From: a candidate division Kazan bacterium RBG_13_50_9
GTDB taxonomy: Bacteria > Patescibacteriota > Kazan-3B-28 > UBA10110
Length of the DNA stretch: 41,389 nt
Direction of reading: 5' to 3'
Assembly: GCA_001772255.1 (NCBI GenBank)
Contig: META01000003.1
Location: 183,745-225,133, forward strand
Shown here: positions 1 to 41,389 of the stretch, piece after piece
Layout of the letters: each line of letters starts with the position of its first letter
How positions within the stretch are numbered: the stretch's first letter is position 1
Translations under genes and position numbers: made by a program
Notes under the pieces: generated by a model
What the model was told of the DNA's origin: nothing
Database searches by the model: none
The model's input: only the letters and a program-made list of their open reading frames with translations

Positions 1-300
1 TTGAATCGGGTAGCTCAGATCCAAAATGTAGCAGTCTTAAACGTAAATGAACTGAATAACGCCTTGCGCCCAGTAGTGCTGCCGGGTGAGACTTTGCACA
101 TCAAGCTGGTTCAGACTGGCAAAGACAAAGATCAGGGAGTAGGTTATTTGGACGATGGGACGATGGTGGTAGTCGAGGGTGGCCAGCGGTTCATCGGGAA
201 AGAGATAGAGGTATCAGTTACGCGAGTATTTCAAACCATTGCCGGCAAGATGATCTTTGCTGTTCCAGGGGATAGGCAGTATACCAACCAGCATCGGTGA
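1..300 (+). CDS. PIN/TRAM-domain protein (YacL/PilT-like), 3' part only
   Basis: This is the C-terminal part of a gene that begins before the window. The visible residues match the end of YacL-type PIN/TRAM proteins: the end of the PIN nuclease-like domain (the stretch [17 protein letters not shown]) followed by a TRAM domain with the typical [16 protein letters not shown] signature and the ending GKMIFAVPG. The TRAM domain is a small beta-barrel thought to bind RNA. The TTG at position 1 is in frame but is not a credible start, because the family is normally over 300 residues long with membrane segments first. The stop codon overlaps the GTG start of the next gene, so the two are probably co-transcribed. 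The family assignment is good; the cellular role is not established from this fragment. Confidence 0.8.
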
Positions 301-863
301 GACGAATACTAAGATCAGATTTTTTTCGGCGCCCTACGCCGCAAGTTGCTAGGGAGCTTTTAGGTAAAGTGCTGGTGCGGCGTTTGCCCCCCGGTTTACC
401 AGCGCATTATCGGATAGTTGAGACAGAGGCGTATTGTGGGACAAAAGATTTGGCCTGCCATGCTAGCCGCGGCCGGACTAGGCGGACTGAAACAATGTTT
501 GGTCCAGCCGGCCGGATTTATGTTTATATGATCTACGGCATGCACCATTGTTTGAATTTGGTAACAGCAGGCCAAGGCGAGGGAGAAGCGGTGCTAATCC
601 GGGCCGTTGAGCCGTTATCGGCTAACGAACTAAATCACCAGAATACTAGTGGACCGGGTAAGCTCTGCCGGGCACTTCGGATCACCAAGCAACTTAACGG
701 AATGAAGTTAGGTAGAGTAGCGGGATTATGGGTAGAGGATAGGGGGCTTTCCATCAAGCCTAAAAACATTGGAGTATCAGCGCGCAGGGGGGTAGCTTAT
801 GCCGGGAAATGTGCCAAATACCCTTGGCGTTTCTTTATAAAGAGTTCAGATTTCGTCTCTTGA
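297..863 (+). CDS. 3-methyladenine DNA glycosylase (AAG/MPG family)
   Basis: The protein has 188 residues and matches the alkyladenine DNA glycosylase fold, which removes alkylated purines in base-excision repair. Visible signatures are the N-terminal [12 protein letters not shown], the catalytic-region motif VETEAY (its glutamate near residue 43 corresponds to the water-activating Glu), the block [24 protein letters not shown] and the ILIRAVEP-like strand VLIRAVEPL. The GTG start overlaps the previous stop by one or two bases, which argues for translational coupling. The C-terminus is ordinary in length. Its stop codon lies inside the -35 box of the next promoter, so the two transcription units abut tightly. 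Confidence 0.9.
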
Positions 864-888
864 CGAAACAATCTTTTTATGTTATAAT
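860..888 (+). promoter_or_regulatory. Sigma-70 type promoter for the surface-protein pair
   Basis: TTGACG at 860-865 and TATAAT at 883-888 are separated by exactly 17 bases, close to the ideal vegetative promoter. The expected transcript start is near 895, giving a leader of only about 14 bases before the ATG at 909. Confidence 0.8.
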
Positions 889-910
889 GGAAAGAATATC
901 TTTCCATTAT
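884..910. promoter_or_regulatory. Perfect inverted repeat over the -10 box and start codon (candidate operator)
   Basis: ATAATGGAAAG (884-894) is the exact reverse complement of CTTTCCATTAT (900-910), with a 5-base spacer. The left arm covers most of the -10 box and the right arm runs into the ATG at 909. As DNA it could be a repressor site blocking the polymerase. As RNA only part of it would be transcribed, so an operator is the better guess. Confidence 0.6.
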
Positions 911-2645
911 GCTAAAAAAAATACAAAAAACCGTTTGCAAGGTTTTAGAAGAAGAGCTCCTGACAGTTCTGGCGGTTTGCATTGTAGCGCTGGGAGTTTT
1001 GTTTGTTAGAGCAGGCACTTCAATATCTACGGATATTTCTTTTGTGGTCTATCCGGCCGAAGGCATGCTTGAGCTCATTCAACCCAACGGCGGAGAGAGC
1101 TGGACAGTTGGCACGGTGCATAACATCACTTGGAACAGTTGGGGACCAGTCAATAACGTTAAGATCGAGTTGCAACGGTCAGTAGGAGGATCGTGGACTA
1201 CCATAGTTGAGTCTACAGAGGATGATGGCTCTCATCCATGGACGGTGACCAGTCCGGATACCTCCGCTGCAAAGATTAAGATTAGTAAAGTGGGCGATCC
1301 TACGGTCTATGATGAGAGCGCCAATGTCTTTAGTATTGTTGCTGAAGGAGGGGGTGGGGCTGCGATTGGCGTACCCGGACCGTTGGTGCCCGGCATATAT
1401 AATGTGTCGCCGCGGGCTTTTACTAATAATTCTGTGGTAGAGCTGACTGCCAATGGTTTTAATTTGGATTACGGCTCTAAGGCCTTCTTGGGTAACACAG
1501 AGATAACCGTTAAGTATGCGGTAGGCTACAAGATGATAGCGGTGGTGCCGGTTAGCTTTCCTTTAGGCAGCTACACTTTTCGCGTTAGGCATCCCAGTGG
1601 GCAGGAAGGGAGCTATGGCTCGCGCATCACGGTATATGCTGATGAATACGAAGCCTTTGTGGTAGAACAGTCTGCTGCCGATCTTGCCATGGCGCCGGGG
1701 GCGCTAACAGAGGTATGGGTGAAATTACAAAATAGCAGCAACTATACTTGGAAGAAGGATGGTACGAATCAGTTCCGACTGGGAGTAGTGGGAGATGGGT
1801 CCAGCATCTTTTATGATCCCAGAAGCTGGGTAGTGTCCAACCGGGCAGCTAGATTGTTTGAGAGCGTGGAGATCAAGTATGGGGAGATCGGCATGTTTCG
1901 GTTTCTAATTAAAGCTCCCAGCCAAGCGGGAGAGTATGATGGCTTCTTTGCGCCAGTGATAGAAGGGGTAAAATGGTTGAGCGCCCCGCAAATTAAATGG
2001 CACGTTCGGGTAGGGGCCGAGGTTATCCCGCCTACCACTGGAGGGGAGCAGTATTATTCCGCCGAGTGGGTGGGGCAGTCGCCGTATCTAACTCTCAATC
2101 GTGGAGAGGAAGCAACTTTATGGGTAGAGTTCAAGAATACCGGCACTATCCCTTGGCTTAATTACGGCAGTAATCCAGTGCGCTTAGGTACCTCCCGGCC
2201 GCAGGATCGGTTGAGTGCGTTTAGAAATGGTGAGTGGGTGCTGCCCAACCGGCCGGCAGTAGTGAATGGTGTTGGTACTAGCACCGCTGATGGCTATTCC
2301 ATTGCACCGGGCGAGATTGGAAGATTTACCTTTGTAATTAAAGTCCCTTCAAGAGCCGGTCGCTACAAAGAATACTTTAAGCCGGTAGCGGAGTTTATTA
2401 CCTGGATGGAGGATGGGGGAGTGTATTGGGATCTGACTGTGAGAGGGGTATCACGTACACTAACGGTCTCGGGGCAGCCAAAGGCCCCCAGCACGGGTGG
2501 TCAACCCCAATCCTTAGTCCCAACGTTTGAGGTTCAGGAGCCACGGGTATTTGCAGATAGCGTCGAGCGGGCTTTTAGCGGATTAGTTGGCTACTTCGAA
2601 AGGTTGTTCTCTGACCTTAAAGGCCTGTTTGGTAGTTTACCTTAG
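909..2645 (+). CDS. Membrane-anchored surface protein with Ig-like repeats
   Basis: This is a 578-residue predicted envelope protein. A short basic N-terminus leads into one membrane segment (about residues 16-35, LLTVLAVCIVALGVLFV). Next comes a Kre9/KNH-like beta domain (about 50-140, PNGGESW...ITWNS) and a glycine-rich linker. An IPT/TIG-like domain (about 150-235) and two domains resembling the Ig-like domain of NBR1 follow (about 240-365 and 385-510, with motifs such as LWVEFKNTGTIPW). The C-terminus ends in an amphipathic segment. There are no catalytic motifs, so adhesion or a surface-layer role is inferred from architecture only. The start is fixed by the promoter and by near-identity with the N-terminus of the next gene. 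The downstream paralog begins 19 bases after this stop. Confidence 0.8.
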   Translation: MLKKIQKTVCKVLEEELLTVLAVCIVALGVLFVRAGTSISTDISFVVYPAEGMLELIQPNGGESWTVGTVHNITWNSWGPVNNVKIELQRSVGGSWTTIVESTEDDGSHPWTVTSPDTSAAKIKISKVGDPTVYDESANVFSIVAEGGGGAAIGVPGPLVPGIYNVSPRAFTNNSVVELTANGFNLDYGSKAFLGNTEITVKYAVGYKMIAVVPVSFPLGSYTFRVRHPSGQEGSYGSRITVYADEYEAFVVEQSAADLAMAPGALTEVWVKLQNSSNYTWKKDGTNQFRLGVVGDGSSIFYDPRSWVVSNRAARLFESVEIKYGEIGMFRFLIKAPSQAGEYDGFFAPVIEGVKWLSAPQIKWHVRVGAEVIPPTTGGEQYYSAEWVGQSPYLTLNRGEEATLWVEFKNTGTIPWLNYGSNPVRLGTSRPQDRLSAFRNGEWVLPNRPAVVNGVGTSTADGYSIAPGEIGRFTFVIKVPSRAGRYKEYFKPVAEFITWMEDGGVYWDLTVRGVSRTLTVSGQPKAPSTGGQPQSLVPTFEVQEPRVFADSVERAFSGLVGYFERLFSDLKGLFGSLP

Positions 2646-2664
2646 GGCCGTCTCTTAACCGCTT

Positions 2665-4074
2665 ATGCTAAAACAAATACAAAAAACCGTTTGCAAGGTT
2701 TTGGAAGAAGAGCTCCTGACAGTTCTGGCGGTTTGTATTGTAGCGCTGGGGGTGCTTTGGGCAAGGGCGGAATCTGATGCCTCTATTACCGCCTTTATTA
2801 TGGTCTACCCCGCCGAAGGAATGATCGAGGTGACCCAACCCAACGGCGGAGAAACTTGGGACGTTGGCTCGAACTACAATATCACTTGGAACAGTTGGGG
2901 TCCGGTGAACAACGTGAAGATTGAGCTGCAGAGATCCGTTGGAGGGAGCTGGGAAGAGATTGTGGACTCGAGCGAAGATGATGGCAGCTATCCGTGGGTG
3001 GTAACTAGTCCCGCTACGACTACAGCTATAGTCAGAGTTAGTAAGGTTGGTGATGACACAGTTAACGATGAAAGTAGCGGCATATTTACGATTCGGGCGG
3101 TGACATCTGGCGGTGGGGGAGGTGGAGGAGGAACGGTTTATTATCCTCCGCTTCCTAGAGGGGAGGAAGTGCTGCCACCAGTGGCTGAAGGTGCGGATGT
3201 GATTGAGTTAGTTGGAGTTGCGCCAAAGGAGATCTATAGCTCGTTGGGTGCTTACCTAATGCCGGAACTTGAAACCTCCGCTGTAACAGCTACTTTCCTT
3301 GTGGTCCTTCAGCCAAGTAGAGCTCCAGAGCCTAAAAAGAAGATTGAATTACTGCCTCGTGTACTTAAAGTAGTTTCGATTCAGCAGGCTATCAAACAAC
3401 TTGTCTTAGAAGTTGAGATTAAGCCGAAGTTACTGCCACCGGGCAAATATGATTTGGGTGTCAAGGTTGGTTCCAAACAAACCGTGGCCCTCGAAGCGAT
3501 CCAGGCTCTCCCTGGTGTTCTCGCCGCCAAGTGGATACGTCAATCTGATTACCCCACGGTGGGGCTAGGTGAGGAGTTTGAGCTGTGGGTAGAATTTCGA
3601 AATACTGGTACCATCCCTTGGCTGCGGAAAGTACCAGCTCAAATGCGTCTTGGTACTAGCCGGCCAAGAGACCGGGATAGTAGTTTCCGGGGTGAGAGCT
3701 GGCTCTCTAAAAACCGATTGGCGATGATAGATCAGGATACCCTGCCAGGAGATGTCGGTCGCTTTACTTTTAAAATGAAAGCACCCTCTAAGGTTGGCAT
3801 CTACCGTGAATATGTGGAACCGGTAGCTGAGTTATCCGAGTGGGTCGGCCCCGATTGGGGAGTTTATTGGAATATCACGGTTCAAGGCAGGGCTACCAAA
3901 GTAGCTCCGAGCACCGGTGGGGAACCAACTACCAAGACCCCGCTAATCAGGCGGATTATCCCAAGTGTGCCGGGTGAGTTTAGAGATGCCACCGAAAGTT
4001 CTCTGCGCGGCTTTGCTCAGACCATCATCCAGTTGTTCAGCAGCATTGGCAACCTCTTTAGCGGTTGGCTCTAA
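2665..4074 (+). CDS. Paralogous surface protein with Ig-like domains
   Basis: This is a 469-residue tandem paralog of the preceding gene. The first 31 residues differ by one substitution, and the DNA there is almost identical. The rest has diverged. It has the membrane segment, one Kre9/KNH-like domain (about 50-145), a longer polyglycine linker, an unrecognised middle region (about 160-285), one NBR1-type Ig-like domain (about 287-405, LWVEFRNTGTIPW) and a similar amphipathic tail. Compared with its neighbour it lacks the first NBR1-like domain and the TIG-like domain. No separate promoter is evident, so it is probably co-transcribed. Its stop codon overlaps the stop codon of the convergent ychF. 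Confidence 0.78.
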   Translation: MLKQIQKTVCKVLEEELLTVLAVCIVALGVLWARAESDASITAFIMVYPAEGMIEVTQPNGGETWDVGSNYNITWNSWGPVNNVKIELQRSVGGSWEEIVDSSEDDGSYPWVVTSPATTTAIVRVSKVGDDTVNDESSGIFTIRAVTSGGGGGGGGTVYYPPLPRGEEVLPPVAEGADVIELVGVAPKEIYSSLGAYLMPELETSAVTATFLVVLQPSRAPEPKKKIELLPRVLKVVSIQQAIKQLVLEVEIKPKLLPPGKYDLGVKVGSKQTVALEAIQALPGVLAAKWIRQSDYPTVGLGEEFELWVEFRNTGTIPWLRKVPAQMRLGTSRPRDRDSSFRGESWLSKNRLAMIDQDTLPGDVGRFTFKMKAPSKVGIYREYVEPVAELSEWVGPDWGVYWNITVQGRATKVAPSTGGEPTTKTPLIRRIIPSVPGEFRDATESSLRGFAQTIIQLFSSIGNLFSGWL

Positions 4075-5162
4075 ACATTGAACCGGAAGTAGATCACGTC
4101 TCCGTCTTGGACGGTGTAGTCTTTGCCTTCGGAGCGGACCTTGCCTTGTTCGGTGGCCTTTTTCATTGAGCCAGCGGAGGTTAGATCAGTAAAGCTTACC
4201 ACCTCGGCTTTAATAAAACCCTTTTGAAAGTCAGTATGGATTACCCCTGCGGCTGGGGGAGCTTTGGTGCCCTCTCGGACGGTCCAAGCCCGAGTTTCTT
4301 TAGGACCAGTGGTGAAAAACGTGATGAGGTTAAGCAGAGCATATCCGGCGCGGATGACTTTGTTGAGCCCAGGCTCATCCAGCCCCAGCTCAGTAAGGTA
4401 TTCAGTCTGTTCGTCAGCATTCAGATCAATTAGCTCAGATTCAGCTTTGGCATTAATGGTAATAATCTTGCTGGATTCAGACCCCAGTGCTCCCCTAAGC
4501 GGCTCTAAGACCGATGCGTCATGCAACTGTTTCTCATCCACATTGGCCACATACAGGAGGGGTTTCGCTGACAAGAGAAATAGTTCATCTACATAATGCT
4601 TCTCCTCATCGCTAGCAGAGAAAGACCGGGCGCTTAGGCCCTGGTCGAGATGTTGCTTTAGCCGCTGACACAGCGCAATTTTGGGCCGGAGCTTAGGGTC
4701 GGTTTTAGCTTCCCTCTCTTCTTTCATAAGCCGCTTGTCCAGGGTCTGCAGATCGGCCAAGAGCAGTTCAGTGCTGATGGTTTCGACGTCATCTTGTGGG
4801 GAGATGGCGCCAGTAACGTGGGCAACATTCTCGTCAGCGAATAGCCTGACCACTTCGATAATGGCGTCTGCCTCTCGGATATGCGACAGGAACTGGTTGC
4901 CCAAACCTTGCCCTTGGTGAGCGCCTTTTACGAGCCCGGCAATGTCTACGAATTTAATGGTGGTGGGGGTAGTTTGGGCAGAGCTCTCCAATTTGGCTAA
5001 GGTATCCAAGCGCGGGTCGGGGACCGGTACTGTCCCTACGTTCGGCTCGATGGTACAGAATGGGAAATTGCTGGCCGCCGCCTGGGCTTTGCCCAAGAGT
5101 GCGTTAAATAGCGTTGATTTCCCAACGTTGGGGAGCCCAATAATGCCGATTGAAAGGCTCAT
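4071..5162 (-). CDS. ychF: Ribosome-binding GTPase/ATPase YchF (OLA1 family)
   Basis: The protein has 363 residues, the full family length. The N-terminal P-loop is GLPNVGKST (residues about 8-16). The switch II region is DIAGLVKGAHQGQGLGNQFL, and NVDEK stands in place of the classical NKxD, the change that gives this family ATP preference. A coiled-coil insert follows, and the C-terminal TGS domain begins near FFTTGPKETRAWTV. YchF associates with ribosomes and stress responses in other bacteria. It is the last gene of the rpsF operon on this strand, 19 bases after efp. No terminator separates it from the convergent surface-protein gene; the two stop codons overlap. Confidence 0.95.
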   Translation of the reverse strand: MSLSIGIIGLPNVGKSTLFNALLGKAQAAASNFPFCTIEPNVGTVPVPDPRLDTLAKLESSAQTTPTTIKFVDIAGLVKGAHQGQGLGNQFLSHIREADAIIEVVRLFADENVAHVTGAISPQDDVETISTELLLADLQTLDKRLMKEEREAKTDPKLRPKIALCQRLKQHLDQGLSARSFSASDEEKHYVDELFLLSAKPLLYVANVDEKQLHDASVLEPLRGALGSESSKIITINAKAESELIDLNADEQTEYLTELGLDEPGLNKVIRAGYALLNLITFFTTGPKETRAWTVREGTKAPPAAGVIHTDFQKGFIKAEVVSFTDLTSAGSMKKATEQGKVRSEGKDYTVQDGDVIYFRFNV

Positions 5163-5181
5163 GGTCGACGATATAAGTTAG

Positions 5182-5739
5182 CTAAGCCCTTTCAATATAG
5201 CTGCCGTCGCGAGTATCGACCAGAATCATGTCGCCTGGCTTAACAAACATCGGCACTTTTAACGTCAGGCCGGTTTCGATGGTCGCATTCTTAGTGGGGT
5301 TGCTGACCGTATCGCCCTTGACTGCCGGGTCAGCTTGGGTGACCTTAAAGCGCATCTTGGTAGGAAGATCAATGCTGATGGGTTGGCCTTGGAAGTATGT
5401 TATTCCAACTAGTAGCCCCTCACTAAGGAAGTTAGTGTTCATGCCTAAAAGCTCACTCCCCACAGCAAACTGTTCAAAGGACGCACTATCCATAAAGAGA
5501 TAGTTACTGCCCTCTCGGTATAGAAATTGCGCTTGGCCTTTTTCGATATCGGCCGGAGCGAATTTAGCATCACCCTTAAATGTCCTTTCGATGTTAGCGC
5601 TAGTCAGGAGGTTTTTGAGAGTGGTACGCAGGATAGCTCCCCCTCGTCCCAGTTTAGTATGTTGGTACCGGATAACTTCAAAAGGGATGCCATCTAAATC
5701 GATGACTACCCCGGTTTTAAGATCCATAATTCCCAGCAT
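5182..5739 (-). CDS. efp: Translation elongation factor P
   Basis: EF-P relieves ribosome stalling at proline runs. I chose the start at 5739 (MLGIMDLKTG), which gives 185 residues, the normal family length. Upstream in-frame codons lie inside rpsR, so the longer frame is spurious. ATG at 5727 is a possible alternative. The KOW-like N-terminal domain and the two OB domains are recognisable (LKTGLTLKVPMFVKPGDMI... near the end). At the tip of the modified loop the sequence is KLGRGGA, with arginine at residue 32. Many bacteria have a lysine at this tip; the Pseudomonas-type factor, rhamnosylated by EarP, has arginine. No EarP gene is visible here. Confidence 0.93.
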   Translation of the reverse strand: MLGIMDLKTGVVIDLDGIPFEVIRYQHTKLGRGGAILRTTLKNLLTSANIERTFKGDAKFAPADIEKGQAQFLYREGSNYLFMDSASFEQFAVGSELLGMNTNFLSEGLLVGITYFQGQPISIDLPTKMRFKVTQADPAVKGDTVSNPTKNATIETGLTLKVPMFVKPGDMILVDTRDGSYIERA

Positions 5740-5750
5740 AGAGACTGCTT

Positions 5751-6011
5751 TTAATGCAGGGTAAATGGCAGCATCGCCATGTGGCGGCTGCGCTTTAGAG
5801 CAGTGGCTAATGATCTTTGGTGGCTGGCGCACGCACCGCTTCGCCTGCGGGGCTCTATCTTCATATAGCGCGACAGGTATTTTGTGAGCAGCTTGGTATT
5901 TTTGAAATCGATGTAGTCAACCTCTTCTCGGCAGAAGTGGCAGTACTTTTTAGTGGGTAGCTGGTAGCGGGGGAAGGTAGTTGGTTTGCTAAATCTTTTT
6001 TTGAATGCCAT
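5751..6011 (-). CDS. rpsR: Small-subunit ribosomal protein bS18
   Basis: The protein has 86 residues. The core KKYCHFCREEVDYIDFKNTKLL and the ending LATALKRSRHMAMLPF are diagnostic of bS18. The CxxC pair near residue 24, often lost in other lineages, is kept (CHFC). It lies five bases after ssb and 11 bases before efp in the conserved rpsF-ssb-rpsR order, so it is translated from the same mRNA as its partner bS6. Confidence 0.96.
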   Translation of the reverse strand: MAFKKRFSKPTTFPRYQLPTKKYCHFCREEVDYIDFKNTKLLTKYLSRYMKIEPRRRSGACASHQRSLATALKRSRHMAMLPFTLH

Positions 6012-6016
6012 AGGTT

Positions 6017-6481
6017 CTAAAATGGGATATCTTCTATATCGATCTCTTCATTAGTAGCACTGGGGGTCTCGCTGGCGGCTGCTGGCTCTGGTTGGGGGGT
6101 ATTGGCAGTGTCGGTGGCTGGGGATGAGTCAGGCTCCAGTCCAATGCCGGTCGGCTTATCTAAAACTATTAGATCACTGGCCACCACCTCCGTCTTGAAA
6201 CGCTTAACTCCATCCTGGCCTTCCCAATTGCGGGTCTGTATCCGACCCTCCACATAAGTCCGGCGGCCTTTCTTGAGGATCTGGCCCGCGATCTCGGCTA
6301 GCTTTCCCCAAGCAACAATGTCAGAATACTCGACTGCCTTTTGCAGTTCGCCGGCAGCGTCGTTCCAGCTGCGGTTGGTAGCGACGGTGAACGATGCTAC
6401 CGATTGGCCAGAAGGGGTGGAGCGGAGCTCTGGGTCCCGGGTCAGGTTGCCGATTAGCATTACTTTGTTTAGGTCACGCAT
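6017..6481 (-). CDS. ssb: Single-stranded DNA-binding protein
   Basis: The protein has 154 residues. The N-terminal OB fold begins MRDLNKVMLIGNLTRDPELR and contains SVASFTVATNRSW and GRRTYVEGRIQTRNW. A proline/glutamate-rich linker leads to the acidic tip DIEDIPF, the docking tail for replication and repair partners. Its place between rpsF and rpsR is the standard bacterial arrangement. Confidence 0.96.
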   Translation of the reverse strand: MRDLNKVMLIGNLTRDPELRSTPSGQSVASFTVATNRSWNDAAGELQKAVEYSDIVAWGKLAEIAGQILKKGRRTYVEGRIQTRNWEGQDGVKRFKTEVVASDLIVLDKPTGIGLEPDSSPATDTANTPQPEPAAASETPSATNEEIDIEDIPF

Positions 6482-6526
6482 ATCTTTATCCTTAAAATGT
6501 GCTATGGCTTTTTGTTTGCCGCTTTC

Positions 6527-7078
6527 TTATTGTTGGTCTTCTTTAAGCAATTCATCTATCTTCTTGTCTAGTTCTTGGCGCCGGGCTGCGTCGTCTTCTG
6601 GCTGGCTCTCCTCAACTGAAGGTGGGCTTACTTCCTCGGCTTTAAGCGCAGGGGCTTTGGGAGGCCTGGCTGGTGCGGACAAGGGCCTTTTGGTAATGAT
6701 CTTCTCAGTAACGGCTGATGATACTACAGCCTCCTCTTTCTCGGGAGTAAACAGCTGGTCTGGGGTAGTGCCTTCTTTCTCCAGAGAGATGAGTAGGTGG
6801 CGGAAGATCTCAGGGGTAAGCTGGAGCTCTTTGACTAGACCCTCGACCGCCTCGGGGGGAAAGGTAAAGACCAGAGTATAGTAGTGGCCAAAATCAGCTC
6901 TGCGTACTGGGTAAGCCAATTGCTTTTTGCCCCAAGAGTGCTCCTTAACCAACTGGCCGTTTTTAGCCGCAATGCTGGCCTTAATCTTATCCACCACCTT
7001 GAGAAGGTCGAAATCAGAAAGCTCGGGGCTTAAGAGCAAAGTCAGCTCGTAGGTACTGGGTATAATTTCCTCGTCCAT
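6527..7078 (-). CDS. rpsF: Small-subunit ribosomal protein bS6 with long C-terminal tail
   Basis: The start at 7078 (MDEEIIPSTYELTLLLSPEL) aligns with the family start, while the longer open frame runs through the leader and promoter and is rejected. The ferredoxin-like bS6 core covers about residues 1-100, with the signature KKQLAYPVRRADFGHYYTLVF. About 80 further residues rich in Ala, Pro, Glu and Lys follow, so the protein has 183 residues against a usual 95-135. The tail looks disordered and its role is unknown. A purine-rich AAGGA lies 12-16 bases upstream of the start. It is the first gene of its operon. Confidence 0.93.
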   Translation of the reverse strand: MDEEIIPSTYELTLLLSPELSDFDLLKVVDKIKASIAAKNGQLVKEHSWGKKQLAYPVRRADFGHYYTLVFTFPPEAVEGLVKELQLTPEIFRHLLISLEKEGTTPDQLFTPEKEEAVVSSAVTEKIITKRPLSAPARPPKAPALKAEEVSPPSVEESQPEDDAARRQELDKKIDELLKEDQQ

Positions 7079-7089
7079 AAGCAAAAAAT

Positions 7090-7128
7090 TCCTTTCCCAT
7101 GGGGAACCCCGACTCGTCGGGGGAAAAG
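7090..7128 (-). promoter_or_regulatory. Leader hairpin of the rpsF operon (possible S6:S18 autoregulatory site)
   Basis: On the minus strand the leader folds into an outer stem CCTTTTCCC/GGGAAAGG enclosing an inner perfect hairpin CCCCGAC-GA-GTCGGGG (plus coordinates 7107-7122). It ends about a dozen bases before the rpsF start. Known rpsF leaders carry a hairpin with an exposed CCG bound by the S6:S18 complex. A CCG is present here, but the match is by position and general form only. Confidence 0.45.
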
Positions 7129-7150
7129 GTTTAATTAATAAGGTAAGATG

Positions 7151-7179
7151 AGTATAGGGTGGTAGGGGCTTAGAGTCAA
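7151..7179 (-). promoter_or_regulatory. Sigma-70 type promoter of the rpsF operon
   Basis: Reading the minus strand, TTGACT (7179-7174) and TATACT (7156-7151) are separated by 17 bases. The expected start near 7144 gives a leader of about 66 bases, which contains the hairpin described above. Confidence 0.8.
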
Positions 7180-7225
7180 GGGGTCTTGACCATCCATATT
7201 TTGCCCCTCCAATAACAGTTTTTGC

Positions 7226-7255
7226 CACCCATTTGCGCCGCCAAACGGGTGGCGC
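7226..7255. repeat. Imperfect inverted repeat upstream of the rpsF promoter
   Basis: CCACCCATTTG and CAAACGGGTGG form an 11-base stem with one G-T type mismatch around a short GC-rich loop. It lies in the 274-base stretch between the promoter and tRNA-Ser, where I see no gene. No T-run follows on either strand, so a terminator is not clear. Confidence 0.5.
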
Positions 7256-7413
7256 CCAAAGGCGGGCCCAATCACAAATTACTATCCGACTGGCAAAATT
7301 GCCTTTCTGGCTCTCGGCGAACTCGCCCTATGGGCTCAGACAACGCCTTCGCCAGCGGCAATTTAGCCGTCGGATGACGTAATTTGCTCCATGGGACGAG
7401 CAACTAAAACGGG

Positions 7414-7419
7414 TATAAT
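7414..7419 (+). promoter_or_regulatory. Likely -10 box of the tRNA-Ser promoter
   Basis: A perfect TATAAT lies 34 bases before tRNA-Ser. No good -35 box is found at 16-18 bases; the nearest candidate, TTGCTC at 7384, is too far away. Confidence 0.45.
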
Positions 7420-7452
7420 ATGTGGTCAGTTGAATATTAGCTAAGCGGACTC

Positions 7453-7542
7453 GGAGGGGTCGCATAGTGGCCGAGTGCGCCCGCTTGGAGAGCGGGTATG
7501 CCCGAAAGGGTATCGCGGGTTCGAATCCCGCCCCCTCCGCCA
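7453..7542 (+). tRNA. tRNA-Ser (anticodon GGA)
   Basis: The acceptor GGAGGGG (7453-7459) pairs with CCCCTCC (7532-7538). The anticodon stem CCCGC/GCGGG holds the loop TTGGAGA with anticodon GGA. A long variable arm (CCCGAAAGGG region) is typical of serine tRNAs. The discriminator is G, and CCA is encoded at 7540-7542. Confidence 0.95.
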
Positions 7543-7572
7543 AGGAGTCATATGTTTGGGCGGGGTGAATCT

Positions 7573-8166
7573 ATGAGGATTGCGGTTGATTTAGATGAGG
7601 TGCTGGGGGAGTTTATTGGTGAATTTTTGAAATTGTACAATCGAAAGCACGGGACAGACTGGTCTTTTAACGATGTTATTAATTATCATTGGCCGGCCTT
7701 CATGGGCAAGACAACCGAAGAGCTGGTAGATGAAGTGTATAAGTTCTTTGAGACGGACAGCTTTCGCAATCTGCCAGTGGTGGAAGGGGCGAAGGAGGGC
7801 ATCGCCGAACTAGCGAAGAACCACGAGCTATGTGTGGTGACAGGGAGGCAAAACGTAATCGAGGGGGCTACTCATAAGTGGCTGGATCACAATTTCCCCG
7901 GGGTGTTTAAGGCAGTGGAGTTCACTAACAATTATCCCAAGGGCAATTCACCAACTCTCAGCAAAGGCGAGGTCTGTAAGCGGCTGGGCTGTGAGGTCTT
8001 GATCGATGACGATAGTAGGCATGTGGAAACCTTGATGACGCATGGGGTTCGGGTAATTCTCTTCAACAAACCTTGGAACTCCTATCACCGGTTGCCAAGT
8101 TCGGTTCGCCGAGCTAATAATTGGTCAGAAATTATCGAGGCGGTTAATCAGATGGCAGGAGTATGA
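7573..8166 (+). CDS. HAD-superfamily 5'-nucleotidase-like protein
   Basis: The start at 7573 (MRIAVDLDEVLGEF) puts the HAD motif I DLDEVLGEF at the N-terminus, as expected. In-frame codons before it run through the tRNA, and ATG at 7552 is a less likely alternative. A GGGGTG sequence sits just upstream. Motif III-IV features include VVTGRQ and the late LIDDDSRHVE. This resembles the 5'(3')-deoxyribonucleotidase/YorS-like branch of HAD phosphatases, which act on nucleotide monophosphates; the substrate is inferred only. The last bases overlap the dnaG start by four (ATGA), suggesting coupling with the primase. Confidence 0.72.
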   Translation: MRIAVDLDEVLGEFIGEFLKLYNRKHGTDWSFNDVINYHWPAFMGKTTEELVDEVYKFFETDSFRNLPVVEGAKEGIAELAKNHELCVVTGRQNVIEGATHKWLDHNFPGVFKAVEFTNNYPKGNSPTLSKGEVCKRLGCEVLIDDDSRHVETLMTHGVRVILFNKPWNSYHRLPSSVRRANNWSEIIEAVNQMAGV

Positions 8167-9899
8167 ATGAAATAGATGAGATAAAAAACAAGGTTGATAT
8201 TATCGATCTGATCGGCAGTTTTGTACCGCTTAAGAAGGCGGGGAGAAACTATAAGGGTCTGTGCCCATTTCATTCTGAAAAGACCCCATCATTTATGGTA
8301 AGCCAGGAGAAGCAGATATGGCACTGTTTTGGGTGCGGCAAGGGTGGGGATATATTCGGGTTTTTAATAGAGAAGGAGGGCATCAGTTTTAGTGAGGCGC
8401 TAGTTCAACTGGCTGAACGGGCAGGAGTGGAGCTTAAGAGTCGGCCCCAGGACTGGGGGGAAAGAAACAAATTATTTGCCATAAATGAACTGGCGGCCAA
8501 GTTCTTTGAGCGGTCACTCTCGGATAGCAAGGAGGGGCGGCAGGCCATGAACTATTTAGTGAACAGGGGCATTAATAAAGAGACTGTAGCAACCTTTCGT
8601 TTGGGCTATGCGCCATCTGGCTGGGAGTATCTGTCCAAGCTCTTGCTGCGCCGGGGTTATCAGGTAACTGACGCAGAGAGAGCCGGTTTGGCCATCAAAC
8701 GGGATCGGGGCTACAGTGACAAATTCCGCCATCGGCTAATGTTCCCAATTGCTAGCGTTAGCGGCCGGGTAGTAGGTTTTACCGGTAGGGTGTTAGATCC
8801 ACAGGACCAACCTAAATATCTTAACTCACCGGAGACCCCGATTTTTAATAAGGGGAAGGTCCTTTACGGCTTATCGGTTACTAAGGAAGATATTCAGTCT
8901 GCCAACTCAGCTGTATTAGTGGAGGGGCAGATGGATGTGTTGGCGTCTTATCAGGCAGGGATCCGCAATGTGGTGGCCTCTTCCGGCACGGCACTGACCA
9001 TTGATCAGTTAAGATCTATAAGGCGCTATACGGAGACTCTAATATTGGCTTTGGATGCAGATAGCGCTGGCAGTGAGGCCACTAAAAGAGCTATTGAGTT
9101 GGCCTCGGCGGAGGACCTGGATATTAAGGTGGCCTTGCTGGGAGATTTTAAAGATCCGGATGAATGTATTAAAGCCGGAGTAGATCAGTGGAGGGCGGTG
9201 GTCCAGTCGGCCGTTCCGATCGTAGATTTTTATATTAGCTACTCGATTAGCAAATTTGGCAGTGACTCGGTGGCTGCTAAAAAGAAGGTAGCCGCTGAGG
9301 TCCTCCCGGTCATTGCCGCATTGGATAGCCCGGTGGAGAAGGATCAATATGCCAAAAAGTTGGCTGAAGCTATCGCTGTGGATGTACAGAGCCTATATGA
9401 AGCTATAGCCAAAACCCGGCGGGGGAGGGTTGCCCCCCAGCCGCTTGCGGCCAAGGAGCAGATTCAAATCGAATCGCGGGATCCCCACTGGCTGGAGAAG
9501 AGGCTTTTAGGCATCATCTTGTATAAACCAGCGCAGTGGGCCCACTTCCGGGATAAGCTCGATGCCGTTAATTGGGCTAGTCCGCCCTTAGCGCAGATTT
9601 ACGGCTATTTTAAAGATTGCTATACTGGGAGAGAATTTTCATTAGACGAACTGCTGGGCAAGTTAGAGTATCCGGATAAGGTTGAAGTTCTAGAACTGAT
9701 GATGGTGATAGAGGAGAACTACGCAGATATGCCCGATGTAGACATTGGGCAGGAGCTGAACTTCTATATTAATTTGCTCAAACAGCGCAACACTCGAGTA
9801 GAAATGATGCAACTGAGCCGGGAGATCGCGGATGCTGAAAAATCTGGCGACCAAGTGAAACTGCAAGCTCTCTTAGAAAAGTTTAAAGAGTCTAAGTAA
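8163..9899 (+). CDS. dnaG: DNA primase
   Basis: The protein has 578 residues and makes RNA primers for replication. The N-terminal CHC2 zinc finger is clear (CPFH near residue 38 and CFGCGKGGD about 20 residues later). The RNA-polymerase core contains the family blocks FRHRLMFPI and GFTGRVL, and the TOPRIM region follows with [16 protein letters not shown] (acidic Glu and the later LALDADSAG). The C-terminal helicase-binding part is present but divergent. The start overlaps the nucleotidase stop by four bases. Only five bases separate it from the sigma factor gene, the classic dnaG-rpoD pairing. Confidence 0.96.
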
Positions 9900-9904
9900 T
9901 TAGT

Positions 9905-11389
9905 ATGGTAATTAAAAGGCGCACTAAAAGGGTAACTGCCCCAAAGCGGCGGGCTGTGCGTAGGCATAAGGCAGCTAAGAAAGCGGCGGCCAAAAAACGA
10001 GCCAAAAGGAAGATAGCTCCAAAGAGGCCTATCAGAAAAAAGTTGGAAGCCAAAAAAGCACCGAAGCGCCGTGCGGCCCGGGCGGCTAAGAAAAGGATTC
10101 ACAAGAAAGTAGCTAAAAGAATGGTCCGGCGAGCTATTAAGCGTGGGCCAGTTAAGAGAGCAGGTAGAAAGCCGGCTAAAAAAGTTAAGAAGGTAGCATT
10201 AGAGATAAAAAAGGTCGAGGAGGAACCCCAACTGGAGGATCTGGAAGTAAAAGATATCGAAGATATCAAAAAGAAGCACAAGCAGTATAGATTTCCTCCG
10301 GAGGTTGAATATTTAGTGCTCAAAGGCCAGGATCAGGGATTTGTTACCCAGCAAGAGATCGTGCAGGCCTTGCCGGAGGCAGAGAACAACGTGGACCTGC
10401 TAGATAAGTTGTATGAGGCTTTCTTTGATCTAGGTATTGAAGTGGTGGATATGCGCGATGATCTGATCTGGCAGACTGGGGCTTTCGGGGAAACAAAGAA
10501 AAAAACTAGGAAGAAGAGATCGGTTCGAGCGGGCTTGAGCGAGACGGAGGCCCAAGAGACCATTGGCGAGGATTCGGTGAGGATGTATTTGAAGGAGATC
10601 GGGCAGATCCCGCTTTTGAAGAAACCGGAAGAGGTAGCCTTAGCTAAGCGGGTGGCCGCTGGTGATAAGGTGGCGTCAAAGCAGCTGGCTGAAGCTAATC
10701 TGCGCCTGGTGGTCAGCATCGCCAAGAAGTATATCGGCCGAGGGCTATCATTGCTGGATCTGATCCAGGAGGGAAACATTGGCCTAATGAAGGCAGTAGA
10801 AAAGTTTGACTATACTAGGGGGTTTAAGTTCTCGACCTATGCTACTTGGTGGATTAGGCAGGCGATCACTAGGGCTATTGCTGACCAGGCCAGGACTATT
10901 CGTATCCCCGTACATATGGTGGAGACGATGAATCGACTAGCACGCACCCAACGACAGTTGGTGCAGGAATTGGGGCGTGAGCCTACACCGCAGGAGATAG
11001 CCAATGAGATGGAGTTGGATATTGAGAAAGTAAACCATATCCTTAAGATCTCTCAAGAGACGGTTTCTTTGGAAAAACCAGTAGGGGATGAAGACGATAG
11101 CTTGCTGGGTGATTTTATTAAGGATGAGGATAGCTTAACGCCAGAGGAGCAGTCGGCCTATGAAATGCTCAAGAGTGATGTTGGCTTAGTGCTGCATCTG
11201 CTGACACCGCGCGAGCAGAAGATTCTAAGGATGAGGTTCGGCTTGAGCGGTGAATGGGCCCATACATTAGAAGAGGTAGGTAAGGAGTTTGGGGTTACCC
11301 GGGAGCGCATCCGTCAGATAGAGGCCAAGGCGCTGATGAAGCTCAGGAAATCCAAGGATAGCAAACGGTTGAAGGATTATCTGAAGTAG
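9905..11389 (+). CDS. rpoD: Primary RNA polymerase sigma factor with histone-like basic N-terminus
   Basis: The protein has 494 residues. The first 95 or so are dominated by Lys, Arg and Ala in repeats like those of histone H1 tails. A region 1.1-like segment follows (about 115-190), then the sigma-70 core. Region 1.2 is [16 protein letters not shown], and region 2 contains [17 protein letters not shown] and [20 protein letters not shown]. Region 4.2 is [28 protein letters not shown]. It should recognise the TTGACA/TATAAT promoters seen throughout this window. The basic extension is longer than in typical primary sigma factors. The start is the ATG five bases after dnaG; I see no better internal start before the basic region. 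Confidence 0.95.
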
Positions 11390-11416
11390 AATAGAATCGG
11401 TTAGTATCTTTGATAT

Positions 11417-11453
11417 TCCGGGGTAGCTCTCCGCCAGCTGGCGGAGGCAGAGC
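11417..11453 (+). pseudogene. tRNA-Asn 5' fragment interrupted by a palindrome
   Basis: TCCGGGGTAGCTC (11417-11429) and GGCAGAGC (11446-11453) are identical to the acceptor/D-arm parts of the intact tRNA-Asn 75 bases downstream. Where the real D-loop has AAT, this copy has the 16-base palindrome TCCGCCAGCTGGCGGA. The remainder of the tRNA is missing. Confidence 0.7.
11430..11445. repeat. Dispersed palindrome, copy A
   Basis: TCCGCCAGCTGGCGGA is a perfect palindrome, extended by one base pair to 18. The same sequence occurs at 14082 and 39969, and a version with two matched changes at 40173. Confidence 0.9.
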
Positions 11454-11491
11454 GCGGGATGTCGCAAAGGCATTGGTAGGTAGAATGACAA

Positions 11492-11566
11492 TCCGGGGTA
11501 GCTCAATGGCAGAGCAGCTGCCTGTTAAGCAGTTGGTTGGCGGTTCGAGTCCGCCCCCCGGAGCCA
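11492..11566 (+). tRNA. tRNA-Asn (anticodon GTT)
   Basis: The acceptor TCCGGGG pairs with CCCCGGA. The anticodon loop is CTGTTAA with anticodon GTT, and the T-arm contains GGTTCGAGTCC. The discriminator is G and CCA is encoded. Confidence 0.95.
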
Positions 11567-11663
11567 CCATCCGTCGCTCCAGTATAACTGGAGCTATGGA
11601 ATGGTTTGGCGGAGGAACAGGTATTCCGAAGCTCATAGCGAAGGATACCCCGGAGCCACAAAG

Positions 11664-12254
11664 ATGTTTGAAAGGACAATATCTATAGTCATCATTTTGG
11701 CACTCGTTCTTGGAGCGGGATCTTTAATTTATTGGTATTTTGTGCCAGCAGTGCCAATTTCCAAGTCGACCTCGGATGAAACTGCTGATTGGAAGATTTA
11801 TAGAAATGAGGAGTATGGCTATGAAATGAGATATCCCGAAGGTTGGATAGCAAAACACTCTTCTGGGTACAACGATGAATTTGGGATATATTACGAATCA
11901 AACTCCTTTGAGGGTCCTGATGGAAGTTACATTTTGTCTTTTGGCATTGTACCGAAAGACAGCGATATAATGACGCCAAGTCTAAGGACGGGGGTTCAGG
12001 CAGGGGATTTTGTAGATTCGGGTGAAGTAGTAAATATTGGTGGCATAGAAGTTAGTTTTAAAAAGCTTGTCTACGAAGGGCGGGTTAAAGAGATATTCTT
12101 TAATCCTTTTGAGATAGGTGACTTTAGGGGGAATGCTACGTTGAGCTATTTTGGAAGCACCAGTCTCCCAGAGCTCCCTGAGTATGATATGACGGGTAAA
12201 CCAGAACTGGATGTAGCGAAGAAGATACTCGCTACTTTTGAACTTTTAGATTAA
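11664..12254 (+). CDS. Membrane-anchored protein, PsbP-like (function unknown)
   Basis: The start at 11664 (MFERTISIVIILALVLGAG) gives a single N-terminal membrane anchor (about residues 5-28). The longer frame would run through the tRNA-Asn trailer. The mature part carries the pattern EYGYEMRYPEGW, common in PsbP/MOG1-type extracytoplasmic domains of small bacterial lipoproteins, but no lipobox cysteine is present. The total is 196 residues. Its location suggests an exported, membrane-tethered beta-sheet protein. I do not recognise a specific function. Confidence 0.65.
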   Translation: MFERTISIVIILALVLGAGSLIYWYFVPAVPISKSTSDETADWKIYRNEEYGYEMRYPEGWIAKHSSGYNDEFGIYYESNSFEGPDGSYILSFGIVPKDSDIMTPSLRTGVQAGDFVDSGEVVNIGGIEVSFKKLVYEGRVKEIFFNPFEIGDFRGNATLSYFGSTSLPELPEYDMTGKPELDVAKKILATFELLD

Positions 12255-12296
12255 CTGGACTTTGGTCCCGATAATCTAAATCCAAATCCTAGCTCG

Positions 12297-12425
12297 AGGG
12301 CCAAAAAGGATTGCCGTGACGAGCTTCCCCGCAGTGGAAGCCCGCCCGTACGACCTGGTCGGGTGGGAATCGAAACCACAAAATAAATTTAGTGCTTCAG
12401 GATAGCAATCCTGCCTTGATAGGGT
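12297..12425. other. Intergenic stretch with several hairpins, no gene seen
   Basis: The 238 bases after the preceding gene contain GCTTCC/GGAAGC, CCCGCCCG/CGGGTGGG (one G-T pair) and AGGAT/ATCCT stems close together. No open frame with a credible start was found. It could be a structured RNA or a repeat remnant. Confidence 0.35.
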
Positions 12426-12458
12426 GGTCTTTTATTTGAGTAAGTCCGATAATTGATT

Positions 12459-12467
12459 TGGTATAAT
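12459..12467 (+). promoter_or_regulatory. Extended -10 promoter
   Basis: TGG-TATAAT (12459-12467) is an extended -10 element. The -35 region is weak (TTGAGT, 20 bases away). The expected start is near 12474. Confidence 0.6.
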
Positions 12468-12492
12468 CTTAACGCATTTTTGCGGAGGAAGA

Positions 12493-12513
12493 ATGAAGAG
12501 AAGGAAGAAGTAA
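12493..12513 (+). CDS. Six-codon basic ORF (leader-peptide candidate)
   Basis: ATG followed by codons for Lys-Arg-Arg-Lys-Lys and TAA. A strong ribosome site GGAGG (12484-12488) sits four bases upstream, and the promoter lies just before that. A hairpin with a 7-bp stem (CGAGGCG/CGCCTCG, 12539-12566) follows, then the DUF378 gene. Promoter, ribosome site, tiny basic peptide and hairpin together resemble an attenuator leader. Translation is inferred, not shown. Confidence 0.45.
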   Translation: MKRRKK

Positions 12514-12637
12514 TTATTCTCTGATTTGCAATCGATGGCGAGGCGGCTTAGTGTACAAGCGCCTCGTCTTCAATAAAGCTACCTAAATAGGGTAGAATTA
12601 GGTGGGGACCGATGTAATAGAAAGGCATTATTGAATT

Positions 12638-12832
12638 ATGAACTGGTTAGGTTGGTTAGTATTTATTCTGCTGGTGATCGGAGGTCTAAACTGGGGGCTG
12701 GTAGGCCTGTTTGGAATCGACGTGGTGGCTGCCATATTGGGCGAGATGTCAACCGCTGCCCGCGTGGTTTACACCTTGGTTGGCCTAGCCGCTCTCTACC
12801 ACTTGTTTGCTGGTTGGGGTAGTAAGAAGTAA
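12638..12832 (+). CDS. DUF378 family small membrane protein
   Basis: The protein has 64 residues with two membrane segments (WLVFILLVIGGLNWGLVGLF and a second around residues 42-60). The GGLNWGLVG motif is characteristic of DUF378 (YuzA-like) proteins, whose function is unknown. The ATG at 12638 starts directly at MNWLGW, the usual family start. It is probably transcribed from the promoter at 12459 together with the mini-ORF. Confidence 0.88.
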   Translation: MNWLGWLVFILLVIGGLNWGLVGLFGIDVVAAILGEMSTAARVVYTLVGLAALYHLFAGWGSKK

Positions 12833-12838
12833 GTAATT

Positions 12839-12885
12839 GCAACACACAAATTAGGCTCGGAGTAATCCCGGGCCTTTTGTGTTGC
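12839..12885 (+). terminator. Hairpin after the DUF378 gene
   Basis: GCAACACA (12839-12846) pairs with TGTGTTGC near 12885, with A-rich and T-rich bases continuing the stem. It lies directly after the stop codon and is a plausible, though atypical, terminator. Confidence 0.45.
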
Positions 12886-12889
12886 TAAC

Positions 12890-12932
12890 CCAAAACACAA
12901 ACCAAGGAACGCAGTGACTGTTTGTGTTTTGG
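12890..12932. repeat. Perfect 13-bp inverted repeat
   Basis: CCAAAACACAAAC (12890-12902) and GTTTGTGTTTTGG (12920-12932) are exact complements with a 17-base loop. Confidence 0.8.
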
Positions 12933-12956
12933 AAAGGAGCAGCAACGGAGCGGGGA

Positions 12957-12984
12957 GCTTTTTGTAAATTTGCTTACAAAAAGC
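12957..12984 (-). terminator. Hairpin downstream of initiator tRNA
   Basis: GCTTTTTGTAA and TTACAAAAAGC are perfect 11-base arms around a 6-base loop, 25 bases past the 3' end of the minus-strand tRNA at 13009-13083. The A/T-rich stem could stop or process the tRNA transcript. Confidence 0.5.
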
Positions 12985-13008
12985 GAATTAGCGGAACTCG
13001 CTGCGACG

Positions 13009-13083
13009 TGGTAGCGGGGGTGGGAATTGCACCCACGACCTCCAGGTTATGAGCCTGGCGAGCTACTACTGCTCTACCCCGCG
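13009..13083 (-). tRNA. Initiator tRNA-fMet (anticodon CAT)
   Basis: The 5' acceptor is CGCGGGG and the 3' strand ends ...CCCGCT followed by ACCA, so the first base pair (C1, U72) is unpaired, the hallmark of initiator tRNA. The anticodon loop is CTCATAA. The anticodon stem is CCAGG/CCTGG, so only two of the three classical G-C pairs next to the loop are kept; the third is A29-U41. CCA is encoded. Confidence 0.92.
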
Positions 13084-13187
13084 ATGACTTTGTAATGCTA
13101 ACAGAGGAAAGAGCGACTGTCCAGCACAACGGTATCTGCCGCAGCACTACTCCTCTGCCATCCGGCAGAATCGAGTACGCGGCACTC

Positions 13188-13238
13188 ACTATTCGCTTCT
13201 GTCCCGGCGGCGCCATGAACTTGAGCGAAGCGAATAGT
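13188..13238 (-). repeat. 12-bp inverted repeat in the tRNA trailer
   Basis: ACTATTCGCTTC (13188-13199) and GAAGCGAATAGT (13227-13238) are exact complements. On the minus strand the hairpin begins six bases after the CCA of the next tRNA and may end its transcript. The 158-base gap between the two tRNAs holds no gene. Confidence 0.7.
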
Positions 13239-13241
13239 TCG

Positions 13242-13316
13242 TGGTGGGCCAGGTAGGATTCGAACCTACGACCAACCCCTTATGAGGGGGCTGCTCTGCC
13301 GCTGAGCTACTGGCCC
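13242..13316 (-). tRNA. tRNA with CAT anticodon (elongator Met or Ile2)
   Basis: The acceptor is GGGCCAG/CTGGCCC, the anticodon loop is CTCATAA, and CCA is encoded. The first pair is G1-C72, so this is not an initiator. A CAT tRNA is either elongator tRNA-Met or tRNA-Ile2, whose wobble C becomes lysidine. The variable region TTGGTC is like that of known Ile2 tRNAs, but the sequence alone does not decide. Confidence 0.9.
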
Positions 13317-13362
13317 TGATGATAAAGTTCACACCCAGTATATATCAGCGGGTTGGTAAATT

Positions 13363-13809
13363 TTAGCCAAAGATATAATCGATCCACTTCTGGAAATTGT
13401 TCAGTTTAGCCCGGGTCTCTTCCTCTGTTGTTTCCTTGGCTTGTCCAGATTCTACATCGGGAGAGTATGGCTGGGGGATAGCTAGGACCTGTTCTCCCGG
13501 TTTTTTGTATCCCAGTTTTCTTCTGGCCTCTCGCTCCTTAAATGACTCTGTGCCGCGGTAGGCGATCAGATTACGGAGCTGGACTCCTTTGTCCTGCAGC
13601 TCAATGATCTCTGCTCGGAGCTTAGCAATGTCGCTATTAACGCGGTAGTTTTGCCACAATGCTTCCCCGGTGGCAACGACCATATATATGTAGAGTGCAC
13701 CCACCCCCACCATGGTTAGTTGTGAGCGGAGCTTTTTTTGGCTTTTGAGTTTTTCGAGGGGATTTTCCACAGCGGTTATCTTATTTTTTACACTCAAATC
13801 GCAAACCAA
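13363..13809 (-). CDS. FtsB/DivIC-family septum formation protein
   Basis: The protein has 148 residues. A basic N-terminus is followed by one membrane segment (about 35-52, MVGVGALYIYMVVATGEAL). Next comes a coiled coil (about 55-85, INSDIAKLRAEIIELQ-like heptads) and the typical DivIC motif FKEREARRKLGYKKPGEQVLAI. FtsB/DivIC proteins bridge division proteins at the septum, with the coiled coil outside the membrane. It is transcribed toward the tRNA cluster and sits in a region of tRNAs, so no operon partner is evident. The start ATG at 13809 is the only good candidate before the membrane segment; MTVGV-like internal starts would cut the anchor. Confidence 0.82.
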   Translation of the reverse strand: MVCDLSVKNKITAVENPLEKLKSQKKLRSQLTMVGVGALYIYMVVATGEALWQNYRVNSDIAKLRAEIIELQDKGVQLRNLIAYRGTESFKEREARRKLGYKKPGEQVLAIPQPYSPDVESGQAKETTEEETRAKLNNFQKWIDYIFG

Positions 13810-13876
13810 TCATGGGGCGGGAGCCCAAAAATGTTTGTGATTTGATAAGGGACAGTGACTTGTGGAGATAGGCCCA

Positions 13877-13977
13877 TCCTTCGCTCTAAAGAGCTACGGA
13901 GGGCAGCCTTCTTATTTACCTCTATTTTATCTCTATGGCTGGCGGAGCCAGCCGAAGCACTGAAGGTGCGAAGGCTG
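13877..13977. repeat. Structured repeat R1, copy 1, at a tRNA 3' end
   Basis: The segment contains GAGCTACGGAGGGCAGCCTTC, which recurs with two changes at 37469-37489. CAGCCTTC (13904-13911) pairs with GAAGGCTG (13970-13977), enclosing two small hairpins (GGCTGGC/GCCAGCC and GCAC/GTGC). The right arm overlaps the CCA of the tRNA at 13976. Confidence 0.65.
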
Positions 13978-14050
13978 GTGCCAGCGACAGGATTCGAACC
14001 TGTGACCAATGGCTTATGAGTCCACTGCTCTACCACTGAGCTACGCTGGC
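13976..14050 (-). tRNA. tRNA with CAT anticodon (elongator Met or Ile2)
   Basis: The acceptor is GCCAGCG/CGCTGGC, the anticodon loop is CTCATAA, and CCA is encoded. The anticodon stem has one A-G mismatch next to the loop (GTGGA/GCCAT). With tilS immediately downstream on the other strand, this or the tRNA at 13242 is the likely lysidine substrate. Confidence 0.88.
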
Positions 14051-14076
14051 AAATATCTAACGGGGTGCGTCCATGC

Positions 14077-14113
14077 CTACCTCCGCCAGCTGGCGGACGG
14101 CGGAGAGCTACCC
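14077..14113. repeat. Dispersed palindrome, copy B, with GGTAGCTC flank
   Basis: TCCGCCAGCTGGCGGA (14082-14097) is followed by an extra GGCGGA unit and GAGCTACC. On the minus strand it reads GGTAGCTC, then the palindrome, the same arrangement as in the tRNA-Asn fragment at 11417. Confidence 0.8.
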
Positions 14114-14201
14114 TGCCACGTCCGGACCCTCTCGCTCTAAGGATAGCGTAATTTAGAGTAGGTCAAAAGCAGATGACTGTCAAAAAAGTATAATAGGCTT
14201 A

Positions 14202-15194
14202 ATGGAGCTGGTTGAAAGTGTCAGGAAGCAGGTTGCAGCCAATAGATTCCCTCCCAAGGGAGCAATCTTAGTTGTGGCTGTATCTGGCGGAGTTGACTCC
14301 GTTGCACTGTTGCACATCTTACTCCCCCTGGCGGGTCACTATAGCTGGAGGTTGGTCGTAGCACACCTTAACCATAAGTTGCGCCAAGAAGCCAAGCGGG
14401 ATGCCCAGTTTGTTGAGCAGTTGGCCCAGCAGTTGGGGCTTAAATTTGTGGGTGGAACTGCCGAGGTGAGAAGAGAGGCTAAGAGCTGCAAACTAACTCT
14501 TGAGGAAGCGGGCCGGACGGCCCGATATAGGTTTTTGAGGCGAGTGGCCAGCCGATATAGAGCAGCAGCTATCGTTATGGCCCACACGGCGGACGATCAA
14601 GCCGAGACTATTGTGATGAATTGGCTGCGCGGAGCAGCAGTGAGGGGGCTGGCGGGTATGCGGGGATTAGAGCGCGGTATCTGGCGCCCGCTTTTAGGCG
14701 TGGAGAAAAGAGCGCTGCAAAGGTTTGCTAAAGAATATAAATTAGCCTATCGGGAAGATAGGAGTAATCGTGAGCTCAACTATACTCGCAACCAGATCCG
14801 CCACCAGGCGCTCCCCTTGCTTGAGCGGATTAATCCCGGTTTAAGGAATATGCTTTTGCGCAGCGCCACTACGTTCGCCGCGCTGGAAGATTTTGTGGCC
14901 CAGATGGTCAAAGATGTCTTTCACAAACTGGCCATTAAGGGACGAGGAAGGATCAGTTTTCACCGAGCAGCTTTTAGTAAGCTGCATGCTTTTATTCAAG
15001 ATGAGCTTTTGCTCTATGCCATAGAGTATATTCTAGGAAGTCGGCAAGGTTTTAAGAAAGTGCACATTAGCGAGATGCGGCGGGTAGTGGATAGCCCCAA
15101 AAAGGTCTCCAGCAAGCAGCTGCCGGCCAAATTGTTCCTCATAAAGACGTGTGATAAGATTACTATTAGCCGCTACAGGCCTAAGAATTTATAG
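14202..15194 (+). CDS. tilS: tRNA(Ile)-lysidine synthase
   Basis: The enzyme converts the wobble C of tRNA-Ile2(CAU) to lysidine, changing its reading from AUG to AUA. The N-terminal PP-loop is VAVSGGVDSVALLHIL (Ser28 onward), followed by the LNHKLR substrate motif and HTADDQAETIVMNWLRG. With 330 residues it belongs to the short class that lacks most of the C-terminal domain of E. coli TilS. The ATG at 14202 lies about 20 bases before the conserved region and no SD is obvious. It is the first gene of a tight set: ftsH begins three bases after its stop. Three CAT tRNAs lie just upstream. Confidence 0.95.
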   Translation: MELVESVRKQVAANRFPPKGAILVVAVSGGVDSVALLHILLPLAGHYSWRLVVAHLNHKLRQEAKRDAQFVEQLAQQLGLKFVGGTAEVRREAKSCKLTLEEAGRTARYRFLRRVASRYRAAAIVMAHTADDQAETIVMNWLRGAAVRGLAGMRGLERGIWRPLLGVEKRALQRFAKEYKLAYREDRSNRELNYTRNQIRHQALPLLERINPGLRNMLLRSATTFAALEDFVAQMVKDVFHKLAIKGRGRISFHRAAFSKLHAFIQDELLLYAIEYILGSRQGFKKVHISEMRRVVDSPKKVSSKQLPAKLFLIKTCDKITISRYRPKNL

Positions 15195-15197
15195 ACT

Positions 15198-17009
15198 ATG
15201 AAGCTCACTACGAGTCGAATTATCGGTTATGGCTTAGTCCTGGTTTTGAGCATCGCTCTACTGTATAGCATCTTTGGCGCGGGCAGTGGTCCCCTAAAGG
15301 AGATTCCGCTTAGCCAAGTGATCGAGGATGTTGATGCTGGCCGTATAGAAAGGATCATCGTCAAGGACGATGAGCTGACGGTTGTGGGTAATAATGGAGT
15401 AGAGTATCTCTCCCGGAAAGAACCCGGAACCTCGCTAGCTGAAGTAGGGATCGATCCACGGCGAGTGGTGATCGAAGTTAAAGATACTGCCGGCAGCGCC
15501 ATCTGGATAACCTTAATTTCGTCGCTGTTGCCATTCTTACTGATATTCGGCTTTTTGTGGTTTATGTTGCGCCAGGCGCAGGGGGCTAGCAACCAGGCGT
15601 TGTCTTTTGGGCGGAGTCGGGCCCGGATGATGGTACAGCGCGATAAGGATAAGATCACTTTTAAAGACGTAGCGGGGTCCCATGAAGCTAAGCAAGAGCT
15701 GATGGAGGTGGTTGAGTTTCTTAAATACCCCAGCAAATTTTTAAGCATCGGCGCCAGAATCCCCAAAGGGGTATTGCTGCTAGGACCGCCGGGGACAGGC
15801 AAGACCTTGTTGGCCAAGGCGGTGGCGGGGGAGGCCGGGGTGCCATTCTTTAATATCTCGGGCTCCGAGTTTGTGGAGATGTTTGTAGGTGTGGGAGCGT
15901 CTCGGGTTAGAGACCTCTTTGCTAAAGCCAAGCGTAATGCTCCAGCGATTGTGTTTATTGATGAGATTGATGCCGTTGGCCGCCAGCGCGGCGCGGGCTT
16001 GGGTGGCTCCCACGACGAGCGGGAGCAGACCTTAAACCAGATTCTGGTGGAGATGGATGGTTTTGAAACTGATACCAACGTTATTATTATAGCTGCCACC
16101 AACCGGCCAGATGTCTTGGACCCGGCACTGCTTCGCCCAGGTCGCTTTGATAGGCGGGTAATGTTAGACCGGCCGGACATTCAAGATCGAAAAGCGATTC
16201 TAGATATTCACGCTAAGGGTAAGCCCTTTGAAGAAGATGTAGATTTAGGCCGGGTGGCTTCCCAAACCCCTGGTTTTACCGGCGCGGATCTTTACAACCT
16301 GATCAATGAGGCGGCCATATTGGCCGCCCGGTACAACAAAAAACGAATCGGCCAGCATGAACTGACCGAAGCGCTGGAGAAGGTGCTGCTGGGCCCAGAG
16401 CGACGCAATAAGGTTTTAACTGATGAGGAGAAGAAGATCACTGCCTACCATGAAGCGGGGCATGCTATCGTTTCGCATATTTTGCCGCTTGGCGATCCGG
16501 TGCATAAGATCTCAATCGTATCTCGGGGCATGGCGCTGGGTTATACCTGGAGTATGCCTACCCACGATAAGTATTTGCACTCTAAATCTAAATTTGCCGA
16601 TGATCTGGCGGTGATGCTAGGGGGCCGGGCCGCTGAACTATTGATATTTAAAGAGGCCACTACCGGTGCAGCTAACGATCTGCAGCAAGCCACCGACCTG
16701 GCGCGCCGGATGGTGATGCGTTTTGGCATGAGCGAAAAGCTGGGTCCGGTAGCCCTAGGCAGCCGAGAGGAGCTAGTCTTTCTGGGCCGGGAGATCCATG
16801 AACAGAAGAACTATAGCGAAAAGGTAGCGGCCATCATTGATGATGAGGTAGCATCACTGATCAATTCAGCAGTGGATAAGGCAGTAGTAACGCTCAAAAA
16901 GTATCACAAAGAGCTGGATGCTATTGCTGCCCGATTGATCGAAAAAGAGACGATCGACCATGAAGATTTTGCTGCCTTCTTCCCGGGCATAACCAAAGAC
17001 GATAGCTAG
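15198..17009 (+). CDS. ftsH: ATP-dependent zinc metalloprotease FtsH
   Basis: The protein has 603 residues and is a membrane-anchored AAA+ protease for quality control. The first membrane segment lies at about residues 7-25, and a periplasmic-type domain and a second segment (about 103-125) follow. The Walker A motif is GPPGTGKT (196-203), Walker B is [11 protein letters not shown], and the SRH contains [21 protein letters not shown]. The zinc site HEAGH begins at residue 418, and the third ligand region is [13 protein letters not shown]. All catalytic residues are present. The gene lies between tilS and murJ with gaps of 3 and 9 bases. Confidence 0.97.
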
Positions 17010-17018
17010 AATTAGCGC

Positions 17019-18590
17019 ATGCGCCAGATCATTACCCGTAGCTCCAGTGTGTTTGAGGCAACGATGGTATTGGCCGTTGCCTCTTTAGTTAGTCGATTGT
17101 TTGGTTTGATCCGCGACCGTACGCTGGCTACTCATTTCGGGGCGGGGGACATTCTAGACTCCTATTTTGCTGCCTTTAAAATTCCTGACCTGATCTTCAA
17201 CCTGTTGATCTTGGGGGCGCTCTCGTCAGCGTTTATTCCAGTGTTTGTGGAGTATGTGCGGCGCAACGGCAAAGAAGAGGCTTGGAGCTTGGTCAACTCC
17301 CTGGTGAATTTTGGCATCGTGGTCTTGACTGGCACGCTCCTTTTGATCGCTATCTTTGCGCCTTATCTGGCCAAGTTCGTTGCCCCCGGCTTTGAGCCAG
17401 ACAAGCTCATGATGGTGGCTAACTTGATGCGGGTGATGCTACTCTCGCCTTTATTCTTTGGCTTGAGCAACTTGGCGGGGGGGATTCTTAACTCCTTTAA
17501 GAATTTTATTGTCTATGCTATCGCCCCGATCCTCTATAACGTGGGAATCATTGGCGGGGTGATCTTTTTAGTGCCGCAGTTTGGCTACATGGGGCTGGCT
17601 TACGGGGTGGTTCTGGGGGCGTTCTTGCATATGCTGATCCAGCTGCCGAGTGTCTTTGCTTTAGGCTATCGTTATCGAATGCGCATTGACCTTAAGCATC
17701 CCGCTCTGCGCCAGATCGCTGCTTTGATGATCCCCCGAACTATGGGGATCGCTGCCCAGCAAGTCACGGTTTTAGTAAATACCGTTATAGCCTCGACTTT
17801 GGCAGTGGGCAGCATTGCCGTGCTGAACTTAGCTGACAATATCTACAGCTTACCAGTCAGCATCTTCGGCATCTCTTTCGCGGTAGCGGTATTCCCCACT
17901 TTAGCGGAACGCTACACTCTCAAGCAAGTGGGGGAGTTTAAGAAAGATTTTGTGCAAACCCTGCGCCAGATACTCTATTTGATCATCCCGATGACCATGG
18001 TGTATTGGTTACTGCGGGCCCAGATCGTGCGGTTGGTTTTGGGGGCCGGGCAGTTTGGCTGGGAGGATACTCGATTTACTATCTCGGTCTTAGCTTTTAT
18101 GACCATCGGTATGGCGGCTCACGCCGTGGTCCCGCTCTTGGCACGTTCATTCTACGCCCTGCAGGATACTAAAACCCCCTTTTTGACCAGCTTGGTGACC
18201 TTGATTATAGATATCGTAGCGGCTTTGCTCTTGATTACTTATTTGAAGGTGGTGGGGTTGGCGCTGGCCATCTCCATTGCCGCGCTGGTTAATGCCATTA
18301 CTTTGTTTTGGATTCTTAGCCTACGTCTCGGCGGCTTGCCGGTAAAGCAGCTTTGGAATGCGGTGGTTAAGATAGTAGGGAGCAGCATAGTGATGGGAGC
18401 CATGGGGTATGGGACGCTGCAGGCAGCCAGCTGGGTGGTAGATACCCATACCTTTGTGGGGCTGCTAACTCAAACCCTGGCCGCCATAGTGGTCGCTGGC
18501 CTGACTTACCTGGCAGTTACTCGTAGGCTAGGCCTTCCGGAGGTTAAGATGGTGCTAAGGCCAATGAGCTTACTTTTAAGAAAAGAGTAG
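17019..18590 (+). CDS. murJ: Lipid II flippase MurJ (MviN family)
   Basis: The protein has 523 residues and about 14 membrane helices. The N-terminal signature LASLVSRLFGLIRDRTLATHFGAG and the block DSYFAAFKIPDLIFNLL are diagnostic, with later RSFYALQDTKTPF typical of the MOP-family fold. MurJ exports lipid-linked peptidoglycan precursor, so its presence indicates a peptidoglycan wall. The start at 17019 (MRQIITRSSS) fits the family, and a shorter leader is unlikely. Its TAG stop is followed directly by the ATG of the transporter gene. Confidence 0.94.
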   Translation: MRQIITRSSSVFEATMVLAVASLVSRLFGLIRDRTLATHFGAGDILDSYFAAFKIPDLIFNLLILGALSSAFIPVFVEYVRRNGKEEAWSLVNSLVNFGIVVLTGTLLLIAIFAPYLAKFVAPGFEPDKLMMVANLMRVMLLSPLFFGLSNLAGGILNSFKNFIVYAIAPILYNVGIIGGVIFLVPQFGYMGLAYGVVLGAFLHMLIQLPSVFALGYRYRMRIDLKHPALRQIAALMIPRTMGIAAQQVTVLVNTVIASTLAVGSIAVLNLADNIYSLPVSIFGISFAVAVFPTLAERYTLKQVGEFKKDFVQTLRQILYLIIPMTMVYWLLRAQIVRLVLGAGQFGWEDTRFTISVLAFMTIGMAAHAVVPLLARSFYALQDTKTPFLTSLVTLIIDIVAALLLITYLKVVGLALAISIAALVNAITLFWILSLRLGGLPVKQLWNAVVKIVGSSIVMGAMGYGTLQAASWVVDTHTFVGLLTQTLAAIVVAGLTYLAVTRRLGLPEVKMVLRPMSLLLRKE

Positions 18591-19511
18591 ATGTCCTGGA
18601 CGGTTATTCCCTGGTACGTCTTCGCCCTTATCTCTGCTGTCCTAGTAGGGGCTAAGGTAGTCTTCCAGAAAACCGAACTCAAAAGAGAGCATTCGCTAGA
18701 CTATGTGGTGGCAGCTTCGGTGGTAGCGATGCTGGTGAGCTTCTTTTTGTGGCCGTGGGTCAGGTGGAACAGCTTAGATGGCCTGACCATCGCCTATACC
18801 TACGCCGCCTCCATTTTGGGCTCCTTAGCTATTTGGCTGGGGGCTAAGGCCTTGAGGCATTTAGATGTTTCGTTTGTCGCCCCCCAATCGGTGGTTACTG
18901 CGGTCTTTACTTTGCTTTTTGCTTACCTTTTTTTGGGAGAGGTTTTAAGCAGCAACCAATGGCTAGGGGCAGTGGTGATGATAGTAAGCGGTGCGATCTT
19001 GGCGCAGGGTGCGCTATCGTTCCAAGGCACTCACCCTTTCGGTTTTCCGGGGATGCTTAGGGTGGGCGACCTTTTTGACCGGCGGAAGGTGCTTTTTTAC
19101 GAGCTGTTGCTTTTGCTCTCTATGGTTTTCATTGGTCTGTCGAGCATCTTTGATAAGATCATCTTACTACGCACGGATGTAGTGAGTTTTGTCTTTGTGG
19201 TCGGTATCTTTCTCTTTATTAACCATGTGGTTCTGTATTTGGTGGTGAAGGGGGATATCAGGCAGATACCGGCCCATGTGGAGAATTTGGGGTGGCTGAT
19301 CGTCTGGATCGCGGTTCTCACCGTGCTGGCCCGGCTGGCTTATTCCCAAGCTTTGAGCATGACGGAGGTATCTTTAGTGATCCCGCTCAAGAAAAGCTCC
19401 ATTTTGGTATCGACTATTTGGGGCAGCCAGCTATTTCGAGAAAAGCAGCTACCTTTGCGGGTAGTGGTAGCTATCCTGATGCTTGTGGGGGTGTGGTTGC
19501 TGGTTAGTTAG
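18591..19511 (+). CDS. EamA/DMT-family membrane transporter
   Basis: The protein has 306 residues with about ten hydrophobic helices arranged as two EamA repeats. The first repeat ends with LFAYLFLGEVLSSNQWLGAVVMIVSGAIL, and the second with STIWGSQLFREKQLPLRVVVAILMLVGVWLL. Members of the family export metabolites or carry nucleotide sugars; the substrate cannot be read from the sequence. It starts with zero spacing from murJ, suggesting translational coupling and perhaps an envelope-related role (inference). Confidence 0.85.
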   Translation: MSWTVIPWYVFALISAVLVGAKVVFQKTELKREHSLDYVVAASVVAMLVSFFLWPWVRWNSLDGLTIAYTYAASILGSLAIWLGAKALRHLDVSFVAPQSVVTAVFTLLFAYLFLGEVLSSNQWLGAVVMIVSGAILAQGALSFQGTHPFGFPGMLRVGDLFDRRKVLFYELLLLLSMVFIGLSSIFDKIILLRTDVVSFVFVVGIFLFINHVVLYLVVKGDIRQIPAHVENLGWLIVWIAVLTVLARLAYSQALSMTEVSLVIPLKKSSILVSTIWGSQLFREKQLPLRVVVAILMLVGVWLLVS

Positions 19512-19534
19512 CTGGTTTAGTTGAGTATATGGCA

Positions 19535-19559
19535 AACCCGGCGCGCGTGGCGCCGGGTT
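19535..19559. terminator. Strong hairpin between convergent genes
   Basis: AACCCGGCGC and GCGCCGGGTT are perfect 10-base arms with a 5-base loop. It lies between the transporter and a convergent minus-strand gene. No T-run follows on either strand, so termination is inferred from position and stability. Confidence 0.6.
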
Positions 19560-19593
19560 ATCTGCGAGAACTGCTACTGACCGGGGGGTAACA

Positions 19594-20028
19594 CTATAGA
19601 TCGATCTGGATGGCCTTGCGGAAGTGATCTCCGAAGAAAGGCCATCCTGCCCAGCGGAACTGCCAGTACGCCTCTGGCGGGAGTTCTACCACTAAGTGGA
19701 TGAACTTCCAGCTGCTATCTCCCTCATACTGCATGCGGTAGATAGCGGCGTGCGGCTTTCCTTTCTGGGCTTTTTTGAGAGTGGTAGTAGAGAGACTACA
19801 CTTTCGCTCGGGATGTCCCGAGACGAAGCGCACCCTTACGTACCACTCGCTCCCTTCCTCCTCGACGGCGGCGATGGCGGCGATCTGCCCCTCTTGGATG
19901 AGCTCGTATCCAATTGGGTGATTGGATGCAAACGTTGCTTGGGGTATAGACCACCAGTAGAGCAACGCCAAGAGGATCAGCGCGAAAGTAGTAATCCATC
20001 CTGCGGCGGCGAGGAATGGTTTCTTCAT
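19594..20028 (-). CDS. Small membrane-anchored protein of unknown function
   Basis: The start at 20028 (MKKPFLAAAGWITTF) follows a clear ribosome site, GGAGGG about nine bases upstream, so the longer frame is rejected. One N-terminal membrane helix (about 7-26) precedes an extracytoplasmic domain of roughly 115 residues rich in aromatic residues, ending EAYWQFRWAGWPFFGDHFRKAIQIDL. No family recognised. It lies directly downstream of the CAT tRNA at 20083 and may share its transcript. Confidence 0.65.
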   Translation of the reverse strand: MKKPFLAAAGWITTFALILLALLYWWSIPQATFASNHPIGYELIQEGQIAAIAAVEEEGSEWYVRVRFVSGHPERKCSLSTTTLKKAQKGKPHAAIYRMQYEGDSSWKFIHLVVELPPEAYWQFRWAGWPFFGDHFRKAIQIDL

Positions 20029-20082
20029 CTTGGAACCCTCCTTAAGGATTCCCCCGGTCAGCAGATTGGTTGTCAAAGATCG

Positions 20083-20154
20083 TGGCGACGGCTGGGATTG
20101 AACCAGCAACCTCTGGGCTATGAGCCCATTGCTCTACCACTGAGCTACATCGCC
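20083..20154 (-). tRNA. Fourth tRNA with CAT anticodon
   Basis: The acceptor is GGCGATG/CGTCGCC, and the T-arm contains GGTTCAATCC. The anticodon loop is CTCATAG between GGG and CCC, i.e. the three G-C pairs usually seen in initiator tRNAs, but the first pair G1-C72 is closed, so it is not an initiator. CCA is not encoded (the bases after the discriminator A are CGA), unlike the other intact tRNAs in this window. Confidence 0.85.
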
Positions 20155-20163
20155 AGTAGAAGC

Positions 20164-20326
20164 GCGAGAGGAGGGATTTGAACCCTCAAACAGCCGGCCA
20201 GCAAGCCTCCCCCTTACTTGGTGGCGGCTATGATTAATGCGGGGTTTCACTGGCCAATGATCCTGCCTGAGCCGCCATGCTTCTTCGGGCATGTCCGGGA
20301 ATCCATCCCAGCAAGGCACCCCTCGC
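20164..20326 (-). ncRNA. Unexplained 163-nt tRNA-like RNA
   Basis: The ends form a tRNA acceptor stem (GCGAGGG at 20326-20320 with CTCTCGC at 20170-20164, one G-U pair). A perfect T-arm, GAGGG-TTCAAAT-CCCTC, precedes the 3' strand. Instead of D and anticodon arms, the middle holds about 125 bases with hairpins GGGA/TCCC, CATGC/GCATG and a 7-bp stem GGCGGCT/AGCCGCC. The discriminator is G; CCA is absent. It ends 10 bases before the CAT tRNA gene on the same strand. Candidates are a tRNA with an insertion, a reduced tmRNA or an unknown RNA. I could not recognise a proteolysis tag or an anticodon. Confidence 0.45.
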
Positions 20327-20339
20327 GTGTATACGTGTA

Positions 20340-20690
20340 TAAAGGTTCAGCATCGAATATAAAAAGCTAAAAACAAAGGTCGGCTTGGGCAGGGCTCATG
20401 CCAATCTCTGTTGCCCGGTATGTAGAAAGGGTGCCTACGGGCCTCGCGCCCTAGCTACTTGATTGATTTTCAAAGTCCTAAGGGTGAGACCCGCAGGACA
20501 TTCCAATACTACACCAAATTTGGTAAATGTCAAGTTTATTGCTCCCGTAGCCCCTTTTTCAGGGGAAAATGCCTGCCCCATACCAATAGCCCACTGGTTT
20601 ACCGGCCAAGGCAAATCCGGCCTATTTGGTATCGGGGTCAAGAGGGGTTCTTTGCTCTGGTAGCGGAGTAAGTAGTATGATGAGATATCC
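20340..20690. other. Structured intergenic region, no convincing gene
   Basis: About 350 bases contain dense base pairing: GTCCT-GGGT/ACCC-AGGAC (20475-20499), the palindrome ACCAAATTTGGT (20513-20524), CCCC/GGGG around TTTTTCA, and a long stem CCCCATACCAA/TTGGTATCGGGG (roughly 20576-20640). Open frames here lack start signals and family resemblance. On the minus strand a hairpin followed by a T-rich run lies near 20360-20410. Confidence 0.4.
20506..20533 (-). promoter_or_regulatory. Candidate minus-strand promoter with palindromic spacer
   Basis: On the minus strand TTGACA (20533-20528) is followed after 16 bases by TAGTAT (20511-20506). The spacer contains the perfect 12-base palindrome ACCAAATTTGGT. 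The expected transcript would begin at the hairpin at 20499-20475 and run toward the tRNA-like RNA. Confidence 0.45.
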
Positions 20691-20718
20691 TCACCCAAGA
20701 GGAGAGGAGGTGGGCCTC

Positions 20719-21066
20719 ATGCCTACCACAATGTACCTCAGTTGTTCTAAGCGTGTTCAGCGGGGCGGGGAGAGAATCCGGTGCAGCAAGCCACTAACCC
20801 TTTCGCATTCTGACGAAGAGTTTGTGTGGCTGGGCTGCCCTGATGGTCATGTGCACAGATTCACTCGTTGCTATATCAGTCGCTTTCTCTTCCCAATAGC
20901 TGGTGGCAGAGTAGTGCCATTCCCTGGTGAGTGCCCTTTCTGTCATACCCAGCTCAATCCTCGTGCTTCCGCTTTGGCCACGGGCCTGATCGAATGTGGC
21001 AATTGCCAAACTCGACTATCCTACAACCAAAAGCGCCAGCAATGGGAAATAGCCGACATCCACTAA
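20719..21066 (+). CDS. Zinc-ribbon protein of unknown function
   Basis: The start at 20719 is chosen because GGAGG lies eight bases upstream; upstream in-frame codons have no such signal. The protein has 115 residues. Cysteines are arranged as a C-terminal zinc ribbon (C72-P-F-C75 and C93-G-N-C96), and additional Cys/His residues sit at 9, 22, 40, 44, 46 and 51, possibly a second metal site. No enzyme motif is seen. A nucleic-acid or protein-binding role would be usual for such ribbons but is inference. Confidence 0.6.
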   Translation: MPTTMYLSCSKRVQRGGERIRCSKPLTLSHSDEEFVWLGCPDGHVHRFTRCYISRFLFPIAGGRVVPFPGECPFCHTQLNPRASALATGLIECGNCQTRLSYNQKRQQWEIADIH

Positions 21067-21077
21067 CATGAACACGC

Positions 21078-21107
21078 CCGAGACAACTGAATTTCCCGGG
21101 CGGCCGC
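21078..21107 (+). terminator. Hairpin after the zinc-ribbon gene
   Basis: CGCCCG and CGGGCG form a 6-base stem about ten bases after the stop codon, with a 16-base loop. No T-run follows, so it is a weak terminator candidate. Confidence 0.35.
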
Positions 21108-21175
21108 ACACGGGCCACCCTACCTTTAGTAGAATAGACTTATGGCCCAGAACGAGATAAGAAATTTCTGTATCA

Positions 21176-21247
21176 CCCCGATAGTAGAAATGTCGGATTT
21201 GCCTAAGCCGGCAAATCAACAACGATTTCACTACGGGGCAAGTTGCT
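21176..21247. repeat. Structured repeat E, copy 1
   Basis: The core 21176-21238 (63 bases) starts CCCCG and ends CGGGG. The outer stem is CCCCG-TAGT-GAAAT with its complement (two bulged bases). An inner 8-base hairpin is GATTTGCC/GGCAAATC. A small palindrome GCAA-G-TTGC follows directly after the core. A second copy of identical length lies at 37558-37620. It ends eight bases before the lepA start region. Confidence 0.85.
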
Positions 21248-21254
21248 CATATTT

Positions 21255-23024
21255 ATGGATAAGATAAGAAACCTTTGCATTATTGCGCATATTGATCACG
21301 GGAAGTCGACGTTGGCGGACCGATTTTTGGAGGTTACCGGGACGGTCGAGAAACGGAAGATGCGGCAGCAGCTACTCGATACGATGGAGCTGGAGCGGGA
21401 GAGGGGGATCACCATCAAACTGCAGCCGGTCAGGATGCGGTATAAAGGTTATGTGCTGAATCTCATAGACACACCGGGGCATGTGGATTTTAGTTACGAG
21501 GTATCGCGCTCTTTGGCAGCAGTCGAGGGCGCTATTTTGTTAGTGGATGCGAGCCAAGGGATCGAAGCCCAAACCTTGGCCCACTTGCATCTGGCGCGCG
21601 GGCAGGGGCTTACGATTATCCCGGCAGTGAATAAGGTTGACCTGCCCGGAGCGGACAAAGCAGGCACTAAAAGGGCACTCTCGAATTTGCTAGGTGTAGA
21701 GGAAGCTGGAGTCCTTGAGGTTTCCGGCAAGACCGGGGCGGGGGTGGAGGTGCTGCTAGATGCTGTGGTGGAACAGGTCCCTCCGCCTAGGGGGAGGATC
21801 GACAGGCCACTGCGGGCATTGGTATTTGATTCAGTTTTCGATAAGTATAAAGGAGTCATCGCTTACGTGCGAATAGTGGATGGAGAGATAAAAGCAGAAA
21901 CTAAGATTACAATGATGGCCTCCCAGTCAATCTCGGAAGTTTTGGAGGTAGGTACATTTGCCCCCCAGCTCACCAAAACTAAGTTGCTGTCGGCGGGGGA
22001 GATCGGTTATGTGGCCACGGGCTTAAGAGAGGTCAGCCAGGTGCGGGTAGGCGATACGATCACTCTGGCAGATAGTGCTGATGTGATGCCCCTCACGGGA
22101 TATAAGAAGGTGCTGCCGTTCGTCTATGCCGGCATCTTTACCGTGGACAACAATGATTACCCGAAGTTGCGGGATGCCTTGCAGCGCTTGAGTTTGAACG
22201 ACTCTGCGCTGGTCTATGAACCAGAGAACTCTCCGGCATTAGGATTTGGTTTTAGGTGCGGCTTTTTAGGCTTACTACATTTGGAGATAGTTAAGGAACG
22301 GTTAGAGCGAGAGTTCGATCTAAATCTAATAGCTACCACACCCAGCGTGAGTTATAGGGTGGAGCTAACTGATGGGAAAGAAGCACTGGTGAGCAACCCC
22401 ACTGAGCTACCACTAGCGAATAAGATCAAAACTATCGCCGAGCCATGGGTTAGCTTAGAGATCCTTTCACCAGCCAGATATTTAGGCAGCTTGATGGAGA
22501 TATTACAGAATCGGCGGGGGGTCCAGAAAAACATCGAACATCTAGACAAGGAGAGAGTCTTAGTGACCTACGAAGTGCCCTTGGGCAGCATTATAGTAGA
22601 TTTCTATGATCAGCTCAAAAGCATATCTTCCGGCTATGCCTCGATGAACTATATATTCTTGGAGTATAGGGCGGGGGATCTAGTGAAGGTAGATGTGCTG
22701 GTGGGGGGCAGTGTTATTGATGCCCTTAGCGTGATAGTTGATAAGCCATCGGCTCAAAGAGTTGGCAAAATGATCGTGGCTAAGCTAAAGGAGGTAGTGC
22801 CCAAACAGAACTTCAAGATTGCCTTGCAGGCAGCCATCGGTAGCAAGATCATTGCTCGGGATGATATCGCGCCGTACCGTAAGGATGTCTTAGCCAAGCT
22901 CTATGGCGGGGATAGAACCAGGAAGGATAAGCTTTTGGAAAAGCAGAAGAAGGGCAAGAAGCGCCTCAAGATGGTAGGCAAGGTTGAGATCCCCCAAGAC
23001 GCTTTCTTAAAACTCCTCTCCTAA
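21255..23024 (+). CDS. lepA: Elongation factor 4 (LepA GTPase)
   Basis: The protein has 589 residues from the ATG at 21255 (MDKIRNLCIIAHIDHGKSTL); an in-frame ATG at 21243 would add four residues inside the upstream repeat. The GTPase motifs are AHIDHGKST, DTPGHVDF and NKVDLPGA, and the LepA-specific C-terminal part is complete, ending in the basic block KLLEKQKKGKKRLKMVGKVEIPQDAFL. LepA acts on stalled or assembling ribosomes. No SD precedes the start. The structured repeat E stands exactly in the expected leader. Confidence 0.96.
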   Translation: MDKIRNLCIIAHIDHGKSTLADRFLEVTGTVEKRKMRQQLLDTMELERERGITIKLQPVRMRYKGYVLNLIDTPGHVDFSYEVSRSLAAVEGAILLVDASQGIEAQTLAHLHLARGQGLTIIPAVNKVDLPGADKAGTKRALSNLLGVEEAGVLEVSGKTGAGVEVLLDAVVEQVPPPRGRIDRPLRALVFDSVFDKYKGVIAYVRIVDGEIKAETKITMMASQSISEVLEVGTFAPQLTKTKLLSAGEIGYVATGLREVSQVRVGDTITLADSADVMPLTGYKKVLPFVYAGIFTVDNNDYPKLRDALQRLSLNDSALVYEPENSPALGFGFRCGFLGLLHLEIVKERLEREFDLNLIATTPSVSYRVELTDGKEALVSNPTELPLANKIKTIAEPWVSLEILSPARYLGSLMEILQNRRGVQKNIEHLDKERVLVTYEVPLGSIIVDFYDQLKSISSGYASMNYIFLEYRAGDLVKVDVLVGGSVIDALSVIVDKPSAQRVGKMIVAKLKEVVPKQNFKIALQAAIGSKIIARDDIAPYRKDVLAKLYGGDRTRKDKLLEKQKKGKKRLKMVGKVEIPQDAFLKLLS

Positions 23025-23034
23025 ACTTGTTGTG

Positions 23035-23056
23035 TACTACGCTATATAGCGTAGTA
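23035..23056. repeat. Perfect 22-bp palindrome after lepA
   Basis: TACTACGCTAT is followed immediately by its reverse complement, with no loop. It lies 10 bases after the lepA stop and about 85 bases before the next start. It could be an operator or recombination-type site. Confidence 0.75.
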
Positions 23057-23141
23057 GCGGGGTGCGAGGTAGGGGGAGCTTGATGAAAGGGGGAGTTTTT
23101 GGTAGTCTGGGAGTATCTTTTCTCCGAGGAGGTTGAAGAAG

Positions 23142-23660
23142 ATGTTTTTTAACATAATGCTGCTAGTGTTCCTGCTAGTGGGCGTTGTGGCAGCTGCCTA
23201 CGACATCTGGTCTTGGGTACACGCTCTCGATGTGCGCCGGGGGGTGTACAAAGAGCAGGGGGTAGAGGGATGGCTGTATCTCTTCATGACCGTAGGGGCG
23301 GCAGCTGTCCAGTGCTTGATCGTGGCGGTCGGCTGGGGGATTCTCTTGGGGGCCGGTGCGGTGGCTTGGTTTGATGCCCGATTCTGGCTACTGGCAACGG
23401 TAGCTGCTCTGATTTGCGGCAACGCGGTGGCGATGTACCAGGTCTACTATATTCTAGCCGACGTGACGCCATGGTCTTTGCCCCAGTTGGTACTGGCAAC
23501 AGGGCTATCCGCTATCGTGGGAGGGGTGCTTTCCTATATCACCATCGGCCTGGGCGTGCTCGTGTGCCTGTTCGCTCTGTGCATGTATGTTGGATTGAGT
23601 TGGGACGACTATCGTTCCCAACGCCAACAGCTGAGCAATCCACAGGTCCCTACCGGTTGA
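23142..23660 (+). CDS. Multi-pass membrane protein of unknown function
   Basis: The ATG at 23142 is preceded by AGGAGG with nine bases of spacing; the in-frame TTG at 23133 touches the ribosome site and is rejected. The protein has 172 residues with four to five membrane helices (about 4-21, 45-75, 82-100, 108-150) and a short soluble C-terminus rich in Gln and Ser. I do not recognise a family. It lies between lepA and the heat-shock operon, separated from both by palindromic hairpins. Confidence 0.65.
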   Translation: MFFNIMLLVFLLVGVVAAAYDIWSWVHALDVRRGVYKEQGVEGWLYLFMTVGAAAVQCLIVAVGWGILLGAGAVAWFDARFWLLATVAALICGNAVAMYQVYYILADVTPWSLPQLVLATGLSAIVGGVLSYITIGLGVLVCLFALCMYVGLSWDDYRSQRQQLSNPQVPTG

Positions 23661-23718
23661 AGCGGCAATGGCACAACATTACACACGGGAACACTATTAC
23701 TGGCAGGCCGCGCTCGTC

Positions 23719-23782
23719 AAAATGCCCTGAGAGGGAGCGCATCGCTTGAGCATATCAGCGATTCGCACTTTTTCAGGGCATT
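23719..23782. terminator. Long interrupted hairpin ahead of the heat-shock operon
   Basis: AATGCCCTGA (23721-23730) pairs with TCAGGGCATT (23773-23782), and ATCGCT pairs with AGCGAT inside. It may end the upstream transcript and insulate hrcA. Confidence 0.5.
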
Positions 23783-23828
23783 CCCATATGTAAATTATCC
23801 GCTCTGGTAGCCATGTTGGGGGTTCTCT

Positions 23829-23855
23829 TTAGCAGTCGCTTGACACGAGTGCTAA
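23829..23855. promoter_or_regulatory. CIRCE operator (HrcA binding site)
   Basis: TTAGCAGTC-N9-GAGTGCTAA matches the CIRCE consensus TTAGCACTC-N9-GAGTGCTAA with a single change in the left arm. The -35 box TTGACA (23840-23845) lies in the 9-base spacer, so bound HrcA would block polymerase. It directly precedes hrcA, consistent with autoregulation of the chaperone operon. Confidence 0.9.
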
Positions 23856-23868
23856 GTGGTTTTAAAAT
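23840..23868 (+). promoter_or_regulatory. Heat-shock operon promoter
   Basis: TTGACA and TAAAAT are separated by 17 bases. The predicted transcript start near 23875 is only two bases before the hrcA ATG, so the mRNA should be leaderless. Confidence 0.85.
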
Positions 23869-23876
23869 AATTCGGT

Positions 23877-24578
23877 ATGGATAGTAACACCCGGAAACAG
23901 GATGTGCTCAAGGTACTTATCGAGACCTTTGTGCATACTAACCAACCAGTCGGCTCAGTGCAGGTTGCCGAGCAGCTGCCCTACGAAGTGAGTTCAGCAA
24001 CAGTTCGCAATGATATGGCCGAGATGACCGAACTGGGCTTACTTGAGCAACCGCACACTTCAGCGGGGAGAGTACCTACCGATCTGGGCTACCGGCACTA
24101 TGTGAAACGGCTGACTCGAGAGCGTAAAGAACTAAGCCAACATCAGCGTGAGGTTCTATCTCGGCATTTTAGGAATTTGAGAAATCTGCAGGAGAAGTAT
24201 CGGGTGGCGGCTAGGCTCTTGGCAGAGCTCTCGGGCAATGTCGGGTTTTTGATGGACGATACTAGAAATGTATATCTTTCCGGCTTTAGCAATATGGCCC
24301 GGCTCCCGGAGTTTTCGGACGAGTCCTTTAGGGTCAAATTAATGGAGGCGCTAGAGCACCCAGAGGAGTTAGTCCAGAACCTCGCGGGCACGATCAGGCC
24401 CGGGGGCATGAATGTCCTGATCGGGGATAGCCCGCGGATGAAGAAGGCTACGATCGTCATCTCTAATTTTGGCCCCCAAGGGAAAAGGGTGATCAGTATC
24501 ATCGGGCCGACCCGGATGCACTATAGAAAGGCGTTACCCCTGATCGAATATATGAAGGAGATATTAGATGAAATGTAA
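23877..24578 (+). CDS. hrcA: Heat-inducible transcription repressor HrcA (short form)
   Basis: The winged-helix N-terminus (KQDVLKVLIETFVHTNQPVGS and SSATVRNDMAEMTELGLLEQPHTSAGRVPT) is unmistakable. The repressor binds CIRCE and uses GroE or refolding state as a sensor in other bacteria. The protein has 233 residues against about 340 in Bacillus; the central insertion and part of the dimer domain are missing, while the C-terminal VISIIGPTRMHYRKALPLIEY is kept. The start ATG at 23877 is fixed by the promoter. grpE starts three bases after its stop. Confidence 0.94.
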   Translation: MDSNTRKQDVLKVLIETFVHTNQPVGSVQVAEQLPYEVSSATVRNDMAEMTELGLLEQPHTSAGRVPTDLGYRHYVKRLTRERKELSQHQREVLSRHFRNLRNLQEKYRVAARLLAELSGNVGFLMDDTRNVYLSGFSNMARLPEFSDESFRVKLMEALEHPEELVQNLAGTIRPGGMNVLIGDSPRMKKATIVISNFGPQGKRVISIIGPTRMHYRKALPLIEYMKEILDEM

Positions 24579-24580
24579 TT

Positions 24581-25108
24581 ATGGACAAGAAGCAGAGCAA
24601 AAAAGCAGATAAGCTATCAGGCCTGCCTACCAGTGGAAAGGATGACCGACCCGTCGATTGGGAGAACATCGCTAAACGGGCGCTGGCCGATCTAGATAAC
24701 TATAAAAAGCATCAAGAGAAACTTAGAGGCGAGTTAACGCAGTTTATGAACTTGGCACTTCTAGCTCGTGTGCTTGATATCTACGACGATCTTAAACGGA
24801 TGCTGGCTGCTATCCAGAGCACTAAGTTAGATCCAGCCACTATTCCGGCCGAGGTGGTTAGTTGCCAGAAGAGCGCGCTGGATGGGATAGTCAATATCTT
24901 AAAGAAGTTTACCGAGGTATTTAAAGCTGAGGGCCTGGAGCCCATCGAGGTGAAGCCGGGCGATAAGTTTGACCCCGCTACAATGGAAGCCATCTCGCAC
25001 GAAGAGCACGCCGAATATAAAGATGATGCGGTGATCGAACAGTTCGAAGCCGGACTAAAGTATCAAGACAGAGTATTAAAACCCGCTAAGGTCCGAGTGG
25101 GGAAATAA
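24581..25108 (+). CDS. grpE: Nucleotide exchange factor GrpE
   Basis: The protein has 175 residues. A Lys-rich N-terminus leads into a long helix (WENIAKRALADLDNYKKHQEK...) and the head domain with the family ending EAGLKYQDRVLKPAKVRVGK. It releases ADP from DnaK. It starts three bases after hrcA. A GGGGAA/TTCCCC hairpin spans its stop codon. Confidence 0.93.
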   Translation: MDKKQSKKADKLSGLPTSGKDDRPVDWENIAKRALADLDNYKKHQEKLRGELTQFMNLALLARVLDIYDDLKRMLAAIQSTKLDPATIPAEVVSCQKSALDGIVNILKKFTEVFKAEGLEPIEVKPGDKFDPATMEAISHEEHAEYKDDAVIEQFEAGLKYQDRVLKPAKVRVGK

Positions 25109-25120
25109 TTCCCCAGGAGG

Positions 25121-25149
25121 ATCCCGCCCTCACTTGTGTATGGCGGGAT
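25121..25149 (+). promoter_or_regulatory. Hairpin in the grpE-dnaK gap
   Basis: ATCCCGCC and GGCGGGAT are perfect 8-base arms with a 13-base loop. No T-run follows, so it is more likely an mRNA processing or stability element that sets DnaK levels apart from GrpE than a full terminator. Confidence 0.5.
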
Positions 25150-25215
25150 GAGAGGCGAGTCGAACGGATCTATAAAATAATAATTTCAGCGTAAGAGTAA
25201 GTAAAGGAGTGAGTT

Positions 25216-27117
25216 ATGAATAAAATCATTGGGATCGATTTGGGGACAACCAATAGTGCGGTTGCAGTAATGCGCGGCGGCAAGGCCGAAGTAATTCCTT
25301 CCGCTGAAGGAGGCAGGACGGTCCCCTCGATCGTGGCCGTTAATAAGGCCGGCGAGAGATTGGTAGGCCAACTGGCCAAACGCCAGGCGGTGACTAATCC
25401 GGAGAACACAGTCTTTTCGGTTAAGCGTTTTATTGGGCGTACCTTTGATGACCCCGAGGCCCAGAAAGACGTAAAGACCGCGCCATACAAGATAAAGAAG
25501 TCTAATGGCGGGATAGCGGTGGAGATGGGGGGCAAGGACTACACGCCGCAGGAGATCTCCGCCTTTGTGCTGCAAAAGATAAAAGCCGACGCCGAGGCTT
25601 ACTTAGGCGAGAAAGTGACCGAAGCGGTAATTACCGTGCCAGCTTACTTTGACGACAGCCAGCGGCAAGCTACTAAAGATGCCGGGCAGATAGCGGGGCT
25701 CACGGTCAAAAGGATTATCAATGAACCGACTGCTGCCACACTGGCTTACGGCTTGGACAAGAAAAAGAATGAAAAGATCGTGGTCTATGACTTGGGTGGC
25801 GGCACCTTTGATGTGTCGGTCTTAGAGATTGGTGATTCCGAAGGGGAAGCGGTATTTGAGGTGAAGGCCACACGAGGCGATACTCATCTGGGTGGCGATG
25901 ACTTTGACCAGAGGATAATGGCCTGGATAGGGGAGGAGTTTAAGAAAGATCAGGGGATCGATTTGACTTCCGATAAGCTGGCGCTGCAGCGGCTTAAAGA
26001 AGCAGCCGAAAAAGCTAAGCAGGAGCTCTCTAGCTCCAGCGAAACGGAGATAAACATTCCTTTTGTGACTGCCGATGAGTCGGGCCCTAAGCATCTGGTA
26101 ATGAAGTTGACGCGGGCTAAGCTGGAGCAGTTAGTAGGAGATCTGATCGAAAAAACTATTCCTCACACCGAACAGGCGCTTAAAGATTCCGGGATGAGCA
26201 AGAGTGATATTAATGAGGTCATCTTGGTTGGCGGCATGACCCGAATGCCGGCGGTTAGAGAAACCGTTAAGAAATTCTTTGGTAAGGAACCTAATCATAG
26301 TGTGAACCCAGATGAAGCAGTAGCTATCGGTGCAGCTATTCAAGCCGGTGTACTGCAAGGCGATGTCAAAGATGTTCTCTTACTGGATGTAACCCCCCTG
26401 TCTTTGGGCATCGAGACCTTAGGCGGGGTGGCTACTAAGCTCATTGAACGCAACACCACTATTCCGACCAGCAAAACACAGGTCTTCTCCACGGCCGCGG
26501 ATAACCAGACTTCGGTAGAGATCCATGTGGTCCAGGGCGAGCGCGAAATGGCAGGGGACAACAAAACGCTCGGGCGCTTTATCTTGGATGGAATCCCGCC
26601 GGCTCCCCGCGGTATTCCGCAGATCGAGGTCAGCTTTGACATCGATGCCAATGGCATTGTGAACGTGGCAGCCAAAGATAAAGCAACCGGCAAAGAGCAG
26701 AAGATCACCATCACTGCCTCCTCAGGTCTATCTAAAGAGGAGATCGAGAAGATGGCTGCTGAGGCCGAAAAACACGCCGAGGAAGACAAAAAGAAGCGGG
26801 AGCAGGTGGATACGAAGAACCAAGCAGACAGCCTGATTTATGCTACCGAAAAGGCGATCAAGGATGCGGGCGATAAATTGGATGCCAAGATAAAAGAGGA
26901 GCTGGAGGGCAAGATCAAAACTGTTCGGGAGCTGCTGGATAAGGACGACATTGAAGCACTGAAGAAAGCTACGGAAGATTTAAGTAGCTCGCTTTCTAAG
27001 ATCGGTGAGAACCTTTACAAGCAGGCAGGGGAGAGTTCTGCTGGTCCGCAGAACGAGAGTGGCCCCCAAGATGCTAAGGAGGGTGAGTTCAGCGAAGGCG
27101 ATGGCGATAAGAAATAA
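25216..27117 (+). CDS. dnaK: Chaperone DnaK (Hsp70)
   Basis: The protein has 633 residues. The ATPase domain begins [17 protein letters not shown] and contains the phosphate motifs [17 protein letters not shown] and [13 protein letters not shown]. The substrate-binding domain includes [16 protein letters not shown] and the lid is complete, ending in an acidic, Gly/Glu-rich tail. AAAGGAG lies seven bases upstream of the ATG, a strong ribosome site. It folds and protects proteins with DnaJ and GrpE encoded in the same operon. Confidence 0.98.
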
Positions 27118-27158
27118 ATATCTGTTATAGTAAAGGAAGTTAAGGGGGAAAACCTTCT

Positions 27159-27872
27159 ATGCCAAAGAACAAGATAGCTTGGATCGGTCTGTCCGTGGCC
27201 TTAGTAGTAGTCTTAGCAGCGGCAGGATGCCAACCGCGCCGCCAGGTTGATCAAGAGACAGTTGATAATAGTATCTCTAATCAGGTTACGGATCAAAGCG
27301 GAGGTGCGGGTGCTGAATTCACACCCTATCCGGGGACGACCCCGCCCACTAGTGGGCTGGCCGATCCAGATGCTATCCAAGCGCAGTTAGTCAAAGAGAC
27401 TAATGATGCCACGGCCTTTATCCGTCTTATTCAGCCGGATGTGGTTCTCACCCTGGTCTCTACTAAGTACATTAACTCGTTGTCAAATTCCTTTGGCCTT
27501 TCTACCAACTACTACGTCTTCACCTCGCCAACCAATCCGGATTATTACTTTTTAGTGAATGTGCCCCGTAATGGGCTAGATCCGATGAAGAGGTTTCTGA
27601 TGCCGGTGCAGGATTTTGATCTGGATTTTGATGTCTTGCCGGTCCCGTTCGAGTATTGGAAGCTTAACTATGCTGCTGCTCTGGAACTGGCAGAGGGGCA
27701 GGGAGGAGAAGCTTTCCGGGCCCAGCATAAGACTTTTGAGACATCGGTGATCCTGGCCCGGCCAGCCGGGCAGCATCTTAATTGGTTTGTTACCTACAAA
27801 GCTACCGATGGCTCTGGCGCTAGACTGCAGGTGCAGGTAGATGCCAACACGGCGGAGGTAAGTATAATCTAA
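27159..27872 (+). CDS. Putative lipoprotein (paralog A) between dnaK and dnaJ
   Basis: The protein has 237 residues. The signal peptide (about 6-23) ends in LAAAGC, a lipobox that would be cleaved and lipidated at Cys24. The mature part starts with a Gln/Asp/Gly-rich stretch, then a compact domain of about 150 residues. Its end, LNWFVTYKATDGSG...VQVDANTAEVSII, resembles the PepSY-type pattern of a hydrophobic strand followed by an Asp-x-x-Thr turn, but this is weak. It is clearly related to the next gene. Being inside the heat-shock operon suggests an envelope stress role (inference). Confidence 0.65.
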   Translation: MPKNKIAWIGLSVALVVVLAAAGCQPRRQVDQETVDNSISNQVTDQSGGAGAEFTPYPGTTPPTSGLADPDAIQAQLVKETNDATAFIRLIQPDVVLTLVSTKYINSLSNSFGLSTNYYVFTSPTNPDYYFLVNVPRNGLDPMKRFLMPVQDFDLDFDVLPVPFEYWKLNYAAALELAEGQGGEAFRAQHKTFETSVILARPAGQHLNWFVTYKATDGSGARLQVQVDANTAEVSII

Positions 27873-27873
27873 T

Positions 27874-28515
27874 ATGAGCTACAAGAAAGTATCACTCATT
27901 TTGTTTTTAGTTTTAGCCGGTTTTGGAATCTGGTCGCTTGTAAATGTACTAGGTGATGCAGGACATTCGGGAGCGACGCCGAGCTTAGCTTCTGGCAGTA
28001 GCTTCCTGCCGTTTGACTACATTAAAGAGGAACCAACTATCCAAGAGGAGTTAAGCGAGGCGAAGGCCCGAGCTTTAACGTGGCGGGGGGACGCTAGCCT
28101 AGTCGCTATCTCTATGCGCTTCGCAGATGGGCTGGGCTACGATTTCCTGAGCCACTATAATTATGTCTTTCAATCACCAACGGAGTCGCGGAGATATTTG
28201 ATTGTGAGCAACCCTCGCATCAGCGGGCAGGTGGAACAGACGTATGGCAATAGTGACTTGTTTGACAATACGATGCCCGGGGGCTGGCAAGAGGAATTTA
28301 TGAAGATTAATTTTGTGCAGGCCTTAGAAATAGTTGAGCGTAGCGGTGGTTACTCTTTCAGAATCGATCACCCCAATGACTATACTGTGACTTTGCTATT
28401 AATCCGACCGGAGAGTGCGGTTCTAAGTTGGTATGTATCGTATGCCGATGGGGCTAATGCGGAGGAGCAAAGCTGGCAGGTCAATGCTACCAGCGGTGTA
28501 GTTGAGGCGCAGTAA
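27874..28515 (+). CDS. Membrane-anchored protein (paralog B) between dnaK and dnaJ
   Basis: The protein has 213 residues and starts one base after paralog A stops. An N-terminal helix (about 6-26) has no lipobox cysteine, so it is probably a membrane anchor. Shared features with A are YNYVFQSPT against YYVFTSPTN, KINFVQALEIVERSGG against KLNYAAALELAEGQGG, and SWYVSYADGAN near the end. No enzyme motif is seen. The domain is unrecognised; gene context ties it to the DnaK system. Confidence 0.65.
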   Translation: MSYKKVSLILFLVLAGFGIWSLVNVLGDAGHSGATPSLASGSSFLPFDYIKEEPTIQEELSEAKARALTWRGDASLVAISMRFADGLGYDFLSHYNYVFQSPTESRRYLIVSNPRISGQVEQTYGNSDLFDNTMPGGWQEEFMKINFVQALEIVERSGGYSFRIDHPNDYTVTLLLIRPESAVLSWYVSYADGANAEEQSWQVNATSGVVEAQ

Positions 28516-28574
28516 CGTGAGGAAAAAATAATTTGAAAATCGGCGGACTAGGCGGGGTTCGTTGTTTGTGAATC

Positions 28575-29669
28575 ATGAGTAAAGACTACTATAAGATATT
28601 GGGAGTTAGCCGGGGAGCGAGTCCGGATGAGATTAAACAAGCATATCGCCGGTTGGCTTTGAGATACCATCCGGATAAGACTAAAGGGGATAAGGAGGGC
28701 GAGCAGAAGTTTAAAGAGGTCAACGAGGCCTATCGAGTGCTCTCCGATCCGGCTAGGCGTAAGCAATATGACCAATTCGGCCAGACCTTTGAAGGCGCGG
28801 CTGGTGGCGGATTTGCGGGCTTTAGACCAGAGGATTTTGCACGCTTCACCCAGGATTTTGGTGATCTAGGCGGATTTGAGGACCTATTTGATGCTTTCTT
28901 TGGGGGGATGCGCGGCGGCCGCAGACGGAGCGCTGAGGATGTCCAGCGCGGGCGGGACATAGAGATCAATCTGCAGATCACTTTTGATGAGGCGGCTTTC
29001 GGTACGACCAAGCGGATCAGTGTCCCCCGGGCGGTGGCATGTGAATACTGCAAGGGGACTGGCGCCAGTGATGGGGAACTTGTTAGTTGCGATAAATGTG
29101 GGGGCCGCGGCGAGATCCGGGTAAGCCAACGCACTATTTTAGGTACATTTGCTCAAGTTCAGCTGTGTAATGTCTGTAAGGGAACGGGCAAAAAGCCGGC
29201 TCGGCCTTGCCGCCATTGCCGAGGCGAAGGGAGACATAGCCTAACTGAAAAAGTGGAAGTTAAGATCCCGGCTGGCGTAGGAAGCGGACAAACGATTAAG
29301 CTGTCCGGCGGGGGCGAGGCTGGTTTTCGGGGGAGCCGGGCTGGTGATCTTTACGTGGTGATCCAAGTTTTAGAAAGCCCTGACTTTAAGCGGAAGGGAG
29401 CTGATCTATACCGGCAGGAGACTCTTAGCTACCCCGTGGCGGTTCTAGGTGGCGAGATAAAGGTTAAAGCCTTAGAGGGCGTGCTTAAGCTTAAGGTCCC
29501 CTCAGGTACCAAGAGCGGAGAGGTGTTCCGATTAGCTGGCAAAGGTCTGCCGCGATTGGACCGCAGCGGGAACGGGGATCTATTTATTGAAGTGGAGATT
29601 GATGTGCCCCGCAGATTAACCCTTAAACAAAAACGGCTCTTAGAGGAGCTTAAAAGCGAGTTAGAATAA
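28575..29669 (+). CDS. dnaJ: Chaperone DnaJ (Hsp40)
   Basis: The protein has 364 residues. The J domain contains the HPD motif at residues 32-34, and a Gly/Phe-rich linker follows. The zinc region has four CxxCxGxG units ([32 protein letters not shown]), so it is a complete type I DnaJ. The C-terminal substrate domains are present. It stimulates the DnaK ATPase. It is separated from dnaK by the two secreted paralogs, an unusual order. Confidence 0.97.
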
Positions 29670-29746
29670 GGGGCGTGGGATTTACTTTAAGGGTCATTTT
29701 TGTTATGGTGAACCCAGTTTTGGGCGTTATTTAAATTCTTTAGTTC

Positions 29747-30265
29747 ATGGTACCGACTTGGGATTTAGTTCTGCTCGTTTTTTTGGGAGCTAGTGTGATC
29801 TATGGCTTTCTGATGGGTCAAGAGAAGGTTCTGATGACACTACTGGGGGCTTACGTTGGCTTAGTAATTGCTAATCAATGGGGCGCCAGTGCTTATGGGC
29901 TTCTGACTGGCGGACAGGTGACGGCCATAAGTAGTGAGTGGATAGAGGGCAACGTCTCAGTCTTTACCATCAAGGTGGTGCTGTTTGTGGCAGCCCTGTT
30001 GATCGTGGCCTTGCGGGGAGGCATGTTGGCCAGCGCCTTTGTGGGGGGCCGCGGCCTAATGGGACTAGTGGTGCAGGTAGGTTATAGTCTCTTGAGCGCA
30101 GCTCTTATTGCCGGTTCGATACTGGAATTCTTGCCAGAGGAGACTAAACTGCAGATTACGGATGGCTCGCTAATTGCTGGGCCGCTGCTAAGCTACTATT
30201 CTTGGTTGCTAGTTATGCCGGTGCTGTTGATGGCTATCGCTGGGTTTTTGAATCGAGGGGAATAA
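29747..30265 (+). CDS. Membrane protein, CvpA-like topology
   Basis: The protein has 172 residues with four or five hydrophobic helices, the first at about residues 6-22. Its general topology is like CvpA, with helices around a central soluble loop, but I do not see a firm family match. Upstream a weak promoter candidate, TTTACT-N17-TATGGT (29681-29709), would give a leader of about 30 bases. The function is unknown. Confidence 0.55.
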   Translation: MVPTWDLVLLVFLGASVIYGFLMGQEKVLMTLLGAYVGLVIANQWGASAYGLLTGGQVTAISSEWIEGNVSVFTIKVVLFVAALLIVALRGGMLASAFVGGRGLMGLVVQVGYSLLSAALIAGSILEFLPEETKLQITDGSLIAGPLLSYYSWLLVMPVLLMAIAGFLNRGE

Positions 30266-30333
30266 GCGTACGAGCGAAGGGAAAATTTAATGTAGCCTTG
30301 TAAGTGGGGCAGGGAGGAGTTGGCAAAAGTACT

Positions 30334-30723
30334 ATGGTGCGGATCAGGTTGTTTGAGTGGAGTGGTGGAAGCGATTTCTTCTACCAGTGGGGGAGGCTGA
30401 AGCGGAGAGAGCGCAATCTGTACCTATTTGTGTACGCTGTCTGGATTTTGCATGCTATTTTTTGGCTCTTGTGGATCGCCTTTATTGCTCCTAACCCCAT
30501 CGCCCTGACGGTCCCTTTGGGGGTCAGTTTGGGAGTGGTAGCCTTTCTTAAAGACTATTTGTGGCCGCTATTGAATCTGGTATTCTTGGGTTTGAACACC
30601 TGGCTGGTTTTCTTGCTGTATCCTAGGGATATCCTGGCGGCTTGGCTTTTGCTGGGGGCCTCGATATTCATCCAGCTGGTCGTGATGGGGATCACGATTT
30701 CGTTACTATTTATTGCAGTCTAA
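30334..30723 (+). CDS. Small membrane protein of unknown function
   Basis: The frame opens at a GTG (30304), whose first residues read like a P-loop (GQGGVGKST). That stretch is probably the translated ribosome-site region GGGAGGAG. I place the start at the ATG at 30334, giving 129 residues with four helices. It ends seven bases before the glycosyltransferase and probably forms a unit with it. The alternative longer start would not add a complete nucleotide-binding domain. Confidence 0.55.
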   Translation: MVRIRLFEWSGGSDFFYQWGRLKRRERNLYLFVYAVWILHAIFWLLWIAFIAPNPIALTVPLGVSLGVVAFLKDYLWPLLNLVFLGLNTWLVFLLYPRDILAAWLLLGASIFIQLVVMGITISLLFIAV

Positions 30724-30729
30724 TCGGTT

Positions 30730-31953
30730 ATGTTTGATTTTGGCCTAATCTTATTCTACCTGGGGACGTTCCTGACCTTGTTTCTGGGAATCTTTTATTT
30801 GATTACTTTCTTTGACAACAAGGCCCTGCTCCGCGACCCTAAGATCAAGCGTTTCCCGACCATTAGTATTATCGTACCGGCTTACAATGAGTCGCGGACT
30901 ATCTGCCGAACCCTGGAATCCCTAAGGGCGCTCAACTATCCTCAGAACAAATTAGAGATCATTGTGGTGAATGATGGCTCAACTGACGATACCTATGCCA
31001 TTGCCCAGAGTTTTAGGGGGGTGCGGGTATTGACTAAAACCAATGGAGGCAAGGGCAGTGCCATAAATTTTGGCTTGAGACATGCCACGAGTGAGTTAAT
31101 GGCCGTCATGGATGCTGATTCGTTTGTTAGCCGTAACGCTTTAAGAAAGATGATCGGGCACTTCCGCCGGGACTCGATCATGGCCGTTACTCCTACGCTC
31201 AAGGTGCACAACCCCAAAGGTTTTTGGCAGCAGATCCAGTATGTTGAATATCTCTTCTCTGTTCTTTTCAGAAAGATATTCGCTTTTTTGCAGAGCGTCT
31301 ATGTCACCCCCGGTCCTTTTTCTATCTATCGAAAGTCTTTTTTTGATAAGCACGGCGGCTTTGATGAAGCTAATATCACTGAGGATCTAGAGATAGCCTT
31401 AAGGATCCAATCCTTGGGGTATGAGATCGAAAACTCTATTAATGCTGAGGTTTTTACCGTTGCACCGAGTAACTTCCGCGATCTTCTGCGTCAGCGGGTA
31501 AGGTGGTATTCGGGGGTGGTCAATAACATGTGGCAGTATCGGCGGATGTTTACTCCCCGCAATGGCAACTTAGGAATCTTCGTATTGCCAGTGGCGGTCA
31601 TCTCGGTAGTGTTGGCGCTGGCTTATTTGAGTTACTATGGGATATCCTTTGCCCAAACTGTAGCTGATGGGTTCCAGCAGATGTATCTCATCAACTTTGA
31701 TATGGCTGGTGTAGCTGCTAATTACGTGGAGCACTTCTCTATCCTGCGGTGGATCAATCCTATCTCCATGCTGGCTGTGCTGCTTATCATGTTTATGCTG
31801 ATTATGTTTGGCATAGCCAAGCTGTATTCGCGCGATAAGGCCAGGGTGGGAGGGGGGTTAGTGTTATATACGTTCACCTACGGTCTCATCTTTAGCGCCT
31901 TTTGGTTTACCACCTTGGCATATAAGCTGTTTCAACTGCGAGTCCGATGGTAA
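30730..31953 (+). CDS. Processive family 2 glycosyltransferase
   Basis: The protein has 407 residues. A single N-terminal helix precedes the GT-A domain with SIIVPAYNESRTICRTLESL, IIVVNDGSTDDT and the DxD-type motif MDADSF (about 126-130). The acceptor/product motifs are TEDLEIALR (217 onward) and QRVRW (255-259), followed by C-terminal membrane helices. Such enzymes build beta-linked polysaccharides such as poly-N-acetylglucosamine or hyaluronan-like chains and export them while synthesising. The sugar cannot be read. The next gene overlaps its end. Confidence 0.9.
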   Translation: MFDFGLILFYLGTFLTLFLGIFYLITFFDNKALLRDPKIKRFPTISIIVPAYNESRTICRTLESLRALNYPQNKLEIIVVNDGSTDDTYAIAQSFRGVRVLTKTNGGKGSAINFGLRHATSELMAVMDADSFVSRNALRKMIGHFRRDSIMAVTPTLKVHNPKGFWQQIQYVEYLFSVLFRKIFAFLQSVYVTPGPFSIYRKSFFDKHGGFDEANITEDLEIALRIQSLGYEIENSINAEVFTVAPSNFRDLLRQRVRWYSGVVNNMWQYRRMFTPRNGNLGIFVLPVAVISVVLALAYLSYYGISFAQTVADGFQQMYLINFDMAGVAANYVEHFSILRWINPISMLAVLLIMFMLIMFGIAKLYSRDKARVGGGLVLYTFTYGLIFSAFWFTTLAYKLFQLRVRW

Positions 31954-32591
31954 GGAGAAAGATTGCTTACCGGAACTTTCTGTTTGCATTTATAGCCGCT
32001 CTAGTGCTGTTTTTGAGCGGCTTGTTTACAGGCCAGCAGCTGACTTCGTGGCAGGTTGAAAACATTAAGCGGTTTGAAGAGGACTTAAGGACCTCGCTGA
32101 CTAGCTTGGAGCTAAGGCAGACCTTACTTAAGCAGAACATCTGCGGCATCTCGGATTTGGGCCAGTTTAGTGCCGAGCTGAGCGATCTAGGGAAACAGCT
32201 CGCTAATCTGGAGAGCCGCTATGGCAAGGGCGACAACCGCATTTTAGAGCTCAAAGAGCCGTACTTTTTGCTGGAGATCCGCCACTACCTGCTAATGCAG
32301 GAGGCGGCCAGTCGATGCGGCCGAGATTTTGATCTCATCCTTTACTTTTACTCCAATGACCCTAAGCAGTGCGAGGAGTGTGACAACCAAGGTTACATTT
32401 TAAGCTATCTGCAGGAGAAGCTGGGCTATGACCAGGTGAAGATGTACTCTTTTGATATTAGGTCCAGCTCACCGGCGGTCCAGACCCTGGTCGAGCTGCA
32501 CCATGTTAAAAATGCCCCGCTGACAGTGGTCAATGGGGTACGTTACGATAAGTTCATAGCGCTGGAGGAAATAGAAAAACTCTTAAGCTAA
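31947..32591 (+). CDS. Membrane-anchored thioredoxin-like protein
   Basis: The protein has 214 residues. One N-terminal helix (about 10-30) is followed by a coiled-coil-rich region (about 35-90) and a C-terminal domain with YFYSNDPKQCEECDNQGYIL. The CEEC pair sits where thioredoxin folds place their redox cysteines (CxxC), and the ending VNGVRYDKFIALEEIEKLL fits a thioredoxin last strand. A redox or disulfide role in the envelope is inferred. The start overlaps the glycosyltransferase stop by seven bases. Confidence 0.65.
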   Translation: MVRRKIAYRNFLFAFIAALVLFLSGLFTGQQLTSWQVENIKRFEEDLRTSLTSLELRQTLLKQNICGISDLGQFSAELSDLGKQLANLESRYGKGDNRILELKEPYFLLEIRHYLLMQEAASRCGRDFDLILYFYSNDPKQCEECDNQGYILSYLQEKLGYDQVKMYSFDIRSSSPAVQTLVELHHVKNAPLTVVNGVRYDKFIALEEIEKLLS

Positions 32592-33553
32592 TCCAAGGCT
32601 GGAGTGGAAGGGCGGGTGATCTTTTCGACGATCCTCTCCAGCATTCTTTTTGGCATAATCCCTGCTCTAGCATGGTAGGTAGCCAGGGTCTGGCCATTGT
32701 TAGCGACTACCTCTCCAGCGATAATGCCCCCGCTGCGGTCCTGTTCGAAACGGGTGAGCCGATAATAGATGAGTTCATTCGGCTTGGGTTGGCAGTTCCA
32801 GTTGAGAGAGGCGTAGATCTGTTGGAAGACGGGGAGCTTGTCGTGGTCGGCGGGGGATTGCTGGTGGAAGTGGATATAGGCCAGTTGCCCAAATCCCTCT
32901 AAGGTTCGGGCAGCATTAAAAATGAATCCTCTCTGGTCGGGTAGCGTTAGATAGTCGTTGGGGGTAACCCGATGTAGACCTTGCAGGATTATAGCAGAGC
33001 CCCCGGGTGTCTCGGTGACGGCGTCGATAAATTGAATCTCTCGCCCCTGGGGAATAATGGTGGCGACTTGTTCCGATGTTAGCAGGATGTTAGCGGGCGT
33101 TTGATGATTGGCAGGGTTGACTTCAAACGGTCTGGGATTAGTGATGGTGTGGGTGGCAACTTTGCCCTGGATGATGTTGGTTTTATCTCTAATTAAATCA
33201 AGCCGCAGGGAACTATCGAACCAATTAGGAGCATGGCGAGATTCAAGGCAGTACACACCGGCAGGAAGTATGTCATTAATTTGCATCTCCACTTCGGTAG
33301 GCAGGCAGACAAAAGGCCCGTTATCAATAGTTACGCCTTGGCGGGTAGCATGCCGGATGTAGAGCTCCAGCATCTTGTAGGCCGGCATGAATTTAGGGCC
33401 ATCTTCAAAATGCCCACAACAGTCCTCCGCCTCAATTAGACGGCGGATTTGCTCGGTTGTGGTCTCCGCTTCAGCTGGGTTCGACCTGGGTCGCAGCTCT
33501 CCTTCCATACGAGCTATTATATGCTCTGGGAGCACCTTTTGTAAATAGTGCAT
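32588..33553 (-). CDS. Possible hotdog-fold protein (FabZ-like), function unknown
   Basis: The protein has 321 residues. The second half has features of a FabA/FabZ hotdog domain: ILLTSEQVATIIPQGREIQFIDAVTE is like the dehydratase pattern ...LLPHRxPFLxVDRV, followed by strands ending in AGEVVANNGQTLATYHARAGIMP. The first half may be a second, degenerate hotdog (VEMQINDILPAGVY). The catalytic His and Glu/Asp of dehydratases are not convincingly placed. The start is the ATG at 33553, 12 bases from the 16S promoter on the opposite strand. It could serve acyl metabolism, but the call rests on weak patterns. Confidence 0.45.
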   Translation of the reverse strand: MHYLQKVLPEHIIARMEGELRPRSNPAEAETTTEQIRRLIEAEDCCGHFEDGPKFMPAYKMLELYIRHATRQGVTIDNGPFVCLPTEVEMQINDILPAGVYCLESRHAPNWFDSSLRLDLIRDKTNIIQGKVATHTITNPRPFEVNPANHQTPANILLTSEQVATIIPQGREIQFIDAVTETPGGSAIILQGLHRVTPNDYLTLPDQRGFIFNAARTLEGFGQLAYIHFHQQSPADHDKLPVFQQIYASLNWNCQPKPNELIYYRLTRFEQDRSGGIIAGEVVANNGQTLATYHARAGIMPKRMLERIVEKITRPSTPALD

Positions 33554-33564
33554 AGGTCAGATGA

Positions 33565-33593
33565 TTGACTAATTCCAACAGATACACTATAAT
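33565..33593 (+). promoter_or_regulatory. Promoter of the 16S rRNA unit
   Basis: TTGACT and a perfect TATAAT are separated by exactly 17 bases. The expected start is near 33600, about 180 bases before mature 16S. Confidence 0.85.
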
Positions 33594-33637
33594 GCTAACT
33601 GCGAACTTAGCCTTAAATTAAAAAGGAGGAACCAAAA

Positions 33638-33671
33638 GGATTTCCACATATCGGTTTATTCCGGGAAATCC
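33638..33671 (+). repeat. Hairpin in the 16S leader
   Basis: GGATTTCC and GGAAATCC are perfect 8-base arms with an 18-base loop, placed just before the terminator in the leader. Confidence 0.7.
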
Positions 33672-33700
33672 CCAGACCGCGTGCGGTCGGGTTTTTCTTT
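33671..33700 (+). terminator. Complete intrinsic terminator inside the 16S leader
   Basis: The stem CC-A-GACCG/CGGTC-G-GG with a four-base loop is followed by TTTTTCTTT. It is 80 bases upstream of 16S. A boxA-like sequence, TGCTCATCTTC, lies further down at about 33750, suggesting that antitermination is needed to reach the rRNA. Confidence 0.75.
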
Positions 33701-33778
33701 ATAAGAGGTCTAAGGGAGGAACTTTGACAGCTAAGGTGGTGACTAAAAGTGCTCATCTTCAATTCAGTTCAAATTCTA

Positions 33779-35285
<1,507 letters not shown>

Positions 35286-35305
35286 TAGGGAGCTATCCGA
35301 ACGTT

Positions 35306-35378
35306 CGGTGGTTGGATGCTGGAAACAAGGCCAAACCTTGTCTCTGGCACCCAATCACCGAGTGTTCTAAGCTTTTTT
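35306..35378 (+). terminator. Terminator of the 16S unit
   Basis: Two 25-base arms (35306-35330 and 35336-35360) form a nearly perfect hairpin, and six T residues follow at 35373-35378. The hairpin also resembles the processing stem of pre-16S. It ends transcription before the protease gene. Confidence 0.75.
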
Positions 35379-35474
35379 CCAAGAAAGCAAAATGACCGAT
35401 CTTGCTCCATAGGGGCAAGTCAGAGCGCTTTAGTCACCATCTTAGCTGTCAAAGCAAATACGCGGGCATCGGTA

Positions 35475-35503
35475 TTGACCTTTGCCTGATTTTGTGGTAT
35501 AAT
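35475..35503 (+). promoter_or_regulatory. Promoter of the gluzincin gene
   Basis: TTGACC and TATAAT are separated by 17 bases, with an extended -10 TGG. The expected start near 35510 is two bases before the ATG of a six-codon ORF. Confidence 0.8.
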
Positions 35504-35511
35504 AAAAGATA

Positions 35512-35532
35512 ATGTTTGTGAAGATCGAATGA
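35512..35532 (+). CDS. Six-codon ORF overlapping the gluzincin start
   Basis: Codons for Met-Phe-Val-Lys-Ile-Glu end at a TGA that overlaps the next ATG as ATGA. The promoter would make this ORF leaderless and the main gene translationally coupled to it. It may simply be how ribosomes are loaded without an SD. Confidence 0.45.
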   Translation: MFVKIE

Positions 35533-37442
35533 GCGAACACAGAGACCTAAGTTTTGGACAGGAATTTGAACGGACTGAAGCAGAGCGGGAAATAAATCGG
35601 ATGGATATTTTGCATCCTACCGAGAATCTGCCGGAGTATGTTAAGTTTGCGCGAGAGCTCCGGGCAGACTTAAGAGGATTTATAGAGGCGGAAGGTTGGC
35701 CGGAGTGCCCGGAAGATATTAAGAGCGTGGATAATCTATTTTCTATCGGCCGGGCAGTAGTAGCTGAATATTGGAAACAGTCAGCCGGAATTAAATTGGC
35801 CGCTAAATGTGAACACTGGGCTGGCCAGATTACGGATAAAGATGCAGAGAGTAGAGCATCCCGCGAGCTGCTGCTGGACCCCGCTAAACTAGAGGAAGGT
35901 TTGCACATTCAGCAGGTTGGTGTATTAGAGACGATTCGGGGGACGCAGCCAGAAGCGTGGCGGACTTTAGCTATGGTGGCTTCGGAGAGGCAACTGGCAG
36001 TGCTCGCCTTGGTGCGGCATTGGGCTAAGATTGAACTAACTGATGAGCGGGTTGCCCGGTTAGGTTTTGGTCGTGCTGAACTGGAGCTTTTGTTAGACGC
36101 AGCCGGCATCTTAGGTAAATATATTGATCATGCTTATGTTAAGCAATTAGAGATTGCCGATCTGCCGGGCGGGATGAAGCGTACGCCATTAGATATTCGC
36201 CATCAGCGCAAAACTGGCGAGGAAGAGTTGAGCGGGGCAGAGTATCTATACGATTATCGGATTGTGCCGGAGGGGCAGCGCCGATCTGTAATGATTATCA
36301 AAACTTACAGCGAGATCTTTCCATTTGAATGGTCGAGAATAGTTGATAGATTACGAGCTCTAGCTGAGCGTGCCCGGCGTCTGCTATTTGAAGGGCGGCT
36401 GCCGCAATCCTATGACAGTCTGCCGGAGTATCTGGAGCATATGGCCAAGATGTACGGTTCAGACGTTATGAACCCTCAGGAATTGGAAGATGCATGGGAG
36501 GAACTCTATAAAGCAGGGACCAAGTTGGCAGAAAAGGGCTGCCCCCTAATGCTGATTGCTCAAGGGGCTACTGGTTCAGGTGAGGCAGACAAGGTAGATA
36601 TTGAACTAAGGCTCGGTCTACAGACTCCCGAGACCAAGGCAGCACAAAAACTATTCCGCCAGTTTGGCATATTGGCGCATCGACTCAATCAACAATATGC
36701 TGATAGTTTGGACGAAGAACAGGATCAGCCAAGCATTGTGCTTAACATTCAACCACTGGCCTTTGGCCCCAATGTTTATTGGATGACCCGAGGCGAGGCG
36801 GAGGAGACACAAATTTTATCGCATACCAATGCAGTAGCGGACGTGGCCTTAAATAAGGAATTGCCGCTCTTGCGGCGGCTGCAACTAGTGGGCGAAGGGG
36901 ACAGTGAATGGTATAAACAAGCCGCGGTGATGGAGACTGTATTGCATGAGCTGGGGCATGCGATTCTTCCAGCCGATGATGATGCGGTTGAGAAACGAGT
37001 AGGAAAATACAGAGACACCCTGGATGAATTCAAGGCAGAGACCATGGGGATGTGGCTGCTAGCGAGGGCATCTGAGACCAACCGTCGCATTGATAAGATC
37101 GGGAGGCATCAGTTATTGGCCAAAATGGGGACTGTTGCCGCTTATCTGACCGAAAAATCCAGTCAGGATAATAGCGATGGAGAGCCATATTATTTGGCAG
37201 GTGCTGCCCAGTTAGTGGCCCTGCTGGAGAGTGGAGCCTTAGTGGAGAGTGACGGCAGATATGTTATAGCTAACACTGCTCGAGGTATCCAAGTTCTAGC
37301 TGAGCTGGGCGACAGTGTGTTACAGCGTTTCTATGTTGATAGATTATCTACTCCAGAAGCAGTGGCAGAGTACCTTAAGGGTTTGCGGAAACTCAAGCAG
37401 GATCCGCGATTAAAGCGGTTCGCAACGGCATTGAGGGGCTAA
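35529..37442 (+). CDS. Gluzincin-type zinc metallopeptidase (M49-like?)
   Basis: The protein has 637 residues with no signal peptide or membrane helix, so it is probably cytoplasmic. The zinc motif HELGH is at residues 473-477, and a candidate third ligand, Glu504, lies in EFKAETMGMWLL. This arrangement, with a glutamate 27 residues downstream inside an Ala-Glu-x-x-Gly helix, recalls dipeptidyl-peptidase III (M49). The N-terminal 450 residues are helical and unrecognised. It has its own promoter and appears monocistronic. The catalytic type is likely; the family is a guess. Confidence 0.6.
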   Translation: MSEHRDLSFGQEFERTEAEREINRMDILHPTENLPEYVKFARELRADLRGFIEAEGWPECPEDIKSVDNLFSIGRAVVAEYWKQSAGIKLAAKCEHWAGQITDKDAESRASRELLLDPAKLEEGLHIQQVGVLETIRGTQPEAWRTLAMVASERQLAVLALVRHWAKIELTDERVARLGFGRAELELLLDAAGILGKYIDHAYVKQLEIADLPGGMKRTPLDIRHQRKTGEEELSGAEYLYDYRIVPEGQRRSVMIIKTYSEIFPFEWSRIVDRLRALAERARRLLFEGRLPQSYDSLPEYLEHMAKMYGSDVMNPQELEDAWEELYKAGTKLAEKGCPLMLIAQGATGSGEADKVDIELRLGLQTPETKAAQKLFRQFGILAHRLNQQYADSLDEEQDQPSIVLNIQPLAFGPNVYWMTRGEAEETQILSHTNAVADVALNKELPLLRRLQLVGEGDSEWYKQAAVMETVLHELGHAILPADDDAVEKRVGKYRDTLDEFKAETMGMWLLARASETNRRIDKIGRHQLLAKMGTVAAYLTEKSSQDNSDGEPYYLAGAAQLVALLESGALVESDGRYVIANTARGIQVLAELGDSVLQRFYVDRLSTPEAVAEYLKGLRKLKQDPRLKRFATALRG

Positions 37443-37454
37443 GTTTTAGGTAAG

Positions 37455-37537
37455 CCTGCGCTTCGCCCTACGAGCTACGCAGGGCAACCTTCACCTTGTT
37501 TAATATAATAAGCCACAAATAAAGTGGCGAAGGTTGG
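37455..37537. repeat. Structured repeat R1, copy 2, at a tRNA-fragment 3' end
   Basis: GAGCTACGCAGGGCAACCTTC repeats the 13889 sequence with two changes. CAACCTTC (37485-37492) pairs with GAAGGTTG (37529-37536); the change from G to A in one arm is matched by C to T in the other relative to copy 1. A GCCAC/GTGGC hairpin lies inside. Confidence 0.7.
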
Positions 37538-37561
37538 TGGACCCGGGGAGATTCGAACCCC
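37535..37561 (-). pseudogene. tRNA 3' fragment (T-arm and acceptor)
   Basis: On the minus strand the sequence reads GGGG-TTCGAAT-CTCCC, then CGGGTCC, discriminator A and CCA. The 5' half (acceptor GGACCCG, D-arm, anticodon) is absent. Repeat E copy 2 begins inside the T-stem. Confidence 0.75.
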
Positions 37562-37629
37562 AGTAGTAGAAATGTCGGATTTGTCTTGGCCGACAAATCA
37601 GCGATGATTTCACTATGGGGCAGGCTGCC
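37558..37629. repeat. Structured repeat E, copy 2
   Basis: The core 37558-37620 (63 bases) starts CCCCA and ends TGGGG. Compared with copy 1, the outer stem has A-T instead of G-C, and the inner hairpin is GATTTGTC/GACAAATC instead of GATTTGCC/GGCAAATC. The paired changes keep both stems. GCAG-G-CTGC follows where copy 1 has GCAA-G-TTGC. Confidence 0.85.
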
Positions 37630-37660
37630 GACCTCCTGATTGTCCCGAATAAAATTGGGG

Positions 37661-37737
37661 TGGTGGAGCATATCGGATTCGAACCGATGACCTTCTGATT
37701 GCAAATCAGACGCTCTAACCAGCTGAGCTAATGCCCC
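37661..37737 (-). tRNA. tRNA-Ala (anticodon TGC)
   Basis: The acceptor is GGGGCAT/ATGCTCC with one G-U pair, the anticodon stem is TCTGA/TCAGA and the loop TTTGCAA reads GCA codons. The T-arm contains GGTTCGAATCC. CCA is encoded. Confidence 0.96.
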
Positions 37738-37801
37738 AATTTTTAACGGGATGGACGCCCCCCAGGCGTTCTGCTCCCCACTAGTCGGTGGATGAACCCC
37801 A

Positions 37802-37860
37802 CCCGACTGAACGACTGGTCCCTGCCCGACTAATGATTGTTCAGGCGGGGTTCGGGCAGG
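37802..37860. repeat. Hairpin repeat sharing CCCGACTGAACGAC with 39091
   Basis: CCCGACTGAACGAC occurs here and inside the hairpin at 39087-39122. CTGCCCGA/TTCGGGCAG forms a further stem. No gene lies in the 136 bases between tRNA-Ala and the next CDS. Confidence 0.6.
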
Positions 37861-37873
37861 TACGGGCCCAGTT

Positions 37874-38089
37874 TTAAATAAATGGCAGGGGTAGCCAGCC
37901 AAAGCCGATAAGAAAACCCAAGATGATGGCAATAAAACCGAACAAGAGATGAGCGGTATAGGTACCTCCTGGGCCTAAATATTGCTCCGCCCAACCAATG
38001 CGTAGGTTAATTACCTCAGTGATCTTGCGGTGGTAGATGATGTACAGCGTGCCACCAAAGACGCCCAATATAAAAAAGAAGAATCTCAT
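37874..38089 (-). CDS. Small membrane protein, two helices, unknown
   Basis: The protein has 71 residues. Helices lie at about residues 2-18 (FFFFILGVFGGTLYIIY) and 46-68 (LLFGFIAIILGFLIGFGWL), with a charged loop between them. No family recognised. It follows the 156-residue gene on the same strand by ten bases, so the two form a likely pair. Confidence 0.55.
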   Translation of the reverse strand: MRFFFFILGVFGGTLYIIYHRKITEVINLRIGWAEQYLGPGGTYTAHLLFGFIAIILGFLIGFGWLPLPFI

Positions 38090-38099
38090 GTCACTTGCT

Positions 38100-38570
38100 T
38101 TACTTGCTCTCCTGGCACATTTCGGTTATTTGTACTTGCAGCTCATGTTTCTTGACCTGTGCGGCTTCTTTTTCCCGTTGCCAAAATAGCGTGTCTTCTT
38201 CAAACTCCGGGCTCCTTACTTTACCAATACCAGTTTCTTGCTTATGTTTGCTCTGGGCCATTTGGGCGTCTGAGTAACGGATGCGGCAATCAACAGCTTT
38301 TAAAATAATTCGCTTTGCATCGATGGGCTTCAGATGTCGGAATAGACCGCTACTTTCCCGTTCGAGAAGCTCCAAGGTGGGATATAAGCCTTCTTCAACC
38401 AAGAGGTTAATTAGATTTACTTGTTCAGTGAAATCAGGTTCTTTCTCTCCCTCTTCCTCGGGCTCGGTTGGCTTAATGCTCTGCTCTCCCGGGATAACTT
38501 CAAGTGGCGCTGCTTCTCCTGAGCCTTGTTCTGCCCCCATCAGATTGCTGTCTAAAAAACTTTTTTCCAT
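38100..38570 (-). CDS. Acidic coiled-coil-like protein, unknown
   Basis: The protein has 156 residues. The first 50 are disordered and acidic (PTEPEEEGEKEPDF). A helical central part (VNLINLLVEEGLYPTLELLERE) and a Glu/Lys/Gln-rich C-terminal helix follow. There is no signal, membrane segment or catalytic motif. Its ATG lies just upstream of the broken tRNA region. I do not recognise it. Confidence 0.5.
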   Translation of the reverse strand: MEKSFLDSNLMGAEQGSGEAAPLEVIPGEQSIKPTEPEEEGEKEPDFTEQVNLINLLVEEGLYPTLELLERESSGLFRHLKPIDAKRIILKAVDCRIRYSDAQMAQSKHKQETGIGKVRSPEFEEDTLFWQREKEAAQVKKHELQVQITEMCQESK

Positions 38571-38575
38571 CTTTT

Positions 38576-38624
38576 TGGTGGGCGCACCTGGATTCGAACC
38601 AGGGACCTCAGTCTTACTGCGCCC
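38576..38624 (-). pseudogene. tRNA remnant without D and anticodon arms
   Basis: On the minus strand, GGGCGCA is joined to GTAAGACTGAGGTC, a perfect T-arm CCTGG-TTCGAAT-CCAGG, TGCGCCC, A and CCA. The acceptor stem is perfect, but there is no D-arm or anticodon loop. The 3' 30 bases up to the T-arm equal those of the neighbouring tRNA-Ile. Confidence 0.7.
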
Positions 38625-38738
38625 TGAACTGAAATTTGGTGGGCATGCCTGGATTCGAACCAGGGACCTCAGTCTTATCAGGACTGCGCTCTAACCAACT
38701 GAGCTACATGCCCAAAATTTCAAATTTCTAGTTCAGGG
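38622..38738. repeat. Inverted repeats flanking tRNA-Ile
   Basis: CCCTGAACTGAAATTT (38622-38637) is the complement of AAATTTCTAGTTCAGGG (38722-38738), with one bulged base. The intact tRNA-Ile lies exactly between them. Confidence 0.75.
38637..38713 (-). tRNA. tRNA-Ile (anticodon GAT)
   Basis: The acceptor is GGGCATG/CATGCCC, and the anticodon stem is CAGTC/GACTG with loop CTGATAA. The T-arm is CCTGG-TTCGAAT-CCAGG. CCA is encoded. It lies inside the inverted repeats and between the two halves of a different tRNA. Confidence 0.96.
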
Positions 38739-38744
38739 TCAGGA

Positions 38745-38786
38745 CCCCGGTAGCAGATTCTGCTGTGCGGCAGAATCGTTACGGGG
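38745..38786. repeat. Shorter repeat E-like hairpin in a split tRNA
   Basis: The element starts CCCCG and ends CGGGG, with the inner stem GATTCTGC/GCAGAATC. The plan (CCCC ends, nested hairpin) and its GGTAGCAGA and TTACGGGGCA borders are like those of repeat E. It is 42 bases long. Confidence 0.65.
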
Positions 38787-38821
38787 CACCGCTGCGCTCT
38801 AACCAGCTGAGCTATGCGCCC
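38787..38821 (-). pseudogene. tRNA 5' half (acceptor and D-arm)
   Basis: GGGCGCATAGCTCAGCTGG continues as TTAGAGCGCAG on the minus strand, a normal acceptor strand and D-arm, then breaks off into the repeat at 38786. Its acceptor GGGCGCA is complementary to TGCGCCC of the remnant at 38576, so the two may be halves of one former tRNA. Confidence 0.7.
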
Positions 38822-39060
38822 GGGATTATTGTCTTGAGGTATCTGCGTCCCGCTGCCGACTTAAGATACAGTTCTCTTCTTCTGGCAGTTACGGGGTTAT
38901 CGTACTGTTCCGTGTGGAGTACTTGCAAGCGGTGCATGCGACAAGTTGTTTTGGTTGTCCCTCGTCCGTGCTCTTGGAGGCGGCGACAGAGGTTGTTAGT
39001 CATACCTTTATAGAGCATGCCATTGTCGCTTCGAAGGATATAGACAGTGTAGGTATTCAC
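38812..39060 (-). CDS. GIY-YIG nuclease-domain protein
   Basis: The protein has 82 residues, a single GIY-YIG domain: YTVYILRSDNGMLYKGMTNNLCRRLQEH carries the YVYIL and YKGMT strands and the catalytic Arg, and the C-terminal Glu lies in ARRRELYLK. The GTG start follows AAGGAGGGG by eight bases. Such small domains cut DNA in repair or mobile contexts. The last codons and the TAG stop lie within the tRNA 5' half, so the C-terminus is encoded by tRNA-derived DNA. Confidence 0.85.
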   Translation of the reverse strand: MNTYTVYILRSDNGMLYKGMTNNLCRRLQEHGRGTTKTTCRMHRLQVLHTEQYDNPVTARRRELYLKSAAGRRYLKTIIPGA

Positions 39061-39086
39061 CGAACCCCTCCTTTCTGGGACTGAGC

Positions 39087-39122
39087 CCCGCCCGACTGAA
39101 CGACCTTAGTCGTTCGGGCGGG
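39087..39122. repeat. Two-part hairpin upstream of the GIY-YIG gene
   Basis: CCCGCCC pairs with GGGCGGG, and GAACGAC pairs with GTCGTTC, with a four-base internal bulge and loop CTTA. It shares CCCGACTGAACGAC with 37802. Confidence 0.7.
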
Positions 39123-39180
39123 TATGCGCCCCCCGGTGAGTAGCGGTTTACACCTCGTAAAATATCAGCTTCAGGGGGTT

Positions 39181-39213
39181 TTGACAATCCAGAAGCAGGT
39201 CTTTTGGTAAAAT
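39181..39213 (+). promoter_or_regulatory. recO promoter candidate
   Basis: TAAAAT (39208-39213) with extended TGG is well placed, but TTGACA (39181-39186) is 21 bases away, longer than ideal. The start near 39220 coincides with the recO ATG, a leaderless arrangement. Confidence 0.55.
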
Positions 39214-39219
39214 GATATC

Positions 39220-39945
39220 ATGGCCATTATCAAGACCAAGGGGATTATCATCAAGCGGGTTAACTTAAGTGAGGCAGACAAGATCCTCACTATTCTAACT
39301 GCCGATCGGGGGAAGATCCGGGTGGTAGCCAGAGGGGTAAGGAAACCCAAAGCCAAGCTGGGCGGATTCTTGGAGATGTTCCGATACAATGAATATCTGC
39401 TGGCGGAAGGTCGGAACTTAGATTTAGTAGCTGGCGCCTATACCATTGATAATCTGGTTAGTATTGGCCAGAGTTTGCGTAGCGTAGCCACTGCTTATTA
39501 CATTGCTGAGACGGTGGATAAGTTGATAGAAGAGACCCAGGAGGCCAGCAAGACATTTGAAATAGTTTATCGATCGCTCAAGGCGATTAGCCAAAGCGGG
39601 GACCTAGATGCGATCAAGGGTTGGTTTGAAATAAATCTGTTGGCTAGTTTAGGTTTTAGGCCAGAATTAAATCGTTGTGTGGAGTGTCGAGCTCCGTTAG
39701 AAGAGGGGTGGTTTAGTTTTGAACTGGGCGGGATCTTGGATGCCCAACATCGCAATAGTGATCTGGCCGCGTTGCCGGTTAGCGCTGTGGAGCTGCTGGA
39801 GTTGCGCGCAATCGGGGGGAATATTCCCAAACAGGTATCGCCAAAGATTGCCCAGATTGGTGCTGGGTTTATGGAGCAGATCGTTGATCGGAACCTCAAA
39901 TCCAAAGAATTTTTAGCGGAAGTGACCTCCGGATTTTTGGAATAA
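39220..39945 (+). CDS. recO: DNA repair protein RecO
   Basis: The protein has 241 residues. The N-terminal OB fold begins with TKGIIIKRVNLSEADKILTILTADRGKI and includes the family block VARGVRKPKAKLGGFLEMF. The C-terminal helical part carries one CxxC (CVECRAPL), the remains of a zinc site. RecO loads RecA with RecR. It has a leaderless start at 39220. The genes on both sides are separated by intergenic repeats, so it appears monocistronic. Confidence 0.92.
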   Translation: MAIIKTKGIIIKRVNLSEADKILTILTADRGKIRVVARGVRKPKAKLGGFLEMFRYNEYLLAEGRNLDLVAGAYTIDNLVSIGQSLRSVATAYYIAETVDKLIEETQEASKTFEIVYRSLKAISQSGDLDAIKGWFEINLLASLGFRPELNRCVECRAPLEEGWFSFELGGILDAQHRNSDLAALPVSAVELLELRAIGGNIPKQVSPKIAQIGAGFMEQIVDRNLKSKEFLAEVTSGFLE

Positions 39946-39968
39946 TTGTTGGTCGTGCCAACCTCGTC

Positions 39969-39984
39969 TCCGCCAGCTGGCGGA
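39969..39984. repeat. Dispersed palindrome, copy C
   Basis: This is the same 16 bases as copies A and B (TCCGCCAGCTGGCGGA). It lies 24 bases after recO, and a TCATTGCGAG-type repeat (ATTGC/GCAAT arms) follows at about 40000. Confidence 0.9.
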
Positions 39985-40137
39985 CTGACCCACAACTCGT
40001 CATTGCGAGCGACAGCGTGGCAATCTTTGCCTCGTCATTCTGGCTTGTCCAGAATCTTACAATTATCTTTTCGCTACCACTTTGCTCGTCCAAAGTGGTA
40101 GCACCGAAAGGACGGCCAGTCGTCGGGGCTATTCAAT

Positions 40138-40229
40138 GGCTAAATCCGTGGGCGCTCTCGCTGAACTCGTCGTCCGTCAGCTGACGGACTCCTCAGACAA
40201 CAGCTCCACCCAACCCGGATTTAGCTCAT
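40138..40229. repeat. Composite inverted repeat containing palindrome copy D
   Basis: GCTAAATCCG (40138-40147) and CGGATTTAGC (40219-40228) are perfect arms about 70 bases apart. Between them TCCGTCAGCTGACGGA (40173-40188) differs from the other palindromes by one change in each arm that preserve pairing. Confidence 0.75.
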
Positions 40230-40240
40230 TTCAGTACGCC

Positions 40241-40267
40241 CCTCCTCCAATGGCGGGGGAGGGGCTG
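40241..40267 (+). terminator. GC-rich hairpin between recO and the last gene
   Basis: CCCCTCCTCC and GGGGGAGGGG form a strong stem with a short loop. There is no T-run, so a terminator is likely but not certain. No gene is seen in the 497 bases from recO to 40443. Confidence 0.45.
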
Positions 40268-40304
40268 CTATAGGAGAAAAACAGGTCTGGGAGCGAGAAA
40301 ACTA

Positions 40305-40333
40305 TTGACTGGGAGCGGGTTTTGTGCTACGTT
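40305..40333 (+). promoter_or_regulatory. Promoter candidate for the right-end gene
   Basis: TTGACT is followed after 17 bases by TACGTT with an extended TGC. The -10 box is poor. It would start the transcript near 40340, just at the folded leader. Confidence 0.45.
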
Positions 40334-40336
40334 TAG

Positions 40337-40418
40337 GGTGTAAGCGTCTGTGCTTATACAACGCTGAGGAGGCGGTTTAACCCGCAAGTTCCGGTGAACC
40401 GGAAAGCCTCGCAGACAG
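40337..40418 (+). promoter_or_regulatory. Folded 5' leader, riboswitch-like
   Basis: Hairpin A: GTGTAAGC/GCTTATAC with loop GTCTGT. Hairpin P2: GCGG-TTTAAC-CCGC. Hairpin P3: TTCCGG-TGAA-CCGGAA. GAGG/CCTC joins P2 and P3, and the downstream CAGAC can pair with the loop GTCTG of hairpin A, forming either a pseudoknot or an alternative stem. The ribosome site GGAG is about 15 bases later. No known riboswitch class was recognised. Confidence 0.5.
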
Positions 40419-40442
40419 TTGGTTATCATAAAGGAGATTTCA

Positions 40443-41333
40443 ATGCAGAAGTCGATTAGTGCGGCCCAGATCAAGCAGATCTTGGGTTTTGGGAGTGATG
40501 TACTGAAGGCGATCGGGTTTGGTTTCAGCCAGGTCCAGGCCTTCATTAGTGATTCGGCCCGCGTGGCGAAGTTCAAGGAAGGGCTGACCGCTCTTCTGGA
40601 GGAGGCCATCGCGCTGAATCCGTTCAGCAAGGAACGGGTCAAGCAGGCCTGGTTTTACCCGAAGAACTGGCAGGCCAAAGGCGTAGCCGAACAGGTCATT
40701 AAGCTTGCGACTCTGTTTCCTGGCATTGACCTATCACAGGTCGAGATGCTAGTTGCTAAGCTGGTGGCCCAGAAGCTAGCTGATGGCGTCGCTATCCTGC
40801 CCAAGCTGTCGTTCCTCGCCAAGCTCTGGAACATTGCCGACCCGTATGGTGGGGGCTATGGCCCCATCTGCGAGAAGCTATTCGAACTGATCGCCGCAAG
40901 TCGTTCTTTCCACAACTACCGAACGGGTCAGATGAACGAGCAGCACATCCGCATTATGGAAGATGTCCGGGAGCAGCTAAAGAAGCTGGAAGCCGAGACC
41001 CTTGGCGATGTGCTAGTGCTGTCCTTCAACTTCGGCAACCTCTACGCTGGCTTCAGTCCCCGCAACGCCCGCTTCGAGGCGTTGAACAATAATCAGTTTC
41101 CGCTGATTGCTGCGCAGGTGGCTTGCCTCTTGTTGACGATGCCCGACAGGCTTACCGCTTGGGAGCAGCTCTTTATTGACTGCTCTGGCGATGAGTGGGA
41201 CTGGGACGCCGGCGGCGGCTGGACGCGCTCTGTGTGCTTCGGCTTCGACGGCGGCAAGCTTCTGTTCGACAACAGGTACGCTGACTACGCCAATGACTTC
41301 TTTGGTTCTGCGGTGGCTTTTCTCGGAGTGTAG
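40443..41333 (+). CDS. Orphan protein of unknown function
   Basis: The start at 40443 (MQKSISAAQIKQILGF) has GGAG eight bases upstream; the frame could begin 24 bases earlier, but that lies inside the leader. The protein has 296 residues with no signal or membrane helices. A helical N-terminal half (SQVEMLVAKLVAQKLADGVAILPKL) precedes an aromatic-rich C-terminal part with CSGDEWDWDAGGGWTRSVCFGFDGGKLLFDNRY. Its codon use looks more GC-rich than that of its neighbours, which may mark transfer or strong expression. No domain recognised. Confidence 0.65.
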   Translation: MQKSISAAQIKQILGFGSDVLKAIGFGFSQVQAFISDSARVAKFKEGLTALLEEAIALNPFSKERVKQAWFYPKNWQAKGVAEQVIKLATLFPGIDLSQVEMLVAKLVAQKLADGVAILPKLSFLAKLWNIADPYGGGYGPICEKLFELIAASRSFHNYRTGQMNEQHIRIMEDVREQLKKLEAETLGDVLVLSFNFGNLYAGFSPRNARFEALNNNQFPLIAAQVACLLLTMPDRLTAWEQLFIDCSGDEWDWDAGGGWTRSVCFGFDGGKLLFDNRYADYANDFFGSAVAFLGV

Positions 41334-41389
41334 CGGCTTGGGGGTTGGCCCTTTGCGACTCTTGTGATTTGCGTTCGTTTTGCGGCGGG

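Follow-up and report, generated by a model that had tools for sequence, protein, structure and literature searches.

The closest described counterparts of the cassette reported here are the diversity-generating retroelements (DGRs) of CPR/Patescibacteria (clade 2, PMC8144416), which combine a template repeat (TR) and a variable repeat (VR) that differ specifically at adenines, an Avd gene in company with a DGR-type reverse transcriptase (RT), and a C-terminal VR in a target protein without recognisable domains, clade 2 targets being reported there without a Pfam family. The Kazan locus has each of these attributes, including the RT motifs LGNLTSQ and YADD, and as a DGR cassette it is ordinary for CPR, with nothing unusual about it. 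The available text of PMC8144416 uses none of the words 'promoter', 'untranslated' or 'expression', and does not mention a structured leader on a target; in our literature search, likewise, we met no account of a DGR target with a structured regulatory leader, and nothing on how the DGR targets of CPR are expressed. Few hypermutated proteins are as poorly understood as these.

The leader that precedes the target gene, one of three families here termed classes A, B and C, is best compared with orphan cis-regulatory RNA motifs and riboswitch candidates, with which it has in common a 5' position, a covarying multi-helix fold, an invariant junction and association with one gene type. It differs from them in that the Kazan leaders are confined to one small CPR order and have no match in Rfam 15 (gathering threshold; class A, B and C loci where scanned), and in that three architectures serve one gene type, with no ligand and no metabolic gene. 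At E-values up to 10, Rfam gave only HOXA11-AS1_6 (17.5 bits against 50) and a plant-virus hairpin, both far below cut-off. The autoregulatory leaders of ribosomal proteins are compact folds that lie shortly before the ribosome site, with conserved loops and no terminator. By analogy, the class A leader may be likened to such protein-bound translational leaders, as it too is compact, has conserved loops, ends before the ribosome site and has no terminator; however, its product is neither a ribosomal nor a known RNA-binding protein, and it matches no Rfam leader family. Apparently neither the leader families nor their link to DGR targets have been described before, whilst the DGR type itself is known.

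We consider it likely that the locus holds a separately transcribed DGR target gene, whose mRNA starts with a conserved cis-acting folded leader, most likely one that affects how translation starts or how long the mRNA lasts. With three leader families, each compact and covarying, there would then be a concrete and testable point of entry into how DGR targets are expressed.

The target gene and its retroelement

The window, by which we mean the whole stretch of 41,389 nucleotides that was analysed (G000:C3:183745-225133), comes from the genome of an uncultivated candidate division Kazan (CPR) bacterium, G000 (625.7 kb; 98.6% completeness). The gene and its immediate surroundings lie at its right-hand end:

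40287..40319, + strand: CTGGGAGCGRG in two copies spaced 22 nt apart, one overlapping the -35 hexamer and the other upstream of it
40305..40333, + strand: promoter-like TTGACT-17-TACGTT, read by eye, conserved in G004, G003, G007 and G005
40431..40436, + strand: ribosome-binding site AAGGAG, read from the sequence
40443..41333, + strand: target gene (DGR variable protein), 296 aa, ATG start, with the VR at its 3' end and homologues in G004 and G003
41200..41329, + strand: VR, the last 130 bp of the ORF region, with its TR at L003:4388-4517, beyond the window
41380..41389, + strand: left part of a probable terminator for the target gene, GCGGCGGG...CCCGCCGC followed by T6, with 7 consecutive Ns spanned at the window end

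Searching the genome with this region gave a second match past the end of the window, identical to the first at 113 of 130 positions (87%). As all 17 mismatches over the 130 bp fall at adenines of the downstream copy (chance expectation ~3e-12), the pair carries the TR/VR signature of a DGR. Between the TR and the RT, on the minus strand, sits an Avd gene (NF033474, 83.3 bits against a cut-off of 80; PF22296, 6.9e-22), and beyond it the RT (PF00078, 5.7e-23), in which LGNLTSQ corresponds to the DGR-type GxxxSQ motif and YADD is also present; this is the only RVT_1 match found in the G000 genome. With adenine-confined TR/VR substitutions, an RT bearing GxxxSQ near the TR, and Avd, the 296-residue product is, on its sequence, the variable protein of a DGR. 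An earlier note, made from the window, had called the gene an orphan, which is wrong in substance; the product has no Pfam or NCBIfam family. The DGR escaped that first reading because the VR and TR lie at and past the window end.

As to a C-type lectin (or Ig-like) fold around the VR, neither Pfam nor the PDB gave a sequence match for the product, and its predicted structure (mean pLDDT of 44.8) was too poor for a fold search. It is probably a surface recognition (lectin-like) protein; no relative pointing to a viral or phage origin was found. The GC-rich stem and T6 that follow the 296-codon ORF suggest that the target gene forms its own transcript. The promoter-like sequence at 40305-40333 is absent from the list produced by a consensus promoter scan. 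The paired CTGGGAGCGRG copies, the only exact ones in the window, could be an operator or a promoter-class box, and the copy overlapping the -35 hexamer is also found before other Kazan genes.

Beyond the window, at L003:5431-5600 (G000:C3), a palindromic repeat element is inserted in-frame in the RT ORF, reminiscent of the palindromic elements inserted in Rickettsia genes; a further copy lies at L003:7128-7200 (86% identical over 74 bp), and the insertion is missing from the RT of G004 and shorter in that of G003. Elsewhere, the window holds a full-length 16S rRNA gene (33779-35284), no 23S or 5S gene, and eight scattered tRNA genes.

The class A leader

A blastn search with 201 bp over 59 genomes, made with no structural model, found relatives of the leader in four other genomes (G004, G003, G007 and G002), placed alike before the start codon; with G000, class A thus stands before one gene in each of five Kazan genomes, and three of these genes are DGR targets. 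The earlier note had seen a leader of three hairpins that stops close to the ribosome site, had thought a ligand-responsive or autoregulated RNA possible, and had named covariation in relatives and recurrence before other genes as checks; the comparison that follows bears out the layout of leader, ribosome site and ORF, and supports a conserved, covarying, cis-acting RNA leader. The leader (~90-100 nt) lies between the promoter and the ribosome site, ending ~10 nt short of AAGGAG, and has the following parts:

~40337..40422, + strand: class A structured leader (whole), from blastn relatives in four genomes, consensus fold and covariation
40340..40357, + strand: hairpin P1, 40340-40346 with 40351-40357
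40358..40422, + strand: P2/P3 closing helix, 40358-40362 with 40418-40422, 40364-40366 with 40412-40414, and 40369-40373 with 40406-40410
40374..40383, + strand: short hairpin P4, 40374-40375 with 40382-40383, or 4 bp in the other register
40389..40404, + strand: hairpin P5, UUCCGG/CCGGAA
40436..40453, + strand: candidate start-codon hairpin, GAUUUC-AAUGCA-GAAGUC

The consensus fold, obtained with RNAalifold from the five class A sequences (G000, G004, G003, G007 and G002), comprises hairpin P1 and a closed three-way junction formed by P2 (CAAC/GUUG plus CUG/CAG), P3 and the inner hairpins P4 and P5. Changes on both sides are seen in 8 of 28 pairs, as against 2.4 in shuffles, none of 500 of which scored as high, and 97% of cells are paired, a value that falls to 25-43% once the partners are slid. 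Such compensatory changes occur in P1, P2, P3 and P5 and span two families of the order: P1 has them in two of its seven pairs (with 100% of cells paired), P5 in three of six (e.g. UUCCCC/GGGGAA in G002, with some pairs broken in G007), and in P2 CAAC/GUUG becomes CGAC/GUCG in G007 whilst CUG/CAG is invariant. Four of the five sequences fold by themselves into the consensus. Taken alone, the G000 leader has an unremarkable fold (z of -1.2 and -1.8, within the shuffle range), so the significance of the fold comes from comparison with relatives and not from single-sequence energy. These figures describe a sample of five sequences from one small order, and model R1 was built from the same five that it finds.

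The earlier note had also proposed that GTCTG (40346-40350) pairs with CAGAC (40412-40416), as a pseudoknot or in mutually exclusive folds. Counted on the five sequences, this pairing is not supported: it has no covarying pair and is fully intact in G000 alone, its U-A pair (40347/40415) existing only there, and G007 and G002 each break one further pair. Instead, the partner of the CAG of CAGAC is a nearby CUG that does not vary (40364-40366), and the GUUG that follows pairs, with covariation, with CAAC. An alternative of a different kind does exist at P3/P4, where GAGGAGG offers two partners for CCUC; as both registers are intact in all five sequences, this invariant alternative is uninformative and admits no choice between them.

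At the start codon itself, each of the five class A genes can form a 6-bp stem (of the GACUUC-AAAUGCA-GAAGUC type) in the same position, and this is retained despite MSRS for MQKS in G003 and an extra loop codon in G007, a stem of that length enclosing 23% of control start codons; we regard this hairpin as a candidate with moderate support. The leader, when scanned for terminators, gave no terminator-like site, and comparison of the relatives gave no conserved or consistent arm sequestering the ribosome site; sequestration by the leader was rejected as inconsistent across them.

The genes behind these leaders diverge more than the leaders do. Those of G004 and G003 are DGR targets 73% and 68% identical to that of G000, each with its own TR, VR, RT and Avd. 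The G002 gene is a 41% identical homologue with no RT nearby, and its comparison with the template in G002 C4 gave no match, so that diversification through that template was rejected. The G007 gene has only the N-terminal ~60 residues in common with the G000 product, and an RT was not found in that genome; the leader itself retains 77% nucleotide identity to G007 and 73% to G002, being more conserved than the gene. At this G007 locus (L023, G007:C4, gene from 2817), the class A leader and the N-terminal 60-residue module are fused to an unrelated C-terminal part, an arrangement that, judged by sequence, suggests exchange of a promoter-leader-N-terminus 'cassette'. The earlier note would have been refuted by homologues lacking the leader or by stems without covariation; the relatives in four other genomes have the leader and its stems covary, so it is not refuted. 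One distant homologue, the DGR target of G001 (34%), has no such leader.

Class B and C leaders

Further DGR cassettes came to light through the same promoter sequence, and their targets bear different leaders. Class B leaders occur in G005, G003 C14, G004 (682k) and before a second target-like gene in G002 C4; class C leaders occur in G008 C11, G002 C4 and G004 (697k). Classes A, B and C are, from their sequences, three unrelated architectures before one type of gene. Overall, the start of the target can be read in 11 DGR cassettes; 9 of them have a leader of class A, B or C, and the two without are both in G001; a twelfth cassette (G008 C9), cut by a contig end, stands outside this count. 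As neither G001 cassette has one, the leader is not essential to a DGR target.

Covariance models (R2 for class C, R3 for class B) added members of both classes, which precede genes not known to be diversified, their surroundings being viewed for 1.5 kb each way. Some of the products end in FRFVFVRRK or VFLRRK, and by analogy with CPR proteins such products may be lectin-like. Classes B and C each covary, by pair counts on alignments that had been fitted to the respective model. Other Kazan genes preceded by a leader of one of these two classes are at L025, L026, L027, L031, L068, L069, L074-L076 and L081-L084.

In total, nine genomes of a single order supply every copy, with five for class A, eight for class B and six for class C. 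A scan of 380 genomes of the phylum, with filters that lose weak matches, gave no convincing member of any class outside Kazan; class A was found in none of ~370 other phylum genomes and in no viral contigs, and an exact-pattern scan of genome contigs for class A gave only four already known Kazan contigs. Class B and C matches outside Kazan (L085-L087) were set aside as looking like chance, lying in coding sequence or before an unrelated gene.

How the leader might act

Position, covariation and recurrence before one gene type together point to a cis-acting mRNA leader. That it is instead a spacer folding by chance, conserved only through recent shared ancestry, is a reading that the small number of sequences and the ordinary energy of the G000 fold would permit, but that we judge very improbable, since the compensatory changes (in P1, P2, P3 and P5) are spread over two families, the leader is better conserved than its gene, and four of the five sequences reach the consensus unaided. 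Harder still to credit is a role within the DGR itself, in target recognition or as a recombination boundary, strongly as the leaders are associated with DGR targets: leaders of classes B and C are also found ahead of genes around which no DGR turned up, the class A gene of G007 sits in a genome that yielded no RT, both DGR targets of G001 lack a leader, and ~780 bp separate the leader from the VR. Since undiversified genes bear leaders and some DGR targets do not, we rejected the leader as part of the mutagenesis machinery.

As to what a cis-acting leader might do, the lack of a terminator and of a conserved arm opposing the ribosome site makes attenuation unlikely and favours control of translation or stability, for which three kinds of element come into question. 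A constitutive 5' structure, stabilising the mRNA or keeping the ribosome site clear with no signal involved, is a possibility we would entertain without expecting it: it suits a structure located where the transcript is inferred to begin, unrelated folds could do the job just as well as one another (in keeping with three classes), and the same promoter drives genes without such a leader at L029 and L035, but a pure stabiliser needs no nearly invariant loop and junction sequence. A binding site for protein, e.g. for autoregulation by the product's N-terminal module or for an RNA-binding regulator, is rather doubtful; in G007 all of the product that accompanies the leader is its N-terminal ~60 residues, and the fold lies near the ribosome site, as is typical of translational repressor sites, though the target behind the class B leader of G002 has an N-terminus unlike those of other class B genes. 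A ligand-binding riboswitch, in which a small molecule at the invariant junction (CUGAGGAGG..CCCGYAAG..CCUCGCAG) alters access to the start region, we hold to be unlikely. It would account for a conserved, structured, aptamer-like 5' leader of several helices (with covariation in five genomes), for the invariant unpaired and junction bases and for the two possible registers of P3/P4; against it stand the lack of a conserved alternative pairing that reaches the ribosome site, a product with no place in metabolism or transport, the use of three unrelated architectures for a single gene type, and the lack of an Rfam match. Nor does an expression platform emerge from the scans, which gave no terminator-like site and no consistent sequestration of the ribosome site, the start-codon hairpin being itself a candidate. 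A protein-bound or constitutive element of translation or stability seems somewhat likelier than a ligand sensor.

Returning to the folded leader of a separately transcribed target gene, we suggest that the transcript would begin at the leader's 5' end, that the leader would be read as RNA in the cell, and that it would act on ribosome loading, because it stops ~10 nt before the ribosome site and is followed there by the candidate start-codon hairpin. The leaders suggest a previously unrecognised layer of control over hypermutated proteins, and they also mark undiversified members of the same gene set; what binds them, or how they act, may show at what times these bacteria, which are reduced and probably depend on a host, bring a diversified recognition protein into use. 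A bolder proposal, in which at least three unrelated families of sensing leaders in Kazan CPR make the expression of probably lectin-like genes, both those diversified by DGRs and their relatives, dependent on a signal (host contact or a metabolite, for example), strikes us as improbable.

Finally, TTGACTGGGAGCG with a T-rich stretch after it is found repeatedly ahead of Kazan genes of various kinds (40287-40319, L010, L029, L032, L035 and L070) and may, going by this recurrence, represent a strong promoter class of the Kazan lineage. The genes concerned include those for a possible L,D-transpeptidase and a ClpP-like protein, whose leaders are only ~20 nt long, and at L032 (at 2549) TTGACTGGGAGCG possibly stands before an RNA gene.
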